64,000 nt of DNA from Kineococcus xinjiangensis (GCF_002934625.1 NZ_PTJD01000016.1:1-64000); one strand, 5' to 3'; positions 1 to 64,000 are shown, counted from the first letter of the stretch. Notes: a model not told the origin generated them from the sequence alone. A program made the numbers and translations.

Positions 1-66
1 GTCCGAAGCCTGCAGGTTGCGGTAGCTGTTCACCGCAGCGATGTTGTTGTTGATCCGAAGACCCAT
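1..66 (-). CDS. Flagellin, N-terminal fragment (cut by window edge)
   Basis: Only the first 22 codons are inside the window. The translation begins MGLRINNNIAAVNSYRNLQ, the conserved flagellin N-terminus (D0/D1 helix, -NNN-A-N--RNL-) that is exported through the flagellar type III system and polymerises into the filament. The ATG lies about 10 nt downstream of a GGAGG box. The flagellar sigma factor gene upstream on the same strand and the flgN-flgK-flgL-fliW genes nearby support the call. The rest of the protein lies outside the window. Confidence 0.88.
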   Translation of the reverse strand, partial: MGLRINNNIAAVNSYRNLQASD

Positions 67-129
67 GAGAACCAATCCTCCATGACGTGGGGTCCAACCA
101 CCGCTCCATCCTTGGAGGGGCTGGTGCTT

Positions 130-156
130 CTATCGACCGCTGGGACTCGGATCTGA
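130..156 (-). promoter_or_regulatory. Possible weak sigma-28 type promoter of flagellin
   Basis: Reading the minus strand, GTCGATAG resembles the FliA -10 consensus GCCGATAA (6 of 8), and a loose CAGA-like -35 lies about 15 nt upstream. It sits 64 nt before the flagellin ATG. Only the -10 is moderately convincing, so this is a guess based on position and on the fliA gene next door. Confidence 0.25.
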
Positions 157-333
157 GCACCCGCCCCATGAGCGAACGGGTGACTCTTCCGTCTCTCCCG
201 GCACAGCAGCCCCGGCCGACTCCCGGCGCCGGAACTGCTCCACGGCCCACGGCAGCACCCATGGCGCCACCGCCCTAGCGTAATCATTCAACCACAGAGA
301 GCGACTTCCGCCAAGCGCTTCGGCCATGCGAAT

Positions 334-360
334 GGCCCCGTCCGGCTCGCGGACGGGGCC
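334..360 (-). terminator. Hairpin terminator after fliA
   Basis: A perfect 11-bp inverted repeat (GGCCCCGTCCG / CGGACGGGGCC, 5-nt loop) lies 27 nt past the fliA stop. No long U tract follows, as is usual for actinobacterial terminators. Apart from this hairpin and the possible flagellin promoter, the 67-386 interval shows no supported gene. Confidence 0.7.
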
Positions 361-386
361 CTTCGCGGTGCGTCGATGGACGGTGA

Positions 387-1274
387 TCAGGCCGTCTGGG
401 AGAACTTCTCGCCCGGCGTCACGACGCCCATGGCCGACATCGTCAGGCGCGCGCGGAAGTCCGACTGCACACCCACTGCGGCGTAGTACGCCTCCTTGCG
501 CTTCACGCTGGCCGCCGAGCCGGTGACCGGCGCCACCATCTCCGGCGCCAGGTGGGTGTTCATGCCATCGCGCAGCAGGGCCAGGGCCTCACCGCGCATC
601 TGGGAGATGCGCGACTCCGTGACCTCGAGCTCCTCCGCCAGCTCCGCCATGGGGCGCTCCTGGAGGAAGTAGCCCTCCACGACCAGGCGCAGCCGCTCCG
701 GCAGCGCCGCGACCGCGGAGCGCAGGTAGCCGAGGCGCTCGCGGTGCAGCAGCTCCTGCTCGGGGCCGGGAGCGTGGGTGGGCAGGTGGTCGTCGATGGA
801 CGCGCCGTCGGCGGTGAAGCCCTGCATGCTCAGCACCACCGAGCGCTGCGCCTCGTCGCGGACCTCGTGGATCTCCGCGACCGTCACACCGAGGGCGGTC
901 GCCGTCTCCGGGGCGGTGGGCCGCCGGCCGAGCTGCGTGGTGAGCTGGTCCTCGACGTCGTTGAGCTTGCGGGAGCGGCTGCGGGCGCCGCGGGAGGCCC
1001 AGTCCTGGCCCCGCAGCTCGTCCAGCAGCGCCCCGCGGATGCGGGTGTTGGCGTAGCGGGCGAAGGGCACGCCCGTCTCCGGGTCGTAGCCGCGCGAGGC
1101 CTGCACCAGCGCCAGGAGGCCGGCGGAGCTGAGGTCGTCGCGGCTCACGTGGGAGGGGAGCCTGCCGATGAACTCGCTGGTGATGTAGCCGACGATCGGC
1201 AGGTGCTGCTCGACGAGAGCCGCACGCTCAGCGTCGGTGAGAGCGGCGGCGGCGGAAGCGGCGAGGACGGTCAC
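387..1274 (-). CDS. fliA: RNA polymerase sigma factor FliA/WhiG family (sigma-28)
   Basis: A 295-aa sigma-70 family protein with the domain order of flagellar sigma factors. Region 2 is near residues 20-90 (HLPIVGYITSEFIGRLP, then the -35/-10 recognition helix with FARYANTRIRGALLDELR). Region 3 is around 110-160 and region 4 around 190-240 (LPERLRLVVEGYFLQERPMAELAEELEVTESRISQM). FliA-type factors direct RNA polymerase to late flagellar promoters, normally held off by FlgM; no flgM is seen here. The start is GTG (VTVLAAS). The roughly 50-residue tail after region 4 is longer than usual. Flagellin lies downstream on the same strand, and the flgN-flgK-flgL-fliW operon is divergent. Confidence 0.88.
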   Translation of the reverse strand: MTVLAASAAAALTDAERAALVEQHLPIVGYITSEFIGRLPSHVSRDDLSSAGLLALVQASRGYDPETGVPFARYANTRIRGALLDELRGQDWASRGARSRSRKLNDVEDQLTTQLGRRPTAPETATALGVTVAEIHEVRDEAQRSVVLSMQGFTADGASIDDHLPTHAPGPEQELLHRERLGYLRSAVAALPERLRLVVEGYFLQERPMAELAEELEVTESRISQMRGEALALLRDGMNTHLAPEMVAPVTGSAASVKRKEAYYAAVGVQSDFRARLTMSAMGVVTPGEKFSQTA

Positions 1275-1480
1275 GCACCCTGTGTCGGCACACGACCCCG
1301 GTCACCTTGAGCGTCCGTGCGGTGGACGCCCGTCCGGGTCGGCCGCAGGCGCACCCGCCGGCGCCCGCGGCACCTGCCGCAGGACCAGCAGGGGGACGCG
1401 CCGCCGCCCGGCTCAACTGGAGGGGCGCCCTGCCGATGGGTGCAGCAGGACGGCGCTACCTGCGCCGCGAACGGTCGGGC

Positions 1481-1503
1481 CACGTCAGGTCAGGTCACGT
1501 CAG
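1481..1503. repeat. CACGTCAGG direct repeats upstream of flgN
   Basis: The motif CACGTCAGG occurs twice, separated by a GTCAGGT overlap, ending about 20 nt before the flgN ATG. It lies in the 247-bp divergent gap between fliA and flgN, where the promoters should be. It could be an operator or a slipped duplication. No clear sigma-28 or sigma-70 promoter was recognised in the gap. Confidence 0.35.
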
Positions 1504-1521
1504 GGAGACGGAAGGACGCGC

Positions 1522-2013
1522 ATGGGACTCGCCGAGGTCTCCGGGATCCTCTGGAAGGAGCGGGAGCTGATGGAGCTGCTCCTGTTCAAGCTGGAGGAGG
1601 AGCAGCTGGTGCTGGCGAGCGGCCGCACCCGCTGGCTGGCGCACGCCACCCGCGAGGTCGAGTTCGTGCTGGAGCAGATCCGCTCCACGGAGCTCCTGCG
1701 CGCCATGGAGGTGGACGGGGTGGCCGCCGAGCTGGGCCTGTCCCCCTCCCCCAGCCTCAAGGCGCTCATCGACGCCGCCCCCGAGCCGTGGGGGGAGCTG
1801 ATGCGCGGGCACCGCGACGCCTTCCTCGCCCTCACGACCGAGATCCAGAACCTCGCGGAGGCCAACCGCGACCTGCTGAACTCCGGCGCCCGCGCGGTCC
1901 GCGAGACCCTCCTGGGCCTCGACCAGACCCTGGACACCTACACCGCCCACGGCAGGAACCGAGTCGCCGCCACCGGCGGGTCGCGCGCCCACTTCGTCGA
2001 CGAAGCCTTCTGA
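1522..2013 (+). CDS. flgN: FlgN-like flagellar export chaperone
   Basis: A 163-aa mostly helical protein starting MGLAEVSGILWKERELMELL, with long amphipathic heptads (LLLFKLEEEQLVLASGRTRWLAHATREVEFVLEQI) typical of FlgN. FlgN binds the hook-filament junction proteins FlgK and FlgL in the cytoplasm and delivers them to the export gate. Those two genes follow directly (16-bp gap to flgK), the classic gene order. A GGGAGACGGAAGG stretch precedes the ATG. FlgN proteins are poorly conserved, so the call rests on length, helical pattern and position. Confidence 0.75.
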   Translation: MGLAEVSGILWKERELMELLLFKLEEEQLVLASGRTRWLAHATREVEFVLEQIRSTELLRAMEVDGVAAELGLSPSPSLKALIDAAPEPWGELMRGHRDAFLALTTEIQNLAEANRDLLNSGARAVRETLLGLDQTLDTYTAHGRNRVAATGGSRAHFVDEAF

Positions 2014-2029
2014 GACAGGACCCGAGGAC

Positions 2030-3418
2030 ATGAGCACCTTCTCCGGCATCAACCTCAGCTCCAGGGCGCTGGCCGCCGCGCAGCGCAACATGGACGTGAC
2101 CGGCCAGAACATCGCCAACGCCAACACCCAGGGCTACACCCGTCAGCGGGTCGAGCAGGTGTCCACCGTCGCGGCGCAGGGCACCTGGGCCCGCAAGGAC
2201 GTCGCCGGCACCGGCGTCGAGGTCACCGGCATCACCCGCATCGCCGACGCCCTGCTGGACGCCACGATGCGCGCCGACACCGCCGCCTCCGCCGAGCAGC
2301 AGGCCACCGCGAGGATCTGGAACCAGATCGAGGCGTCCCTCGGGGAGCCCAGCGCCACCGGCCTGAGCACCCAGCTCGCCGCCATGCACAGCTCCTGGGC
2401 GAACCTGGGCCGCACCGAGGGCACCGAGGCCGCCGCCACGGCGCGCGCCGACGTCCTCGCCCGCAGCAAGGCCGTCGTGGACACCCTCGCCACCCTCGAC
2501 GCCCACCTCGCGTCCCAGTGGTCCGCCGCGGACCGCCAGCTCGACGTCCTCGTCGAGCAGGCCAACTCCACCGCCGCCCAGGTCGCAGGCCTCAACGAGG
2601 CCATCCTCAAGGCCAACGCCACCGGCACCTCGCCCAACGAGCTCATCGACCACCGCGAGCAGGCCCTCAGCCGCCTCGCCGAGCTCACCGGCGCACGCGT
2701 CACCACCCGCGAGAACGGCATGGTCGACGTCCACGTCGGCAACGCCGCCATCGTCACCGGCATCAGCGCCGAGAAGCTCTCCGTCTCCCGCGCCGCCCTC
2801 GCCGACATCAAGCACGACGGCGCCGTGACGTCGCTGAGGATCGGCCAGACCGGCGTCCTGCCCGTCTCCGGCAGCCTCCGCGCCACCGTCGACGCCGTGA
2901 ACACCACCATCCCCCGGGCCGCCCTGGATCTGGACGCGACGGCCCGGAGGATCGGCGCGAGCGTCAACGCGGTCTACAACCCCGGGGGCACCGCGGCCCT
3001 GGACTTCTTCGCGATGCCCATCAGCGGCCGGGACTACGCCCGCGGGATGGTCGTGCGCCCGGACGTCACCACGACGAACTTCACCGACCGCTCCGACGCG
3101 ACCACTGTCGACCGGGACATCGCCCGCAGGATCGGCAACCTCGTCAGCGCCGAGGGCGGCCCCACCGCCACCTGGCGCGCGCACGTGACGAACGTCGCCT
3201 CGAAGGTCCAGAGCGCCGAGGTCCGCGCGGAGGTCGCCGGCCAGACCGCGATGAAGTCCGCCGCCGCCCGCGACTCCGTCTCCGGGGTGAGCATCGACGA
3301 GGAGATGACGAACCTCGTGGCGTACCAGCACGCCTACAACGCCGCCGCGCGCGTGCTGACGACGATCGACCAGGCCCTCGACACCCTCATCAACCGCACC
3401 GGCCTCGTCGGGCGCTGA
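2030..3418 (+). CDS. flgK: Flagellar hook-associated protein FlgK
   Basis: A 462-aa hook-filament junction protein (HAP1). The N-terminus has the axial-protein signature (MSTFSGINLSSRALAAAQ, then DVTGQNIANANTQGYTRQR). The C-terminus has the matching coiled-coil segment (SIDEEMTNLVAYQHAYNAAARVLTTIDQALDTLI). FlgK is exported and forms the first junction ring between hook and filament. Length is at the short end for the family. It lies between flgN and flgL in one transcription unit, with a CCGAGGAC ribosome-binding site. Confidence 0.95.
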   Translation: MSTFSGINLSSRALAAAQRNMDVTGQNIANANTQGYTRQRVEQVSTVAAQGTWARKDVAGTGVEVTGITRIADALLDATMRADTAASAEQQATARIWNQIEASLGEPSATGLSTQLAAMHSSWANLGRTEGTEAAATARADVLARSKAVVDTLATLDAHLASQWSAADRQLDVLVEQANSTAAQVAGLNEAILKANATGTSPNELIDHREQALSRLAELTGARVTTRENGMVDVHVGNAAIVTGISAEKLSVSRAALADIKHDGAVTSLRIGQTGVLPVSGSLRATVDAVNTTIPRAALDLDATARRIGASVNAVYNPGGTAALDFFAMPISGRDYARGMVVRPDVTTTNFTDRSDATTVDRDIARRIGNLVSAEGGPTATWRAHVTNVASKVQSAEVRAEVAGQTAMKSAAARDSVSGVSIDEEMTNLVAYQHAYNAAARVLTTIDQALDTLINRTGLVGR

Positions 3419-3458
3419 CGCAGGCACCGTCTGAACATCCGCCCCAGGAGGCAACAGA

Positions 3459-4370
3459 ATGCTCGGCCGCATCACCCACCGCACCACCGCCGCGACGTCC
3501 CTGGCGAACCTGCAGGCCAACCAGCTGCGCCAGTCGAAGCTGCAGGAGCAGCTCACCAGCGGGAAGTCGATCAGCAAGGCGTCGGACAACCCCGCCGCCG
3601 CGGCCGAGGCGCTGCGGCACCGCTCCGACATCGCGGCGAACGAGCAGTACGCCCGCAACATCACCGACGGCCGGATGCTGCTGGACGTCCAGGAGGGTGT
3701 GCTCGACTCGGCGCTCAAGGGGCTGCAGAAGGTCAAGGCCCTCGCGGTCCAGGGCGCCAGCACCGGCAACAACGACGCCGCCGCCCGCGAGGCCATCGCC
3801 AAGCAGGTCGACGCGATCCGCGAGGAGCTGCTGGGCGCCGCGAACACCAAGCACCTCGGCCGCGCCGTCTTCGGCGGCAACGCGGACATCACGGCCGCCT
3901 ACGAGGCCGACGGCACCTACAACGGCAACAGCGCCAGCATCAAGCGCAGCGCGGCCCCCGGCGTCGACGTGGACATCAACATCCCCGGTGCCTCCGCCTT
4001 CGGCACCGGTACCACCGCCGCCCCGCCGACGGCAGCCGACAACACCTTCAAGGCGCTCGAGGACCTGTCCGCAGCACTGCGCTCCGGCACCGGCGCGACG
4101 ATTACGGCTTCCCTGGGTAATGTCGAGCTGGGGCTGGATCGCATCACCGGCGCACTGGCCTCCATCGGTGCACGGGGCAACCAGCTCGCAGCACTGCAGG
4201 ACACGACGGAGGCGAGGGGCGACTACCTCAGCAACGCGCTCGAAGAGGTGGAGGGCGTCGACATCGCGAAGGCGATGGTGGAGTTCAACCTGCAGAACAC
4301 GGCCTACCAGGCCGCTCTGGCCGCTACTGCCAAGGTCATCCAGCCGACTCTCCTGGACTTCCTACGATGA
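3459..4370 (+). CDS. flgL: Flagellar hook-associated protein FlgL
   Basis: A 303-aa protein of the flagellin superfamily. The N-terminal D0/D1 helices carry RITHRTTAATSLANLQANQLRQSKLQEQLTSGKSI-type residues and the C-terminal helices end in AMVEFNLQNTAYQAALAATAKVIQPTLLDFL. FlgL (HAP3) is the second junction ring on which the filament assembles. A strong AGGAGG site lies 7 nt before the ATG. Its stop overlaps ATGA at 4367, so the next gene is likely translationally coupled. Confidence 0.93.
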   Translation: MLGRITHRTTAATSLANLQANQLRQSKLQEQLTSGKSISKASDNPAAAAEALRHRSDIAANEQYARNITDGRMLLDVQEGVLDSALKGLQKVKALAVQGASTGNNDAAAREAIAKQVDAIREELLGAANTKHLGRAVFGGNADITAAYEADGTYNGNSASIKRSAAPGVDVDINIPGASAFGTGTTAAPPTAADNTFKALEDLSAALRSGTGATITASLGNVELGLDRITGALASIGARGNQLAALQDTTEARGDYLSNALEEVEGVDIAKAMVEFNLQNTAYQAALAATAKVIQPTLLDFLR

Positions 4371-4384
4371 GGGGATTTCACAAG

Positions 4385-4792
4385 GTGGCTACTACGACCG
4401 AGACTGATGCCATGCCGAAGATCGAGTTCGTCGCACCCATGATGGGCCTCCCGGACCACACGAAGTACGACCTCCAGCCGCTGGACGACAACGGGATCTT
4501 GTTCTCCCTGCGGTGCGAGGAAGACCCGGACCTGAGGCTCATCCTGGCGGACCCGATGTCGTTCTACCCGGACTACGAGCCGGTCATCGACCGCGAGATG
4601 GCCGACTCCCTCGGACTGGACACGGAGGAGGACGCTGCTGTCCTCGCCGTGGTCAACCCGGGGCAGAAGCTCGAGGAGGCCACCATCAACCTGATGGCGC
4701 CCGTGGTGCTGAACCACAAGTCCCACCGCGCGGCGCAGGCCGTCCTGACGGGCAGCGACTTCCCGCTGCGCGCGCCGCTCATGCACGACTGA
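4385..4792 (+). CDS. fliW: Flagellar assembly factor FliW
   Basis: A FliW-family protein (135 aa from this start) with the family features [35 protein letters not shown] and a C-terminal [20 protein letters not shown] block. FliW binds flagellin and, where CsrA is present, antagonises CsrA repression of flagellin mRNA. Three starts are possible: ATG 4367 (overlapping the flgL stop), GTG 4385 (GAGGGG site 10 nt upstream, chosen), and ATG 4412 (MPKIEFV, closest to the family's usual N-terminus). No csrA gene follows; a strong terminator does. Confidence 0.88.
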
Positions 4793-4805
4793 GCAGCCCG
4801 CGGCA

Positions 4806-4846
4806 CCCGACGAGCCGGCCCCCGTGAGGGGGGCCGGCTCGTCGGG
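4806..4846 (+). terminator. Strong hairpin terminator of the flgN-fliW operon
   Basis: CCCGACGAGCCGGCC pairs with GGCCGGCTCGTCGGG (15 bp, extended by a C/G tract around a GTGA loop), followed by CGTTGCG. It begins 13 nt after the fliW stop and closes the flagellar operon. Confidence 0.85.
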
Positions 4847-4973
4847 CGTTGCGCCACGGACGAGATCGCGGGCCGGCCGTGCGAGGCGAGGGCGCGCGAT
4901 CTACCGTGCGGGGTGCGCCGCCTGCACGACGGCAGCGCACGACAACCCGCACCGACCTGGAGGTCGTCCACCG

Positions 4974-5504
4974 ATGTCCCTGGAACGCCCCGTCGCACCC
5001 GACCCCTACGAGCTGCTTCCCCGCGTCGGCGGCTTCGAGCTGACCAGCACCGACGTCGTCGACGGCGAGCCGATGGCGCCGGAGCACTCCGCCGAGGGCG
5101 GCAGCACCTCCCCGCAGCTGTCATGGTCCGGCTTCCCCGAGGGCACGAAGTCGTTCGTCGTGAACTGCTTCGACCCCGACGCCCCCACCCCGGCCGGCTT
5201 CTGGCACTGGACCGTCCTCGGCATCCCCGCCTCGGTGACCAGCCTGGAGCGCGGCGCCGGCAGCGCCGACTCCACCGCCCTGCCGCCGGGTGCGATCCAG
5301 CTGCGCAACGACATGGGGACCGCCGACTTCACCGGCGCCGCCCCGCCGGAGGGCGACCGGGCGCACCGCTACGTCTTCGCCGTGCACGCCCTCGACGTGG
5401 ACTCCCTGGGCCTGGACGCCTCGGCCACGCCCACCGCCGCGGCGTTCACGATGCTGACGCACACCCTCGCCCGCGCGGTGCTGCGGTCGACGTTCCAGCG
5501 GTGA
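4974..5504 (+). CDS. YbhB/YbcL family PEBP-like protein
   Basis: A 176-aa protein of the phosphatidylethanolamine-binding (Raf kinase inhibitor-like) fold. Family motifs are visible: [20 protein letters not shown], the [15 protein letters not shown] ligand-site motif, and a terminal [11 protein letters not shown] strand. Bacterial YbhB/YbcL members are small cytosolic or secreted proteins of unclear ligand; no signal peptide is seen. The ATG follows a GGAGGTC site 8-9 nt upstream. It overlaps the next gene by 4 nt (GTGA), so the two are probably co-translated. Confidence 0.85.
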
Positions 5505-6064
5505 GCACGCCCGTCGAGGCCGAGGCCCGCGCCGTCGCCGGCGACCTCGTCCTCCACCCGGCGCTGGAGCGGCTCGACGCCGTGGCCTCACCCGTGGCGG
5601 CGGCCCTGCCCGGCTGGGCCGGTGCCGCCGCCGCGGCCGTCACGGAGATCGACCCCGACGTCGCGGACACCGCCGCGCTCGTCGAGGCCCACGGGGTGTC
5701 GCGGGAGGCGTCGGCGAACTGCGTCGTCGTCTCCGGCAAACGCGCCGGGGAGGAGCGCATCGCCGCCTGCGTGGTGCTCGCCACCACCCGCGCCGACGTC
5801 AACGGCGCCGTCAAGCGGCTCCTCGACGTGCGCAAGGCGTCCTTCCTGGCGATGGAGCGGGCCGTCACCGACACCGGCATGGAGTACGGCGGCATCACCC
5901 CCGTCGGGCTGCCGGACGGATGGCGGGTCCTGGTCGACGCGGCGGTGGCGGCGACCCCGTACGTCGTCATCGGCAGCGGGGTGCGCCGCTCCAAGCTGGT
6001 GGTCCGGGGCGCGGACCTCGCGAGCCTGCCGGGCGCGGAGGTCGTGGAGGGGCTGGGTGTGTGA
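5501..6064 (+). CDS. YbaK/EbsC family aminoacyl-tRNA deacylase-like protein
   Basis: A 187-aa protein of the YbaK/ProX editing fold. Typical features are [46 protein letters not shown], with the conserved lysine in the RKASF helix, and [19 protein letters not shown], matching the family's G-I-P-(I/V)G-P motif. Members hydrolyse mischarged aminoacyl-tRNAs such as Cys-tRNA(Pro) or Ala-tRNA(Pro). The GTG start overlaps the stop of the PEBP-like gene. The exact substrate cannot be read from the sequence. Confidence 0.8.
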
Positions 6065-6104
6065 CACCGGCGCCCGTGTCGGGGTGGCGGCCTAGGTCTT
6101 GAGC

Positions 6105-6641
6105 GTGTCCGTGAAGCCGGCCCACGAGTCGTGGACCTTCGACGACCTGGAGCGCCTCCCGGACGACGGACGGCGCTACGAGATCGTCGACGGCGTCCTG
6201 GTCGCCACCCCGGCTCCCACGGTCGAGCACCAGATCATCGCCACCAACCTCATGCTCGCCCTGGCGCTGCACCTCGACCCGGGCGTCCGCGAGGTCCACG
6301 GCGCCGGTGTACGAGTGCCCGCCGACCTGGGCCGCGCTGAGCACTACCTGATCCCCGACGTGCTGGTCGTCCGACGGGGCGCCACGTCGGGGCAGCTCGA
6401 CGCCAGAGACGTGGTGCTCGCCGTCGAGGTGGTCTCCCGCAGCTCCCGCACCCACGACCGTCACACCAAGCACGGTCTGTACGCGGAGCTGGGCATCAGT
6501 GAGTACTGGATCGCGGATCCCGCCGAGGACACCCTCACCGTCCATGAGCTCCACGGCGGGGAGTACCGGGTGCCCGAGCGCGTCAGCGGCGCCGAGACCC
6601 TGCAGCGCCTGGCCGTGTCGATGGCGTCGCTTCGGGCCTGA
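6105..6641 (+). CDS. Uma2 family (DUF820) restriction endonuclease-like protein
   Basis: A 178-aa protein opening VSVKPAHESWTFDDLERLPDDGRRYEIVDG, the hallmark N-terminus of Uma2/DUF820, followed by the PD-(D/E)XK core (LIPDVLVVRR, then VLAVEVVSRSSRTHDRHTKHGLYAELGISEYWI). The D...EVxS...K residues are intact. Uma2 proteins are common in Cyanobacteria and Actinobacteria and mostly of unknown role. The GTG at 6105 follows AGGT at 7 nt; a TTG at 6099 is an alternative. It ends 6 nt from the convergent TrmH-type gene. Confidence 0.82.
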   Translation: MSVKPAHESWTFDDLERLPDDGRRYEIVDGVLVATPAPTVEHQIIATNLMLALALHLDPGVREVHGAGVRVPADLGRAEHYLIPDVLVVRRGATSGQLDARDVVLAVEVVSRSSRTHDRHTKHGLYAELGISEYWIADPAEDTLTVHELHGGEYRVPERVSGAETLQRLAVSMASLRA

Positions 6642-6647
6642 CCCCAT

Positions 6648-7487
6648 TCACCTCCGCAGCGCCCACATCGCCACCGCGCTCGCCGCCGCCACGTTGAGGC
6701 TGTCCACGCCCGCGGCCATCGGGATGCGCACCACCACGTCCGCCGCCGCCACCGCGCGCCGGCTCAGCCCGTCGCCCTCCGTGCCCAGCAGCAGCGCCAC
6801 CCGCTCGGGTGGGCGGAAGTCCTCCAGCGGCACCGCGTCGTCCGTCAGCGCCAGCGCCACCACCGTGAAGCCCGCCTCCCGCAGCAGGTCCAGGTCCTGC
6901 GGCCAGCGCCCCGCCCGCGCCCACGGCAGGTGCAGGGACGTCCCCATGCTCACGCGCACGCTGCGCCGGTAGAGCGGGTCCGCGCAGCGCGGGCTGACCA
7001 GCACCCCGTCCGCCCCCAGCGCCGCCGCCGAGCGGAACACCGCACCGACGTTGGTGTGGTCGACGACGTCCTCCAGCACCACCAGCCGCCGCGCCCCCGG
7101 CAGCAGGTCCGCGGTGCCGCGCTCGGCGGGGCGGTGCATCGACGCCAGCGCGCCCCGGTGCAGGTCCACGCCCGTCAGCCGCTCGAACGCCCCCGGTGGC
7201 GCCACGAACACCGGCACGTCGCCCGGCAGCACGTCGGCCAGCTCGTCGGCGCGCGGCTGCGACAGCAGGAACGAGCGCGGCCGGTGCCCCGCGGCCAGGG
7301 CCCGGCGGATCACCTCCACCCCCTCGGCGAGGAACAGGCCCTCCGCGGGCTCCCGCGCGGCGCGCAGCTGCACGTCCTTGAGGCTGAGGTAGTCGCGCAG
7401 CCACGGCCGCAGCTCCGCCGGCAGGGCGGTGAGCTGCCGGTCCGCGGGGTCGAGGGCGGCGAGCTCGGGCAGGGGACGCAGCAGCAC
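6648..7487 (-). CDS. TrmH/SpoU family RNA 2'-O-methyltransferase
   Basis: A 279-aa protein. An N-terminal substrate-binding region (LSLKDVQLRAAREPAEGLFLAEGVEVIRRAL) is followed by the SPOUT knot: motif 1 VVDHTNVGAVFRSAAALGADG, motif 2 LLLGTEGDGLSR and motif 3 IPMAAGVDSLNVAAASAVA. SpoU enzymes methylate ribose 2'-OH groups in tRNA or rRNA using S-adenosylmethionine. Which nucleotide is modified cannot be told. The GTG start at 7487 (VLLRPLPELAALDP) is chosen because further upstream the frame runs into repeat-derived low-complexity sequence. Confidence 0.88.
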   Translation of the reverse strand: MLLRPLPELAALDPADRQLTALPAELRPWLRDYLSLKDVQLRAAREPAEGLFLAEGVEVIRRALAAGHRPRSFLLSQPRADELADVLPGDVPVFVAPPGAFERLTGVDLHRGALASMHRPAERGTADLLPGARRLVVLEDVVDHTNVGAVFRSAAALGADGVLVSPRCADPLYRRSVRVSMGTSLHLPWARAGRWPQDLDLLREAGFTVVALALTDDAVPLEDFRPPERVALLLGTEGDGLSRRAVAAADVVVRIPMAAGVDSLNVAAASAVAMWALRR

Positions 7488-7551
7488 GCCGGGACGGTAG
7501 CGCGGGGCGGGGCGACGCCCGGCGCGGGTGCGGCCGCTCGGGGCTGCGGGA

Positions 7552-7602
7552 CGGGGACGTTCGGCAGGCGACACACCGGCGAGTCCCCGCGCAACGTCCC
7601 CG
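7552..7602. repeat. 51-bp interspersed palindromic repeat, copy A
   Basis: Exactly 51 bp, bounded by the perfect 10-bp inverted repeat CGGGGACGTT ... AACGTCCCCG. It lies in the divergent gap between the TrmH-type gene and the MFS gene. It differs from copy B at only 2 positions. Copies C (8958) and D (10980) share length and ends but have a different core. Confidence 0.8.
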
Positions 7603-7625
7603 CGCCGCCAGTGCCGGCCGCGAGG

Positions 7626-7676
7626 CGGGGACGCTCGGCAGGCGGCACACCGGCGAGTCCCCGCGCAACGTCCCCG
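7626..7676. repeat. 51-bp interspersed palindromic repeat, copy B
   Basis: Same orientation as copy A and 23 bp away from it. The left end CGGGGACGCT carries one change, and the right end AACGTCCCCG is perfect. The near identity with A suggests a recent local duplication or ongoing conversion. Confidence 0.8.
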
Positions 7677-7743
7677 CGCCGGGCGTCGCCCCGCCATGGG
7701 GGCGGCCGCGCAAGCTCCCCGCGCCGGCCGGGAGGATGCCGTG

Positions 7744-8943
7744 GTGACCGGCACCGCACCTCCCGCCCGCACCTCCGCGTGGCGCACCGTCGTCGGGTTC
7801 GGGACCGTCAGCCTCGCCGCGGACATGGTCTACGAGGGCGCCCGGTCGGTGTACGGGCCGCTGCTGGCCGGGCTCGGCGCGTCCGCGCTCGTCGTCGGCC
7901 TCGTCACCGGCGCCGGAGAGGCCGTCGCGCTGCTGGTGCGGCTGGTGTCCGGGCCGCTGGCCGACCGCAGCGGCCGCTACTGGGCGCTGACGATCAGCGG
8001 GTACGCGCTGACCGCGGTGTGCGTGCCCCTGCTGGCCGTCACTCCCCTGCTCGGGGGCGCGGGGCTGGCGGTGGCGGCCGGTCTGATCCTCGCCGAGCGC
8101 CTCGGCAAGGCCGTGCGCAGCCCCGCGAAGTCGGCACTGCTGGCGGACGCCGCCGCGCACGTCGGCATGGGCCGCGGGATGGGTGTGCACAAGGCGCTGG
8201 ACCAGGTGGGTGCCTTCGCCGGGCCGCTGCTGGTGGCGGGGATCGCCGCGGCCGCCGCCGGGGCCCTGGAGCCGGGGCTGGCCGCGCTCGCGGTGCCGGG
8301 TGCCGCGGCGATGGTGCTCCTGCTGCTGCTCCGGGCACGCTCCGGCGCGGCACGGGAACCTGGGCGGCGCACCAGCTCGGGCACGGCGGCGGGTCCGCTG
8401 CCGAGGTTGTTCTGGCGCACTGCCGTCGGCAGCGGCCTCTGCACGGCGGGGCTGGTGACGTTCGGCCTCGTCGGGTTCCACCTCGTCGAGGCCGAACTCG
8501 TCGCCACGCCGGTCGTGCCGCTGCTGTACGCCGCGGCGATGGGCGCCGCCGCGCTCGCCGCCCTGGGCACCGGCGTCCTCTACGACCGGATCGGGCCCCG
8601 GGTGCTGCTCGTGCTGCCCGTGCTGGTGGCAGCGGTGCCCGGGCTGGTGTTCGCCACCTCGCTGCCGGCGGTCGTGGCGGGGGTGCTGGTGTGGGGCGCG
8701 GCGGGCGGGGTGCAGGACTCGACCGTGAAGGCGCTCGTCGCCGACGTCGTGCCGCGCGAGCGCCGGGCCACCGCGTTCGGCTGGTTCGCCGGGGTGCAGG
8801 GCGCGGGGGCGCTGGCCGGTGGGGCGGGCGCGGGCTGGCTGTACGGGGTGTCGCTGCCCGCGCTCGTGGTGGCCGTGCTGGTGGTGCAGCTGGTGGCGCT
8901 GGTGCTGCTGCTGCCCGTGGTGCTGCGGGCGGCGCCGCGCTGA
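7744..8943 (+). CDS. MFS transporter
   Basis: A 399-aa integral membrane protein with about 12 hydrophobic segments. Major facilitator signatures are present: the loop-2 motif SGPLADRSGRYWALTISGYALTAV (G-x3-D-R-x-GR) and a related VLYDRIGPRVLL in the second half. The AAHVGMGRGMGVHKALDQVGAFAGPLL region resembles multidrug or sugar-type exporters of the family. The substrate is unknown. The start is GTG 7744, 8 nt after GGAGG; GTG 7741 is equally in frame. It is flanked by 51-bp repeats on both sides. Confidence 0.82.
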   Translation: MTGTAPPARTSAWRTVVGFGTVSLAADMVYEGARSVYGPLLAGLGASALVVGLVTGAGEAVALLVRLVSGPLADRSGRYWALTISGYALTAVCVPLLAVTPLLGGAGLAVAAGLILAERLGKAVRSPAKSALLADAAAHVGMGRGMGVHKALDQVGAFAGPLLVAGIAAAAAGALEPGLAALAVPGAAAMVLLLLLRARSGAAREPGRRTSSGTAAGPLPRLFWRTAVGSGLCTAGLVTFGLVGFHLVEAELVATPVVPLLYAAAMGAAALAALGTGVLYDRIGPRVLLVLPVLVAAVPGLVFATSLPAVVAGVLVWGAAGGVQDSTVKALVADVVPRERRATAFGWFAGVQGAGALAGGAGAGWLYGVSLPALVVAVLVVQLVALVLLLPVVLRAAPR

Positions 8944-8957
8944 ACCCGTGGCCGTCG

Positions 8958-9008
8958 CGGGGACGTTCCACAGGCGGCGCGCGGGCGTGTCGCGGCCGAA
9001 CGTCCCCG
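8958..9008. repeat. 51-bp interspersed palindromic repeat, copy C
   Basis: Exactly 51 bp with intact CGGGGACGTT / AACGTCCCCG ends. It lies between the convergent MFS and AraC genes. The core (GCGCGGGCG-GTCGCGGCCG) belongs to the second subtype, shared with copy D. A further half-palindrome (CCGTCCCCGCG) follows at about 9040. Confidence 0.78.
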
Positions 9009-9070
9009 CGCCGGCACAAGCTGGGCCGCGTCGGCCGCACCGTCCCCGCGCCAGCACCCGCCGGGTGGCG

Positions 9071-10006
9071 TCAGCCCCGCAGCGCCCGGTGCTCGGCGGG
9101 CCGCACCCCGCGCACCCGCAGGAACGCGCTCGACAGCGCGAAGCCGCTGCCGTAGCCGACGCGCCGCGCGACCGCGTCCAGCGTGCTGCCCGGCTCCAGC
9201 AGCAGGTCCGCCGCCAGGGCCAGCCGCCAGTCGGTGAGGAACGCCATCGGCGGCTCCCCCACCACGTCGCTGAACCGCCGCGCGAGCGCCGCCCGGGAGG
9301 CCCCCACCTCCGCCGCCAGCGACGCCACCGTCCACGGCCGCTCCGGGAACTCCTGCAGCAGCCGCAGCGCCGGCCCTGCGACGGGGTCGGAGTGCGCGCG
9401 GTACCACCCCGGGGCGCCCGCCTCCGCGCGGGCGAACCAGCACCGGAGCACCGCGACGAGCAGCAGGTCGAGGAGCCGGTCGAGGACGGCGCCCTGGCCG
9501 GGCTCGTCCGTGTCCACCTCGGCGGCGAGGTAGCTCAGCAGCGGGGCGCCGACGTCGCAGCCGGGCACGGTGAGCAGGGGCGGCAGCGCCCGCAGCAGCC
9601 GGCCGCTGACCTCGCCCGCGTCGGGGTAGGTACCGGTGAGCAGGACGGTGCTGCCCTCGCCGCTGTTGCCCCAGGTCCGGGGTCCCCACGCGGTCATCGG
9701 GTGGACGCTCGCCCCGCCGGCCGCCCGGCACGCCTGGTCGGGGCCGATGACGACCTGCGGGGCGGTGCGGGGATCGTCGGCGACGAGGTAGGGCTCCGGC
9801 CCGCGCAGGACGCAGACGTCGCCCGCGGCGAGCCGTTCCACCGCACCGTCGCCGGTCACGACGCACGCGGCGCCGCGCACCACCGCCACGACGGTCAGCG
9901 GTGCGCCGTCCTCCACACGCAGCGCCCACGGCGGATCCAGCCGCGAGCGCAGCACGAACGCGCCGCGCGCCCGCGGGCCCTCCAGGAGTGCGGCCAGGGC
10001 GTCCAC
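9071..10006 (-). CDS. AraC family transcriptional regulator (cupin_6 N-domain)
   Basis: A 311-aa protein. The N-terminal cupin-like sensor domain (residues about 1-180) shows LRSRLDPPWALRVEDGAPLTVVAVVRG and LAAGDVCVLRGPEPYLVADD. The C-terminal double helix-turn-helix of the AraC type (about 210-310) includes WTVASLAAEVGASRAALARRF, LTDWRLALAADLL and VARRVGYGSGFALSSAFLRVRGVRPAEHR. GTG start. It is divergent from an NmrA-like oxidoreductase across an 80-bp gap, an arrangement typical of a regulator that controls its neighbour. The inducer is unknown. Confidence 0.9.
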   Translation of the reverse strand: MDALAALLEGPRARGAFVLRSRLDPPWALRVEDGAPLTVVAVVRGAACVVTGDGAVERLAAGDVCVLRGPEPYLVADDPRTAPQVVIGPDQACRAAGGASVHPMTAWGPRTWGNSGEGSTVLLTGTYPDAGEVSGRLLRALPPLLTVPGCDVGAPLLSYLAAEVDTDEPGQGAVLDRLLDLLLVAVLRCWFARAEAGAPGWYRAHSDPVAGPALRLLQEFPERPWTVASLAAEVGASRAALARRFSDVVGEPPMAFLTDWRLALAADLLLEPGSTLDAVARRVGYGSGFALSSAFLRVRGVRPAEHRALRG

Positions 10007-10086
10007 GAGGGCAGCGTAGACGCACGCGTATGGAAACGAGCTGTTCGACGATGGAGCGTCCAGGTCCGGCGCGGTTGCATCGGGGC

Positions 10087-10950
10087 ATGACCACTCTCCA
10101 CGTCACCGACGAGTCCACCACCACCCCGCCGCCCGCGGGCACCGTCCTCGTGACCGGCGCCACCGGCAAGACCGGCCGTCGCGTCGCCGAGGGCCTGCGC
10201 GCTCTCGGCGTGGCAGTCCGCGCGGCCTCGCGCGCCGGCGCCCCGTCCTTCGACTGGAACGTCCCCGACAGCTGGAACGCCGCGCTCGACGGGGCCGGCG
10301 CCGCCTACGTCTGCTACTCCCCCGACCTCGCCGTGCCGGGGGCGCCCGAGGTCGTCGCCGGGTTCGCGCGCCACGCCACCGAGGCGGGCCTGAGCCGGCT
10401 CGTGCTGCTGTCGGGGCGCGGGGAGGCGGAGGCGCAGCGCGCGGAGGCCGCGGTGCGGGCGGAGTTCCCCGCGGCGACCGTCGTGCGCGCCGCCTGGTTC
10501 AGCCAGAACTTCTCGGAGAGCTTCTTCGCCGACGCGATCCGCGAGGGGACCGTCGCCACCCCGAGCGGAGACGTCCCCGAGCCGTTCGTGGACGTCCGCG
10601 ACATCGCCGACGTGGCGGTCGCCGCCCTCACCGCGCCCGGGCACGAGGGCCGGGTGCACGAGGTGACCGGCCCGGAGCTGCTGACCCTGCGGGAGGCGGT
10701 CGGTCTGGTCGCGGCGGCGACCGGGCGCGACGTGCGCTTCGTGGGGCTCACGCCCGCCGAGCACCGCGACGGGCTCGCGGCGGCGGGCGTCGACCCGGGG
10801 ATGGCGGCCCTGCTGGACCACCTGTTCACCCAGGTGCTCGACGGGCGCAACGCCTCGACGACCCCCGACGTGGAGCGGGTGCTCGGCCGCCCGGCGCGCC
10901 GGTTCGCCGACTACGTGCGGGAGGCGGCCGCCACGGGCGCCTGGGGCTGA
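10087..10950 (+). CDS. NAD(P)-binding NmrA-type oxidoreductase
   Basis: A 287-aa atypical short-chain dehydrogenase. The Rossmann motif is VLVTGATGKTGRRVAEGLR (GxTGxxG). There is no YxxxK catalytic pair, and the substrate region AAWFSQNFSESFFADAIREG matches NmrA/azoreductase-like members such as QOR2. These proteins act as NAD(P)H-dependent reductases or redox sensors. It is divergent from the AraC regulator, probably its target. Confidence 0.8.
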   Translation: MTTLHVTDESTTTPPPAGTVLVTGATGKTGRRVAEGLRALGVAVRAASRAGAPSFDWNVPDSWNAALDGAGAAYVCYSPDLAVPGAPEVVAGFARHATEAGLSRLVLLSGRGEAEAQRAEAAVRAEFPAATVVRAAWFSQNFSESFFADAIREGTVATPSGDVPEPFVDVRDIADVAVAALTAPGHEGRVHEVTGPELLTLREAVGLVAAATGRDVRFVGLTPAEHRDGLAAAGVDPGMAALLDHLFTQVLDGRNASTTPDVERVLGRPARRFADYVREAAATGAWG

Positions 10951-10979
10951 CCGCGACGCCGGGGCGGGCCGAGCCGACG

Positions 10980-11030
10980 CGGGGACGTTCGGCAGGCGAC
11001 GCGCGGGTGGGTCGCGGCCGGACGTCCCCG
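10980..11030. repeat. 51-bp interspersed palindromic repeat, copy D
   Basis: Exactly 51 bp, ends CGGGGACGTT / GACGTCCCCG. It lies between the convergent NmrA-like and gabT genes and is followed within 25 bp by another GGCCGGACGTCCCCG half-site. The core is the same subtype as copy C. Confidence 0.78.
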
Positions 11031-11107
11031 CCCCAGCACTGGCCGGACGTCCCCGCCGCGGGCGGGCGAGCGTCAGAACACGCCCCTCCAGGGGACGCGC
11101 CCAGGGC

Positions 11108-12487
11108 TCAGCCGAGGGAGGCGAAGGCGTCGGCGAGGACGTCCATCGCCTCGGCGAGCAGGTCCTCCCCCATCACCAGCGGCGGCAGGAAGCGCAGCAC
11201 GTTGCCGTAGGTGCCCGCGGTGAGGGTGAGCACCCCCGCCGCGTGGCAGGCGGCGTTGACGGCGGCGGTGGCGGCCGGGTCCGGCTCCAGGGTGCCCGGC
11301 CGCACCAGCTCGACGGCCACCATGGCACCGCGGCCGCGGACGTCGCCGATGACGGGGTGCTGCTCGGCGAGCCGGCGCAGCCGCGGCAGCATCACGTCGC
11401 CGAGCGCGCGGGCGCGGGCACTGAGGTCGCCCTCCTCCACCGCGCGGATCGCGGCCAGCGCCGCCGCGCACGCCACGGGGTTGCCCGCGTAGGTGCCGCC
11501 GAGGCCGCCGGCGTGCACGGAGTCCATGATCTCGGCGCGGCCGGTGACGGCGGAGAGCGGCATGCCCCCGGCGATGCCCTTCGCGGTGGTGATGAGGTCC
11601 GGCACGACGCCCTCGTGCTCGCAGGCGAAGACGTCGCCGGTGCGGGCGAAACCCGTCTGGATCTCGTCGGCGACGAAGACGATGCCGCGGGCGCGGGCGA
11701 ACTCCGCGAGGGCGGGCAGGAACCCGGGCGCGGGGACGACGAAGCCGCCCTCGCCCTGGACGGGTTCGACGACGATCGCGGCGACGCCGCCCGCGCCGAT
11801 CTCCTTCTCGATCCGGGTGATGGCCTCGGCAGCGACGGCCTCCCCGCTGCGGCCGCCGTCGCGGAACGGGTAGGACATCGGCATCCGGTACACCTCGGGG
11901 GCGAACGGGCCGAAGGAGTGCTTGTAGGGCATGGACTTCGCCGTCAGCGCCATCGTCAGGTTCGTGCGCCCGTGGTAGGCGTGCTCGAACACCACGACCG
12001 CCTGCCGCCCCGTCGCGGCGCGGGCGATCTTCACGGCGTTCTCCACGGCCTCCGCGCCGGAGTTGAAGAGCACCGAGCGCTTCTCGTGGTCGCCGGGCGT
12101 CAGCCGGTTCAGCGCCTCGCACACCGCGACGTACTGCTCGTAGGGGCTGACGGTGAAACAGGTGTGGGTGAACTCGGCGACCTGCTCGCGGACCGCCTCG
12201 ACGACGCCCGGCGCGGAGTTGCCGACGTTGACGACGGCGATGCCCGCCCCGAGGTCGATCAGGGAGTTGCCGTCGACGTCGACGACCACCCCGCCCCCGG
12301 CGGCGGCCACGTAGACCGGCAGGGCGCTGGAGCAGCCCGCCGCCACCGCGGCCAGCCGGCGGGCGTGCAGCTCCTGCGAGCGCGGGCCGGGGATCGCCGT
12401 GACCAGGCGCCGCTCCTGCGGCAGGCCCGGTCCCCCGGCGCGCCCGCTGGGCGTGAGGTTCGGAGGAGCTGCGGGGTGAGCGGTCAC
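11108..12487 (-). CDS. gabT: 4-aminobutyrate--2-oxoglutarate transaminase
   Basis: A 459-aa class III PLP aminotransferase of full length. Visible motifs are LFNSGAEAVENAVKIAR (cofactor phosphate site), FEHAYHGRTNLTMALTAK, ADEIQTGFARTGDVFACEHE (Asp for the pyridine nitrogen) and LITTAKGIAGGMPLSAV with the Schiff-base lysine at residue 303. It converts GABA and 2-oxoglutarate to succinate semialdehyde and glutamate. The actinobacterial GabT N-terminus (LPQERRLVTAIPGPRSQELHARR) is present. GTG start. No gabD or permease is adjacent. Confidence 0.9.
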   Translation of the reverse strand: MTAHPAAPPNLTPSGRAGGPGLPQERRLVTAIPGPRSQELHARRLAAVAAGCSSALPVYVAAAGGGVVVDVDGNSLIDLGAGIAVVNVGNSAPGVVEAVREQVAEFTHTCFTVSPYEQYVAVCEALNRLTPGDHEKRSVLFNSGAEAVENAVKIARAATGRQAVVVFEHAYHGRTNLTMALTAKSMPYKHSFGPFAPEVYRMPMSYPFRDGGRSGEAVAAEAITRIEKEIGAGGVAAIVVEPVQGEGGFVVPAPGFLPALAEFARARGIVFVADEIQTGFARTGDVFACEHEGVVPDLITTAKGIAGGMPLSAVTGRAEIMDSVHAGGLGGTYAGNPVACAAALAAIRAVEEGDLSARARALGDVMLPRLRRLAEQHPVIGDVRGRGAMVAVELVRPGTLEPDPAATAAVNAACHAAGVLTLTAGTYGNVLRFLPPLVMGEDLLAEAMDVLADAFASLG

Positions 12488-12615
12488 GGTTGGCCTTCCC
12501 GTCGTCGCGAGCGCGGTTTCCGTCCCCGAGGAGGCTCCGGACCACGGATCCCCTCGCTGGGCGCGGGCCAGACGCTACACCCGATCGCTGCTCCGCCCTC
12601 GGGCGCGAGCGGCGG

Positions 12616-14262
12616 TCAGACCCGCGCCGGCGGGGCGTCCTCGACGTCGGGCAGGACCACCGCGGCCTCCGGCACCCGCAGGTCCACCACGGCCGGCGGG
12701 CGCTCCGGGTAGCCGAGGAGGTAGCCCTGGGCCCCGTCGCAGTCGAGCCGGCGCAGCGCGAGCAGCTGGGCCGGGGACTCCACGCCCTCGGCGATGACTC
12801 CGATGCCCAGCGTGCGGGCCATCCCGATGATGCTGGAGAACAGCCGCTCCGCCTGCTGCCGCTGACCGAGGTGGCGGGTGAACTGCCGGTCGACCTTGAT
12901 GTGGTCGATGGGCAGCATCTGCAGGTGCGCGGGCGAGGAGCGGCCGCTGCCGAAGTCGTCGACGCCGATCCGCACACCCATCGTGCGCAGCGCGTGCAGC
13001 GTGGAGATGCTCGCCGTCGCGTCCTGCGCCAGGACGTCCTCCGTGACCTCCAGGCAGAGGGCCTCCGCGGCACGCCCCTTCGGCAGGGCTTCCTCGACGA
13101 CGTCGAGGAGGTTCTGCTGCACGAGCTGGCGGCGGGAGACGTTGACGGAGACGCTGAGGTCGAAGGAGTCGCCGCCGGTCTCGTACCACTCCCCGATCTG
13201 GCGGCACGCCTCCCGCAGCGCCCAGTTGCCGATCTCGACGATCAGGCCGGTGCGCTCCGCGACGGGCACGAAGTCGGCGGGTTCGAGCAGGCCGCGGGTG
13301 GGGTGCTCCCAGCGCAGCAGCGCCTCGAGGCCGGTGACGCGGTTGGCGTGCAGGTCGAGGATGGGCTGGTAGTGCAGTCGCATCTCGCCCCGTTCGACCG
13401 CCCCGGCGAGGTCGTCCTCGATCTGGCGCTTGGCGAGGGCCTGCGCGTGCATGCCCTCGTCGAACAGCTCGAAGCGGGCCTTGCCGCGCTCCTTGGCGCG
13501 GTACAGGGCGGCGTCGGCGCGGCGGATGAGGTTGGGGGTGTCGGCGTCCTCGGTGGCGAGCGCGACGCCCACGCTGGGGGTCATGCGCAGGCTGCGCCCG
13601 GCCAGCTCGAACGGCTTCTCCGCGATGGAGGAGATGATGCGCTCGGCGATGCGGGCGGCGACGACCTCGTCGCCGACGTCCTCGCAGAGCACGGCGAACT
13701 CGTCGCCGCCGAAGCGGGCGACGGTGTCCTCGGGGCGCACGGCGGCGGAGACGCGCCTGCCGACCTCGACGAGCATCGCGTCGCCGACGAGGTGTCCGTA
13801 CACGTCGTTGACGGCCTTGAAGCCGTCGAGGTCCATGTAGAGGACGGCGGTGCCGCGCTCGGCGCGGCGGGCCAGGGCGTGCTCGAGGCGGTCGGTGAAG
13901 AGCTGCCGGTTGCCGAGGTCGGTGAGCGGGTCGTGCAGGGCCTGGCGGCGGGCGGCGTCGAGGCTGACCTGGCGGGCGTAGCCCTGCTGGTCGACGCGCT
14001 GGGCGGTCTGCCGGGCGATGAGCACGAGGAGCAGGGCGCTGACGACGCCGCCAGCGAGGGCGGCGAGGATCTCGCTGAAGCGGCCCACAGGGGTCGGCAG
14101 CAGCCTGGCCAGGGCGACGACCCCGACCACGACGAACGGGGACACCATCGCCCACGGGATGATCATGGTCCGGACGTCGTCACCCGCGGCCCCCCGCTGG
14201 GTCCAGGGCCAGCGCCGCTCCGACGCCGGCCTCGCGCTCCGGGTCCCGTCGTCCTCAGCCAC
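12616..14262 (-). CDS. Membrane GGDEF-EAL protein (cyclic di-GMP synthesis/hydrolysis)
   Basis: A 548-aa protein. Two transmembrane helices (about 33-53 and 64-84) are followed by a GGDEF domain with intact RFGGDEF at 183-189 and an I-site RPED (176-179) five residues before it. The EAL domain has GLEALLRW (EAL at 313-315), LEVTED, VDDFGSGRSS, IKVDRQF and AEGVES. Both active sites look complete, so it may make and break c-di-GMP. No periplasmic sensor domain is present. GTG start. In a motile organism it could tune motility, but nothing ties it to the flagellar genes 8 kb away. Confidence 0.9.
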   Translation of the reverse strand: MAEDDGTRSARPASERRWPWTQRGAAGDDVRTMIIPWAMVSPFVVVGVVALARLLPTPVGRFSEILAALAGGVVSALLLVLIARQTAQRVDQQGYARQVSLDAARRQALHDPLTDLGNRQLFTDRLEHALARRAERGTAVLYMDLDGFKAVNDVYGHLVGDAMLVEVGRRVSAAVRPEDTVARFGGDEFAVLCEDVGDEVVAARIAERIISSIAEKPFELAGRSLRMTPSVGVALATEDADTPNLIRRADAALYRAKERGKARFELFDEGMHAQALAKRQIEDDLAGAVERGEMRLHYQPILDLHANRVTGLEALLRWEHPTRGLLEPADFVPVAERTGLIVEIGNWALREACRQIGEWYETGGDSFDLSVSVNVSRRQLVQQNLLDVVEEALPKGRAAEALCLEVTEDVLAQDATASISTLHALRTMGVRIGVDDFGSGRSSPAHLQMLPIDHIKVDRQFTRHLGQRQQAERLFSSIIGMARTLGIGVIAEGVESPAQLLALRRLDCDGAQGYLLGYPERPPAVVDLRVPEAAVVLPDVEDAPPARV

Positions 14263-14363
14263 CAGCTCCAGCGCCTCCTCGGACCGGCGGCGCCTGCCGC
14301 GGGCGGTAGAAGTCCGACATCCGGACGGTTGCTACGTTCAGTAGGGCCATGGTGACTTCTGGG

Positions 14364-16214
14364 TCATGGGCTGTCCAGGCGGGACACGCCCCCGGCGGTC
14401 TCCTGCTCCAGCCGTTCCGCCGCCACCGTGCGACGGTCGTCGTCCAGGCGGCGGGTCAGGCCGCGGCGGTCCAGCAGCTCCAGCAGCGGCACCGCCACCC
14501 GCCTGCTCGTGCTCAGGTGGCGCCGCGCCTCGGACAGCGTGAACGGCTGCGGCAGCCGTGCCAGCGCCCGCGCCGCCGCGGTGTCGGCACCCGGGGCCAG
14601 CACCACCGATTCCCCCAGTCGGAGCAGCCGCCCCGCCCGGGCCGCCGCCGCGACCTCCCGGGTCCCCAGGCGCAGCTCGGCCAGCCGCTCCGCCGTGGGC
14701 GCCGCGAACGGCGCGGCGGCCAGCTCCTCCCGCAGCGCCGACACCGCCGCGGCCACCGCTGGGGGCAGCTCCTGCCCCGCCCCGGCGACGACCCGGCCGG
14801 CACGCACCCCCAGCGCGCCCCGCGACGCCGCGACCAGGGCCTCCACCAGCGCCCTGTCGGGCAGGCCGAGGCGCCGCCGCAGCGCCTCCAGGGGGGCGCC
14901 CGCCTCCAGCGGGTTCTCCCTCGTGAACGCGCGCACCTCCTCGGCCAGGCGCACCCGCAGCGCCGACCAGTGCGCCGGATCGGCGAGCCAGTCCCCCGCC
15001 ACCGGCGCCCCCGCGGCCGGCACGCCCATCGCCGTCAGCTCCGCCCGCCGCACCAGCCGGCGCCGCGCCACCTCCGAGGCCTCGTCGGGCGTGCCGTCCA
15101 GCTCGGCGAGGACCTGCGCCCGGGCCCGGCCGGCCCCCCGCCGCGCCAGGGCCGGGGGCCGCACGTCCAGCACCACCACCCCGCCGCAGACCCGCTGCGC
15201 CCCCGGGTCGCGCAGCAGCGCCCGGTCGCCGACCCGCAGGGGCAGCGCCGCGTCCGCGCTCAGCCGGGCCGTCACCCCCGCCGCGTCCTGCCCCAGCACC
15301 CGCAGCCGCACCCCCACCGCCGCGGACCCCACGTGCAGCACCGCCCGCTGCGGCAGCGCCCGCGGATCCACCTCCGCGCCCAGCACCGGCACCACCCGCA
15401 CGTCCAGGCAGTCCGCGGGCAGGTGCGTTCCGGGGGTGAGGAGGGCGTCGCCGCGGGCGAGCTCCGCCCGCTCCACGCCCCGCAGGTTCAGCGCGACCCG
15501 GGCCACCCCGCGCGCCTGCTCCGCCCGCTCCCCCAGGCACTGCAGGCTGCGCACCCGCACCCGTCGCCCGCCCGCGCCGACCTCCAGCTCGTCGCCGGGG
15601 CGCACGCTGCCCGCCGGGAGGGTGCCGGTCACGACGGTGCCGCTGCCGCGCACGGTGAAGCTGCGGTCCACCCACAGCCGCACCGGCGCCGCGGGGTCGG
15701 GGACGGGCACCCGGGCCAGCAGCGCGGCCAGCTCCGCCCGCAGCCGCGGCAGGCCCTCCCCGGTGACGGCGCTGACCGCGACCGCCGCGCACCCGGCGAG
15801 CGCGCTGCCGGCCAGCTCCGCCAGCGCCTCCTCCCGCGCCGGTTCCGGGTCGGCGAGGTCGCTGCGGGTGATGACGAGCAGCCCGTGGCGCACCCCGAGG
15901 GCGTCCAGTGCCTGCAGGTGCTCCGCCGACTGCGGCATCCAGCCCGAGTCGGCCGCCACCACCAGCACCGCCACCGGCACCGGCCCCACCCCGGCCAGCA
16001 TCGTCGGCACGAACCGCTCGTGGCCCGGCACGTCGACGAACGCCACCTGCTCCGCGGTCCCGCCCACCTCCAGCGTCGTCCAGGCGTAGCCGAGGTCGAT
16101 GGTCAGGCCGCGACGCTGCTCCTCCGCGAGCCGGTCCGGCTCCATCCCCGTCAGCGCCCGCACCAGGGTGGACTTGCCGTGGTCGACGTGCCCGGCGGTG
16201 GCGACGACGTGCAC
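14364..16214 (-). CDS. selB: Selenocysteine-specific elongation factor SelB
   Basis: A 616-aa translational GTPase that carries Sec-tRNA(Sec) to UGA codons marked by a SECIS hairpin. G-domain motifs are GHVDHGKSTL (G1), RGLTIDLGYAW (G2), DVPGHERF (G3) and TRSDL (G4, the family NKxD variant). OB/EF-Tu-like domains follow, then C-terminal winged helices that bind SECIS RNA (TLSEARRHLSTSRRVAVPLLELLDRRGLTRR). The GTG start at 16214 lies one base past the selA stop, so the two are coupled. Together with SelA, SelC and SelD this is a full Sec system. Confidence 0.95.
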   Translation of the reverse strand: MHVVATAGHVDHGKSTLVRALTGMEPDRLAEEQRRGLTIDLGYAWTTLEVGGTAEQVAFVDVPGHERFVPTMLAGVGPVPVAVLVVAADSGWMPQSAEHLQALDALGVRHGLLVITRSDLADPEPAREEALAELAGSALAGCAAVAVSAVTGEGLPRLRAELAALLARVPVPDPAAPVRLWVDRSFTVRGSGTVVTGTLPAGSVRPGDELEVGAGGRRVRVRSLQCLGERAEQARGVARVALNLRGVERAELARGDALLTPGTHLPADCLDVRVVPVLGAEVDPRALPQRAVLHVGSAAVGVRLRVLGQDAAGVTARLSADAALPLRVGDRALLRDPGAQRVCGGVVVLDVRPPALARRGAGRARAQVLAELDGTPDEASEVARRRLVRRAELTAMGVPAAGAPVAGDWLADPAHWSALRVRLAEEVRAFTRENPLEAGAPLEALRRRLGLPDRALVEALVAASRGALGVRAGRVVAGAGQELPPAVAAAVSALREELAAAPFAAPTAERLAELRLGTREVAAAARAGRLLRLGESVVLAPGADTAAARALARLPQPFTLSEARRHLSTSRRVAVPLLELLDRRGLTRRLDDDRRTVAAERLEQETAGGVSRLDSP

Positions 16215-16215
16215 G

Positions 16216-17625
16216 TCAGGCCCCGGCCGCGGCGGCAGCGCCGGGGGCGGTCGCCGCGGTGGAGGTCGTCGCGGCGGCGGCCAGCACGGCCGCGGCCACG
16301 TCGCCGTCGCGGCCCGGCGGCACGCAGCGCAGGTCCAGCAGCAGCGCACCGCGCTCCACCCGGCCCACCACCGGCGGGGTGCCCAGCCGCAGCGGCTGCG
16401 CCAGCTCCGCCGGCAGCGCCACCGCCTGCGACGGCAGCTCCACCCCGGGCGCCCCGCCGCCGCCGACGACGGCCGCGCACGCCACCACCTGCGCCGCCAC
16501 CCCCGACGCGGTCAGCTCCGCGGCCAGGGCCCCGCTGCGCCGGCGCAGCTCCTCGGCATCCGCGTGCAGGGCCTGCCACGTCGGCGTCGCGGGCCCGCGC
16601 AGGGTGGCCTCCAGCGCCGCCAGGGTCAGCTTGTCCACCCGCAGCGCGCGCGCCAGCGGATGCCGGCGCAGCCGCTCCACCAGCTCCGCGTCCCCCAGCA
16701 GCAGACCCGCCTGCGGCCCGCCCAGCAGCTTGTCCCCGCTCGCCGTGACCAGCGACGCCCCGGCGCGCAGGGTCGTGGCCGCGTCCGGCTCCTCCGGCAG
16801 CAGCGGGTCGGGGGCCAGCAGCCCCGAGCCGATGTCCGCGACCAGCGGCACACCGCGCTCGGCGCAGGCACCCGCCAGCTCCGCCACCCCCACCGCGGAG
16901 GTGAACCCCGAGACGACGAAGTTCGACGGGTGCACCTTCAGCACCATGCCCGTCTGCGGCCCCAGCGCCTCGGCGTAGTCGCGCAGCGAGGTGCGGTTCG
17001 TGGTGCCGACCTCGCGCAGGCGCGCGCCGGTGGAGACGAGCAGGTCGGGCAGGCGGAACCCGTCGCCGATCTCCACCATCTCCCCGCGGCTGACCACGAC
17101 CTCCCGCCCCGCCGCGCAGGCGGTCGCCGCCAGGACCAGCGCCGCCGCACCGTTGTTGACCACGTGCACCCCGGCCGCGTCCGGCACCGCGGCCGCCAAC
17201 GCCTCCATCGCCCCGCGCCCGCGCCGCGCCCGGCGGCCGGTGACCAGGTCCAGCTCCACGTCCGTGGCGCCCGCCGCGGTCGTCACGGCCCGCACCGCAG
17301 CCTCCGAGAGGGCGGCGCGGCCCAGGTTGGTGTGCAGCACGACGCCCGTGGCGTTGAGCACCTCCCGCTGCCCGGCAGGCAGGTCGCGCAGGACCGCCTC
17401 CATCAGCTCCGTCGCCGCCAGCCGCCCGGCGCGCACCTGCGCCTGCGCCCGCTGCACCGCCGCCTTCACCGCGGCCCGCCCCAGCAGGGCCAGCGCCTGC
17501 TGCAGCCGCGGGTCGGCGAGGAGGGCGTCGGTGCGGGGCACGGCGCGGCGCGGGTCCGGCGGGACGGCCGGGGCCGCACCCGCCACGGCGTCGCGGATCC
17601 GGCCCGGAGCGGAGGTGTCGGCCAC
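16216..17625 (-). CDS. selA: L-seryl-tRNA(Sec) selenium transferase SelA
   Basis: A 469-aa PLP enzyme that converts Ser-tRNA(Sec) to Sec-tRNA(Sec) using selenophosphate. It has the SelA signatures LNATGVVLHTNLGRAALSEAA, GDGFRLPDLLVSTGARLREVGTTNRT, VADIGSGLL and ASGDKLLGGPQAGLLLG, with the PLP lysine at residue 299. The start is GTG (VADTSAPGR). It lies between selC and selB on the same strand. The Ala-rich C-terminus is slightly extended. Confidence 0.95.
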   Translation of the reverse strand: MADTSAPGRIRDAVAGAAPAVPPDPRRAVPRTDALLADPRLQQALALLGRAAVKAAVQRAQAQVRAGRLAATELMEAVLRDLPAGQREVLNATGVVLHTNLGRAALSEAAVRAVTTAAGATDVELDLVTGRRARRGRGAMEALAAAVPDAAGVHVVNNGAAALVLAATACAAGREVVVSRGEMVEIGDGFRLPDLLVSTGARLREVGTTNRTSLRDYAEALGPQTGMVLKVHPSNFVVSGFTSAVGVAELAGACAERGVPLVADIGSGLLAPDPLLPEEPDAATTLRAGASLVTASGDKLLGGPQAGLLLGDAELVERLRRHPLARALRVDKLTLAALEATLRGPATPTWQALHADAEELRRRSGALAAELTASGVAAQVVACAAVVGGGGAPGVELPSQAVALPAELAQPLRLGTPPVVGRVERGALLLDLRCVPPGRDGDVAAAVLAAAATTSTAATAPGAAAAAGA

Positions 17626-17726
17626 GGCCGCACTGTAGGAGCGGACCCGGGCCCCGGCACCCGGGCCCCGGCCCGCGGCCCTGGGACGGCACGGGGAGCG
17701 CCGGCGGGGCGCCGGGGCGCGCGCGG

Positions 17727-17819
17727 CGGAGGCGGACGGGAATCGAACCCGCCTGACCGAGGTGCTCGGTCACGTCGGTGTTGAAGACCGCGGGGGCCAC
17801 CAGGCACCCTCACGCCTCC
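17727..17819 (-). tRNA. selC: tRNA-Sec (anticodon TCA)
   Basis: A 93-nt tRNA with the extended acceptor stem and long variable arm of tRNA-Sec. The ends GGAGGCG / CGCCTCC pair; discriminator G at 17727. The anticodon loop (CTTCAAC) carries TCA, complementary to UGA (17782-17784 on the plus strand). The T arm is GCGGGTTCGATTCCCGT, and the variable arm (GTGACCGAGCACCTCGGTCA) forms a strong hairpin. CCA is not encoded. It sits between selA and selD. The rest of the 17626-17941 gap holds the two divergent promoters, which were not identified. Confidence 0.93.
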
Positions 17820-17941
17820 CCCGGACCGCGCAGCCGGAACCCTACGCTGCCGCACCCCGCACCGCCCCGGGAGGCCGAGCCGGGCCGCGCCGCCGTCCCG
17901 CTGGAGATGCCCCCGACCGGTGGAGGTGTTTGCCTGGGGCG

Positions 17942-18997
17942 GTGACGACCAGCACCCCCGGACAGGCGGACTCCCCGACACCGCAGGCGGCGCCGCACCC
18001 GGCCCCCGTGCGGCTGACGCAGTACGCCCGCGGCGGAGGCTGCGCCTGCAAGATCCCGCCCGGGGAACTGGAGGACGTCGTCGCCGGCCTGGTCGGCCGC
18101 AGCGGCGGCTCCACGATCGGGCGCCTGCTCGTCGGCCTCGACTCCGGCGACGACGCTGCGGTGGTGCTCGCCCCCGACGGGCGCACCGCGGTCGTCGCCA
18201 CCGCCGACTTCTTCACCCCCGTCGTCGACGACCCCTACGACTGGGGCCGCATCGCCGTGGCCAACGCGCTGTCCGACGTCTACGCCATGGGCGGCCGGCC
18301 CCTCGTCGGCGTCAACCTGCTGGCGTGGCCGCGCGGGGTGCTGCCGTTCGAGCTGGCCCGGGAGGTGCTGCGCGGCGGCCTGGACGTGGCCCGGGTGGCC
18401 GGCTGCCACGTCGGCGGCGGCCACAGCATCGACGACCAGGAACCGAAGTACGGCATGGCGGTCACGGGGATCGCCGACCCGAACCGGTTGCTGCGCAACG
18501 ACGCCGGCGCCGCCGGGATGCCGCTGACGCTGACGAAGCCGCTGGGCACGGGCGTGCTGGGCAGCCGGCACAAGGCGACCGGGGAGGTGTTCCACCAGGC
18601 GGTGGAGTCCATGACGACCCTCAACGCGGAGGCCTCCGCGGCCGCGCTCGCCGCCGGCGCGGTGTGCGCCACCGACGTCACCGGCTTCGGCCTGCTCGGT
18701 CACCTGCACAAGCTGGCGCGGGCCAGCGGTGTCACCGCCGTCCTCGACGCCGCCGCGGTGCCCTACCTCGACGGTGCCCGGGAGGCGCTGCGCGACGGCT
18801 TCGTCCCCGGCGGCAGCCGGCGCAACCTCGACTGGGTGCGCCCCCACGCCGACCTCGGAGTGGGCGAGGAGGAGGCGCTGCTGCTGGCGGACGCGCAGAC
18901 CTCGGGCGGCCTGCTGGTGGCCGGCGAGCTGCCCGGCTTCCCCGTCGTCGGGGAGCTCCTCCCGGCCCGGGAGGGCGTCACCGTCCTCGTGCGCTGA
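17942..18997 (+). CDS. selD: Selenide, water dikinase SelD
   Basis: A 351-aa enzyme making selenophosphate from selenide and ATP, the selenium donor for SelA. The catalytic loop reads RGGGCACKIPPGEL: it has Cys at the position that is Sec in some SelDs, so this SelD is not itself a selenoprotein. ATP/Mg motifs DSGDDAAVV, DFFTPVVDDPYDWGRIAVANALSDVYAMGG and TDVTGFGLLGHLHK are intact. The start is GTG 17942 (VTTSTPGQ), since further upstream the frame runs into selC. It is divergent from selC-selA-selB. Confidence 0.94.
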   Translation: MTTSTPGQADSPTPQAAPHPAPVRLTQYARGGGCACKIPPGELEDVVAGLVGRSGGSTIGRLLVGLDSGDDAAVVLAPDGRTAVVATADFFTPVVDDPYDWGRIAVANALSDVYAMGGRPLVGVNLLAWPRGVLPFELAREVLRGGLDVARVAGCHVGGGHSIDDQEPKYGMAVTGIADPNRLLRNDAGAAGMPLTLTKPLGTGVLGSRHKATGEVFHQAVESMTTLNAEASAAALAAGAVCATDVTGFGLLGHLHKLARASGVTAVLDAAAVPYLDGAREALRDGFVPGGSRRNLDWVRPHADLGVGEEEALLLADAQTSGGLLVAGELPGFPVVGELLPAREGVTVLVR

Positions 18998-19071
18998 CCC
19001 GCACCAGCCGCGGGGGCGGCCCGGGTGGCGCGTGGGAGACTGCGCCGCATCCGAGAGCGCGGAGGAGCACC

Positions 19072-21375
19072 GTGGCACGAGACACCTCACCCGTGGACCA
19101 CTCCGCGGTCTTCGCCGCGATCCCGACGCCGTACCTCGTGATGGACCGCGACCTCGTCATCGTCGACGCGAACCCCGCCTACCTGGCGACCACCGGGCGG
19201 ACGCTCGCGGAGATCGTCGGCCGGCCCGTGTTCGAGGCGTTCCCCGGCAACCCCAGCGAGGACGAGCCCGACGGCGGCGTCGCGAAGGTGCGCGCCTCCT
19301 TCGAGCGGGCTCGCGACACCGGCGTCATGGACACCATGCCGGTGCAGAAGTACGACATCACCGACGGCTCCGGCGACTACACCGAGCGGTACTGGAGCCT
19401 CATCAGCGTGCCCGTCCCGGACGAGGACGGGCGGACCGCCTACGTCGTGCAGCGCGCGCAGGACGTCACCGACTACATCCACGAGCGCGAGGGGGCGCGG
19501 CAGGAGCGCGCGCACGACGCGGCGTGGCGGCGCATCGAGGAGGTCGAGGCGGACCTCTACGCCCGCGGGGAGGAGCTGCGCACCGCCCTGGCAGCGGAGG
19601 CGGCCACCGCCCGCAGGCTGCAGGGGCTGGCCGAGCTCGCCCTGCAGCTCAGCGACGCGGAGACGGTGCGCGACCTCGCCGAGGCGCTCGTGGCCCGCGC
19701 CACCGCGGCGCTCGGCTGCTTCGGCGGGGCGGTGGCCGTGCTCGACGAGCAGCGGGGCCGGCTGGCCGCCACCGTGGCCGGCGACCTCGGCCCGCGCACC
19801 CAGCCGCTGTTCGGCGACCTGCCGCTGAACGGGCCGCTGCCGCTGTCGGTGGCGGCGGCGACGGGGCGGCGGGTGCTGCTGTGCGACCCCGACGAGGCCC
19901 GTGCGTGGGCCGCGGAGATGGAGCTGGTGGCCGCGGTGACCGGCGCGCAGGCGTGGGCGGTGCTGCCGCTGACCGTCGGGGAGCGCCGCCTCGGGGCGCT
20001 GGTGCTGCACTGGCGCGCGCCCCGGCGGTTCCCGCCGGAGGACCTGGAGATCCTCGAGGCGTTCGCCGCGCAGTGCGCGCAGGGCCTGGACCGCCTCCAG
20101 GTCCGGCAGGCGGAGCGGGCGGCGACGGCGGCCTCGCAACGGCTGTCGGAGACCCTGCAGCGCAGCCTCCTCACGGAGCCCCCGCGGCTGGAGGACCTGC
20201 AGATCGAGGTCCGCTACCAGCCCGCCGCGCAGGAGGCGCAGGTCGGCGGCGACTGGTACGACGCGTTCGTCGTCCCCGGCCGCGACGGCACGGGCGGCGA
20301 CAGCACGGGCGGCGGCAGCACGGTCCTGGTGATCGGCGACGTCGCCGGCCACGACCGCGACGCGGCCGCGGCGATGGCGCAGGTCCGCAACGTCCTGCGC
20401 GGGGTCGCCCACACCGCGCCGGGCTCGCCCGCCGTCGTCCTCTCCGCGCTGGACCGCGCGATGGCCGACCTCGGCGTCGACGCGCTGGCCACGGCGGTGC
20501 TGGCGCAGGTCGAGCAGAGCGCGGCGGAGACCCGCACGGGTACCCGCACCCTGCGCTGGTCGGCCGCGGGGCACCCGCCGCCCCTGCTCGTGCTGCCGTC
20601 CGGTCAGGTGGAGGTCCTGCAGGGCCGCGGCGACCTCCTCCTCGGCCTGGACCCGGACGCCCCGCGCAGCGACGCCGAGCGGGCGCTGGCCCCGGGCACG
20701 ACGGTGCTCCTCTACACCGACGGCCTGGTGGAGCGGCGCTCCGCGGACCTCAACCAGGGGGTGGAGTGGCTGCGCGAGACCGCCGCCCGCTTCGCCCACC
20801 TGCCGCTGCCGCGCTTCTGCGACGCGATCCTCGGGGAGCTGCCCGGGGCGGTGGAGGACGACGTGGCGGTGCTGGCACTGCGGACGCGGCAGGCCACGTC
20901 GGCCGGGACGGCGGCCGAGGCGCCGGCGCCGGTCGCTGTGCCGCGGCCCGCGCCGCCGCGCAGCGCCGCGCCCGAGGAGGACCGCGGCGGGGCCCTGGTC
21001 GTCCTCGAGCCGGCCCCGACGTCGGTGCGGGCCGCCCGCGACCACGTCCGCGCGTGCTGCCGGGCCGCGGGCGTGGACGAGGACACCTGCGACACGGCCG
21101 TGCTGCTGGCCAGCGAGACCGTCACCAACGCCTTCATCCACGGCCGCAGCGAGGCGCGCCTGCGGGTGCTGGCCACCGCGGCGTGCGTGCACGTGGAGGT
21201 GGGCGACGACAACGCCCGCCGCCCCGTGCGCGCGGAGCGCAACGACGCCGCCCTCGACGGCCGCGGCCTGGACATCCTCGACATCCTGGCCTCGTCCTGG
21301 GGCGTGCGCGACGAACCGGAGGGCAAGGTGGTCTGGTTCCAGGTCACGGGCCCCGGCGACGGGGGTGCCGCGTGA
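19072..21375 (+). CDS. PAS-GAF-PP2C (SpoIIE)-HATPase signalling protein
   Basis: A 767-aa soluble multidomain protein. A PAS domain (about 10-140: YLVMDRDLVIVDANPAYLATTGRT) is followed by a short coiled coil and a GAF domain (about 185-345). The PP2C/SpoIIE phosphatase domain (about 375-615) has VGGDWYDAF, VIGDVAGHDRDAA, YTDGLVERR and EDDVAVLAL, all metal-binding Asp present. The C-terminal RsbW-like ATPase domain (about 640-765) has LASETVTNAFIHG and DGRGLDILDILASSWG. Such proteins both phosphorylate and dephosphorylate anti-anti-sigma partners; no STAS or sigma gene is adjacent. GTG start with a GGAGGA box. Confidence 0.9.
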   Translation: MARDTSPVDHSAVFAAIPTPYLVMDRDLVIVDANPAYLATTGRTLAEIVGRPVFEAFPGNPSEDEPDGGVAKVRASFERARDTGVMDTMPVQKYDITDGSGDYTERYWSLISVPVPDEDGRTAYVVQRAQDVTDYIHEREGARQERAHDAAWRRIEEVEADLYARGEELRTALAAEAATARRLQGLAELALQLSDAETVRDLAEALVARATAALGCFGGAVAVLDEQRGRLAATVAGDLGPRTQPLFGDLPLNGPLPLSVAAATGRRVLLCDPDEARAWAAEMELVAAVTGAQAWAVLPLTVGERRLGALVLHWRAPRRFPPEDLEILEAFAAQCAQGLDRLQVRQAERAATAASQRLSETLQRSLLTEPPRLEDLQIEVRYQPAAQEAQVGGDWYDAFVVPGRDGTGGDSTGGGSTVLVIGDVAGHDRDAAAAMAQVRNVLRGVAHTAPGSPAVVLSALDRAMADLGVDALATAVLAQVEQSAAETRTGTRTLRWSAAGHPPPLLVLPSGQVEVLQGRGDLLLGLDPDAPRSDAERALAPGTTVLLYTDGLVERRSADLNQGVEWLRETAARFAHLPLPRFCDAILGELPGAVEDDVAVLALRTRQATSAGTAAEAPAPVAVPRPAPPRSAAPEEDRGGALVVLEPAPTSVRAARDHVRACCRAAGVDEDTCDTAVLLASETVTNAFIHGRSEARLRVLATAACVHVEVGDDNARRPVRAERNDAALDGRGLDILDILASSWGVRDEPEGKVVWFQVTGPGDGGAA

Positions 21376-22028
21376 GCGCCGCGCCGGGCACGACGTTCCT
21401 GCTGGCCCGCCACGGCGCCACGGCGCACACCGCGGAGGGCCGCCTCAGCGGCTGCACCGGCGCGAACCCGCCCCTGTCCGAGCTCGGGCGGCAGCAGGCG
21501 CAACGGCTCGCGGCCGTGCTGGGCGCCGTGGGCGGCGTCGACGTGCTGGCGTGCAGCCCCGTGCGCCGCGCCCACGAGACCGCCCAGGCGGCCGCCGCGG
21601 CGCTGGGGTTGCCGCTGCGGGTCGAGGACGACCTGCGCGAGATCGACTTCGGCGACTGGGAGGGCCTGACCCCGGCGGAGGTCGACGAGGGCTGGCCGGG
21701 ACGGCAGCCGGCCTGGCGGCGGCAGGTCACGGAGCCCGCGCCGGGCGGGGAGTCCGTGGAGCAGGTCGGCGAGCGGGTCGCCGCGGTGCGGGCGCGCCTG
21801 GCCGCGGAGCACCCGGGCGCGACGATCCTGCTGGTCAGCCACATGTACCCGGTGAAGCTCACGGTGGTCGACGCGCTCGCGGTGCCGCGCCTCGTGATGC
21901 ACCGCATGCACGTCGACCCCACGGGTCTCAGCGAGGTGCGGGCCCTGCCCGAGGAGGACCCGCGCGGGCCGTGGCTGGTGCTGCGGCACAACGACGCCGC
22001 CCACCTGCGGGGGCTCGCCGGGCGCTGA
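21372..22028 (+). CDS. Histidine phosphatase family protein (phosphoglycerate mutase-like)
   Basis: A 218-aa member of the histidine acid phosphatase branch 1. The catalytic motif is LLARHGATAHTAEGRLSG, with a second arginine at CSPVRRAHETAQAAA, acid/base Glu in LREIDFGDWEGLTPAEV and the second histidine in LLVSHMYPVK. It closely resembles the phosphatase half of actinobacterial bifunctional RNase HI/CobC-like proteins, but no RNase H domain is present. The GTG start overlaps the upstream SpoIIE-type gene stop (GTGA), suggesting coupled synthesis. The substrate is unknown. Confidence 0.86.
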   Translation: MSAAPGTTFLLARHGATAHTAEGRLSGCTGANPPLSELGRQQAQRLAAVLGAVGGVDVLACSPVRRAHETAQAAAAALGLPLRVEDDLREIDFGDWEGLTPAEVDEGWPGRQPAWRRQVTEPAPGGESVEQVGERVAAVRARLAAEHPGATILLVSHMYPVKLTVVDALAVPRLVMHRMHVDPTGLSEVRALPEEDPRGPWLVLRHNDAAHLRGLAGR

Positions 22029-22084
22029 GGGCGACCGCCCGCCGCCGCTCCGGCCCGGGTCCGCGTGGGGCTCCGGCCCCGGGT

Positions 22085-23245
22085 TCAGCCCTGCAGCGCC
22101 GCCTGCGGGGAGGCGTCCCGCGCGGCCCGCCGCACCGGCACCGCCGAGCGCAGCCGCGCCAGCGCCGGGCCCGGGTCGGCGGCGGACCACACGCTGTGCC
22201 GTGCGCCCGGCGCCGCCGCGAGCGTGCGCGCCAGGTCCGGCAGCACCCCGCCGCTCCGCTCCGCCAGCGCCCGGCGCACGTCCGCCGTCCCCCACTGGTA
22301 GCGCACCCCCGCCCGCGCCCGCACCCGCGGCACGTCGCGGCCCAGGGCGATCGCCGCCCACACGGCGGGCAGGTTCGCCCCGGCCGCCACGGCCAGCGAC
22401 AGCGAGCCGTAGAAGCGGGCGTTGAGGTCGATGAGGCGGCGGGTGCCGTCCGGGCCCTCGATGAACTGCAGCTCCGCCAGGCCGAGGAAGTCCAGCGACT
22501 CCAGCAGCGCCGCGACGCGGGCGGCCAGGACCTCGTCAACCTCGACCGTCACCGCCCGGGAGCTGGCCCCCGCCCCCGGCGGCCAGATTCCCTGGGCCCG
22601 CTGCATCGAGTCGGCCACCACGCCGCGCGGGCCGCGCACCGCGGAGTACGCCACGAGGGTGCCGGGGTGCAGCACCTGCACCTCCGCCTCCCCGCCGAGC
22701 GCGCGGATCTCCGCGACGCGGTGGGCGACGGCGCTGCGGCCGGTGATGACGAGGGTGTCGATGCGCGGTGGCGACCCCGCGACGTCCGGGCGGGCGTGGC
22801 GGTGGGCCTTCACGATGCAGGCCGTGGTCTCGTCGGGGACGTCGGCGGGGTCCAGCACGTCGGGCACGGCGATGCCCACGGCGCCCGCCGCCCGCGCGAG
22901 CTCGCCCTTGTCCAGCGCCCGCACGAGCTGCTCGTGGGGGCCGTGCGGCACGACGCAGCCGACGGCGTCCCGGGCGGCGGACAGCGCCAGCACCTCGGCC
23001 TCGCCCGCACCGAAGGCGACGTCGTACCCGCCGTCGCGGACGACGCGGGCCACGGAGTCCAGGAACGCCTCCGGGGACCGCTGCAGGGAGGCGACGCGGT
23101 GGCGGGCGGCGCACGCGCGCGAGGCGGACGCGAGCCCCTGCCCCTCGGGGGAGGCGACGCCCACGGTCCAGCCCGCTGCGGCCAGCGCCCGCACCGCGGC
23201 CAGCGCCCCCCGGCTCCAGCCCTGCTCCACGATCACGGCACGCAC
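22085..23245 (-). CDS. ATP-grasp domain-containing protein
   Basis: A 386-aa protein. An N-terminal preATP-grasp region (VRAVIVEQGWSRGALAAVRALAAAGWTVGVASPEG) is followed by a grasp core with HEQLVRALDKGELARAAGAVGI, VKAHRHARP and a metal-binding end LAELQFIEGPDGTRRLIDLNARFYGSLSLA. Members with this layout ligate carboxylates to amines, often in cell-surface or natural-product pathways. No partner gene is nearby, so the substrate is open. GTG start. Convergent with the phosphatase gene. Confidence 0.75.
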   Translation of the reverse strand: MRAVIVEQGWSRGALAAVRALAAAGWTVGVASPEGQGLASASRACAARHRVASLQRSPEAFLDSVARVVRDGGYDVAFGAGEAEVLALSAARDAVGCVVPHGPHEQLVRALDKGELARAAGAVGIAVPDVLDPADVPDETTACIVKAHRHARPDVAGSPPRIDTLVITGRSAVAHRVAEIRALGGEAEVQVLHPGTLVAYSAVRGPRGVVADSMQRAQGIWPPGAGASSRAVTVEVDEVLAARVAALLESLDFLGLAELQFIEGPDGTRRLIDLNARFYGSLSLAVAAGANLPAVWAAIALGRDVPRVRARAGVRYQWGTADVRRALAERSGGVLPDLARTLAAAPGARHSVWSAADPGPALARLRSAVPVRRAARDASPQAALQG

Positions 23246-23409
23246 CCGCGCTGCTCCTCTCCCGTCCGCCCGCCGCGCCGTGTGCGCCGCCGGGCCGGGC
23301 CAGCATGTCGGCGCCGCCCCGCGCTCGCGATCGGAACGCCCACCAGCGCGCGCCCGCGGCGCCGGTGCCGCAGGCTGGACCCGACCACGAGCACGAGGGA
23401 GGAACCGTC

Positions 23410-24309
23410 ATGGGCCTGCTGGACCGGCTGTTCGGCCGTGCCTCGCAGGCGCACACCGCGCCGCCACCACCACCGCCGCCGGAGTGGGCCTCGCAGCGGC
23501 CGCGCAGCGCCGACGAGGCCGCGCTGGCCCGCTACCGCTACCTGCTGCGCACCGCGCCGCCGGAGGCGCTCGAACGCGCCCACGAGGAGGCCTTCGCCGC
23601 CCTGACGCCCGAGCAGCGACGGCAGGTGCTGCAGCAGCTGGCCGCCGAGGTGCCGCGGTCGGAGCTGCGCGGGGACGACCCGCACTCGCTGGCGCGCACG
23701 GCGACGCGGGCGGAGGTGCGCCGACCGGGCACGCTGGAGCGGCTCCTCGGGCCGGGTGTGCACGGACCGGGCTACGGGCCGGGGCACGGCTACGCCGCGC
23801 ACGGCTACGGACCGGGCGGGTACGGGCCGGGCGCGCACGGGGGCGGGTACGGGGGCGGGTACGGGCCGGGCTACGCCTACGGCCCCGGGCCCGGCATGGG
23901 CGGTCTGATGGCCGGCGGCCTGCTGAGCACCGTGGCAGGGGCGTTCATCGGCACGGCCGTCGCCGACGCCCTCATCCCCGACCACTTCGGCAACGACCAC
24001 TGGGGCGACGACGCCGCCTTCGGGCAGGACGCCTACCGGGAGGGTCACCAGGAGGGCTTTCAGGACGCCGACGCCCCCGCAGACGCCGGCTACGGGGACA
24101 CCGGTTACGGGGACACCGGTTACGGGGACACCGGTTACGGGGACACCGGTTACGGGGATGCCGGTTACGGGGATGCCGGTTACGGGGATGCCGGTTACGG
24201 GGATGCCGGTTACGGCGACCACGGGGACTACGGGGACGGCTTCGGCGGCGGCGGTGCCTTCAGCGAGGACCTCGGCGGCGACTTCGGCGGGGACGACCTG
24301 GAGGTCTGA
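23410..24309 (+). CDS. Gly/Tyr-repeat protein of unknown function
   Basis: A 299-aa protein. The N-terminal 110 residues are a conserved-looking helical block (MGLLDRLFG, a proline run, then ALARYRYLLRTAPPEALERAHEEAFAALTPEQRRQVLQQLAAEVP). Next comes a GYGPG-rich segment, a hydrophobic glycine-rich stretch (MGGLMAGGLLSTVAGAFIGTAVADALI, about 165-190), and an acidic GYGDT/GYGDA repeat tail. Similar actinobacterial proteins are sometimes labelled as transporters without support. The tail is of the low-complexity kind that can phase-separate. ATG start after GAGGGAGG. Confidence 0.7.
   Translation: MGLLDRLFGRASQAHTAPPPPPPPEWASQRPRSADEAALARYRYLLRTAPPEALERAHEEAFAALTPEQRRQVLQQLAAEVPRSELRGDDPHSLARTATRAEVRRPGTLERLLGPGVHGPGYGPGHGYAAHGYGPGGYGPGAHGGGYGGGYGPGYAYGPGPGMGGLMAGGLLSTVAGAFIGTAVADALIPDHFGNDHWGDDAAFGQDAYREGHQEGFQDADAPADAGYGDTGYGDTGYGDTGYGDTGYGDAGYGDAGYGDAGYGDAGYGDHGDYGDGFGGGGAFSEDLGGDFGGDDLEV
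24088..24222 (+). repeat. 15-bp minisatellite inside the Gly/Tyr-repeat gene
   Basis: Eight perfect-length 15-bp units plus one variant encode GYGDT four times, then GYGDA four times, then GYGDH. The two unit types form separate homogeneous blocks (GGTTACGGGGACACC and GGTTACGGGGATGCC) with no synonymous drift inside each block apart from the first codon. This points to recent expansion by slippage or unequal recombination. Confidence 0.95.
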
Positions 24310-24382
24310 CCGCGCCGCCCGCCCTGCCGTGGAGCACCGGTTCCCGGCGGGGCGGGTCGCGCAAGGGATCAGCGGGCGGGCG

Positions 24383-25258
24383 TCAGCGGGTGCGGGGCGC
24401 GCCCGAGGTGCCGCTGGCGTCGGAGGTCGCACCGGCCTCGTGGCCGCTCGGGGCACCGCGCAGGTAGAGGAACCAGTAGGCGCCGCCGACGAACACCGCT
24501 CCGCCGACGAAGTTGCCCAGCCCCGCGAAGAGCCAGTTGGTGAGGATGGCACCCCACGTGAGGTCGGGAACCCCCGCGAAGTACGCCGCGGGCAGGAAGA
24601 ACATGTTCGCCACGACGTGGTCGAAGCCCAGGGCGACGAAGGCCATGATGGGGAAGAAGATCGCGAGGATCTTCCCGGCGATGTCGTCCGCCGCGATGGC
24701 GCTCCACACCGCCAGGCACACCAGCCAGTTGCACCCGATCGCGCGCAGGAACACCTGGCCGTGGGTCTCGTCCAGCGCCTTGCCCGTGGCGATGCCCTCC
24801 AGCCGCGCGTAGGTGGCGGCGGCCGCCGTGCCGTCCTCCGCGCCGGCGGAGCCGATGACCCCGGTCTGCACCGCCAGGAAGTAGGCGACGAAGAGGGCGC
24901 CGAGCAGGTTCCCGACCAGGACCACCGCGAAGTTCAGCAGCATCCGGCTGATCCCGACCCGGCGGTGCAGCACGGCCAGCGGGACGAGGCCCATGTTGCC
25001 CGTGAGCAGGTCCGCCCCCGCGATGATCACGAGGATGAGGCCGAGACTGAAGACCGACCCGCTGGCGAGGGTGACGAGACCGCCCCACTGCTCCCGGTCC
25101 ATCCCGGCGGTGACCTCGATGGCCACCAGGCCACCGAAGGCGATGTAGGCGCCGGCCAGGAAACCCCCGACGAGCATGTTGGGAAGCGGAGTGCTGGCCT
25201 TCTTCAACCCGGCGGCGGAGGCCGCGACGGCGATCTGGTCGGGGGTCTTGTAGGACAC
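24383..25258 (-). CDS. focA: Formate/nitrite transporter (FocA/FNT family)
   Basis: A 291-aa channel protein with six predicted transmembrane helices. FNT hallmarks are KASTPLPNMLVGGFLAGAYIAFGGLV, AGADLLTGNMGLVPLAVLHRRVG (omega-loop region), GCNWLVCLAVW and GFDHVVANMFFLPAAYFAG with the conserved pore histidine. FNT channels move formate or related monovalent anions across the membrane. It is the last gene of the fdhA-fdhB-nrfD-focA unit (12-bp gap to nrfD), so formate is the likely substrate. The GTG start has AGGAGG 5 nt upstream. Confidence 0.9.
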   Translation of the reverse strand: MSYKTPDQIAVAASAAGLKKASTPLPNMLVGGFLAGAYIAFGGLVAIEVTAGMDREQWGGLVTLASGSVFSLGLILVIIAGADLLTGNMGLVPLAVLHRRVGISRMLLNFAVVLVGNLLGALFVAYFLAVQTGVIGSAGAEDGTAAAATYARLEGIATGKALDETHGQVFLRAIGCNWLVCLAVWSAIAADDIAGKILAIFFPIMAFVALGFDHVVANMFFLPAAYFAGVPDLTWGAILTNWLFAGLGNFVGGAVFVGGAYWFLYLRGAPSGHEAGATSDASGTSGAPRTR

Positions 25259-25271
25259 GACGCCTCCTGGG

Positions 25272-26453
25272 TCAGACCACGGGGATGTCCTGCGGGGTGT
25301 CGCTGCGCGCCGGCCGGCCCTGGGCCAGGCGCTCCCGCTGCGGCACGACGACGTACTTCGGGTCCTTCGTGGAGTGCACGCCGGCCTCGAACACGGCCAT
25401 GCGGGTCAGCAGGGAGCCGGCCATCAGCGCCGCTCCGGAGGCGGCGCAGGCGAGGCGGGAGCGCCGTCCGAGCCAGGCCCCCGCGACGCCCGCGACCGTG
25501 AGCGCCCGCGCGGCCCGCAGGTACCGGCCCGGGCGCCCCTGCACGTAGGGCTCGCTGAGCAGGCCGTGCCCGTGCTCGACGCGGTGGGCCGCCGTCAGCT
25601 CCAGGCACGCCCCGAGCAGGGCCGCCCGCCGCGCGGGACCGACCTCGCCGGTGCGGCCGAGGACGAGGGCCGCCCCGGCGCTCGCCGCGAGCGCGCTGCC
25701 GGCGAAGACGAACGGCAGCTCCCGGTGCACCTCGTGCCACGAGGGCACGGCGGTGTCCGCGAACAGCACAGCGGTGTAGGTGGCCAGCAGGGGCGCCACC
25801 ACGGCCGCGCCCGCACCGGCCGCCGACGCCGCGGGCGGGGCGCAGCGGCGGAGGAGGCCGAGGACGCCACGGTCGGGCAGCAGCGGCGCCGCCTCCAGGA
25901 CGGCCGCGGCACCCGCCAGCGGCCCGTAGGCGGTGAGGATCCAGGTGCCCACGGACATCGGCGACGTCGGCTTCGCCACCCGCAGCATGTTGTAGAACCG
26001 CTCAGGACGGCCGAGGTCGATGATGAGGAAGTACGCGCTGGCGCCCAGCGCGCCCAGGGACGTCAGGCGCAGGCCGCGGCGGACGGAGACCTCCCCGCGG
26101 GCGTCGGCGACGACGGCCAGCATCGAGGAGCCCGCGGCCAGCCCGCCCGTGAAGAGGTAGTAGGCGATGTCGTGCGTCCAGATCGGCGGCTTGAGGATGG
26201 GCTGCCCGTAGTAGGAGCGGAACTCCGCCTCCGGAACCACCGCGTGCACGTCGCCGCGGCGCTTGCGGCGGCCGGCGCGGCCCTTCTCGCGGCGGCCCAT
26301 GCCGGCCTCCCACATCCGCGCCGCCTGACCGCCCACGGGATCGGTGCGGGTGGGGGTGTGCCCGGCGGGCTCGCCCCCGGGTTCCCGCGTCGGGCTCGGC
26401 TGCGTCGCGGGACCCGCGGAGCCCTCGGGCCGGGTGCCGTTCGCCCCGCTCAT
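25272..26453 (-). CDS. nrfD: NrfD/PsrC-type membrane subunit of formate dehydrogenase
   Basis: A 393-aa protein. A 65-residue hydrophilic Arg/Pro-rich N-terminal extension is followed by about eight transmembrane helices of the NrfD family (WTHDIAYYLFTGGLAAGSSMLAVVAD, LIIDLGRPERFYNMLRVAKPTSPMSVGTWIL). NrfD subunits pass electrons between the iron-sulfur subunit and membrane quinones without a haem. ATGA overlap with fdhB couples the two. It replaces the cytochrome b subunit of E. coli FDH-N. The charged N-terminal extension is unusual. Confidence 0.88.
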   Translation of the reverse strand: MSGANGTRPEGSAGPATQPSPTREPGGEPAGHTPTRTDPVGGQAARMWEAGMGRREKGRAGRRKRRGDVHAVVPEAEFRSYYGQPILKPPIWTHDIAYYLFTGGLAAGSSMLAVVADARGEVSVRRGLRLTSLGALGASAYFLIIDLGRPERFYNMLRVAKPTSPMSVGTWILTAYGPLAGAAAVLEAAPLLPDRGVLGLLRRCAPPAASAAGAGAAVVAPLLATYTAVLFADTAVPSWHEVHRELPFVFAGSALAASAGAALVLGRTGEVGPARRAALLGACLELTAAHRVEHGHGLLSEPYVQGRPGRYLRAARALTVAGVAGAWLGRRSRLACAASGAALMAGSLLTRMAVFEAGVHSTKDPKYVVVPQRERLAQGRPARSDTPQDIPVV

Positions 26454-27583
26454 CGCCGCCCCACCGCCGAGGCCAGGACGCCGAGGACCATCGCACCGGC
26501 CGCCACGGCCATCGTGCGGTACATGTCCGGCAGGTCGCGGGTGGTGACGACCGGGTCCGGCGGCAGGCCGTAGACCTCCGGCTCGTCGAGGAGCAGGAAG
26601 AACGCCCCGTCGCCGCCGACGCCGTCGTGCGGGTCGTGCCCGTACAGCCGTGCCTCGGTCACGCCGACGTCGTGCAACTGCTGCCGGCGGCGCTCCGCGC
26701 GCTCGCGCAGCTCGTCGAGGTCACCGAACTGGATGGACTCCGTCGGGCAGGCCTTCGCGCAGGCGGGCGTCTCGTCGGCCTTGAGCCGGTCGTAGCAGAG
26801 GGTGCACTTCCACGCCCGCCCGTCGCTCTCCCGGCGGTCGATGACGCCGTAGGGGCAGGCGGAGACGCAGTAGCCGCAGCCGTTGCAGATGTCCTCCTGC
26901 ACGACGACCGTGCCGAACTCGGTGCGGAAGAGCGAGCCCGTGGGGCAGACGTCGAGGCAGGCGGCGTGCGTGCAGTGCTTGCAGACGTTGGACGCCATCA
27001 GCCAGCGCACGTCGGAGCGGCCCTCGCGGTCCGGCAGCGCACCGGGCGCGTGCATGCCCGGCATCCCGAGCAGCTTCGTCCCCGCCCCGGCCCCGGCCGC
27101 GGCGCTCGCGGCGGCGGAGCTCTTCGAGCCGCAGCCGCCCCCACCGCCGGAGCACCCGCAGCCGCCACCCGCGGCGGCCTCCGCCACCGGTTGGCCCCCG
27201 GGAACCCCGGTGCCCAGCCGCGACGCCTCCTCCAGCGCGTCGATCCCCGCTGCCGCCACCGCCGCGGCGTAGCCGGTGCCGCTCGGGCCGGTCGGGAGCT
27301 CCGCGAACGGCGCCCCCTTGTTCCCGATCGGGCGGGACTGCTCCACGAAGTGCACCGCGCGCCAGGAGTCCGCCCCCAGGCCGCCGGTGTTGTCGTAGGA
27401 GGTGCCGAGCAGGTCGATGCCGTCCTCCGGCACCAGGTTCCACTCCTTGCAGGCCACCTCGCACGCCTTGCACCCGATGCACACCGACGTGTCGGTGAAG
27501 AAGCCCTTCCGCGACGGCGGGGCGTCGTAGCCCGCGTCGACAGCGGGATCCACGGGGCCGTAGAGACTGTTCGCCGAGACCAT
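26450..27583 (-). CDS. fdhB: Formate dehydrogenase iron-sulfur subunit
   Basis: A 377-aa four-cluster ferredoxin subunit. Cys groups at 35/38/41/45, 201/204/209/213, 233/236/239/243 and 260/263/275/279 match four [4Fe-4S] sites. A C-terminal hydrophobic helix (MAVAAGAMVLGVLASAVG) looks like the membrane anchor of FdnH-type subunits. Residues about 133-170 are an unusual Gly/Ala insert with GCGCSGGGGGCGS, absent from typical homologues. Its ATG starts on the base after the fdhA TAG, and it overlaps nrfD. It passes electrons from FdhA to NrfD. Confidence 0.92.
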   Translation of the reverse strand: MVSANSLYGPVDPAVDAGYDAPPSRKGFFTDTSVCIGCKACEVACKEWNLVPEDGIDLLGTSYDNTGGLGADSWRAVHFVEQSRPIGNKGAPFAELPTGPSGTGYAAAVAAAGIDALEEASRLGTGVPGGQPVAEAAAGGGCGCSGGGGGCGSKSSAAASAAAGAGAGTKLLGMPGMHAPGALPDREGRSDVRWLMASNVCKHCTHAACLDVCPTGSLFRTEFGTVVVQEDICNGCGYCVSACPYGVIDRRESDGRAWKCTLCYDRLKADETPACAKACPTESIQFGDLDELRERAERRRQQLHDVGVTEARLYGHDPHDGVGGDGAFFLLLDEPEVYGLPPDPVVTTRDLPDMYRTMAVAAGAMVLGVLASAVGRR

Positions 27584-30500
27584 CTAGCGCTCCCCCTCGT
27601 CCCCGCCGACCGGCGTCTTCTGGTCCTGCGCGGTCCCGCGCTCCCAGTGGTGCTCCACCGACGTGAACTCGTCCACGTCCTCCGGCGCGGCCCCGGTGCC
27701 GATGCCGGTGCGGCCCCCCTGGGCCTGCTCTTCGCGGTCCTTCCCGGCCGGGTGCAGGTACTCGTCGGTGACGGCCACCGTGCCCGTCGCCATCGAGACG
27801 TGCCCCTTGCGCCGGTACTCGTCCACCAGCGCCAGCATGTCCCGCCCCCGGGGCCGGCGGCCGGGCCGCAGGTCGCAGGTGCCCGCCTTGAACTCCTGGA
27901 TGTGCACGTTCGGGTCCAGGGTCAGGTGCGGCAGGTCGTTGACGACGTCGCCGCTGGTCAGACCCCCCGGGCCCCAGTGGAACGGCAGCCAGATCTGGTG
28001 CACCACCCGGTCCTGGATGCGCAGCGGCGCGAGCCGGTCGGTGACCATCACCCTCGCCTCGACGACGGCGCGGGCGGTGATGACGTGCGCCCACTCCATG
28101 TGCCGCAACCCGCGCTCGGCCGCCAGTTCCGGCGAGACCTCCATGAACAGCGCCGGCTGCAGCTCCGCCAGGTAGGGAAGGTACCGGCTCATCGCCCCGG
28201 CCGTGTGGTGCTCGGTGAGCCGCGACGTGGTCCACACGTACGGGAACACCTCGCTGCCCGGCTCCGGCGGGCTCGGGTGCATCTCGTTGAGGTGGTGGGT
28301 GTACATCTGCCGCGCGGGGTTCTGCTGCTGGCCGTAGAGGGAGTTGCGGAACGGCGACTCCCCCGGCTCGTAGTGCGCGGGCAGCGGGCCGTCGAGGACG
28401 CCCTTGGGCGCGAACAGCCAGGCCTTGCCGTCGGCCTGCATGATGAACGGGTCGTCGCCGGCGAGGGCGTCGGCGCCGCTGGAGCCCGGTTCGGGGCGGT
28501 ACGACGGGGGCTTGGTGACCTGGAAGTCGGGCACGTCGTCACCCACCCAGCGGCCCTGCTCCTCGTCCCACCACACCAGCGCCTTGCGCTCGCTCCAGGG
28601 CTTGCCCTCGGGGTCGGCGGAGGCGCGGTTGTAGAGGATGCGGCGGTTCATCGGCCAGGCCCAGCCCCACTCCGGCGCGTGCAGGCCCTGCTCCCGGCCG
28701 GGCTTGCGCCGCGCGGCCTGGTTCACCCCGTCGGCGAACACGCCGGCGTAGATCCAGCAGCCGCCCGAGGTGGTGCCGTCGGCGCGCATGCCCGTGAACC
28801 CGGGCAGCAGCTCGCCGCTGGTGAGGTCGTAGCCGTTGATCTCCTTCAGGACGGTCTCGGCGTCGGGCTCCTGCGTCGGCCCGTGCACCGGGTAGTCCCA
28901 CGTCAGGTCGAGCAGGGCGCGGTCGCGGGGGTCGTCGGAACCCGCCAGCCGCTCCCGCATCCGCCGGCCCAGGTGGTAGAAGAACCACAGCTCGGAGCGG
29001 CAGTCGTCGCGGGGGTCGACAGCCTTCTCCCGCCACTGCAGCAGCCGCTGCGTCTGGGTGAAGGTGCCCTCCTTCTCCGTGTGGGAGGCGGCGGGCAGGA
29101 AGAACACCTCGGTGCGGCACTCCTCGGGCACGATCTCGCCCGTCTCGACCTCGGGGGCGTCCTTCCAGAACGTGGCGCTCTCGATCATCATGAGGTCGCG
29201 CACGACGAGCCAGTCCAGGTTGGCGAGGCCGATCCGCTGGGCGCGCCCGTTCGCCGAACCCACCGCGGGGTTCTGCCCGAGCAGGAAGTACCCGAAGATC
29301 TTCCCGCCCTCGATCATGTCCATGACCTGGGCGTACGTGCCGTGGTCGCCGTCGATCCGCGGCAGATGGTCGAAGCAGTAGTCGTTCTCCGCCGTCGCCG
29401 CGTCCCCGTAGTACGCCTTGAGCAGACTGACCGCGTAGGCGTCGGCGTTGCCCCAGAAGCCCTTCTGCCCCTCGCCCTTGATCGTGTCGATGTAGGTGGC
29501 GAGGTCCGGGTGCTTGTGGGCGTGCGGCATCGGCAGGTAGCCGGGCAGCAGGTTGTACAGGGTCGGGATGTCCGTCGAGCCCTGGATGCTGGCGTGCCCG
29601 CGCAGCGCCATGATGCCGCCGCCGGGGCGGCCCATGTTGCCGAGCAGGAGCTGCAGGATGGCGCCCGTGCGGATGTACTGCACGCCCGTGCCGCGCTGCG
29701 TCCAGCCGACGCTGTAGACGAGGGCGGTGGTGCGCTCGCGGCCGGAGTTGGAGATCCACGCCTCCGCGACCTCCTCGAAGAGGTCGCGCGGGATGCCGCA
29801 CATCTCCTGCACCATCTCGGGCGTGTAGCGGGCGAAGTGGCGCTTGAGGATCTGCCACACGCAGCGCGGGTGCTCCAGCGTCTCGTCGCGGCGCACCTCG
29901 TGGTGCTCCAGCGCGGCGCCGGCGGAGCCGAGCTGCTGGCCCTCCTCGCTCTCGCGGGTGCGGTCGGTCTCCTCCTCCTCGTCGCCGCCGCCCTCGTGGC
30001 CCTCGTACTGCCAGGACGTCGTGTCGTAGGTGCGGGTCTCGGAGTCGAAGCCGGAGAACAGCCCGTCCAGGTCCTCCGTGTCGGCGTAGTCCTCCGACAC
30101 GATCCACGAGGCGTTGGTGTACGCACGGACGTACTCGGCGAACTCCCGGCCCTGGCTCAGGACGCGGTTGATGACCGCGCCCAGCAGGACGATGTCGGAC
30201 CCGGAGCGGATCGGCACGTACGTGTCCGCCAGCGCGCTGGTGCGCGTGAAGCGGGGGTCGATGTGGATGACCTTGGCGCCGCGCGCCTTGGCCTCCATCA
30301 CCCACTGGAACCCGACGGGATGGCACTCGGCCATGTTCGAGCCCTGGATGACGATGCAGTCCGCGTTGCTCAGGTCCTGCAGGTCACCCGTCGCACCACC
30401 GCGACCGAACGAGGCTCCCAGACCGGGAACCGTGGCGGAGTGTCAAATGCGGGCCTGGTTCTCCACCTGGATCGCGCCCATGGCGGTGAACAGCTTCTTG

Positions 30501-31012
30501 ATGAGGTAGTTCTCCTCGTTGTCCAGGGTCGCGCCGCCGAGGCTCGCGACGCCCCGGGTGCGGCGCAGGAACCGCCCCTCGGAGTCCTTCTCCTCCCAGC
30601 CCCGCCGCCGGGCGTCCAGCACCCGGTCCACGATCATGTCCATCGCGGTGTCGAGGTCGAGGTCCTCCCACTCCGTCGCGTACGGGCGGCGGTAGCGGAC
30701 CTTCGTGGCGCGCTCGTCCCCGGTGACGAGCTGCTTGCTGGCCGAGCCCTTGGGGCACAGCCGGCCGCGCGAGATGGGGCTGTCCGGGTCGCCCTCGATC
30801 TGCACGATCCGCTCGTCCTTGACGAAGACGCGCTGCCCGCAGCCGACGGCGCAGTAGGGGCAGACGGAGCGCGCGACGCGGTCGGCCGTCACGGTGCGCG
30901 CGTCCAGGGCCTTGGAGCGGCCGGACTGCGCGGCGGCACCGCGCCCGAGCGGATCGGAACCCGTGAGCTGCCGGTACACCGGCCAGCCCTCGATCCAGGT
31001 GCGCACGCCCAT
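27584..31012 (-). CDS. fdhA: Selenocysteine-containing formate dehydrogenase catalytic subunit (UGA read as Sec190)
   Basis: A 1142-aa molybdopterin enzyme oxidising formate to CO2, encoded across an in-frame UGA at 30443-30445. Before it: MGVRTWIEGWPVYRQLTG, the [4Fe-4S] ligands C51, C54, C58 and C86, and ending ENQARI. After it: HSATVPGLGASFGRGGATGDL and SNADCIVIQGSNMAECHPVGFQW. This matches the Sec/Cys-His motif at the molybdenum site of FdhF/FdnG. A SECIS hairpin follows the UGA. The ATG has AGGAGG upstream and the true stop is TAG. No twin-arginine signal is visible. Annotation pipelines may split it at the UGA. Confidence 0.95.
30413..30445 (-). promoter_or_regulatory. SECIS element with the recoded UGA of fdhA
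   Basis: Eleven nucleotides after the UGA, the mRNA forms GGTTCCC-GGTCT-GGGAGCC (30431 down to 30413), a 7-bp stem with one G-U pair and a GGTCT loop. From memory, E. coli fdhF has the same 11-nt spacing, the same GGUU 5' start and a GGUCU apical loop, which SelB's winged helices read. The hairpin lies in codons conserved for protein reasons too, but the loop identity is striking. Confidence 0.88.
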
Positions 31013-31243
31013 CGCGGACCTCCTGCAGCGGTGCGGAAGGCGCTCGTCGTCTCCGGCGCCGTCGCTGCGCGCAAGTCTGGCGCAGCGCGGCTGATCTCGC
31101 AGCCCGGCGCGCCGGGCGGTCGCGGACGCGGGCCCGGCGGGGGCGGCCAGGGCGGGTGCCCCGGAGCCTGCGCGCGGCCACGGTAGCGTGACCGGCACCC
31201 GCTGGGGACGGTGGCGGGCTCGGACCTCCCGGGGAGCACCTGC

Positions 31244-32401
31244 ATGAGCCGCCGCACGGACCACCGCACGAGCGCCACCGCACCGGAGCGCGCCGCGCCA
31301 CGGGGCACCGCCCCGGAGGGCGCAGCACCTCCCGGTCTGCGCCCCGCGCTGGTGGGCGCCCTGGTCTTCCTCCTCCTCGCCGCCGCGCTGCTGCTGTGGT
31401 CGAAGTGGGACCCCTACTCCCGCCGCGTGGTCGAGCTGAGCGCGAGCGGTACCTGGGCGGGCAGTTCCGTGCTCGCCACCGCGGGCGTCGAGCCGGGCGC
31501 CGCCCCGAGCCTGCGGGCGGGCTGGGCGTTCCTGCTCGGCTACACCGCCGCCGTCTGGAAGGCCGTGGTCGCCGGGCTGGTCATCGCCGCCGCGGTGCAG
31601 ACGCTCGTGCCCCGGCGCTGGCTGCTCGGCGTGCTGTCCCGCCGCTCCGACGCCGGGAGCGCGCTCGTCGGCGGCCTGCTGTCCACCCCGTCGATGATGT
31701 GCACCTGCTGCACGGCACCCGTCGCCGGTGCCCTGAGGCGCAGCGGGGTCCCCACCGCCGGGGCGGTGGCGTACTGGCTGGGCAACCCCCTGCTCAACCC
31801 CGCGGTGCTCGTGTTCCTCCTGCTGGTCGCCCCCTGGCAGTGGGCGGCCGTGCGCGCCGGGGTGGGGGCGCTGGTCGTGGTGGGCGGCAGCGTCCTCGTC
31901 GCGCGGCTGACGACCCCCCGCCTCGACCCCGCGTCGGCCGCCGCGGTGGTGGCGGCCGTGCCGAGCGCAGGCGACGACGCCCGGGACGAGGACCCCGCCG
32001 GCGCGGCGGGGCGCTTCGCGCGCAGCCTGCTGCGCACCTCCGCCGTGGTGGTGCCCGAGTACGCCGTCGTCGTCTTCGCCGTGGGCTGCTTCAGCGGCTG
32101 GCTGTTCCCGCTGGGGCAGTCGGCGCAGTCGTGGGGGGCGCTGGCCCTCCTCGCAGCCCTGGTGCTCGGCACCCTGCTCGTGATCCCCACCGCCGGGGAG
32201 ATCCCGCTGGCCCAGGGGCTGGCCGCGGCGGGCGCCGGGGGCGCGGTCGTCGGGGCCCTGCTCATCACCCTGCCGGCGCTGAGCCTGCCGTCCATGGCGA
32301 TGGTCGCGCGCGCGCTGACGTGGCGGGTGACGTTGCTGGCCGCGGCCGTCGTCGTCGCCGGCGGGGCGCTCGCCGCGGGCCTGCTGCCGCTGCTGTCCTG
32401 A
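31244..32401 (+). CDS. Permease (DUF318/YraQ-like family)
   Basis: A 385-aa membrane protein with about ten hydrophobic segments in two repeats, typical of the predicted-permease family that includes SO_0444/YraQ-type proteins. The conserved core is LLSTPSMMCTCCTAPVAGALRRSGVPTAGAVAYWLGNPLLNPAV in the first half and LVIPTAGEIPLAQGLAAAG in the second. Relatives have been linked to metal or metalloid efflux, and the CTCCTAP Cys motif would suit soft-metal binding. It is divergent from fdhA, but no functional link is shown. Confidence 0.78.
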   Translation: MSRRTDHRTSATAPERAAPRGTAPEGAAPPGLRPALVGALVFLLLAAALLLWSKWDPYSRRVVELSASGTWAGSSVLATAGVEPGAAPSLRAGWAFLLGYTAAVWKAVVAGLVIAAAVQTLVPRRWLLGVLSRRSDAGSALVGGLLSTPSMMCTCCTAPVAGALRRSGVPTAGAVAYWLGNPLLNPAVLVFLLLVAPWQWAAVRAGVGALVVVGGSVLVARLTTPRLDPASAAAVVAAVPSAGDDARDEDPAGAAGRFARSLLRTSAVVVPEYAVVVFAVGCFSGWLFPLGQSAQSWGALALLAALVLGTLLVIPTAGEIPLAQGLAAAGAGGAVVGALLITLPALSLPSMAMVARALTWRVTLLAAAVVVAGGALAAGLLPLLS

Positions 32402-32423
32402 GGGCGGCGGCTCCCCGGGCGGC

Positions 32424-32660
32424 TCAGACCTCGTCGACGGTGGTGCGCCGCATGCCGTGGCCGACGGGCTCGGTGTAGCTGCTGCTGACCCGGCGCCGGC
32501 GCGGGGCGAAGAAGGCCAGCTCCAGCAGCAGGCCGAGGCCACCGACGACCATGAGGATGACGCCGACCGTGGACAGGTCGATGCCGCTGACGTCGAGCGT
32601 CACGGCGAAGGTGAGGATCGCCCCGAGGGCGATGAGGACGATGGCGGATCCGAGACGCAC
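32424..32660 (-). CDS. DUF6458-like small membrane protein
   Basis: A 78-aa protein with two transmembrane helices (VRLGSAIVLIALGAILTFAV and STVGVILMVVGGLGLLLELAFF) and a basic, polar tail (APRRRRVSSSYTEPV). Small actinobacterial membrane proteins with this LDVSGIDLSTVGVILM motif are common and uncharacterised. The GTG start follows AGGAGG at 5 nt. Confidence 0.72.
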   Translation of the reverse strand: MRLGSAIVLIALGAILTFAVTLDVSGIDLSTVGVILMVVGGLGLLLELAFFAPRRRRVSSSYTEPVGHGMRRTTVDEV

Positions 32661-32815
32661 GGGGACCTCCTGGAGTCGTCGGGCGGTGCCTTCCGGACCC
32701 CAGGCTGACGCGGCCCGCGTCGCGGCGCGCGCCGGTGGGCGGCCGAACGGGTGAGGCTGGTCCGTTGCCGGGGCGGCCGGCGCGAGCGGCCGGCGCGAGC
32801 CATCGGTGCGGCGGG

Positions 32816-33274
32816 TCAGCGCCGGCGCGGGCGGCCCGCGGCGGCGGCGTCGAGGCGCCGCTGCAGCTCCGCCGCCAGTTCCCGCGAGGCCCTCGCCAGC
32901 TCCTCGGCGCGCTCGTCGGGGTCCCCACCGCTGCGCCGCGGGGCGGCCGAGGCCACCGGCGCGCTGCGGGCGCGGCGCAGGACGTCCTCGTTGAGCGCGG
33001 CCAGCAGCCGCCAGTCCTCCGCCTCCGCGAGCGGGCTGCCCGCGAGCCGGGCGAGCATGTGCACGGCGACCAGGGGGTCGAGGCGCTGCGGGGGCTCGGC
33101 GGCGGCGCGCTCGGCGACCCAGGTCACGCGCGCCCACCAGGCGTCGCGGTCGGTCTCCCGCCGCCGCTGCCGGGCGGCCGAGCGGGCCACGAGCGCGGCG
33201 ATGACGGCGGCCACGACCGCGCCGAGGGCGCCGAAGCCGGAACTGAGCACGAACTCCCACCACGCGCTGCGCAT
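32816..33274 (-). CDS. Hypothetical single-pass membrane protein
   Basis: A 152-aa protein with one N-terminal transmembrane helix (GFGALGAVVAAVIAALVARSAA) and a cytoplasmic, Arg/Ala-rich helical tail ending RASRELAAELQRRLDAAAAGRPRRR. No family was recognised. GC pattern and codon use match the neighbours. ATG start. Confidence 0.55.
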   Translation of the reverse strand: MRSAWWEFVLSSGFGALGAVVAAVIAALVARSAARQRRRETDRDAWWARVTWVAERAAAEPPQRLDPLVAVHMLARLAGSPLAEAEDWRLLAALNEDVLRRARSAPVASAAPRRSGGDPDERAEELARASRELAAELQRRLDAAAAGRPRRR

Positions 33275-33342
33275 GCGCCCACCCTGCCGTGCCGGTGCGA
33301 CAGCCCGTCAGGGTCCCTCCCGCATCCGCGCCGGCACCCCTC

Positions 33343-33378
33343 ACGCGCAGCGGACCCCCGACGCGCAGAGGACCCCCG
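33343..33378. repeat. Two 18-bp tandem repeats with nearby inverted copy
   Basis: ACGCGCAG(C/A)GGACCCCCG occurs twice in tandem with one mismatch. GAGGACCCCC (about 33367-33376) is complementary to GGGGGTCCTC about 35 bp downstream, so the region can fold. It lies 16 nt before the stop side of the SPFH gene (63-69 nt upstream of the start of the membrane-protein gene) and could act as its terminator. Confidence 0.55.
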
Positions 33379-33436
33379 ACGCCGTCCGCACCGGAGGGGC
33401 TGCGGCGGAGGGGGTCCTCGGCGAGGATGCGGGCGG

Positions 33437-34510
33437 TCAGCCGCCGCTGGCGGTGCGCTGGGCGCCCTCGGCGGCGCGGGTCGCCCCCGCCGCCTCCGCC
33501 CGCGCCCGCCGCAGCGCCTCGACGGGGTCCTCCAGCGTGGGCACCTCGAAGTCCGGTGCCGGGTGCTGCTCGCTCGGGCGGCGGGACTGCTGCGGCCGCT
33601 GGTCGGAGGTCCCCGGCGCCTGCACCTGTGAGCCCCCGTGCGCGTTGAACATCGACCCGAAGCCCTTGAGCGCGTCGTTCAGCTCGCTCGGCACGATCCA
33701 CAGCTTGTTCGCGTCGCCCTTGGCGATCTGCGGCAGCATCTGCAGGTACTGGTACGCCAGCAGCTTCGGGTCCGGGTCGCCGCGGTGGATCGCGTCGAAG
33801 ACCTGCCCGATGGCCCGCGCCTCACCCTGCGCCCGCAGGATCGCCGCCTGCGCCTGCCCCTCCGCGCGCAGGATCGACGACTGCTTCTCGCCCTCCGCGG
33901 TGAGGATCTGCGACTGCTTCAGGCCCTCGGCGTTGAGGATGGCGGCGCGCCGGTCGCGCTCGGCGCGCATCTGCTTCTCCATCGAGTCCTGCACGCTGTG
34001 CGGCGGGTCGATGGCCTTCAGCTCCACGCGGTTGACGCGGATGCCCCAGCGGCCCGTGGCCTCGTCGAGCACCCCGCGCAGCTGCCCGTTGATCTGGTCG
34101 CGGCTGGTGAGCGTCTGCTCCAGGTCGAGGGAGCCGATGACGTTGCGCAGCGTGGTGACGGTGAGCTGCTCGATGCCCTGGATGTAGTTGGCGATCTCGT
34201 ACGTCGCGGCCTTCGGGTCGGTCGGCTGGTAGTAGATGACCGTGTCGATGCTCACGACGAGGTTGTCGGAGGTGATGACGGGCTGCGGCGGGAAGGAGAC
34301 CACCTGCTCGCGCAGGTCCACCACCGCGCGCGGCTTGTCGATGAACGGCACCAGGATGTTCAGGCCGGCGTCCAGCGTCCGCGAGTAGCGCCCCAGCCGC
34401 TCCACGATGACCGCGGAGGCCTGCGGCACGATGCGGATCGTCTTGGCGATGGCGGCCACGACCAGGATGGCGAGCAGGACGAGCACGACCGGGCCGATGA
34501 CATCACCCAT
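33437..34510 (-). CDS. SPFH/Band 7 (stomatin-like) protein
   Basis: A 357-aa protein. An N-terminal membrane helix (GPVVLVLLAILVVAAIAKTI) precedes the Band 7 domain (IVPQASAVIVERLGRYSRTLDAGLNILVPFID, then VVSIDTVIYYQPTDPKAATYEIANY and RNVIGSLDLEQTLTSRDQIN). A coiled-coil region with EGLKQSQILTAEGEKQSSILRAEGQAQAAILRAQGEA follows. These form membrane microdomain cages and often pair with NfeD proteins, as here (8-nt overlap with the upstream nfeD-like gene). Closest to the QmcA/YbbK group. Confidence 0.92.
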   Translation of the reverse strand: MGDVIGPVVLVLLAILVVAAIAKTIRIVPQASAVIVERLGRYSRTLDAGLNILVPFIDKPRAVVDLREQVVSFPPQPVITSDNLVVSIDTVIYYQPTDPKAATYEIANYIQGIEQLTVTTLRNVIGSLDLEQTLTSRDQINGQLRGVLDEATGRWGIRVNRVELKAIDPPHSVQDSMEKQMRAERDRRAAILNAEGLKQSQILTAEGEKQSSILRAEGQAQAAILRAQGEARAIGQVFDAIHRGDPDPKLLAYQYLQMLPQIAKGDANKLWIVPSELNDALKGFGSMFNAHGGSQVQAPGTSDQRPQQSRRPSEQHPAPDFEVPTLEDPVEALRRARAEAAGATRAAEGAQRTASGG

Positions 34511-35021
34511 CAGCTTCCCTCCTCGGGATGTTCGGGGGCGCCGGACGGACGTCCGGCGCGGGCGGGGCGGCGGAGGCCGGGCCCACGACGGCGGTGGCGC
34601 CGTCGATGGCCGTGACCACCACCTCCTCGCCGGGGGCGAAGGCGGCTCCGGGCGCGGACCGCGCGGTCCACGCCTCCCCCGCCAGCTTCACGAGGCCCCC
34701 GCCGGCGGTGACCTCGGAGATGACCCGGGCGGAGCGCCCCACGAGCGCGGCGGCCCCGGTGGCCACCTCCGGCATGCGCAGGCGGCGCAGCAGCACGGGG
34801 CGCACCGTCCCGGCGAGCAGCAGCGCCGACGCCAGCGCCACGAGGACCTGGCCGACCGCCCCGAGGCCCAGCCCCGCGGCCGCGGCGCCGCCCAGCGCCC
34901 CGCCGGCCAGCATCAGGAAGACCAGGTCGAGGCTGAACAGCTCCAGGATGCCCAGCGCCAGCGCCGCGGCCAGCCACAGCCACCACGACTGGTCCAGCAG
35001 CGACTCGAACCACTCGCCCAC
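34503..35021 (-). CDS. NfeD family membrane protein
   Basis: A 172-aa protein with three to four transmembrane helices (SWWLWLAAALALGILELFSLDLVFLMLAGGALGGAAAAGLG) and a C-terminal OB-fold (GGGLVKLAGEAWTARSAPGAAFAPGEEVVVTAIDGATAVV) typical of short NfeD proteins. NfeD partners SPFH proteins. GTG 35021 (VGEWFESLL) is chosen because GGAGG lies 8 nt upstream. GTG 35030 would sit directly against that ribosome site. Confidence 0.88.
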   Translation of the reverse strand: MGEWFESLLDQSWWLWLAAALALGILELFSLDLVFLMLAGGALGGAAAAGLGLGAVGQVLVALASALLLAGTVRPVLLRRLRMPEVATGAAALVGRSARVISEVTAGGGLVKLAGEAWTARSAPGAAFAPGEEVVVTAIDGATAVVGPASAAPPAPDVRPAPPNIPRREADG

Positions 35022-35137
35022 GCCGCCCACCTCCCGCCACCGGCACGCCCTGCGGTGATCCTAGGCACGTGCGATCACTCTCGGTTGCACAACGGGGCGG
35101 AAACCGTCTCCGGTTCCCGCCCCGTCGCGTCGCGGCT

Positions 35138-35181
35138 CAGCCCTGCGCGAGTCGGCCCTGCGCCAGTCGGCCCTGCGCGAG

Positions 35182-35197
<16 letters not shown>
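35138..35197. repeat. Four 15-bp tandem repeats at the 3' end of gcvP
   Basis: Units read CAGCCCTGCGCGAGT, CGGCCCTGCGCCAGT, CGGCCCTGCGCGAGT and CAGCCCTCCGCGAGC. The last unit covers the final gcvP codons and the TGA stop; the other three extend downstream. It looks like an expansion seeded from the gene's own end. Confidence 0.85.
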
Positions 35198-38118
<2,921 letters not shown>

Positions 38119-38217
38119 GAGGTCTCCGTCGCTCGGGCGGCAGCCGGCGCGGGCAGCGCCGGGCGGACCTCCCCGTCTGTCGCGCCGCGGTGTCGCGGCA
38201 CTTCAGAGCGGCCTGAT

Positions 38218-38331
38218 CCGCGCGGTCCGGGCGCCTGAGAGGTTCCGGGGAGGGTTGCCCCTTCGGCGCCCCGCTCGACCCAGCCACCGGGGGCGGCTGG
38301 TGGGCGTCGGCGGGGGCTCTCCCGCGCGGGG
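38218..38331 (-). promoter_or_regulatory. Glycine riboswitch (gcvT motif, single aptamer)
   Basis: On the minus strand, CGCGGGAGAGCCCC opens the element, followed by the diagnostic GCGCCGAAGGGGCAA and CCTCTCAGGCGCCCGGACC. These are the GGAGAG, GCCGAAGGGGCAA and CUCAGG signatures of glycine aptamers. The P1 stem can form from CCGCGCGG on both sides. Only one aptamer is visible, where tandem pairs are common. It sits 100 nt upstream of gcvP and would switch it on when glycine is high. Confidence 0.92.
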
Positions 38332-38402
38332 TTGACGGCCGAGGCAAGGGTAACCGAGGAAGGCGGGCTTCCCCTGTCCCGCAGGGCAGTACCCTGTGCG
38401 TG

Positions 38403-39176
38403 ATGATCGTCCTCAGCGTCTGCAGCCTCAAGGGCGGCGTCGGCAAGACGAGCGTCACCCTGGGTCTGGCTGCGGCAGCGCTGCGTCGCGGGATTGCGAC
38501 ACTCGTGGTGGACCTGGACCCGCAGGCGGACGCCACCAGCGGTCTCGACGTCACCGCACGGCGCCCCCACGACCTCGCCGCGGTGCTCGCCACCCCCAAG
38601 CGCAAGGTCGTCGACGGCGCTGTGGCCCCCAGCGGCTGGGCCGGGGACCACCCGGGGCAGCTCGACGTCCTCGTCGGCTCCGGCTCCTCCGCGCTGCGCG
38701 ACGACCCGGAGGTCACCGGCCGCGCGCTGCAGGTGCTCTCCACCGCCCTGCGCAAGGCACCCGAGCACGACCTGGTGCTGCTGGACTGCCCGCCGTCGCT
38801 GGGCGCGCTCACCCGCTCCGCGTGGGCGTGCAGCGACGCCGCCCTGGTGGTCTCCGACGCCGGCCGCTTCTCCGTCGCCGCGGTGGACCGCACCCTGCGC
38901 GAGCTCGCCGCCCAGGACGGTGCGGCGCGCCCCCTGGGCGTCGTGGTCAACCGCTACCTGCCCCGCTCCCCGGAGCAGCGCTTCCGCCACGACGAGCTGC
39001 GCGAGCTCGTCGGCGAGCTGCTGCTGCCCCCCGTTCCGGAGCGGGCGGCGATCCAGCAGGCGCAGGGGGCGGGCGTTCCGCTGCACGCGCTGCGCGGCGC
39101 GGCCGCGCGCGAGCTGTGCGCGACGTTCGACGACCTGCTGGGGCGCGTGCTCGCCGTCTCACCGGCCGGGCGGTGA
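38403..39176 (+). CDS. ParA/MinD-family ATPase
   Basis: A 257-aa deviant Walker A ATPase: LKGGVGKTSVTLGLAAAALRRG (KGGVGKT), then VVDLDPQADATSGLDV and LLDCPPSLGALTRSAW. No ParB gene or parS-like site is adjacent, so it is probably not the chromosome partitioning ParA; orphan members of this family have been tied to cell-pole or envelope functions. An in-frame GTG at 38400 is also possible. TACCCT at 38390-38395 lies just upstream, so the mRNA may be leaderless. Confidence 0.85.
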   Translation: MIVLSVCSLKGGVGKTSVTLGLAAAALRRGIATLVVDLDPQADATSGLDVTARRPHDLAAVLATPKRKVVDGAVAPSGWAGDHPGQLDVLVGSGSSALRDDPEVTGRALQVLSTALRKAPEHDLVLLDCPPSLGALTRSAWACSDAALVVSDAGRFSVAAVDRTLRELAAQDGAARPLGVVVNRYLPRSPEQRFRHDELRELVGELLLPPVPERAAIQQAQGAGVPLHALRGAAARELCATFDDLLGRVLAVSPAGR

Positions 39177-39300
39177 CGGCTTCGGGAGGTGATCGCGGGC
39201 TGGCGGTGCGGGCCCCGGCTCACCTACGGTGGCGAGCTGGGGGTGCTCACGGAGCGTGACGATACGGACCGGTGGTGACGAGGCGGATCAAGGGGGTTCC

Positions 39301-39954
39301 ATGGCGGTCGGTGACCCCTCCTCCGTGCCGGACGGCGTGAGCGTGTCCTCCGTGCCGGACGGGCTGAGCGTGCAGGAGAGCGAGACGCACGACGAGGCAG
39401 CCGAGGTGCTGCACCGCGTCGCCGACCTCTACGCCCAGTGGTCCCGGGTCGGCGCCGACATCGCCACCCGGCTGCGCTCCGGCGCCGACGACTGCGACCT
39501 CGCCGCCGCCGAACGGGCCCTCGGTGCCGAACTGCCACCCGGAGCGCGCGCGTGGTTCTGTGCCGTCGACGGCGTCGAGCCCGTCCGCAGCCGCTTCCGC
39601 TCCTCCTCCCCCACCGTCGGCCCCGGCCGCTGGGTGCCGCTGTCGTTGGCAGCGGCGGTGCGCCGGGTGCAGGAGCGCAGCCCGCGGGACTTCGGCGGGC
39701 GGCTGCCCCTGTTCGCCCGCGACGAGCAGTTCCTCGCGGTGCGGCTCGACCGCGCCGAGAGCATCGTCGACCAGCTCATGCTCGACGACCCCGGCGAGGA
39801 GTTCGCTCTCGGCTGGGCCGTGCACCTGCCCACGCTGCTGGAGGCCTGGGCCAACGCCCTCATCGCCAGTGTCGTGTGGCTGCCGGACACCCACGACTGG
39901 GTCGTCGACCCGTTCTCCGCGCGCGCCCTGCGCCACGGGCACCTGCTGGACTAG
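39301..39954 (+). CDS. SMI1/KNR4-like protein
   Basis: A 217-aa protein. After a repeat-containing N-terminus comes a domain like SMI1/KNR4: DLAAAERALGAELPPGARAWFCAVDGVEP, then WVPLSLAAAVRRVQERSPRD, RLPLFARDEQFLAVRLDRAES, and a C-terminal LPTLLEAWANALIA helix. SMI1 proteins occur as toxin-immunity or regulatory proteins; no toxin gene is nearby. ATG 39301 follows AAGGGGG. The domain assignment is by eye and moderate. Confidence 0.6.
   Translation: MAVGDPSSVPDGVSVSSVPDGLSVQESETHDEAAEVLHRVADLYAQWSRVGADIATRLRSGADDCDLAAAERALGAELPPGARAWFCAVDGVEPVRSRFRSSSPTVGPGRWVPLSLAAAVRRVQERSPRDFGGRLPLFARDEQFLAVRLDRAESIVDQLMLDDPGEEFALGWAVHLPTLLEAWANALIASVVWLPDTHDWVVDPFSARALRHGHLLD
39319..39372 (+). repeat. 27-bp tandem duplication in the SMI1-like gene
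   Basis: TCCTCCGTGCCGGACGG(C/G)-type 27-bp unit occurs twice with two mismatches, encoding SSVPDGVSV then SSVPDGLSV. It is in frame and near the N-terminus. Confidence 0.85.
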
Positions 39955-39995
39955 GGCCGGCCCGACGCGGGCTGCGGCACCACTACAGTCGCACC

Positions 39996-40625
39996 GTGCT
40001 CCGCCCGTCCCCCGCCCTGCTGGGCTCCACGCTGCTGGGCGCCGTGCTGCTGACCGGCTGCACCGCAGCGCCCACCGGCCCCGCGGCGGCCGTCGGCGAG
40101 GAGGAGGCCCGCGAGCGCGTCGCCCACGTCGTCGACCTGGCCGCGCAGCGCACCCCCGAGGCGATGGTCGCGCTCTGCGAGCGCAACGACGACTGCATCG
40201 GCATGTCCGGCGGCGCGCACCACTCCCCCGACCTCGCGCCCGGCCCGGACCGCGCTCCGCAGGTGCTCTGCACCGTCGGCGTGCCCGCCACGCCGTCCCA
40301 GGCCGGTTCCCGCCTCGTGGTCCTCGACGGCGTCGACGGCCACGGCCGCCCGTACGTCACCCACGTGCTCGTCGAGCGTGACGAGGACGGCCTGGAGGTG
40401 CAGGAGCCCGCGTTCTGGCTGGGGATCCGCTACACGGGCCTGCAGCCGGGCAGGGCGTGGAGCGGTGGCAGCGGCCTGGCCGAGGAGGACCTGGAGCGCC
40501 ACAACGACGCGGCGCGCAGGGCCTGCACGGACACCACCGACTGGGTCGTCGAGGTCAGCGGCGGCAGGGTGAGCGCGGCAGACGTCTCCCCGGCCTCCCG
40601 CGGCAGCGACGCGGCCCGGTCCTGA
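39996..40625 (+). CDS. Putative lipoprotein
   Basis: A 209-aa protein with a lipoprotein signal (LLGSTLLGAVLLTGC, lipobox LTGC near residue 21), so it is predicted to be anchored outside the membrane. The mature part has VDLAAQRTPEAMVALCERNDDCIGMSGGAHH, suggesting a disulfide, and a tail with RRACTDTTDWVVEVSGG. No enzymatic family was recognised. GTG start; it follows the SMI1-like gene by 41 bp. Confidence 0.72.
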   Translation: MLRPSPALLGSTLLGAVLLTGCTAAPTGPAAAVGEEEARERVAHVVDLAAQRTPEAMVALCERNDDCIGMSGGAHHSPDLAPGPDRAPQVLCTVGVPATPSQAGSRLVVLDGVDGHGRPYVTHVLVERDEDGLEVQEPAFWLGIRYTGLQPGRAWSGGSGLAEEDLERHNDAARRACTDTTDWVVEVSGGRVSAADVSPASRGSDAARS

Positions 40626-40650
40626 CGCACCGGCCGCGGCAGCGCGACGG

Positions 40651-41352
40651 TCAGCCGGCCTCGCGGGCGCGGCGGCGGTTGCTCAGCTCGTCCACGGTCT
40701 CCAGCGGCACCTCGGGCGCCCGGTGGTCCGCGGGGCGCTCGCTCGGGAACGAGGCCAGCGTGCCCTCCAGCTCACGCCACACCCGGCCCACCGCGATGCC
40801 GAACACGCCCTGCCCGCCCTGCACGAGGTCGATCACCTCGTCGGGGGACGTGCACTCGTAGACGCTGGCGCCGTCGCTCATGAGCGTGATGCGGGCGAGG
40901 TCCTCCACACCGCGCTCCCGCAGGTGCATCACCGCGGTGCGGATCTGCTGCAGGGACACCCCCGTGTCGAGCAGGCGCTTGACGACCTTGAGGACGAGGA
41001 CGTCGCGGAAGCTGTACAGGCGCTGGGAGCCGGACCCGGCCGCCGAGCGGACGCTGGGCTCGACAAGGCCGGTGCGGGCCCAGTAGTCCAGCTGGCGGTA
41101 GGTGATCCCCGCGACCCGGCACGCGGTCGGGCCCCGGTAGCCCACCTCGGCGTCGAGGCCTACGACGGGGGCGTGCAGGGGCACCTCGGGAGCCCCGGCC
41201 CGCTCGGCGGCGGGCAGCACGTCGGGGCGCGGGGCCCCGTCCTCGCCCGACACCCGGGGTCCTGCTGTCACGTCGCCGCCACCAGTCACGCCGGCCTCCT
41301 CGTCATCGTCGCCACCGGTCGGGCTGGAATCCCGCGCGGCCAGGTGCCGCAC
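40651..41352 (-). CDS. MerR family transcriptional regulator
   Basis: A 233-aa protein. A disordered N-terminal 65 residues is followed by a MerR DNA-binding domain (VGYRGPTACRVAGITYRQLDYWARTGLVEPSVR, SQRLYSFRDVLVLKVVKRLLDTGVSLQQIRTAVMHLRERG) and a C-terminal domain ending RREARAREAG-like basic residues. In Actinobacteria this gene conserves its place with the BFN nuclease, ftsR and garA genes. The effector is unknown. GTG start. Confidence 0.88.
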   Translation of the reverse strand: MRHLAARDSSPTGGDDDEEAGVTGGGDVTAGPRVSGEDGAPRPDVLPAAERAGAPEVPLHAPVVGLDAEVGYRGPTACRVAGITYRQLDYWARTGLVEPSVRSAAGSGSQRLYSFRDVLVLKVVKRLLDTGVSLQQIRTAVMHLRERGVEDLARITLMSDGASVYECTSPDEVIDLVQGGQGVFGIAVGRVWRELEGTLASFPSERPADHRAPEVPLETVDELSNRRRAREAG

Positions 41353-41418
41353 GCCCCCTGGCCGCGGCCCGCTGACGGACCATGAACCGAGGGAGCACGG
41401 TGGTGACGCTCTGCACAG

Positions 41419-41447
41419 ACGTTAGGGGTGAGTCAAGGGGTCGTCAA
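41419..41447 (-). promoter_or_regulatory. Predicted housekeeping promoter of the MerR gene
   Basis: On the minus strand TTGACG (-35), a 17-nt spacer and TAACGT (-10) lie 67 nt before the MerR start. This is the best sigma-70-like promoter seen in the window, in a 174-bp gap otherwise without a gene. Confidence 0.5.
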
Positions 41448-41526
41448 CGACAACCGCATCCGACACGCCGCGTGTCGCGGCCAGTCGGTGCGCACGACCG
41501 TTCCGGCTCCGGGCGGGAGAGACGCC

Positions 41527-42030
41527 TCACCGCGCGGGCGGTTCCTCGCCGGTCTCCTCCGGGCCCGCGGCCTCGAAGTCCTCCGGCGTGATGTGGTCGA
41601 GGAACTCGCGGAACTTCTCGACCTCGTCCTCGTCCTCGTCCGGAACCGGGACGCCGCCCGCCTCGAGGACCTCCTCGGCGCCCACGATGGGGCAGCCGAC
41701 CCGCAGTGCCAGGGCGATCGCGTCGGAGGAGCGCGAACTCACGCGCAGGTCCCCGTCGAAGACCAGCTCGGCGTAGTAGACGTTGTCCTGCATCGCCACG
41801 ATCCGGACCTCGACCAGCGTGCGACCCAGGGCGGTGATCACGTCGCGGAGGAGATCGTGCGTCAGTGGCCGGGGTGGCACCACCCCTTGCTGGGCGAACG
41901 CGATCGCGCTCGCCTCGGGGGCGCCGATCCAGATGGGCAGGTACCGGTCTCCGTTGCGCTCCCGCAGGAGCACGATCGGGTTGTTCGAGGGCATCTCCAC
42001 CCGGACCCCGATGACGTCGAGCTCGCGCAC
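41527..42030 (-). CDS. Bifunctional nuclease (BFN/DUF151) family protein
   Basis: A 167-aa protein with the BFN domain: RELDVIGVRVEMPSNNPIVLLRERNGDRYLPIWIGAPEASAIAFAQQG, then RPLTHDLLRDVITALGRTLVEVRIV and VSSRSSDAIALALRVGCPIVGAEEVLEAGG. Plant and bacterial relatives have reported RNase/DNase activity, but the bacterial role is uncertain. It is conserved beside MerR genes in Actinobacteria. GTG start. Confidence 0.9.
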   Translation of the reverse strand: MRELDVIGVRVEMPSNNPIVLLRERNGDRYLPIWIGAPEASAIAFAQQGVVPPRPLTHDLLRDVITALGRTLVEVRIVAMQDNVYYAELVFDGDLRVSSRSSDAIALALRVGCPIVGAEEVLEAGGVPVPDEDEDEVEKFREFLDHITPEDFEAAGPEETGEEPPAR

Positions 42031-42080
42031 GCCCTCACGCTACCCCCGATCCGCCGCGACGGCGCCCGAGGGCGCGCCGC

Positions 42081-42857
42081 TCAGCCCGTCAGGCGGTGCA
42101 CTCCGCTGGCCACGAGCGCCGTGTGCAGCCGCACGCACAGCGCGGCGATGTCCCGGGCCGCCTCCCCCGCACGGGCGGCCACCTCACCCTGCCGCTGCCG
42201 CTGCAGCGGGGCCACGACCTGCTCGACCAGCGCCAGCTCCCGGTCCGCCGCCGTGCGGAAGGTCCGCAGGTGGCGCGCCTCGATGCCGAACGCCGCCAGA
42301 CCGGCCGCCGCCCGCACCACCTCCAGCGCCTCGCCGTCGAACCACGGCCCACCCGGCTCCGCGGAGACGATGCCGAACGTCTCCAGCGCCTGCAGCAGCT
42401 CCTCGTCCGCGCCGGAGTCGCGCAGCAGCTCGCCTCGGGTGATGCGCAGCCGCGCAGCCCGCGAGGAGAAGCGCTCGACGCCGTCGTCCGCACCGCCACC
42501 ACCCGGGCGCGGCACGACCGGAGTCGCACCCGGCAGCGCCGGCGGCTCGAAGCCGCGGTCGAGAGCCTCCAGGTGCTCCTTGATGACCTTGAGCGGCAGG
42601 TAGTGGTCGCGCTGGGCGCCGAGGACGTAGCGCAGCCGCTCGACGTCGGCCTCGGAGAACTTCCGGTACCCGGCGGGGGTGCGCTCCGGCTCGACCAGGC
42701 CCTGTTCCTCCAGGAACCGGATCTTGGAGATCGTCACGTCGGGGAAGTCCCCCGACAGCTGCGCCATCACCTCGCCGATCGTCATCGTCGGCCGCGAGGC
42801 GGCCCCGGCGACGGCGACGGGCCGGGACCCCTGCGGGCGGCCGGCCGCCGCCGTCAC
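42081..42857 (-). CDS. ftsR: MerR-type transcriptional regulator FtsR
   Basis: A 258-aa MerR protein with the FtsR-type start MTIGEVMAQLSGDFPDVTISKIRFLEEQGLVEPERTPAGYRKF and the long C-terminal part with ADDELLQ-type helices (RITRGELLRDSGADEELLQALETFGIV). In Corynebacterium, FtsR activates ftsZ expression; garA/odhI lies directly upstream there as here. GTG start overlaps the garA stop (GTGA). An internal ATG at residue 25 would also give a complete DNA-binding domain. Confidence 0.85.
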   Translation of the reverse strand: MTAAAGRPQGSRPVAVAGAASRPTMTIGEVMAQLSGDFPDVTISKIRFLEEQGLVEPERTPAGYRKFSEADVERLRYVLGAQRDHYLPLKVIKEHLEALDRGFEPPALPGATPVVPRPGGGGADDGVERFSSRAARLRITRGELLRDSGADEELLQALETFGIVSAEPGGPWFDGEALEVVRAAAGLAAFGIEARHLRTFRTAADRELALVEQVVAPLQRQRQGEVAARAGEAARDIAALCVRLHTALVASGVHRLTG

Positions 42858-43393
42858 CGCCCCGACCCGCCGGCGGGCGGGGGCCCTGCGTGCCTGCCGG
42901 CGTGGAAGACCATGCGGAACTTGCCGATCTGGACCTCGTCGCCCGTGCGCAGCACCTTCTCGTCGATGCGCTCGCGGTCGACGTAGGTGCCGTTGAGGCT
43001 GCCGACGTCGACGACCCGGAAGGTCACGCCCTCGCCCCCCTCGTCACGGACGAACTCGGCGTGCCGACGGGAGACCGTGACGTCGTCGAGGAAGATGTCG
43101 CTGCTCGGGTGCCGGCCCGCCGACGTGCGCGGCGCGTCGAGCAGGAAGCGGGCCCCGGCGTTGGGGCCGCGGCGCACGACGAGCAGCGCGGAGTCCGGCG
43201 GGAGCGCGTCGACGGCCAGCTGGTCGTCGCTGGACAGCTCCCCGTCGACCGACTCGACGACCTCGCGCGGGACGAGCCCGGCGAAGGACATCGTCGTCTC
43301 GACCCCGCTGCGGTCGTCCCCGTGACCGGCTCCGGCCGGCGGCCGCGCGCCCGGGCCGTCCGGCTCGACCGCTCCGCCACCTGACGGCGACAT
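42854..43393 (-). CDS. garA: FHA-domain regulator GarA/OdhI
   Basis: A 179-aa protein. The N-terminal phospho-acceptor motif VETTMSF (Thr33/Thr34) corresponds to the ETT motif of mycobacterial GarA targeted by PknB and PknG. The FHA domain (about 66-165) keeps SAGRHPSSDIFLDDVTVSRRHAEF and VDVGSLNGTYVDRE, with R94, S108, R109, H111 and N134. GarA in its unphosphorylated form inhibits 2-oxoglutarate decarboxylase and glutamate dehydrogenase. The ATG 43393 follows GAGAGGTGG. The kinases are not in the window. Confidence 0.9.
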   Translation of the reverse strand: MSPSGGGAVEPDGPGARPPAGAGHGDDRSGVETTMSFAGLVPREVVESVDGELSSDDQLAVDALPPDSALLVVRRGPNAGARFLLDAPRTSAGRHPSSDIFLDDVTVSRRHAEFVRDEGGEGVTFRVVDVGSLNGTYVDRERIDEKVLRTGDEVQIGKFRMVFHAGRHAGPPPAGGSGR

Positions 43394-43561
43394 GGCACCA
43401 CCTCTCGGAACAGAACCCCTGGTGTGACCGGCCCCCCGGCCGCCCGGCGACAGCACTCGACGATCACCGGTTCCAGACTAGCCGCGGGGCTCGCCGCGGC
43501 TCCACAGAGGATCGGCAGGACCCCCGAGGGGAGCAGTCCCCGGGCGCCCGGCCGGGCGGGC

Positions 43562-43948
43562 TCAGCCCGCGTGGGCGGTGTAGTCCTCCGCGCTCAGCAG
43601 GCCCTCGACCGCGGAGGCGTCGTCCGGGCGCAGTGTGAACATCCACCCCTCGCCGTAGGGGTCCGCGTTCACGAGGTCGGGGCGCGTCTCCAGGCCCGGG
43701 TTGTGCGCGAGCACGGTGCCCGCGACCGGGGCGGTGATCTCGCTGACGCTCTTGGTCGACTCGACCTCGCCGCACGCCGCGCCCGCGGCCACGGTCTCCC
43801 CCTCGGCGGGCAGGGAGACGTAGACGACGTCGCCCAGCGCGGACTGCGCGTAGTCGGTGATGCCGACGGTGAGGGTGCCGTCCTCCTGGACGCGCACCCA
43901 CTCGTGCTCGCTGGTGTAGCGCAGCTCGGCGGGCACGTCGGACGACAT
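43562..43948 (-). CDS. gcvH: Glycine cleavage system H protein
   Basis: A 128-aa lipoyl protein starting MSSDVPAELRYTSEHEWVRV. The lipoylated lysine is K66 in EVESTKSVSEITAPVAG, and the family C-terminus NADPYGEGWMFTLRPDD is present. It shuttles the aminomethyl group from GcvP to GcvT. It is separate from gcvP and has no visible riboswitch of its own. Confidence 0.95.
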   Translation of the reverse strand: MSSDVPAELRYTSEHEWVRVQEDGTLTVGITDYAQSALGDVVYVSLPAEGETVAAGAACGEVESTKSVSEITAPVAGTVLAHNPGLETRPDLVNADPYGEGWMFTLRPDDASAVEGLLSAEDYTAHAG

Positions 43949-44058
43949 GGCGGCTCCCAGGGGACTCGCGGGTGGTTCGGGCGGCACGTGCCGAGGAACC
44001 GTACCGCCCTGCGCCGACGGGTCGCAGCCCGCCCGCGCCGCGGCCCGGCCGGGGCCGG

Positions 44059-44895
44059 TCAGGGGCCGGGCGCCGGCGGCACCGGGGTGGCCCACCGCAG
44101 GTCGGGCGCCGGTCGCACGGCCGTCACCTCGACCCGCTCGGAGGGGGTCACCGTCGCTGTCCCGCCCCGCGAGCGCACCCCCTCCAGCACGCCGCCGGGG
44201 ATGTCGAGCGCGGGCGCCAGGGTGTCGGGGTCGCCCACGGCCGTCAGCTCGTACGGGGGGCGCAGCTGCTGCCCGTCCACCAGCACGCCACCACCGGGCG
44301 CGTCGGCGAGGGCCGTGGAGGCCACCACCCGCACCGGGCCCAGCTGCAGGGCCTCCGCGCCCGCGTCGCGCAGCTCCTGCACCGCGTCCAGCAGGGTGCC
44401 GGCGCGCACGGTCCCCGCGGCGTCCTCGATCCGCAGCACGATCCCCGGCCCCTGCGCGGCTACCGTCCCTGCCAGCAGCGAGTACGTCACCAGCCGCTGC
44501 CGTGCCGCGCGGGCCGCGGCCTCCGCGCCGTCGCCGCCGGCGGTCAGCTCCGAGCGGGTGCGCTCCAGCCGCCGCGCCTCCTCCTCCAGCCGCTCGGAGC
44601 GGTCGGAGGTGTCGGAGAGGATGCGCACCAGCTCGCTCTCGCTGAGCTCCTCCAGCCCCTGCGCCTGCGTCTGCCGGACCTGCGCCACCACGGCGAAGCC
44701 CAGCAGGGCGCTGAGCACCCCCGCGAGCACCTGCCCCCGCGTCGCACGGGGGCGGGCGGCGCGCGCCAGCCGCGCCCAGGCGGAGCGCCGCGGCGGGCCG
44801 GGCGCGGGGACCGCCGAGCCGCCGGGCCCGGGATCGCCGGGGCCAAGGTCGCCGGGACCGGCTGCGCCGGTGGGCTCGCCCGTGCCGGGGCTCAT
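44059..44895 (-). CDS. DUF881 family protein (first copy)
   Basis: A 278-aa protein. A Pro/Gly-rich N-terminus is followed by one transmembrane helix (GQVLAGVLSALLGFAVVAQVRQ), a coiled coil (EELSESELVRILSDTSDRSERLEEEARRLERTRSEL) and the DUF881 domain (GPGIVLRIEDAAGTVRAGTLLDAVQELRDAGAEALQLGPVRVVASTAL). The family is extracellular-facing and of unknown function, conserved next to Sbp and PgsA-like genes. ATGA overlap with sbp. Confidence 0.9.
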   Translation of the reverse strand: MSPGTGEPTGAAGPGDLGPGDPGPGGSAVPAPGPPRRSAWARLARAARPRATRGQVLAGVLSALLGFAVVAQVRQTQAQGLEELSESELVRILSDTSDRSERLEEEARRLERTRSELTAGGDGAEAAARAARQRLVTYSLLAGTVAAQGPGIVLRIEDAAGTVRAGTLLDAVQELRDAGAEALQLGPVRVVASTALADAPGGGVLVDGQQLRPPYELTAVGDPDTLAPALDIPGGVLEGVRSRGGTATVTPSERVEVTAVRPAPDLRWATPVPPAPGP

Positions 44896-45224
44896 GCCGA
44901 GAGGAGGTGGCGGCGGATCGAGGCGGCGTTGGAGAAGATCCGCACCCCGAGGACGACGACCACGCCCGTGGACAGCTGCGCCCCCACGCCGAGCTGGTCG
45001 CCGAGGTAGACGATGAGGCCCGCCACCACGGCGTTGCTCGCGAACGACGTCACGAACACCCGGTCGTCGAAGATGCCGTCGAGGACGGCGCGCAGGCCGC
45101 CGAAGACCGCGTCCAGCGCGGCGACCACCGCGATCGGCAGGTACGGCTGCAGCGCCAGCGGCACCTCCGGGCGCAGCAGCACCCCCGCCACGATGCCGAC
45201 GAGCAGGCCCAGTGCCGCGATCAC
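44892..45224 (-). CDS. sbp: Small basic protein (Sbp, DUF1290)
   Basis: A 110-aa protein with three transmembrane helices (LGLLVGIVAGVLL, LPIAVVAALDAVFGGLRAVLDG, SNAVVAGLIVYLGDQLGVGA) and the family loop FDDRVFVTSFASN. In Firmicutes it sits near ftsZ-related genes; in Actinobacteria it lies between two DUF881 genes, as here. Start GTG overlaps the preceding gene's stop (GTGA). Confidence 0.9.
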   Translation of the reverse strand: MIAALGLLVGIVAGVLLRPEVPLALQPYLPIAVVAALDAVFGGLRAVLDGIFDDRVFVTSFASNAVVAGLIVYLGDQLGVGAQLSTGVVVVLGVRIFSNAASIRRHLLSA

Positions 45225-46129
45225 GAGCGTCCCTCCCCCGAGGCGTCGACCGGGGGCGACGGTAGCGCGCCCGCAGCGGGCGGGGCGCCGGGCGGCTGCG
45301 CCAGCCGCAGGCCCACCGTGTCCGCCGCCGGCAGCAGCAGCTCGTCGCGGCGGGTGATGCTCACGCCGATGCCGTAGTTGTCCTCCAGCGCCCGCAGGTA
45401 GCTGCCGGCCGGCGACGCCGCCAGACCCGTCTGCAGGGCGGCGGGGTCACCCACCGCCTCCACCTCGTACGGCGGGACCAGCGGCCGGTAGTTGACCAGG
45501 ACGGCCGCACCGGCGGAGCGGATCGCCGACAGGGCCGTGAGCCGCTGCCCGTCCACCGCCACCGCCTCCGCGCCCGCCGCCCACAGGCCGTTGACGAGGA
45601 GCTGCAGGTCCCGGTCCACCACCCGGCCCTCCGTGGCCTCCCCGGCGGCGTCGGCTGCAGCGTCGGCCAGGACGACCTCCAGGCCCGGGCCCGTGACGGG
45701 CAGCGCCCCGACGGCCGGCGCGAGGGCGTCGGCGCGCTCCGCGTCAGCGGCCGCGCCCGCGCCCGCCACCCTCGACTGCAGCCGCTCGTTCTCCGCGCGC
45801 AGCCGCGCGGTGGCCCCCGCCAGCGCGTCGGCGGCCGCGGTGCGCTCCTCCACCCGTTGCAGCAGCTCCTGCCGCCCGCGGTCGGCGTCGGGCCGCCCCG
45901 CCGCCGCCACCTGCGCCGCCGTGACCAGCAGCGCCCCCAGCAGCGCCGCCAGCACGCCCGCCGCCAGGGCCGAGGACCGCCGCGCCCCACCGGTGGCCCC
46001 GCCCGCCGCCCGCCGCCGCGCCGCCGCCTCGTAGCCGGGGTCCAGCGGGTGGTCCATCACGTCGGTCAGCAACCGCATGCTGGCGTCGCGCGGCGGCGAC
46101 CCCGCTCCCCGTCCGGGCAGCCCGCTCAC
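45221..46129 (-). CDS. DUF881 family protein (second copy)
   Basis: A 302-aa paralogue of the first DUF881 protein. A transmembrane helix (SALAAGVLAALLGALLVTAAQVAAA) is followed by a coiled coil (RQELLQRVEERTAAADALAGATARLRAENERLQSRV) and a DUF881 domain (GPGLEVVLADA, VVDRDLQLLVNGLWAAGAEAVAVDGQRLTALSAIRSAG). GTG start overlaps the PgsA-like stop. Two DUF881 proteins around Sbp suggest a membrane complex. Confidence 0.9.
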   Translation of the reverse strand: MSGLPGRGAGSPPRDASMRLLTDVMDHPLDPGYEAAARRRAAGGATGGARRSSALAAGVLAALLGALLVTAAQVAAAGRPDADRGRQELLQRVEERTAAADALAGATARLRAENERLQSRVAGAGAAADAERADALAPAVGALPVTGPGLEVVLADAAADAAGEATEGRVVDRDLQLLVNGLWAAGAEAVAVDGQRLTALSAIRSAGAAVLVNYRPLVPPYEVEAVGDPAALQTGLAASPAGSYLRALEDNYGIGVSITRRDELLLPAADTVGLRLAQPPGAPPAAGALPSPPVDASGEGRS

Positions 46130-46770
46130 GCGCCGTGGGACCTCTCCGCCACCACCAGCGCCCGCACCTGACGCACGTAGAGGAACCCCGCCCACCAGTA
46201 GAGCCCCGTGCCCCACAGCGCGAACGCCCAGCCCAGCGACCCGGCCACCGTGGACAGCGCGGGGACCACCTCCCCCAGCAGCAGCAGCGGAAAGGCGTAG
46301 AGCAGGCAGAACGTGCCGAGCTTGCCGAGGAAGTGCACCGGCGGCGGGCCGTGGCCGACGCTGGCGAGGAAGGGCACGGTGGCGGCGAGCAGCACGTCGC
46401 GGGCGACGAGGACGGCGACCAGCTCCCACGGCACCAGCCCGCGGTAGGCGAGGCCGAGCAGCGCGGCGAGGATGTAGAGGCGGTCGGCGAAGGGGTCGAG
46501 CAGCTGCCCCAGCCGGGTGACCTGCCCCCACTTCCGTGCCAGGTGGCCGTCGAGGAAGTCGCTGGCGCCGCTGACGGCCAGCAGCACCAGCGCCCAGGCG
46601 TCCTCCTCGACCAGCACCAGGACCGCGAAGACGGGCACCAGGAGCAGCCGCAGGAAGCTGAGCACGTTGGGCAGGGTGAGGACCCTGTCGCTGACCTCCG
46701 AGGAGCCGGCCGGGGAGCCGGGCACGGACCTGCCCGCGAGCGCGGAGCCGTCGGCCGCGTCGGTTCCCAT
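46126..46770 (-). CDS. CDP-alcohol phosphatidyltransferase (PgsA-like)
   Basis: A 214-aa membrane enzyme with about five transmembrane helices. It contains the full CDP-alcohol phosphotransferase motif DGHLARKWGQVTRLGQLLDPFAD (DG-x2-AR-x8-G-x3-D-x3-D). The family moves a phosphatidyl group to an alcohol such as glycerol 3-phosphate or a headgroup; the acceptor is not clear. It is first in a coupled four-gene unit with the DUF881/Sbp genes. Confidence 0.9.
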   Translation of the reverse strand: MGTDAADGSALAGRSVPGSPAGSSEVSDRVLTLPNVLSFLRLLLVPVFAVLVLVEEDAWALVLLAVSGASDFLDGHLARKWGQVTRLGQLLDPFADRLYILAALLGLAYRGLVPWELVAVLVARDVLLAATVPFLASVGHGPPPVHFLGKLGTFCLLYAFPLLLLGEVVPALSTVAGSLGWAFALWGTGLYWWAGFLYVRQVRALVVAERSHGA

Positions 46771-46891
46771 CTCCCCTCCTCCTCCGGCGGACCGCTCCGC
46801 CCCAGCACGATCGGCACCGCCGGGCCGGCCCGGAACACGCCTGACGGCCTGGCCGGGCGGCCCCCGGATCTCTCTGGCAGCCTACGTCGGA

Positions 46892-46933
46892 GCCGGCGGG
46901 AGGGGGCTCGGCAGCCCCCTTCCTGCCGCCGGC
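46892..46933. other. Long GC hairpin upstream of the carbamoyltransferase relic
   Basis: GCCGGCGG pairs with CCGCCGGC and, inside it, AGGGGGCT pairs with AGCCCCCT around a CGGC loop. It ends 50 nt before the ATG of the relic gene and would lie in its 5' leader. It could be a terminator for the divergent region or an RNA switch. Confidence 0.5.
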
Positions 46934-46983
46934 GCCGGACCGCCCGCGCACCGCCGGGCGGTGCCGCTCGACGGAAGGCAGCC

Positions 46984-47220
46984 ATGCGCGTCCTCGGTGT
47001 GAACGCGGTCGTCCACGACCCCTCGGCGGCCCTGGTCGTCGACGGCGAGGTCGTGACGGCAGCGGAGGAGTGCTCCAGCCGGCGCGAGCACGGCGAGCGC
47101 CCGGTGGTCGGCCACCCCCGCGACGCCCTGGAGCTGTTCGGCGCCGCCCCCGTGGACGCCCTCGCCCCGGGACCGCAGCCGGTGCGCCGGTCCACGTTCG
47201 CCGACCGGGCGAGCGCGTGA
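46984..47220 (+). pseudogene. Carbamoyltransferase (NodU/CmcH family) N-terminal relic
   Basis: A 78-aa frame whose first 45 residues (MRVLGVNAVVHDPSAALVV, GEVVTAAEECSSRREHG) match the start of NodU-type carbamoyltransferases, enzymes normally above 500 aa. After that the homology stops and the tail is unrelated. The frame ends in TGA overlapping the GTG of the next gene. Most of the protein, including all catalytic parts of the C-terminal domain, is missing. It may still serve as a leader for translational coupling. Confidence 0.7.
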
Positions 47221-48887
47221 GCGCGGGCCCGGCCGGCGCCACCCCGCCCGTCCCCGCCGGGCGGCAGGGACGGCGGGGACGACACGTCGCCGCGGCGTCG
47301 GCGCGCTACTGCGTGGTCGTGCCCACGGTGGGCCGGCCCGGCCTGGCGCGCCTGCTGACGACGCTGGTGGGGCAGGAGGGCCCCGCCCCCGTGCAGGTCG
47401 TCGTGGTCGACGACCGCCCCACCGACCCGGGGACCCGCGACGGAGCCTCCCTCAGCGGACGGCGCGCGGACCCCGCGCAGGACCCGTGCGAGCGGGCCTG
47501 TGCGCAGGCGCGCGAGGCGGGGCTCGACGTGCTGCTCGTCCGCTCCGGCGGGCGCGGTGCCGCGGCGGCGCGCAACGCGGGGTGGCGGCGGGCGCGCACC
47601 GAGTGGATCGTGTTCGTCGACGACGACGTGGAGCTGCCCGCCGGCTGGGCGCGGGCCCTCGCGGCCGACCTGGCCGACTGCCCCGCCGACGTGGGCGGCG
47701 TGCAGGGCCGGCTGGTGGTGCCGCTGCCGCAGGGGCGGCGGCCGACGGACTGGGAGCGCGGCACCGCCGGCCTGGAGACAGCGGCGTGGATCACCGCGGA
47801 CATGGCGTACCGGCGCGAGGCCCTCGTCGACGTCGGCGGCTTCGACGAGCGCTTCCCCCGCGCCTTCCGGGAGGACTCCGACCTGGCGCTGCGCGTGCAG
47901 GACGCCGGGTGGCGGCTGGTGCGCGGCGAGCACACCTCCGTGCGCCCGGTCCGGCCCGCCGACGACCTCGCCAGCGCCCGCCAGCAGCGCGGCAACGCCG
48001 ACGACGTCCTGATGGGCGCCCTGCACGGCCCGCGCTGGCGGCAGCGCGCCGAGGCGGCGGTGGGCCGACTGCCCTGGCACGCGGTGACCGTCGCCGCAGG
48101 GGCCGGGACGCTGGCCGCCGCGGCGACCGGGCGGCGTCGGGTCGCGGCGGTGGCCGCGGCGGGGTGGCTGGGGCTGACGGCCGATTTCGCGTGGCGGCGC
48201 ATCGCGCCGGGTCCCCGCAGCGGCGACGAGGTGCGCCGGATGCTGCTCACGAGCGCGCTCATCCCGCCGCTGGCGGTCTGGCACCGCCTGCGCGGGGAGC
48301 TGGCGTGGCGGGGGCCGGGGCGCCCCGCGTCCTGGCCGCCGCCGGTGCGGGCGGTGCTCTTCGACCGCGACGGCACCCTCGTGCACGACGTCCCCTGCAA
48401 CGGCGACCCGGACCTGGTCCGGCCGGTGGACGGAGCGGCGGAGGCGCTGGCGCGGGTCCGCGCCGCGGGGCTGGCCACGGCGATCGTCAGCAACCAGCCG
48501 GGCGTCGGCCGGGGGCTGCTGACGACCGCGCAGGTCGACGCGGTGAACGCCCGCGTCGAGGAGCTGCTCGGCCCGTTCGACGCCGTCGTGTACTGCCCCG
48601 ACGGCCCCGACGCGCCGTCCCCGTACCGCAAGCCCGAGCCGGGCATGGTGCTGGAGGCGGCCCGTCGCCTCGGGGTGACACCGGCGGAGTGCCTGCTCAT
48701 CGGTGACATCGGCGCCGACGTGGAGGCCGCGTTGGCCGCCGGTGCCCGCGCGGTGCTGGTGCCGACGCCGCTGACCCGCCCGGAGGAGGTGGAGGCGACC
48801 GCGGCCGTGGTGGGCTCGCTGCCCGAGGCCGTGGACCTGGCGCTGGCCGTCGCGCCACCCGCCCGGCAGTCCGGGGGGCGGCGGTGA
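47217..48887 (+). CDS. Glycosyltransferase family 2 - HAD-IIIA phosphatase fusion
   Basis: A 556-aa two-domain protein. The GT2 domain (about 25-280) has YCVVVPTVGRPGLARLLTTL, FVDDDVELPAGW (DxD-type) and GGFDERFPRAFREDSDLALRV. A hydrophobic stretch (about 285-325) links it to an HAD-IIIA domain (about 375-530): LFDRDGTLV, AIVSNQPGVGRGLL, YRKPEPGMVLEAARRLG and IGDIGADVEAALAAG. The HAD part resembles heptose-bisphosphate phosphatase GmhB but lacks its Cys/His zinc loop. GTG start within the relic's stop. In related genomes these functions occur near carbamoyltransferase and heptose genes. Confidence 0.86.
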   Translation: MSAGPAGATPPVPAGRQGRRGRHVAAASARYCVVVPTVGRPGLARLLTTLVGQEGPAPVQVVVVDDRPTDPGTRDGASLSGRRADPAQDPCERACAQAREAGLDVLLVRSGGRGAAAARNAGWRRARTEWIVFVDDDVELPAGWARALAADLADCPADVGGVQGRLVVPLPQGRRPTDWERGTAGLETAAWITADMAYRREALVDVGGFDERFPRAFREDSDLALRVQDAGWRLVRGEHTSVRPVRPADDLASARQQRGNADDVLMGALHGPRWRQRAEAAVGRLPWHAVTVAAGAGTLAAAATGRRRVAAVAAAGWLGLTADFAWRRIAPGPRSGDEVRRMLLTSALIPPLAVWHRLRGELAWRGPGRPASWPPPVRAVLFDRDGTLVHDVPCNGDPDLVRPVDGAAEALARVRAAGLATAIVSNQPGVGRGLLTTAQVDAVNARVEELLGPFDAVVYCPDGPDAPSPYRKPEPGMVLEAARRLGVTPAECLLIGDIGADVEAALAAGARAVLVPTPLTRPEEVEATAAVVGSLPEAVDLALAVAPPARQSGGRR

Positions 48888-48915
48888 GCGGCGCGGTTCG
48901 GCAGCGCAGCGACGG

Positions 48916-50142
48916 CTAGGCGGGCGCGGTCGCCGGGGGCGTGCTGGCGGCCTTCGGGGCCACGGCGTCGAGCAGGGCTCGGCCCCGCAGGTCGACGAGG
49001 TGGGTGAACAGCTCCTGCGAGACGCCCAGCGCCACCGCCCAGGCGAGCAGAGCTCCCGGGCTGCTCAGGCCCAGGTCGATCCCGCCGGGCTCGGAGCGCA
49101 GCACCAGCAGGCCGAGCACCGCGGTGAGGGCGCCGAGCGGGATCTTCAGGGCGGCGAGCGCGGCCGGGACCGCGTAGGGCGTGGAGGTGCCGTCGATGTG
49201 CCGCAGGGCGGCGGCGGCGCTGAGCACCGCCCCGGCGGCGCCGAGCAGCGCCGCCACGGTGACGTCGAACCGGCGGTCGGGTCCAGCGGTCGGGCAGACG
49301 AACGGCTCCACGGTGCACAGCGGCAGCGCCGCCGGCTGCCAGGCGGCGAAGGCGCAGAGGAAGAGGACCGCGAGGAACCCGGCGACGCCGGCGACCACGA
49401 CGAGGCGGCTGAAGCTGCGAACCCTCACGTGGGCTGCGTCGGAGGCGCTGTGGGCGCTGCGCAGTGCCAGGAGGACCTGCTGCCGCTCCGGCGACACGGA
49501 GGGCCTCGACGGGGCCTGCGGCGGGGTTCCCGCACCGGTTTCCCCGCCGGTCCGCGCGGAGGTCGGGGCCCGGAGCAGCGCCCGGATCGACGAGCGCTGG
49601 ACGCCCCGGCGCGGAACGTGCCGGCGGAGTTGGTCCGCCACCCACGGGAGCATGCCGGCGACGGCACGCTCCGGGAGCCGGGCCACCAGGATGAGCTCCG
49701 CGGCATGCAGGGCCGACCAGGTCTGCTCGACCGCTGCGCCGGAGAACGCCCTGCGCGGGCCGGGCCTGCGGCTGCAGAGGAGTTCGACGGTGGCGAGCAA
49801 CCGGGCGAACTCCTCGCCGACGCCCGCGGGGGCGCCGACGACGTAGGCGGCCCAGTCCGCGCGGAGCTGGTGCGCGCGGGCGAGCGCCTGGGCCTGCCAG
49901 ATGTGGGAGCAGAGTGGATCGGGCCCGACGCGGATCGCCCGGGAGGGGTTGCCCCCCGCGTCGGGGCTCGCCGCCGGCTGCGCGGTCCCGGCGTGCGGGG
50001 TCGCGGGCGGCCCGTCCGGTTGGGAACCGATGCGCAGGTCCCACCAGTTCTCGCGCTCTGCTCCGTTGCGGCGCTTCAGGTCTGTCGTCGTGGCCGCGTT
50101 CTCCCCGGCAGCACCTGGCTGCGGCAAACCGCCATTCCTCAT
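48916..50142 (-). CDS. Hypothetical protein with four C-terminal membrane helices
   Basis: A 408-aa protein. The first 250 residues are soluble, with a helical region (DPLCSHIWQAQALARAHQLRADWAAYVVGAPAGVGEEFARLLATVELL) and Pro-rich linkers. Four transmembrane helices follow (LVVVAGVAGFLAVLFLCAFAAW, FDVTVAALLGAAGAVLSAAAAL, AALAALKIPLGALTAVLGLLVL, PGALLAWAVALGVSQELFTHLV). No family was recognised. ATG 50142 has AGGAGGATCG directly upstream. The frame is open further upstream through a 12-bp repeat, but no ribosome site supports a longer start. Confidence 0.65.
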   Translation of the reverse strand: MRNGGLPQPGAAGENAATTTDLKRRNGAERENWWDLRIGSQPDGPPATPHAGTAQPAASPDAGGNPSRAIRVGPDPLCSHIWQAQALARAHQLRADWAAYVVGAPAGVGEEFARLLATVELLCSRRPGPRRAFSGAAVEQTWSALHAAELILVARLPERAVAGMLPWVADQLRRHVPRRGVQRSSIRALLRAPTSARTGGETGAGTPPQAPSRPSVSPERQQVLLALRSAHSASDAAHVRVRSFSRLVVVAGVAGFLAVLFLCAFAAWQPAALPLCTVEPFVCPTAGPDRRFDVTVAALLGAAGAVLSAAAALRHIDGTSTPYAVPAALAALKIPLGALTAVLGLLVLRSEPGGIDLGLSSPGALLAWAVALGVSQELFTHLVDLRGRALLDAVAPKAASTPPATAPA

Positions 50143-50218
50143 CGATCCTCCTCGTCGGTGCGCCGTCACGGGCGCTTCCGCGGCCCGCGACGGGCGGATG
50201 TCGTGCGTGGTGCCGTGC

Positions 50219-50302
50219 GTGGCGTCCGGCGTGGCGTCCGGCGTGGCGTCCGGCGTGGCGTCCGGCGTGGTGTCCGGCGTGGTGTCCGGTGTGGTGTCCG
50301 GT
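50219..50302. repeat. Seven 12-bp tandem repeats in the gap upstream of the 408-aa gene
   Basis: GTGGCGTCCGGC (four copies) then GTGGTGTCCGGC and two GTGGTGTCCGGT units, all exactly 12 bp, plus degenerate flanks. Apart from this array, the 50143-50505 gap shows no supported gene. The minus-strand reading continues in frame with the 408-aa gene as (TPDA/TPDT)n. Confidence 0.92.
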
Positions 50303-50505
50303 GCGAGGAGGCTCCTCGCCCGGTTTCCCGGTCCGCACGGGGGCACGGCCCCGTCCGGCCGGGAAGCTGCGCCGGGCGCGCCGCCTGCCGCCGACGTCGA
50401 GTGTGGTGGGCGGGACGTCCCAGGCGCCCGGGTCCGGAGTCCCGAGGTCCGCCGGGACACGCGGCCGAGGACGGCTCCCGGGACGGGCGCGGCGGGCCCC
50501 CGGGG

Positions 50506-51171
50506 TCAGGAGCGCGTCCCGGGGGCGCTGGTGGTTCCGAGGCCGGCGTCCCTGGCCCGGGCGACCGCGGCGGCCCGGTCGCCGACGCCGAGCTTGCTGA
50601 GGATGCTCCACACGTGGTTCCGGACGGTCTTCTCGCTGAGGAAGAGCTGCTGGGCGATGACCCGGTTGCCCAGGCCGCGGGCGGCGAGGTCCAGCACCTC
50701 GACCTCGCGGTCGCTGAGCTGGGGCAGGGCCCGGGCGGACCCGTCGGCGCGACCGGTGGTGAGGGTCCGCTGCACCTCCGCGGCTGCGGGGCCCGCGAAG
50801 ACGAGTTCCCCGTCGGCGACCGCCCGGACGGCCCGCACGATGCGCTCGCGGCTGGCGCCCTTCACGAGGTAGCCGCGGGCACCGGCACGCAGGGCCGCGC
50901 GCACCGACTGGTCGTCCTCGAGCATCGTCAGCACGAGGACCGCCACCTGGGGAACGGCGCTGCGGATCCTGCGCAGGGCCTCGACGCCATCCGTGCCGGG
51001 CATCCGCAGGTCCAGCAGCACGACGTCCGGGACGGTGCGGACGCTCAGGTCGACGGCCTCCTCGCCGTCCCTGCCCCGGCCGACCACGCTGATCTCCCCG
51101 TCCTCGCAGAGGGCGGCGCTGATGCCGTCGAGGTAGACGGGGTGGTCGTCGGCGACCACGACGCGGATCAT
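50506..51171 (-). CDS. LuxR/NarL-type response regulator
   Basis: A 221-aa regulator. The receiver domain has RVVVADDHPVYLDGI, phospho-acceptor Asp in VVLLDLRMPGTDG, and GYLVKGASRERI. The LuxR helix-turn-helix reads LSDREVEVLDLAARGLGNRVIAQQLFLSEKTVRNHVWSILSKLGVGDRAAAVARARDAGLG. ATGA overlap with the upstream histidine kinase marks it as the kinase's partner. Confidence 0.93.
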   Translation of the reverse strand: MIRVVVADDHPVYLDGISAALCEDGEISVVGRGRDGEEAVDLSVRTVPDVVLLDLRMPGTDGVEALRRIRSAVPQVAVLVLTMLEDDQSVRAALRAGARGYLVKGASRERIVRAVRAVADGELVFAGPAAAEVQRTLTTGRADGSARALPQLSDREVEVLDLAARGLGNRVIAQQLFLSEKTVRNHVWSILSKLGVGDRAAAVARARDAGLGTTSAPGTRS

Positions 51172-53252
51172 CCCGGCACCCCGGCCGGGTCCGGCTCCGC
51201 CAGGGGCAGCCGCAGGTGGACCCGGGTGCCGGCGTGGTCCGACGCGACGGTGCTGGTGCCCCCGAGCTCGCGCGCCCGCTCGGCGATGGACGCCAGCCCG
51301 GTTCCGGTCCCGGCGGCACCGGCGGCCACCGGTTCGGGACACGAACCGTGGAGGCCGACGCCGTCGTCGCAGACGGTCAGCTCCATCGCGCCCGCGCGCA
51401 CCCGGACCTCGACGTCGCACGTGGTGGCGGCGGCGTGGGTCGCGACGTTCGTCATCGCCTCCATGGCCGCCCGGTAGGCGGCCAGCTCCACGGCCGCCGG
51501 GACCTCCCTGCCCGACGTGGGCAGTTCGGCGTGCACGACGAAGCGGGTTCCGCTGCTGGCGGTGAGGGTCTCGGCGTGCTCGCGCAGGGCCCCGGGGAGC
51601 CCGAGGCCGTCGAGGACCGCCGGGCGCAGTCCGGAGACGAGGTTCTTCACGTCGCCGAGACAGGTGAGCACCTGCGCGTCGAGGCGTTCCAGCGCAACGG
51701 GATCCGGGGCACGGCCGCGCCGGGCGCCACCTGCCGCGGCGGAGAGGCCGAGGCTGATGCCGGCCAGGGAGGGACCGATGCCGTCGTGCAGGTCGCGGTG
51801 CAGTCGGCGGCGCTCCTCCTCCACGGCCCGCACGAGGTCCTGGCGCGCCCGCTGCGCCTGCCCCAGCAGGCCGCTGGTGCGGACGGCGACGGTGATGAGG
51901 GGCAGCAGGTCCGCCAGGAGGTGCTCGTCGACCGGGTCGAGGCGGCGTCGGCGGGGGGGCAGGTGGATCCGCAGGTGGCCCAGGTGCTCACCTCCCCATT
52001 GCAGCGGCACCGACAGGACCCGCGGCGAGGCACCCGGGCTGGCGCTGCCCGGTTCGCCCGCGCCGCTCCCGTCGAGGTCGACCTCCACCCGCGGAACCCG
52101 CAGGGACCGGGCCAGGAGCTGCGCCATCGAGCCCAGCGGCTCCTCGTCGTCGGGGAGGCGGGTGAGGTGGGCACCGAGGGAGCGCAGCACCTGCTGGCGG
52201 TCGCTGCCGTCGCCGTACACGAGCCGGTCCACGACGCGCTGGGTCAACCGGTGCAGGGGCGCGATGCCGAGCGCGATGACCACCGCGGCGAGCGCCGTCT
52301 GCACCGGGGCTCCCGCGAGGCCGCCGCCGATCGCGGCCGCGCCCAGCCCCAGGGCGGTGAGCACGGCCGCGCTGAGCACGGCGTGCACCAGCGCCCGGCT
52401 GACGAGCCGGTCACCGTCGAAGAGCCCGTAGCGCACGACGGCCACGCCCAGCGCCAGGGGGAACGCGAGGTAGACGACGGGTGCGACCCACCAGAACGGC
52501 AGCACCAGTGGGAGGAGCACGAGCCCGAGGTACGCCAGCAGCGGCCACGCCATCCGCCTGCGCTGCGCTCCCCCGCAGGTACGCAGCCCGATCAGCCGGG
52601 CCACGAGGGCGGCCGTTCCGCACGCCACGACCGTGAGCAGACCCGTGACGACGACCCCCGTCAGGATGGCCTCCGGCAGCCCGCCCAGCGGCGCGGAGTG
52701 CGGAACCTGCGGGAAGGAGTCGACGACCAGCGCGCCCGAGCCGACGCCCAGCAGCACGGCGACCCCGCCGGCCACCGCGGCCAGCGCCGCGACGGGTCGC
52801 CACCGTGGGGAGGGCAGCCGCCCGGTGGGGAACAGCAGCGGCACGGGGCCGACGAGCAGCAGGAACCCCAGCCACCAGGCGTTCGCGGTGATCCACACGG
52901 CGATCAGCACGAGCGGGCCGGGTGGGCCCTGGGCCAGTTCCTGCGAGAGCCACTGCTCGCCGAGGACGGTGACGCTCTGCAGGTTCGCGACCGCGAGCAG
53001 GAGCCACCCGAGGACGTTGCGCGGGCCGTGCCAGGTGACGAGGGACCCCGCGGCGGCGAAACCGACCGCCACCAGCGACGAGTTCAGCTCGTTGGCCGCC
53101 CAGGACGTGGTCCCGCTGCCGCGGGCGTCGAGCACCTGTGCCAGCAGGACCTGTGCGACCGCCAGGACGGCCAGCGCCGCGCCCGCCGCCCGGGCGGGAG
53201 TGGACGGGCGCGCGGAGCGCAGCGCGTCGTGGTCGCCGGCGTCGACGGTCAC
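51168..53252 (-). CDS. Membrane sensor histidine kinase (HisKA_3 type)
   Basis: A 694-aa kinase. An N-terminal region of about nine hydrophobic helices (residues 20-320) is followed by a GAF-like middle part, a HisKA_3 dimerisation helix with the phospho-histidine in EEERRRLHRDLHDGIGPSLAG, and an HATPase_c domain (AMEAMTNVATHAAATTCDVEVRV, CDDGVGL, GTGTGLASIAERARELGGTST). The stimulus is unknown. GTG start with GGAGGTGGGG upstream. Confidence 0.92.
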   Translation of the reverse strand: MTVDAGDHDALRSARPSTPARAAGAALAVLAVAQVLLAQVLDARGSGTTSWAANELNSSLVAVGFAAAGSLVTWHGPRNVLGWLLLAVANLQSVTVLGEQWLSQELAQGPPGPLVLIAVWITANAWWLGFLLLVGPVPLLFPTGRLPSPRWRPVAALAAVAGGVAVLLGVGSGALVVDSFPQVPHSAPLGGLPEAILTGVVVTGLLTVVACGTAALVARLIGLRTCGGAQRRRMAWPLLAYLGLVLLPLVLPFWWVAPVVYLAFPLALGVAVVRYGLFDGDRLVSRALVHAVLSAAVLTALGLGAAAIGGGLAGAPVQTALAAVVIALGIAPLHRLTQRVVDRLVYGDGSDRQQVLRSLGAHLTRLPDDEEPLGSMAQLLARSLRVPRVEVDLDGSGAGEPGSASPGASPRVLSVPLQWGGEHLGHLRIHLPPRRRRLDPVDEHLLADLLPLITVAVRTSGLLGQAQRARQDLVRAVEEERRRLHRDLHDGIGPSLAGISLGLSAAAGGARRGRAPDPVALERLDAQVLTCLGDVKNLVSGLRPAVLDGLGLPGALREHAETLTASSGTRFVVHAELPTSGREVPAAVELAAYRAAMEAMTNVATHAAATTCDVEVRVRAGAMELTVCDDGVGLHGSCPEPVAAGAAGTGTGLASIAERARELGGTSTVASDHAGTRVHLRLPLAEPDPAGVPG

Positions 53253-53312
53253 CGCCCCACCTCCCCGTGGCCCGTCCAGTCTGCTCGCCGGGTGCGCGGC
53301 TCCACCAGCCTT

Positions 53313-53357
53313 CGACCGCTCGGCTCGCGACCGCTCAGCCCGCGACCGCTCAGCCGG
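53313..53357. repeat. Three 15-bp tandem repeats at a gene 3' end
   Basis: CGACCGCTCGGCTCG, CGACCGCTCAGCCCG and CGACCGCTCAGCCGG. The third unit includes the stop codon of the membrane-protein gene at 53350; the others lie just past it, in the gap before the histidine kinase start. The arrangement copies that at the gcvP end. Confidence 0.85.
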
Positions 53358-54111
53358 CCGACCCACCGGTGCGCGCCCCGGCCCGGGCGGGGCGTGCGCC
53401 GCCCCCGCGCAGCACGGTGACCGCGATCCAGGCGTTGGCGACGACCAGGAGGGCGGAGCCCGCCGCGGCCCATCCGAGCCCGAGGTCGAGCACGAGCATC
53501 GCGAGGATCAGCAGCAGCGCACCGCGCGGCACGCTGCGGGAGCGCCACAGCGCCACCACGAGCGCCACGATCCCCAGCACCGAGCAGGGGATGAACATCA
53601 CGGCGGCGACGAGGACCGGGGGGCTGAGCTGCTCGCCGGCGACGACCACCGCGGCCGGATCCAGGCCCCCGATCACCATGGCCTTCTCCACCATCTCCAT
53701 GCCCACCACCACCGCGTGACCGATCAGCCCGATCGCGGCCAGCACCGCCCCGGTCCACGCCCACCGCGGGCTGCCCCGCAGCGCCAGCAGCACCTTCACG
53801 AGGACCGCGCCCAGCGCCAGCGGCAACGCCACGAGGGCCAGCGCGGCGGCCAGGTGCGGCCGGCCGGGGTCGGCCGCGACGGCGACGAGCCAAGCAGCCC
53901 GGTCACCGGACCGCGACACCAGCAGGCCGGAGACCAGCTCGAGCAGCGGCGCGGCCACGAGGACCCCCGCCGCTGCGGTCCGTGCGCCGCGGGACCACTC
54001 GGCGGCGACCGGGGGACGGACGGCGACGGCGGGCTCGGTGGCGACCGGCCCCTGGGGTCGGGCTGTCGAGGGCTCCACCGGCGAACCTGCGCGCGGGATG
54101 CGGATGTTCAT
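53350..54111 (-). CDS. Hypothetical membrane protein
   Basis: A 253-aa protein starting MNIRIPRAGSPVEPS, with a polar N-terminal 45 residues and about six transmembrane helices (AAAGVLVAAPLLELVSGLLV, LAAALALVALPLALGAVLVKVLLAL, GAVLAAIGLIGHAVVVGMEM, PPVLVAAVMFIPCSVLGIVALVVALW, GALLLILAMLVLDLGL). The layout resembles DUF4386-like actinobacterial membrane proteins, with low certainty. GGGAGGTG lies just upstream of the ATG. It is separated from the kinase by the 15-bp repeat. Confidence 0.65.
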   Translation of the reverse strand: MNIRIPRAGSPVEPSTARPQGPVATEPAVAVRPPVAAEWSRGARTAAAGVLVAAPLLELVSGLLVSRSGDRAAWLVAVAADPGRPHLAAALALVALPLALGAVLVKVLLALRGSPRWAWTGAVLAAIGLIGHAVVVGMEMVEKAMVIGGLDPAAVVVAGEQLSPPVLVAAVMFIPCSVLGIVALVVALWRSRSVPRGALLLILAMLVLDLGLGWAAAGSALLVVANAWIAVTVLRGGGARPARAGARTGGSAG

Positions 54112-54221
54112 GCGACACCTCCCTGGAGGGCGCCGGCGGCGCCCGGTCGGCACAGCGTCCGCCGCCGCCCGTCCCGGCCGCCTGAGGCGGCGGTCCCGGG
54201 GCTCCGGGACCCGCGCCGCCC

Positions 54222-54854
54222 TCAGCCGGCCCGGACCCGCGAGGCCGTGGCGACGACGACCGCACTCAGCAGCACGTACGCCACCGCCATGACGTGCAGC
54301 AGGAACAGGTCGGCGAGGAAACCCGCGAGGAGCAGCGCGCCCCACGCCACGGCCGGTCCGCCGGCGCGCAGCAGCAGCGCACCGCACAGCAGCAGCCCCG
54401 GGTAGGTCAGGAGGGACAGCGCCTCCACCACCATCACCTGCGCCGGCAGGTCACCGCGGCCCAGCAGCGCGCCCCACACCAGCGCCGCGCACGTCAGCGC
54501 CACGTGCACGACGGGGCCCACGGCCAGCAGCAGCGCGGCGACCCGTCCGGCGCGCCACCGGCCCGCCCCCACCCGCGCCAGCAGGGCGAGGGCGCCGACG
54601 GGGATGAGGATCCAGTACTGCTGCAGCGTCAACCGTCCCAGCCACTGCGCCGGCTCCGCGGAACCCGTGGCGTGCAGGTGCTGCACGAGGACGGCGTGCG
54701 CGTCGGCCAGCACGGCGCCGAGCGCCAGTGCGATCCCGACGGCCGGGGCGGGGAGTCTGCGGGCCGCGCGCAGCAGCGCTGCCGCCGCTCCGGCGGGTGC
54801 GGTTCGCGTGGCGTGCGGTCCGGACGCGGGGACCTGTCGAGCCGTGCTGGACAT
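54222..54854 (-). CDS. Hypothetical membrane protein
   Basis: A 210-aa protein, MSSTARQVPASGPHA, with about five or six transmembrane helices (LPAPAVGIALALGAVLADAHAVLVQHLH, YWILIPVGALALLARVG, VGPVVHVALTCAALVWGALLG, LLTYPGLLLCGALLL, AGFLADLFLLHVMAVAYVLLSAVVVATA). No family was recognised. It is divergent from the second histidine kinase and upstream of the other membrane protein, perhaps in one transcript. Confidence 0.62.
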   Translation of the reverse strand: MSSTARQVPASGPHATRTAPAGAAAALLRAARRLPAPAVGIALALGAVLADAHAVLVQHLHATGSAEPAQWLGRLTLQQYWILIPVGALALLARVGAGRWRAGRVAALLLAVGPVVHVALTCAALVWGALLGRGDLPAQVMVVEALSLLTYPGLLLCGALLLRAGGPAVAWGALLLAGFLADLFLLHVMAVAYVLLSAVVVATASRVRAG

Positions 54855-55027
54855 CTGGACTCCTCGGGTGCGGGGGCCGGCCTCCACCGGCCGCGTCCTC
54901 CGACGTTCCACCGGGCCCTTCCCACCGGGCACGGGAGTGCGGCCCCACGCGTGACCGGGAACCGCGGGCGCGGAAACCGGGAACCGGGCCCCTGGTGCTC
55001 CCGCCCCGGGCCGAGCACGCTGGGACG

Positions 55028-57160
55028 ATGGCCACCGCACCGGTCGAGGTCCCGACGCGGCACGACGACCCGAGGGGGCGGCCGCGGGTGCGCCTCCGCG
55101 GTCGCCACGTCGGCGGTCCGGCGGCCCTGGCGGTGCTGGCGGTGCTGGCGGCCGCGGTCTCGGTGGTCTGCGCCCTGACGGGTGCGGGCCTCACCCTGGC
55201 GTCCGACGTACCGCGGACCGCGGAGGACACCTCGCTGCTGGCGAACGTCGTCGCCGCCGTCGTGCCCTGCGTGGCCGGCGCCCTGCTGGCCCGTGACCGG
55301 CGGGCGCGCGTCCTCGCGGTGCTGCTCCTCGTGTCGGGCTCGGCGATGGCGCTGTCGCTGCTGGTCGGCGCCTTCGGGGAGTTCGCCCTGCTCCGCGGCT
55401 GGGACGGGGCGGCGTGGGCGGTCTGGCCGGGCCAGTGGTTGTGGGTCCTCTCCGTGCTTCCGAACGTGACCCTCCTCCCCCTCCTGTTCCCCGACGGCCG
55501 CCCGCCGTCGCGGCGGTGGCGGCCCGTCCTCGGGCTGACCGTCGCGGCCGTCCTCCTCTTCGCCGCCGTCGCGGCGCTCCAACCGGGACCGCTCGACCTC
55601 TCCCCGGCGCTGCGGCGCCACGTCGGGGACGACACGGCCGACGCGGTCGTGAACCCCGTGGGCGTCGACGCCGCGTGGCTCCCGCTCCTGTCGGACGCCG
55701 TCTCCGCCGCCGTCCTGCTCGCCGTCGTCCTCTGCGTGCTGTCGCTGCCGGTGCGGTGGTGGTCCGCCCGCGGGCCCGTGCGCTCGCAACTGCTCTGCCT
55801 GATGGCCGCCTACGCGGGCGTGGTCCTCATCGACCAGGTCGCTCCCCGGCTGCCCGCCGGCGCGGACCAGCTGCTGTTCGCGCTCAGCCCGGTGCTGCCG
55901 GTCGCCGCGATCTGGGTGGCGGTGCGCCGCCACGGGGCCTACGACCTGCGCCTGGGGGTCCGGCGCACGACCGTGTTCGCGCTGGTGACGGGCATCGTCT
56001 TCGCCGTCTACGCCACGGTCGTCACCCTGTTCGTGGGGGTGCTCGGCGCCCGCTCGCTGGAGGCCGCCCTGCTGGCCTCCGTCGTGGTGGTGGCGGTCGT
56101 GGAACCGGCCCGGCGCTGGGTCCAGCGGGCGGTGAGCAGGTGGCTGTTCGGTGACCGCGACGATCCCCTGGCGGCCCTGTCCCGGCTGCGTCGCGACCTG
56201 GACGCGCTGCCTGGCGACGACGACGGCCTGCACTCGGTGGCCGCTGCCATCGCCGCGGCCCTGCGGGCCCCGCACGTCGCGCTGACCCTGCCGGGAGGCG
56301 CGGCGGTGGGCGTGGGGGAACCGGGGGGCGGGTTCCTCGAGGTGCCGCTCATCCATCGCGGCGAGGAGGTCGGGACCCTGCGCGTCGGAACCCGGGGACC
56401 GGTGGACGCCTACGGCCGCAGGGACCGGATCCTGCTGGAGGAACTGGCCCGAGTGGCCGCCGCGGCCGCGCACGCCGCCCGCCTGGCGCGCGAACTCGCC
56501 AGGGCGCAGGAGCGCTCCCTGCGCGTCGGCGCCGAGGAGCGCCGCACCCTGCGTCGCGACCTGCACGACGGCCTGGGCCCGCTGCTGGCCGGGGCCACCC
56601 TGGCGCTGGAGGGGATGCGCCTGGCACGGCCGGCGGGCGACCCCGCGGCGGCGGCGCTGGCACGGGTGGGGGCGCAGGTGCGCGTGGCCGGGGCGGAGGT
56701 GCGCCGCATCCTCGACGGGCTGCGGCCCGGCCCCGTCGACGACCTCGGCCTCGTGGAGGCGCTGCGCCAGCACGTCGCAGCCTGCCGGCTGCCGGATTCG
56801 ACACCGGACCTGCGGGTCGTGGTGGACGGGGACCTGCCCCGGTTGCCGGCGGCCGTGGAGGACGCCGCCTACGGCATCGCGCTGGAGGCGCTGACCAACG
56901 CGGTGCGCCACGCCGGCGCCTCCCGCTGCACCCTCGTCCTGCGGGCCGACGAGGAGCTGCACCTGGAGGTCCGCGACGACGGGTGCGGGGCGCCCGCGGA
57001 CTTCCGCGCGGGTGTCGGCCTGAGTTCCATGCGCGAGCGCGCCCGTGCCCTCGGGGGGAGCCTGCGCCTGATCCCCGCCCCGGGCGGCGGAACCCTCGTC
57101 CGGGTCGCGCTGCCGCTGGCCGAGCGGACCGCCGACCCCGCCTCCGGGATCCCGTCGTGA
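55028..57160 (+). CDS. Membrane sensor histidine kinase (HisKA_3 type)
   Basis: A 710-aa kinase organised like the 51168-53252 kinase: about nine N-terminal hydrophobic helices (residues 30-330), a FGDRDDPLAALSRLRRDLDALPGDDDG linker, a GAF-like region, phospho-histidine in EERRTLRRDLHDGLGPLLAGA, and HATPase_c (ALEALTNAVRHAGASRCTLVL, DDGCGAPADF, GVGLSSMRERARALGGSL). ATG start. The response regulator gene overlaps its stop (GTGA). Confidence 0.93.
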   Translation: MATAPVEVPTRHDDPRGRPRVRLRGRHVGGPAALAVLAVLAAAVSVVCALTGAGLTLASDVPRTAEDTSLLANVVAAVVPCVAGALLARDRRARVLAVLLLVSGSAMALSLLVGAFGEFALLRGWDGAAWAVWPGQWLWVLSVLPNVTLLPLLFPDGRPPSRRWRPVLGLTVAAVLLFAAVAALQPGPLDLSPALRRHVGDDTADAVVNPVGVDAAWLPLLSDAVSAAVLLAVVLCVLSLPVRWWSARGPVRSQLLCLMAAYAGVVLIDQVAPRLPAGADQLLFALSPVLPVAAIWVAVRRHGAYDLRLGVRRTTVFALVTGIVFAVYATVVTLFVGVLGARSLEAALLASVVVVAVVEPARRWVQRAVSRWLFGDRDDPLAALSRLRRDLDALPGDDDGLHSVAAAIAAALRAPHVALTLPGGAAVGVGEPGGGFLEVPLIHRGEEVGTLRVGTRGPVDAYGRRDRILLEELARVAAAAAHAARLARELARAQERSLRVGAEERRTLRRDLHDGLGPLLAGATLALEGMRLARPAGDPAAAALARVGAQVRVAGAEVRRILDGLRPGPVDDLGLVEALRQHVAACRLPDSTPDLRVVVDGDLPRLPAAVEDAAYGIALEALTNAVRHAGASRCTLVLRADEELHLEVRDDGCGAPADFRAGVGLSSMRERARALGGSLRLIPAPGGGTLVRVALPLAERTADPASGIPS

Positions 57161-57810
57161 GGCCGCTGCGGATCGTCGTGGCCGACGACCACGCCGTCTT
57201 CCGCGAGGGCCTGCGGACGTTGCTGTCGGCCATCCCGGGGTACGAGGTGGTCGCCGAGGCGGGTGACACCGACAGCGCCGTGGCGGTCACGCTGGCCGAG
57301 GTCCCCGACGTGGCGGTGATGGACCTGTCCATGCCGGGCGACGGCGGGGTGCACGCCATCCGGCGCATCGTCCGGCAGGTTCCGCAGGTCGCCGTCCTGG
57401 CCCTGACGATGCACTCCGAGGACGCCGTGGTGCGTCAGGCCCTGACCGCCGGGGCGCGCGGCTACGTCCTCAAGGACGCCGCGGCGGCGGAGATCGTCCG
57501 CGCGATCGCCGCCGTCGCCAACGCGCAGACGATCCTCGACGGCAAGGTCGCCGCGAGCCTGCTGTCCGCGGCGGTGCAGCAGCCGGCCCGCACGACCTGC
57601 CCGGAACTGGCGGCGCTCACGGCACGGGAGCTGGAGGTGCTCGAGCGCCTCGCGCGCGGGGCGGGCAACGACGCGATCGCGGCCCGCCTCGGCATCAGCC
57701 TCAAGACGGTGCAGAACCACGTCTCGAACATCTTCTGGAAGCTGGGCGTCACCCACCGCGCCGAGGCGGTCGCCCGTGCCCGCGACGCCGGCCTCGGCGC
57801 GCCCCGCTGA
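57157..57810 (+). CDS. LuxR/NarL-type response regulator
   Basis: A 217-aa regulator. Receiver: RIVVADDHAVFREGLRTLL, acceptor Asp in VAVMDLSMPGDGG, and GYVLKDAAAAEI. Helix-turn-helix: LTARELEVLERLARGAGNDAIAARLGISLKTVQNHVSNIFWKLGVTHRAEAVARARDAGLG. The last ten residues match the other response regulator closely, so the two pairs are paralogues. Coupled to the upstream kinase by GTGA. Confidence 0.94.
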   Translation: MRPLRIVVADDHAVFREGLRTLLSAIPGYEVVAEAGDTDSAVAVTLAEVPDVAVMDLSMPGDGGVHAIRRIVRQVPQVAVLALTMHSEDAVVRQALTAGARGYVLKDAAAAEIVRAIAAVANAQTILDGKVAASLLSAAVQQPARTTCPELAALTARELEVLERLARGAGNDAIAARLGISLKTVQNHVSNIFWKLGVTHRAEAVARARDAGLGAPR

Positions 57811-57836
57811 CCGGGGCAGGGCCGGCCCCGCCCCGG
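57811..57836. terminator. Bidirectional hairpin between convergent genes
   Basis: CCGGGGCAGGGCC / GGCCCCGCCCCGG form a 13-bp near-perfect stem with one A/C mismatch and essentially no loop, directly after the response regulator stop and 11 nt before the end of the convergent gene. Confidence 0.6.
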
Positions 57837-57847
57837 CGCGCGGGCGT

Positions 57848-58690
57848 TCACGCCCCGGCGGGTCGCACCTCCCACTCGGCGGCGAGGGCGTGGCGATGGG
57901 CGGTCCAGCCGGCGCCCAGGGACGCCATCAGGGCGGCCAGCGAGGGGTCCCGGTCGAGCAGGTGGTGCAGGCAGAGGATCCGCGCGGGCTCGACGTCGAC
58001 GTCGTGCACCTGGTCGGTGAAGGACCAGTCCCCGTCGTCGTGGTGCTGCACTCCCAGGACGGGCAGCGCGCCGTCGGCGACCCATCCGGTCGCGAGGACA
58101 CCGAGGTGCGGATCGAGGTCGAGGTCGCCGAGGTCGTGGTCGCCGTCGGCGCAGGTTCGGCCGGTGGCCGGCGGGTCGAACGTGCCGGTGGCCGGCGGGT
58201 CGAACAGGACCGGCTGCAGGTGCGGGACGGCGTAGCGGGGGTCCCACGGCGGCCGCCCCTCCCGGTCGGGGACGGCGAGCTGGCGGACGCGGACGTCCTC
58301 CTCGCCGTACAGCTGGAAGGCGGCGCCGAGGGGGTCCGTCAGCCGGATGGCGTCGTGCAGGCTGAGGACGTGGTCGCCCCGGAGGAGGCCGGCGATCGGC
58401 TGCCCGTCGGCGAACTCCTCCCCCGCCGCCATCCGCCCGGCGACGTCGTTGAGGAGCTGCAGAGCGACGTCCGGGGCGAGCCCGTAGACGATCACCTCGG
58501 GCAGGCGCCGCTCGGTGAGGCCGACGGTGTGGGAGAAGCCGGGCGCACCCTCCCCCTCGGGGACCGCCATGACCATCCAGCCGTGGTCGGCGATGATGCG
58601 CCGCCACTCCTCCGCCCCGGAGCAGTCGCAGGAGCAGCCGGAACCGGCGGCGCGGCCGCGCCTCAGCCGCTGGACGATCCTCGAGAGCAC
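57848..58690 (-). CDS. DUF4262 family protein
   Basis: A 280-aa protein. A basic start (VLSRIVQRLRRGRAAG) with a GCSCDCSG cysteine motif precedes the DUF4262 domain (IADHGWMVMAVPEGEGAPGFSHTVGLTERRLPEVIVYGLAPDVALQLLNDVAGRM). The C-terminal half has an internal duplication FDPPATGTFDPPATG and an acidic stretch, then a HALAAEWEVRP end. DUF4262 is uncharacterised, often found in stress-linked settings. GTG start at 58690. Confidence 0.8.
   Translation of the reverse strand: MLSRIVQRLRRGRAAGSGCSCDCSGAEEWRRIIADHGWMVMAVPEGEGAPGFSHTVGLTERRLPEVIVYGLAPDVALQLLNDVAGRMAAGEEFADGQPIAGLLRGDHVLSLHDAIRLTDPLGAAFQLYGEEDVRVRQLAVPDREGRPPWDPRYAVPHLQPVLFDPPATGTFDPPATGRTCADGDHDLGDLDLDPHLGVLATGWVADGALPVLGVQHHDDGDWSFTDQVHDVDVEPARILCLHHLLDRDPSLAALMASLGAGWTAHRHALAAEWEVRPAGA
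58161..58208 (-). repeat. 24-bp tandem duplication in the DUF4262 gene
   Basis: CCGGTGGCCGGCGGGTCGAA-containing 24-bp unit, two copies with two mismatches at the end, encoding a repeated FDPPATG block. Confidence 0.85.
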
Positions 58691-58761
58691 CCGCGGATCG
58701 TCCCAGACCGCACTTCCTGGGGCGGGGCGCCTCCCCCGTTCCGCCGCTGGGCCTGCGCCGT

Positions 58762-61700
58762 TCAGGCCACCTCGGCCAGCGCCTTGAGGACCCGCTCCTC
58801 CGAGACGGGATGGGCGGTGCCGACCGCCTGGGCGAACTTGGAGATCCGCAGCTCCTCCAGCATCCACCGCACCCGCGCGACCGCGGCGGGCACCTCCTCC
58901 CAGTCGCCGTAGCGGGCGCGCACGGCCTCGTAGGAGGAGCGCACCCGCGCCAGCTCCGCCATCCGGACCCGGTCCCGCTGGGGGTTGGCGGGCAGGGCCT
59001 CCAGCCGTCGCTGCGCACCGCGCAGGTAGCGCAGCAGGTCCGGCAGGCGCTCGAAGCCGGTGGCGGTGACGAAGCCGGGGGCGAGGAGTTCGGAGAGCTG
59101 CCCCCGCACGTCGCTGAGGGAGGGCACCAGCGTCAGGCTCGACGTGCGCGACAGGGCCCGCTCCACCTCGGCGGCCGCGCTCAGCACGCGCAGGGTGCGC
59201 TGCAGCACCTCGGTGGCGCGCTGGGGCAGCCCGGCGCGGACGGCGGCCAGCAGCCGGGTGAAGTCCCCTGCCGTGCGCACCGGTCCCCCGGCGGCCGCGA
59301 GCAGGGAGTCCACGGCGCCGGTGACGCAGTCGTCGAGCACCGCCGCGGCGCTGCCGTGGGGCGCGCGGGCCAGCAGCAGCTTCGCGTCGTTGGGCAGCTC
59401 CGCCTGCATCGCGCGCGCCGGCGAGGGCAGGTTCAGCAGGAGCAGGCGGCGGGTGCCGCGCCACATCGAGCGCTCGGCCTCCCCGGCCGTGGCGAAGGTC
59501 CGCACGCCGACGGCTCCGCCCTCGTCGACGAGCGCGGGGAAACCCGTGACCTCCACCCCGCCGCGGTGGCTGGTGTGGGTGGCGGGGATGTCCGCGGGCA
59601 GCTCGTCCCACGAGCTGGCGCCGGTGCGCTGCAGCTCGTCGGAGGCCTCCTCCAAGTTCTCCTGCACCTGCCCGGCCAGGGACTGCCGCAGCGCCTCGAA
59701 GTCCTTGCCCTCGGCGAGGACGGTGCCGGGCGCCGCGTCCGGGGACTCCGCGTCCGGGATGTCGGAGACGATCCGGAACGTCACCCGCAGGTGGCCGGGG
59801 ACCTTCTCCCAGTCGAAGTCCTCGGCGAACACCTCCACCCCGCTGCCGAGGCGGGGCAGTTCGCGCTCCAGGGCGTGCGTGAGAGGTTCGGTGTGCGGGC
59901 GCACGCGGCGCAGGACGGCCGCGGCGACGTCCGGGGCGGGGACGAAGTTCTTCCGCAGCGCCTTGGGCAGGGAGCGGATGAGGGCGGTGGCGAGGTCGTG
60001 GCGCAGGCCGGGGACCTGCCACGTGAAGTCGTCCGCGTCGAGGCGGTTGACGACCCCGAGGGGCACCTCGACGGTGACGCCGTCGGCGGCGGAGCCCGGC
60101 TCGAACTGGTAGGTCAGCCGCAGCGCCAGGTCCCCCTGCCGCCACACGTCGGGGTAGTCGCTCTCGCTGACGGTCTCCGCGCCCTCGGCCACCAGCATGG
60201 CCGGGTCGAACGTCAGCAGGTCCGGCTCCTCGCGGCGCACCTGCTTCCACCAGGTGTCGAAGTGCCGGCCGGAGACGACCTCGGCGCCGACGCGGGCGTC
60301 GTAGAAACGGAAGAGGGCCTCGTCGTCGACGACGATGTCGCGCCGCCGCGCCCGGTGCTCGAGCTCCTCCGCCTCCTCCAGCAGTTCCCGGTTGCGGCCG
60401 AAGAACTCGTGGCGGGTGTCCCAGTCCCCCTCCACGAGGGCGTGCCGGATGAACAGCTCCCGCGACAGCTCCGGGTCGATGCGCCCGTAGGCGACGGTGC
60501 GCCCGGCGACGATCGGCACCCCGTAGAGGGTGACGCGCTCGGTGGCGACGACGGCGGCGCGCTTGCGCGACCAGTGCGGCTCGGAGTACTGCCGCTTCAC
60601 GACGTGCTCGGCGAGCGGCTCGATCCAGCGGGGGTCGATCGACGCGGCGACCCGCGCCCACAACCGGGAGGTCTCCACCAGTTCCGCCGCCATCACCCAG
60701 GCCGGCTGCTGCCGCCCGAGGGAGGAACCGGGGAACAGCGCGAAGCGCGCGCCGCGCGCGCCGAGGTACTCCGTCATCGGCCGCACCACGGAGCGGGTCT
60801 GCTTCGTGGGCAGCTCCTTCATGCCGATGTTGGCGAGCAGCCCCGCCAGCAGGGAGCGGTGCAGGCCATCGGCGTCCACCGCGGCGGCGGCCACCGCCTC
60901 CGAGCCGGTGCCGGAGGAGTCCGCGCCCTCCTCGGCGACCTCGGGGAGTTCCGGAGCCACGACGTCCATGCGCAGGTCGCGGGCGACGCGGCGCAGCTGG
61001 GAGAACGTGTCCTGCCACTCCCGCACCCGCAGGTGATGCAGGAACTCCTGCTTGCAGCGGCGGCGGAACGCCGAGGAGGACAGGTCCCGCTGCTGCCGCT
61101 GCAGGTACCACCACAGGTTGAGGTAGGTGAGGAAGTCCGACTGCTCGTGGCGGAACCTCGCGTGCGACTGCGCGGCCTGCTGCTTCTGGTCGTGGGGGCG
61201 TTCGCGCGGGTCCTGCACGGACAGCGCGGCGACGACGACGAGGACGTCGTGCAGGCAGCCGTTGCGGTGGCCCTCCAGCACCATCCGCCCCAGGCGCGGG
61301 TCGATGGGCAGGCGCGCCAGGTCGCGGCCGGTGGGGGTGAGGCGCGGAACCGTCCCGGTGCCGCTGCCCGGTTCGAGGGCGCCGAGTTCCTGCAGCAGGT
61401 GGACGCCGTCGGTGATGGCGCGCTTCTCCGGCGGCTGGACGAACGGGAATGCCGCGACGTCGCCGAGGCCGAGGGAGGCCATCTGGAGGATGACGGAGGC
61501 CAGGTTGGTGCGCAGGATCTCCGGGTCGGTGTACTCGGGGCGGGAGAGGTAGTCCTTTTCCGAGTACAGCCGGATGCAGACGCCTTCGGCGACGCGGCCG
61601 CAGCGGCCGGCGCGCTGGTTGGCCGAGGCCTGCGAGATCCGCTCCACGGGCAGCCGCTGCACCTTGGTGCGGTGGCTGTAGCGGGAGATGCGGGCCGTGC

Positions 61701-63024
61701 CGGCGTCGACGACGTAGCGGATGCCGGGGACCGTCAGGGACGTCTCGGCGACATTGGTGGCCAGCACGATCCGCCGGTTGCCGGAGGTGCGGAAGACGCG
61801 GTGCTGCTCCTCGGCGGACAGCCGCGCGTACAGCGGCAGCACCTCGGTGCCCTGCCAGCCCCGTTCCCGCAGCAGCGGCTGCAGGGCGTCGGCGGTGTCG
61901 CGGATCTCCCGCTCCCCGGAGAGGAACACGAGGATGTCGCCGGGGCCCTCGGCGGCGAGCTCCCGCACGGCGTCGACGATGCCCTCGGTCTGGTCGCGGT
62001 CGCCGTCGGTGCCGGCGGCGACGTAGGCGTCCTCCGGGGAGGGGCCGACGCCGTCGTCGGTCTCGTCGTCCTCCTCGTCCTCGGGTTCCGCGTCGGCGGC
62101 CAGCAGCGGGCGGTAGCGGACCTCGACGGGGTAGGTGCGGCCGGACACCTCGATCACGGGTGCGCCGCCGAACGCCTCCGCGAAGCGGCCGGTCTCGATG
62201 GTGGCGGAGGTGATGACGAGCTTCAGCTCGGGCCGGCGCGGCAGGAGCTGCTTGAGGTAGCCGAGGAGGAAGTCGATGTTGAGGCTGCGCTCGTGGGCCT
62301 CGTCGATGATGATCGTGTCGTACTGGCGCAGGTCGCGGTCGCGCTGGACCTCGGCGAGCAGGATGCCGTCGGTCATGACCTTCACGAGGGTGGAGTCGCT
62401 GACCTGGTCGGTGAAGCGCACCGCGTAGCCGACGAGGTCACCGAGCTGCGTGCCGACCTCCTCCGCCACGCGCTCGGCCACCGCCCGCGCGGCGATCCGG
62501 CGCGGCTGGGTGTGCCCGATGGTGCCGCGCACCCCGCGCCCGAGCTCCAGGCAGATCTTCGGCAGCTGGGTGGTCTTGCCGGAGCCGGTCTCCCCCGCGA
62601 CGACGACGACCTGGTGCTCCCGCAGTGCCGCGGCGACGCGGTCCTTCTCCTGGCTGACGGGCAGTTCGGGCGGGTAGTGCAGGGCCGGCACGGCGGCGCG
62701 GCGGGACTGCACCCGCGCGGCGGCCCGGTCCACGTCGGCGGTGAGCTGGGTGAGCTGCTCCTCGAAGCGGGCGGGCTCGCGCTGGCCGGCGAGGGCGTGC
62801 AGGCGGCGCAGGAGGCGCTGCTCGTCGCGCAGCGACAGCTCCGGCAGGCGCGCGGCGAGGTCACGGGCGCGCGGGTCGTCGGGCAGGACGGCCGGGCGGT
62901 GCGCCGCGGACGGCGGGCCGCCGCGGCGGCGGCCGGGGGTGCGGCGGGCGCCCCGGGCACGGGTCTCGTCGGTGCGGGTGCGGTCGTCGGCGCGGTCGCC
63001 GGTGCGACCTTCTCCCTGCGGCAT
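58762..63024 (-). CDS. hrpA: ATP-dependent RNA helicase HrpA
   Basis: A 1420-aa DEAH-box helicase, a little longer than the usual roughly 1300 aa. After a charged N-terminus, motif I is VVAGETGSGKTTQLPKICLE, motif Ia is TQPRRIAARAVAERVAEE, motif II is IIIDEAHERSLN, motif III is VITSATI, motif V is LATNVAETSLTVPGIRYVVD and motif VI is QRAGRCGRVAEG. The HA2 and OB-fold regions and the long DUF3418 C-terminus follow. HrpA proteins unwind RNA and rescue collided ribosomes. The Asp/Glu stretch EPEDEEDDETDD (about 320) is an added linker. ATG start. Confidence 0.95.
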   Translation of the reverse strand: MPQGEGRTGDRADDRTRTDETRARGARRTPGRRRGGPPSAAHRPAVLPDDPRARDLAARLPELSLRDEQRLLRRLHALAGQREPARFEEQLTQLTADVDRAAARVQSRRAAVPALHYPPELPVSQEKDRVAAALREHQVVVVAGETGSGKTTQLPKICLELGRGVRGTIGHTQPRRIAARAVAERVAEEVGTQLGDLVGYAVRFTDQVSDSTLVKVMTDGILLAEVQRDRDLRQYDTIIIDEAHERSLNIDFLLGYLKQLLPRRPELKLVITSATIETGRFAEAFGGAPVIEVSGRTYPVEVRYRPLLAADAEPEDEEDDETDDGVGPSPEDAYVAAGTDGDRDQTEGIVDAVRELAAEGPGDILVFLSGEREIRDTADALQPLLRERGWQGTEVLPLYARLSAEEQHRVFRTSGNRRIVLATNVAETSLTVPGIRYVVDAGTARISRYSHRTKVQRLPVERISQASANQRAGRCGRVAEGVCIRLYSEKDYLSRPEYTDPEILRTNLASVILQMASLGLGDVAAFPFVQPPEKRAITDGVHLLQELGALEPGSGTGTVPRLTPTGRDLARLPIDPRLGRMVLEGHRNGCLHDVLVVVAALSVQDPRERPHDQKQQAAQSHARFRHEQSDFLTYLNLWWYLQRQQRDLSSSAFRRRCKQEFLHHLRVREWQDTFSQLRRVARDLRMDVVAPELPEVAEEGADSSGTGSEAVAAAAVDADGLHRSLLAGLLANIGMKELPTKQTRSVVRPMTEYLGARGARFALFPGSSLGRQQPAWVMAAELVETSRLWARVAASIDPRWIEPLAEHVVKRQYSEPHWSRKRAAVVATERVTLYGVPIVAGRTVAYGRIDPELSRELFIRHALVEGDWDTRHEFFGRNRELLEEAEELEHRARRRDIVVDDEALFRFYDARVGAEVVSGRHFDTWWKQVRREEPDLLTFDPAMLVAEGAETVSESDYPDVWRQGDLALRLTYQFEPGSAADGVTVEVPLGVVNRLDADDFTWQVPGLRHDLATALIRSLPKALRKNFVPAPDVAAAVLRRVRPHTEPLTHALERELPRLGSGVEVFAEDFDWEKVPGHLRVTFRIVSDIPDAESPDAAPGTVLAEGKDFEALRQSLAGQVQENLEEASDELQRTGASSWDELPADIPATHTSHRGGVEVTGFPALVDEGGAVGVRTFATAGEAERSMWRGTRRLLLLNLPSPARAMQAELPNDAKLLLARAPHGSAAAVLDDCVTGAVDSLLAAAGGPVRTAGDFTRLLAAVRAGLPQRATEVLQRTLRVLSAAAEVERALSRTSSLTLVPSLSDVRGQLSELLAPGFVTATGFERLPDLLRYLRGAQRRLEALPANPQRDRVRMAELARVRSSYEAVRARYGDWEEVPAAVARVRWMLEELRISKFAQAVGTAHPVSEERVLKALAEVA

Positions 63025-63037
63025 GGCGGGCTCGAGT

Positions 63038-64000
63038 CTACGTGCCCCGCGGGCCCGCCTCACGGCCGTTTCCGGGCGGCGCCGGGCGGCCGCGCCGGGA
63101 CCGGGCGCCGCGGCGCACCCGCGGCGCGGGCAGCGGCACGGCGCGGCGCTCCGGTGACCAGTGCGCGGGCGGGCCCAGCACCGCGGGGACGCGGGTGGCG
63201 GCGTCGCCGGAGGCGGCCGCCAGCTGCACCTGGGTGAGGAACAGGCTGGTACCGAGGTCCGCGCCGTCGAGGCGGGCGCCGCGCAGGTCCGCACCCAGCA
63301 GGTCCGCCAGCCGCAGGTCCGCGCCGCGCAGGTCCGCCCCCAGGAGGAACGCGCCGCGCAGGCCGGCACCGGCCAGGTCCGCCCCGCGCAGGTCGGCACC
63401 GGTCAGGTCGGCCCCGCGCAGTTCCCGCCGCCGCGGCAGCCCCGCCCGCACCCGTTCGCTGGTGCTCTGCAGCAGGGGTCCGATCCGCTGCCGCAGGGGC
63501 GCGACGTCGAGACCGGCGAGCTGCGCGGCGTCGCCCTCGGCGAGGGCGGTCACCTCCGCCCGCAGCGCGGCGAGGTCGGCGCGCAGTCGGGCGACGGGGC
63601 CCACCGCCCGCCGCCGGTCCTCGACCGGCTCCGGCGCCTCGATCAGCTCCAGTGCCTCCGAGAGGTACCAGAGCAGCTCGTGCAGGTGCCGCGCCCCGGC
63701 GAAGGCGGCGAACATCGGCGCGGCGACCGCCGGGGCCGAGCGCCAGTCGATCCCGGAGAACGTCGACTGCGACACCCGCTGGCCGGCGCCGAAGCAGTCG
63801 AAGACGGTGCAGCCGGCGAACCCGCGCTCCCGCAGGTGGGCGTGGATGCCGCAGCCGAAGTCGGCCTCCAGGTTCGGGCACGGCGTGCCCGCGGCCTTGT
63901 CGAGGGCGAAGTCCGCCGAGGCGGCGAAAGGCAGCGCGGTGCAGCACAGCGCGAAGCAGCGCGCGCAGTCCCCACGCAGACCGGGACGGAGGTCGCCGTC
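63038..64000 (-). CDS. Pentapeptide-repeat protein with Cys-rich N-terminus (5' end cut by window edge)
   Basis: An open frame of 321 codons runs off the right edge. The N-terminal part reads [60 protein letters not shown], a Cys-rich block typical of actinobacterial pentapeptide-repeat proteins. The helical middle is followed by the repeats [52 protein letters not shown] (A(D/N)LxG, a right-handed beta-helix), and then a basic tail. The start codon probably lies just outside the window. hrpA starts 13 nt past the TAG stop, so the two may be co-transcribed. Confidence 0.85.

Follow-up and report, generated by a model that had tools for sequence, protein, structure and literature searches.

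The stretch of DNA analysed here, referred to as the window, comprises 64,000 nucleotides from Kineococcus xinjiangensis. It includes genes for a SpoU-family rRNA methylase, an MFS transporter, an AraC-type regulator, an NmrA-like protein and a class-III aminotransferase, and the gaps between these genes carry four copies (A to D) of a palindromic repeat as well as additional partial arms (Table 1). GC content, gene content and kinship tables all point to an actinobacterial host. Elsewhere in the window, at 1522-4792, the starts of the encoded proteins resemble, by eye, those of flagellar FlgK, FlgL and FliW.

Table 1. Repeat copies, partial arms and neighbouring genes, with positions as in the window
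Feature	Position	Strand	Remarks
SpoU-family rRNA methylase	6648..7487	-	left neighbour of A/B; start predicted
Repeat copy A	7550..7604	+	51-bp core 7552-7602; 49-nt GGGG..CCCC 7553-7601; first dimer unit, divergent gap
Linker between A and B	7602..7626	.	25 nt; period 74
Repeat copy B	7624..7678	+	core 7626-7676; second dimer unit; 47/49 identical to A
MFS transporter	7741..8943	+	between A/B and C; start predicted
Repeat copy C	8956..9010	+	core 8958-9008; convergent gap; MFS stop 15 nt upstream
Solitary extra arm CGTCCCC	9041..9047	+	40 nt outside copy C
AraC-type regulator (Cupin_6 + HTH_18)	9071..10006	-	right neighbour of C
NmrA-like protein	10087..10950	+	left neighbour of D
Repeat copy D	10978..11032	+	core 10980-11030; convergent gap; NmrA-like gene stop 30 nt upstream
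Half-element GGCCGGACGTCCCCGCC	11041..11057	+	repeats 17 bp of D's right arm in direct orientation, offset 25 bp
Class-III aminotransferase	11108..12346	-	right neighbour of D; start predicted

The four copies had been described in a sequence-only reading as 51-bp units restricted to gaps and falling into two core subtypes, and all of this is borne out: each copy lies where it had been placed, all four are intergenic, and A/B (49/51 identical) and C/D (45/51) are clearly separated from one another (39-41/51 across subtypes). The 10-bp inverted ends CGGGGACGTT/AACGTCCCCG that had been ascribed to every copy are exact in A (7552) and C (8958) and not in B and D, where one arm base differs in each, copy B starting with CGGGGACGCT and copy D ending with GGACGTCCCCG. 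Similarly, placement between convergent genes holds for C and D, and the A/B dimer lies in a divergent gap, between the methylase gene (-) and the MFS gene (+). The pattern found in the window is not due to chance, with 0 matches over 100 shuffles.

A genome-wide family of fixed length

All analysis of the Kineococcus genome concerns one genome and is based on the stretches around the copies. In the first genome search the arms were fixed (the right arm one base shorter) and a middle of 25-35 nt was left free, which gave 49 forward matches genome-wide, all of them 49 nt long, and 0 when the pattern was reversed; a second search, of fixed length and tolerating 3 mismatches at most, had 72 forward and 3 control matches. 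A covariance model returned 135 strand matches among the best 150 candidates scored, and since only these were scored, degenerate copies may be missed. Altogether, 66 copies were located at about 44 sites in the stretches fetched around the matches, and the family is therefore not the local duplication that the four copies of the window might have represented. The distance from GGGG to CCCC is exactly 49 nt in 64 of the 66 copies (50 in one, 51 in one), and the full unit measures 55 bp, most copies in the genome having 12-nt palindromic ends GGCGGGGACGTT/AACGTCCCCGCC. That the arms are invariant is in part a matter of ascertainment, because they belonged to the search pattern; conservation extends to GC at alignment positions 15-16 and 40-41, which lay outside that pattern.

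Predicted RNA folding of the repeat copies is strong (mean minimum free energy -43.5, against -22.0 for random 55-mers). The 2-nt position beside the arms is often mismatched, and pairing beyond the arms, at alignment positions 13/43 and 14/42, does not exceed expectation. Little compensation was found between the left and right halves of the core, as the minimum free energies of real and chimeric copies did not differ significantly (p=0.16; core only, p=0.07), and compensatory co-evolution of the two was dropped as an explanation. One sequence on contig C8 at about 125592 (L201:2987-3054) combines the family core with the arms GGTGACGTCC/GGACGTCACC, in which two arm changes are each compensated on the opposite side.

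The covariance model yielded no clear copy in 11 genomes of the same family, with one marginal match (E=0.002, in G002), and the exact pattern had no match outside its own genome in a sample of about 394 genomes of the same class; the expansion is therefore lineage-specific and probably recent. In agreement with the earlier statement that no named family is known, Rfam gives no match above threshold for the region. A plasmid or phage origin was considered and dropped, as blastn gave no match; in viral contigs matches to the arms are present, among which none of this family's type was recognised by eye.

Arrays, insertion and the search for an enzyme

Together, the 64 copies of fixed length make up 42 arrays, of which 24 are single, 15 double, 2 triple and 1 quadruple; among the 18 with more than one copy, orientation is uniform in 17. 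The 22 linkers are of nearly constant length (15 of 24 nt, 5 of 25 nt, one each of 26 and 28 nt). Cores are much more alike within arrays than between them (median identity 30/31 and 22/31, respectively), and the linkers are unrelated between loci and mostly unlike the outer flanks of their own array. Exceptions with repeated linkers are found in the C6, C8 and C1:277k arrays, which points to later duplication of a 73-77-bp unit. Copying of linkers from other loci was rejected, as a linker is shared only by two C8 arrays 3 kb apart (L202; C8:209963 and 212999), which have about 141 bp including the linker in common and lie in unrelated flanks, and in which a dimer was apparently copied over a short distance.

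Solitary extra arms cluster 22-26 nt outside the elements (binomial probability about 1e-6, a rough figure). Half-elements with one such arm occur at 11016-11057 of the window, in the right flank of L203, and at L179, L196 and L187; each is separated from a complete element by about 22-26 nt, mostly in the same-arm orientation, and their position does not match that of a neighbouring unit at the usual spacing, whether direct or inverted.

Identity between copies from different contigs reaches 54/55, with linkers and flanks that are unrelated. One copy (C15:109199; covariance model E=1.4e-5) is located inside an open reading frame of 545 amino acids (L211:2321-3958, minus strand; contig C15:108523-110157), whose product is membrane-protein-like and has no Pfam match. 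Homologues of this protein, from the same family and a few others, match it as two pieces that are adjacent in the subjects, the break falling near residues 295-307 and 333-344. The in-frame insert of 34 amino acids that carries the repeat is missing from all aligned homologues that span the site (11 from the same family, one of them cut by a contig end), so that at the protein level these homologues present the empty site. Because the insert, at about 102 bp, exceeds the 55-bp repeat and this single copy is degenerate, it does not define the exact mobile unit. No excess of direct flanking repeats, as expected of a target-site duplication, was detected at the offsets tested, and in this respect the family departs from a classical MITE, which combines terminal inverted repeats with such a duplication.

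The sequence-only reading had raised mobilisation by a RAYT-type transposase, which the search for the corresponding domain speaks against. Y1_Tnp (PF01797) has 0 matches in the genome itself, with 5 of 14 control genomes positive, and it occurs in 0 of 12 family genomes (its own and the 11 others); because the draft consists of 42 contigs (100% completeness), there is a small chance that a Y1 gene lies in an unassembled part.

Location downstream of genes and a putative role in termination

Genes around the repeats were called with a home-made caller based on codon usage, and other gaps of 75-1200 nt near the repeats served as comparison. Among 43 repeat-bearing gaps, 20 are convergent, 18 lie between genes of the same direction and 5 are divergent; the corresponding numbers for 87 other gaps are 9, 46 and 32 (Fisher test, convergent excess p=8.5e-6, divergent deficit p=0.003). 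The distance from stop codon to repeat start is mostly 6-85 nt. This bias could also reflect the avoidance of genes and promoters. Once the repeat is subtracted, the median length of convergent gaps is 54 in repeat-bearing and 47 in repeat-free ones.

Repeat-free convergent gaps frequently contain strong hairpins that are unrelated in sequence. With coding segments of the same length as reference, 62% of these gaps contain a hairpin at p<=0.05, compared with 6% of the flanks left over beside the repeats (Fisher p=3e-6), which suggests that the repeat occupies the place of the ordinary hairpin. At single copies, locus-specific complementary flanks are found just beyond the arms (mean run 2.38, against 1.30 +/- 0.18 in shuffles; 0/500 shuffles), as if they served to lengthen the predicted stem; arrays are without this extension. 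That the repeat inserted centrally into ordinary long hairpins is not favoured, because the flank complementarity, where present, amounts to 4-7 nt, compared with at least 14 pairs in ordinary hairpins.

Just after the stop codons of convergent genes, the repeat thus provides a stable hairpin on both strands, as is expected of a bidirectional terminator. The alternative role proposed earlier, that of bidirectional terminators, is consequently supported in an indirect manner, by position, by hairpin replacement and by stem extension, and the copies may well act in this way. A U-tract is absent from the repeat. In Streptomyces clavuligerus, U-less GC-rich hairpins (the HS-U-lack class) are located at transcript 3' ends (PMC8269248), and the missing U-tract is therefore not decisive. 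With such U-less (I-shaped) terminators of GC-rich Actinomycetota (PMC8269248) the repeats share a stable GC hairpin just past stop codons and the lack of a U-tract; they differ in being copies of one element, whereas the ordinary hairpins of this genome are unrelated in sequence.

Relation to known repeats and competing explanations

Work on small palindromic repeats has gone furthest in Proteobacteria, where RAYT enzymes accompany them. The Kineococcus repeats constitute a well-defined palindrome family in a high-GC actinobacterium without RAYT; their length is exact, the register of their dimers is fixed and one insertion into a gene is visible. This makes it possible to test by what route orphan REP-like repeats spread and whether such repeats are put to use as terminators by genomes. 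REPINs are characterized by conserved ends, perfectly conserved spacing, a hairpin spacer and tandem clusters (PMC3116915). The Kineococcus family likewise has inverted ends that do not vary, keep a conserved distance and enclose a less conserved, hairpin-forming middle; it is also dispersed between genes, clustered in tandem and biased towards convergent gaps and 3' ends, as are the RAYT-associated GTAG REPs of Pseudomonas (PMC3116915, PMC3733652); evidence of insertion comes from the single 34-amino-acid in-frame case. In contrast to these systems, the GTAG/GTGG tag is missing (the flank consensus is GGC/GCC), genome and family contain no RAYT (Y1) gene, clusters are head-to-tail with mostly unique linkers of 24-25 nt, and the repeat is confined to one genome among those searched. 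The earlier designation as REP-like therefore holds for architecture, 3'-end location and one in-gene insertion, but for want of both enzyme and tag the family does not belong to the RAYT/GTAG REPs. CGTC REPs, which have no dedicated transposase, consist of 8-9-bp stems with 4-5-nt loops in head-to-head dimers, and Actinomycetota are absent from the phyla listed for them (PMC3733652). They share with the Kineococcus repeats the palindromic structure, the intergenic 3' bias and the lack of a dedicated transposase, and the Kineococcus arms contain CGTC; here, however, CGTC is paired inside the arm and is not an unpaired terminal tag, which argues against membership.

Observed directly are the family itself, its length and register, its location bias, one insertion into a gene and convergent gaps in which the repeat stands without another hairpin. 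We consider it somewhat probable that they reflect an orphan, lineage-specific REPIN-like family which was dispersed by insertion and co-opted as bidirectional terminators, the moving enzyme and the termination being what we infer. The element would be defined by two inverted ends that hardly vary, GGCGGGGACGTT/AACGTCCCCGCC, at a fixed 49-nt distance on either side of a variable hairpin core. It would have been dispersed by insertion, possibly via a single-stranded hairpin route and by a Y1/HUH-type enzyme since lost from the genome, and then have formed local head-to-tail dimers and arrays at the 73-74-bp register. The positions at which it is tolerated or kept would mainly be those after stop codons, where it could fold into a hairpin from either strand and act as a bidirectional transcription terminator or mRNA 3' end. 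In an unlikely variant of this scheme, a non-Y1 enzyme with a built-in ruler spreads the family by placing a second copy 24-25 bp away in unrelated sequence (a 73-74-bp period, about 7 helical turns), and the host uses the product as portable bidirectional terminators.

The same distribution would arise, as a possible though doubtful reading, from REP-like repeats that are purely selfish, serve no role in the cell and accumulate after stop codons because selection purges insertions in genes and promoters. The lineage-specific occurrence, the in-gene insertion and the convergent and 3'-end bias of REPs elsewhere (PMC3733652) are in line with this, as are the residual convergent gaps, whose near-normal length looks as if the repeat had merely been added; neutral inserts, however, would be expected neither to lie in gaps devoid of the usual hairpin nor to acquire locus-specific stem extensions. 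Another explanation takes the repeats for ordinary terminator hairpins that never moved and owe their likeness to gene conversion or to selection acting convergently. Terminators are indeed common in this genome, as the unrelated hairpins of other convergent gaps indicate, members of one array are near-identical, and the variant on contig C8, with its related core and two compensated changes in the arms, fits as well; yet units of exactly 49 nt that are near-identical at unrelated sites and missing from relatives, together with the insertion seen at the protein level, render this explanation quite unlikely.

Two further explanations take the regular spacing as their starting point. The repeats might bind a chromosome-organising or regulatory protein, with the 73-74-bp period (about 7 helical turns) setting dimers on one face of the DNA; a dimer spacing of 24-25 nt, seen in all but two of the 22 linkers, and arms conserved by sequence rather than covariation agree with this, but we regard it as very improbable given the post-stop location, the scarcity in promoter gaps, the predominance of single copies and the share of ascertainment in arm invariance. 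Near-identical direct repeats with unrelated linkers of constant length also recall a CRISPR-like or integron-like array with unique spacers, a reading to which we attach next to no likelihood, as single copies account for 24 of 42 sites and several arrays carry identical linkers, that is, duplicated units. A CRISPR array proper is further disfavoured by the search for Cas1 (PF01867; 0 matches in the genome, 9 of 14 controls positive).

For the preferred reading of an orphan REPIN-like family, palindromes associated with Y1 genes in other bacteria provide a lead. Some terminal repeats of the Y1 genes termed TIRYT share GGGGWSAS (Di Nocera et al., PMC3733652), and GGGGACGTT/AACGTCCCC form the ends of palindromes, 43-55 nt long, that are present, among the matches listed, in Clostridia, Olsenella, Omnitrophota, Acidobacteria and others, some of them by chance. 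Y1 genes are present in 10 of 10 tested genomes that carry GGGGACGTT palindromes, and several have GGGGACGTT or GGGGACGGTT as inverted ends on their flanks. The Kineococcus repeat differs in that it starts with GGGGACGT, which fits GGGGWS and not the following AS, in that the outer complementary flank frequent in those palindromes is missing, and in the lack of a Y1 gene. The family may thus be an orphaned relative of the Y1-associated palindromes, a kinship that stays at the level of a lead because the lookalikes were selected by a shared 9-mer. Y1 genes with inverted GGGGACGGTTC or GGGGACGCACC ends were also observed at L218, L225, L232, L234 (Syntrophomonas MAG) and L226 (Olsenella), and several end variants of the inverted repeats flanking Y1 genes can occur inside one genome.
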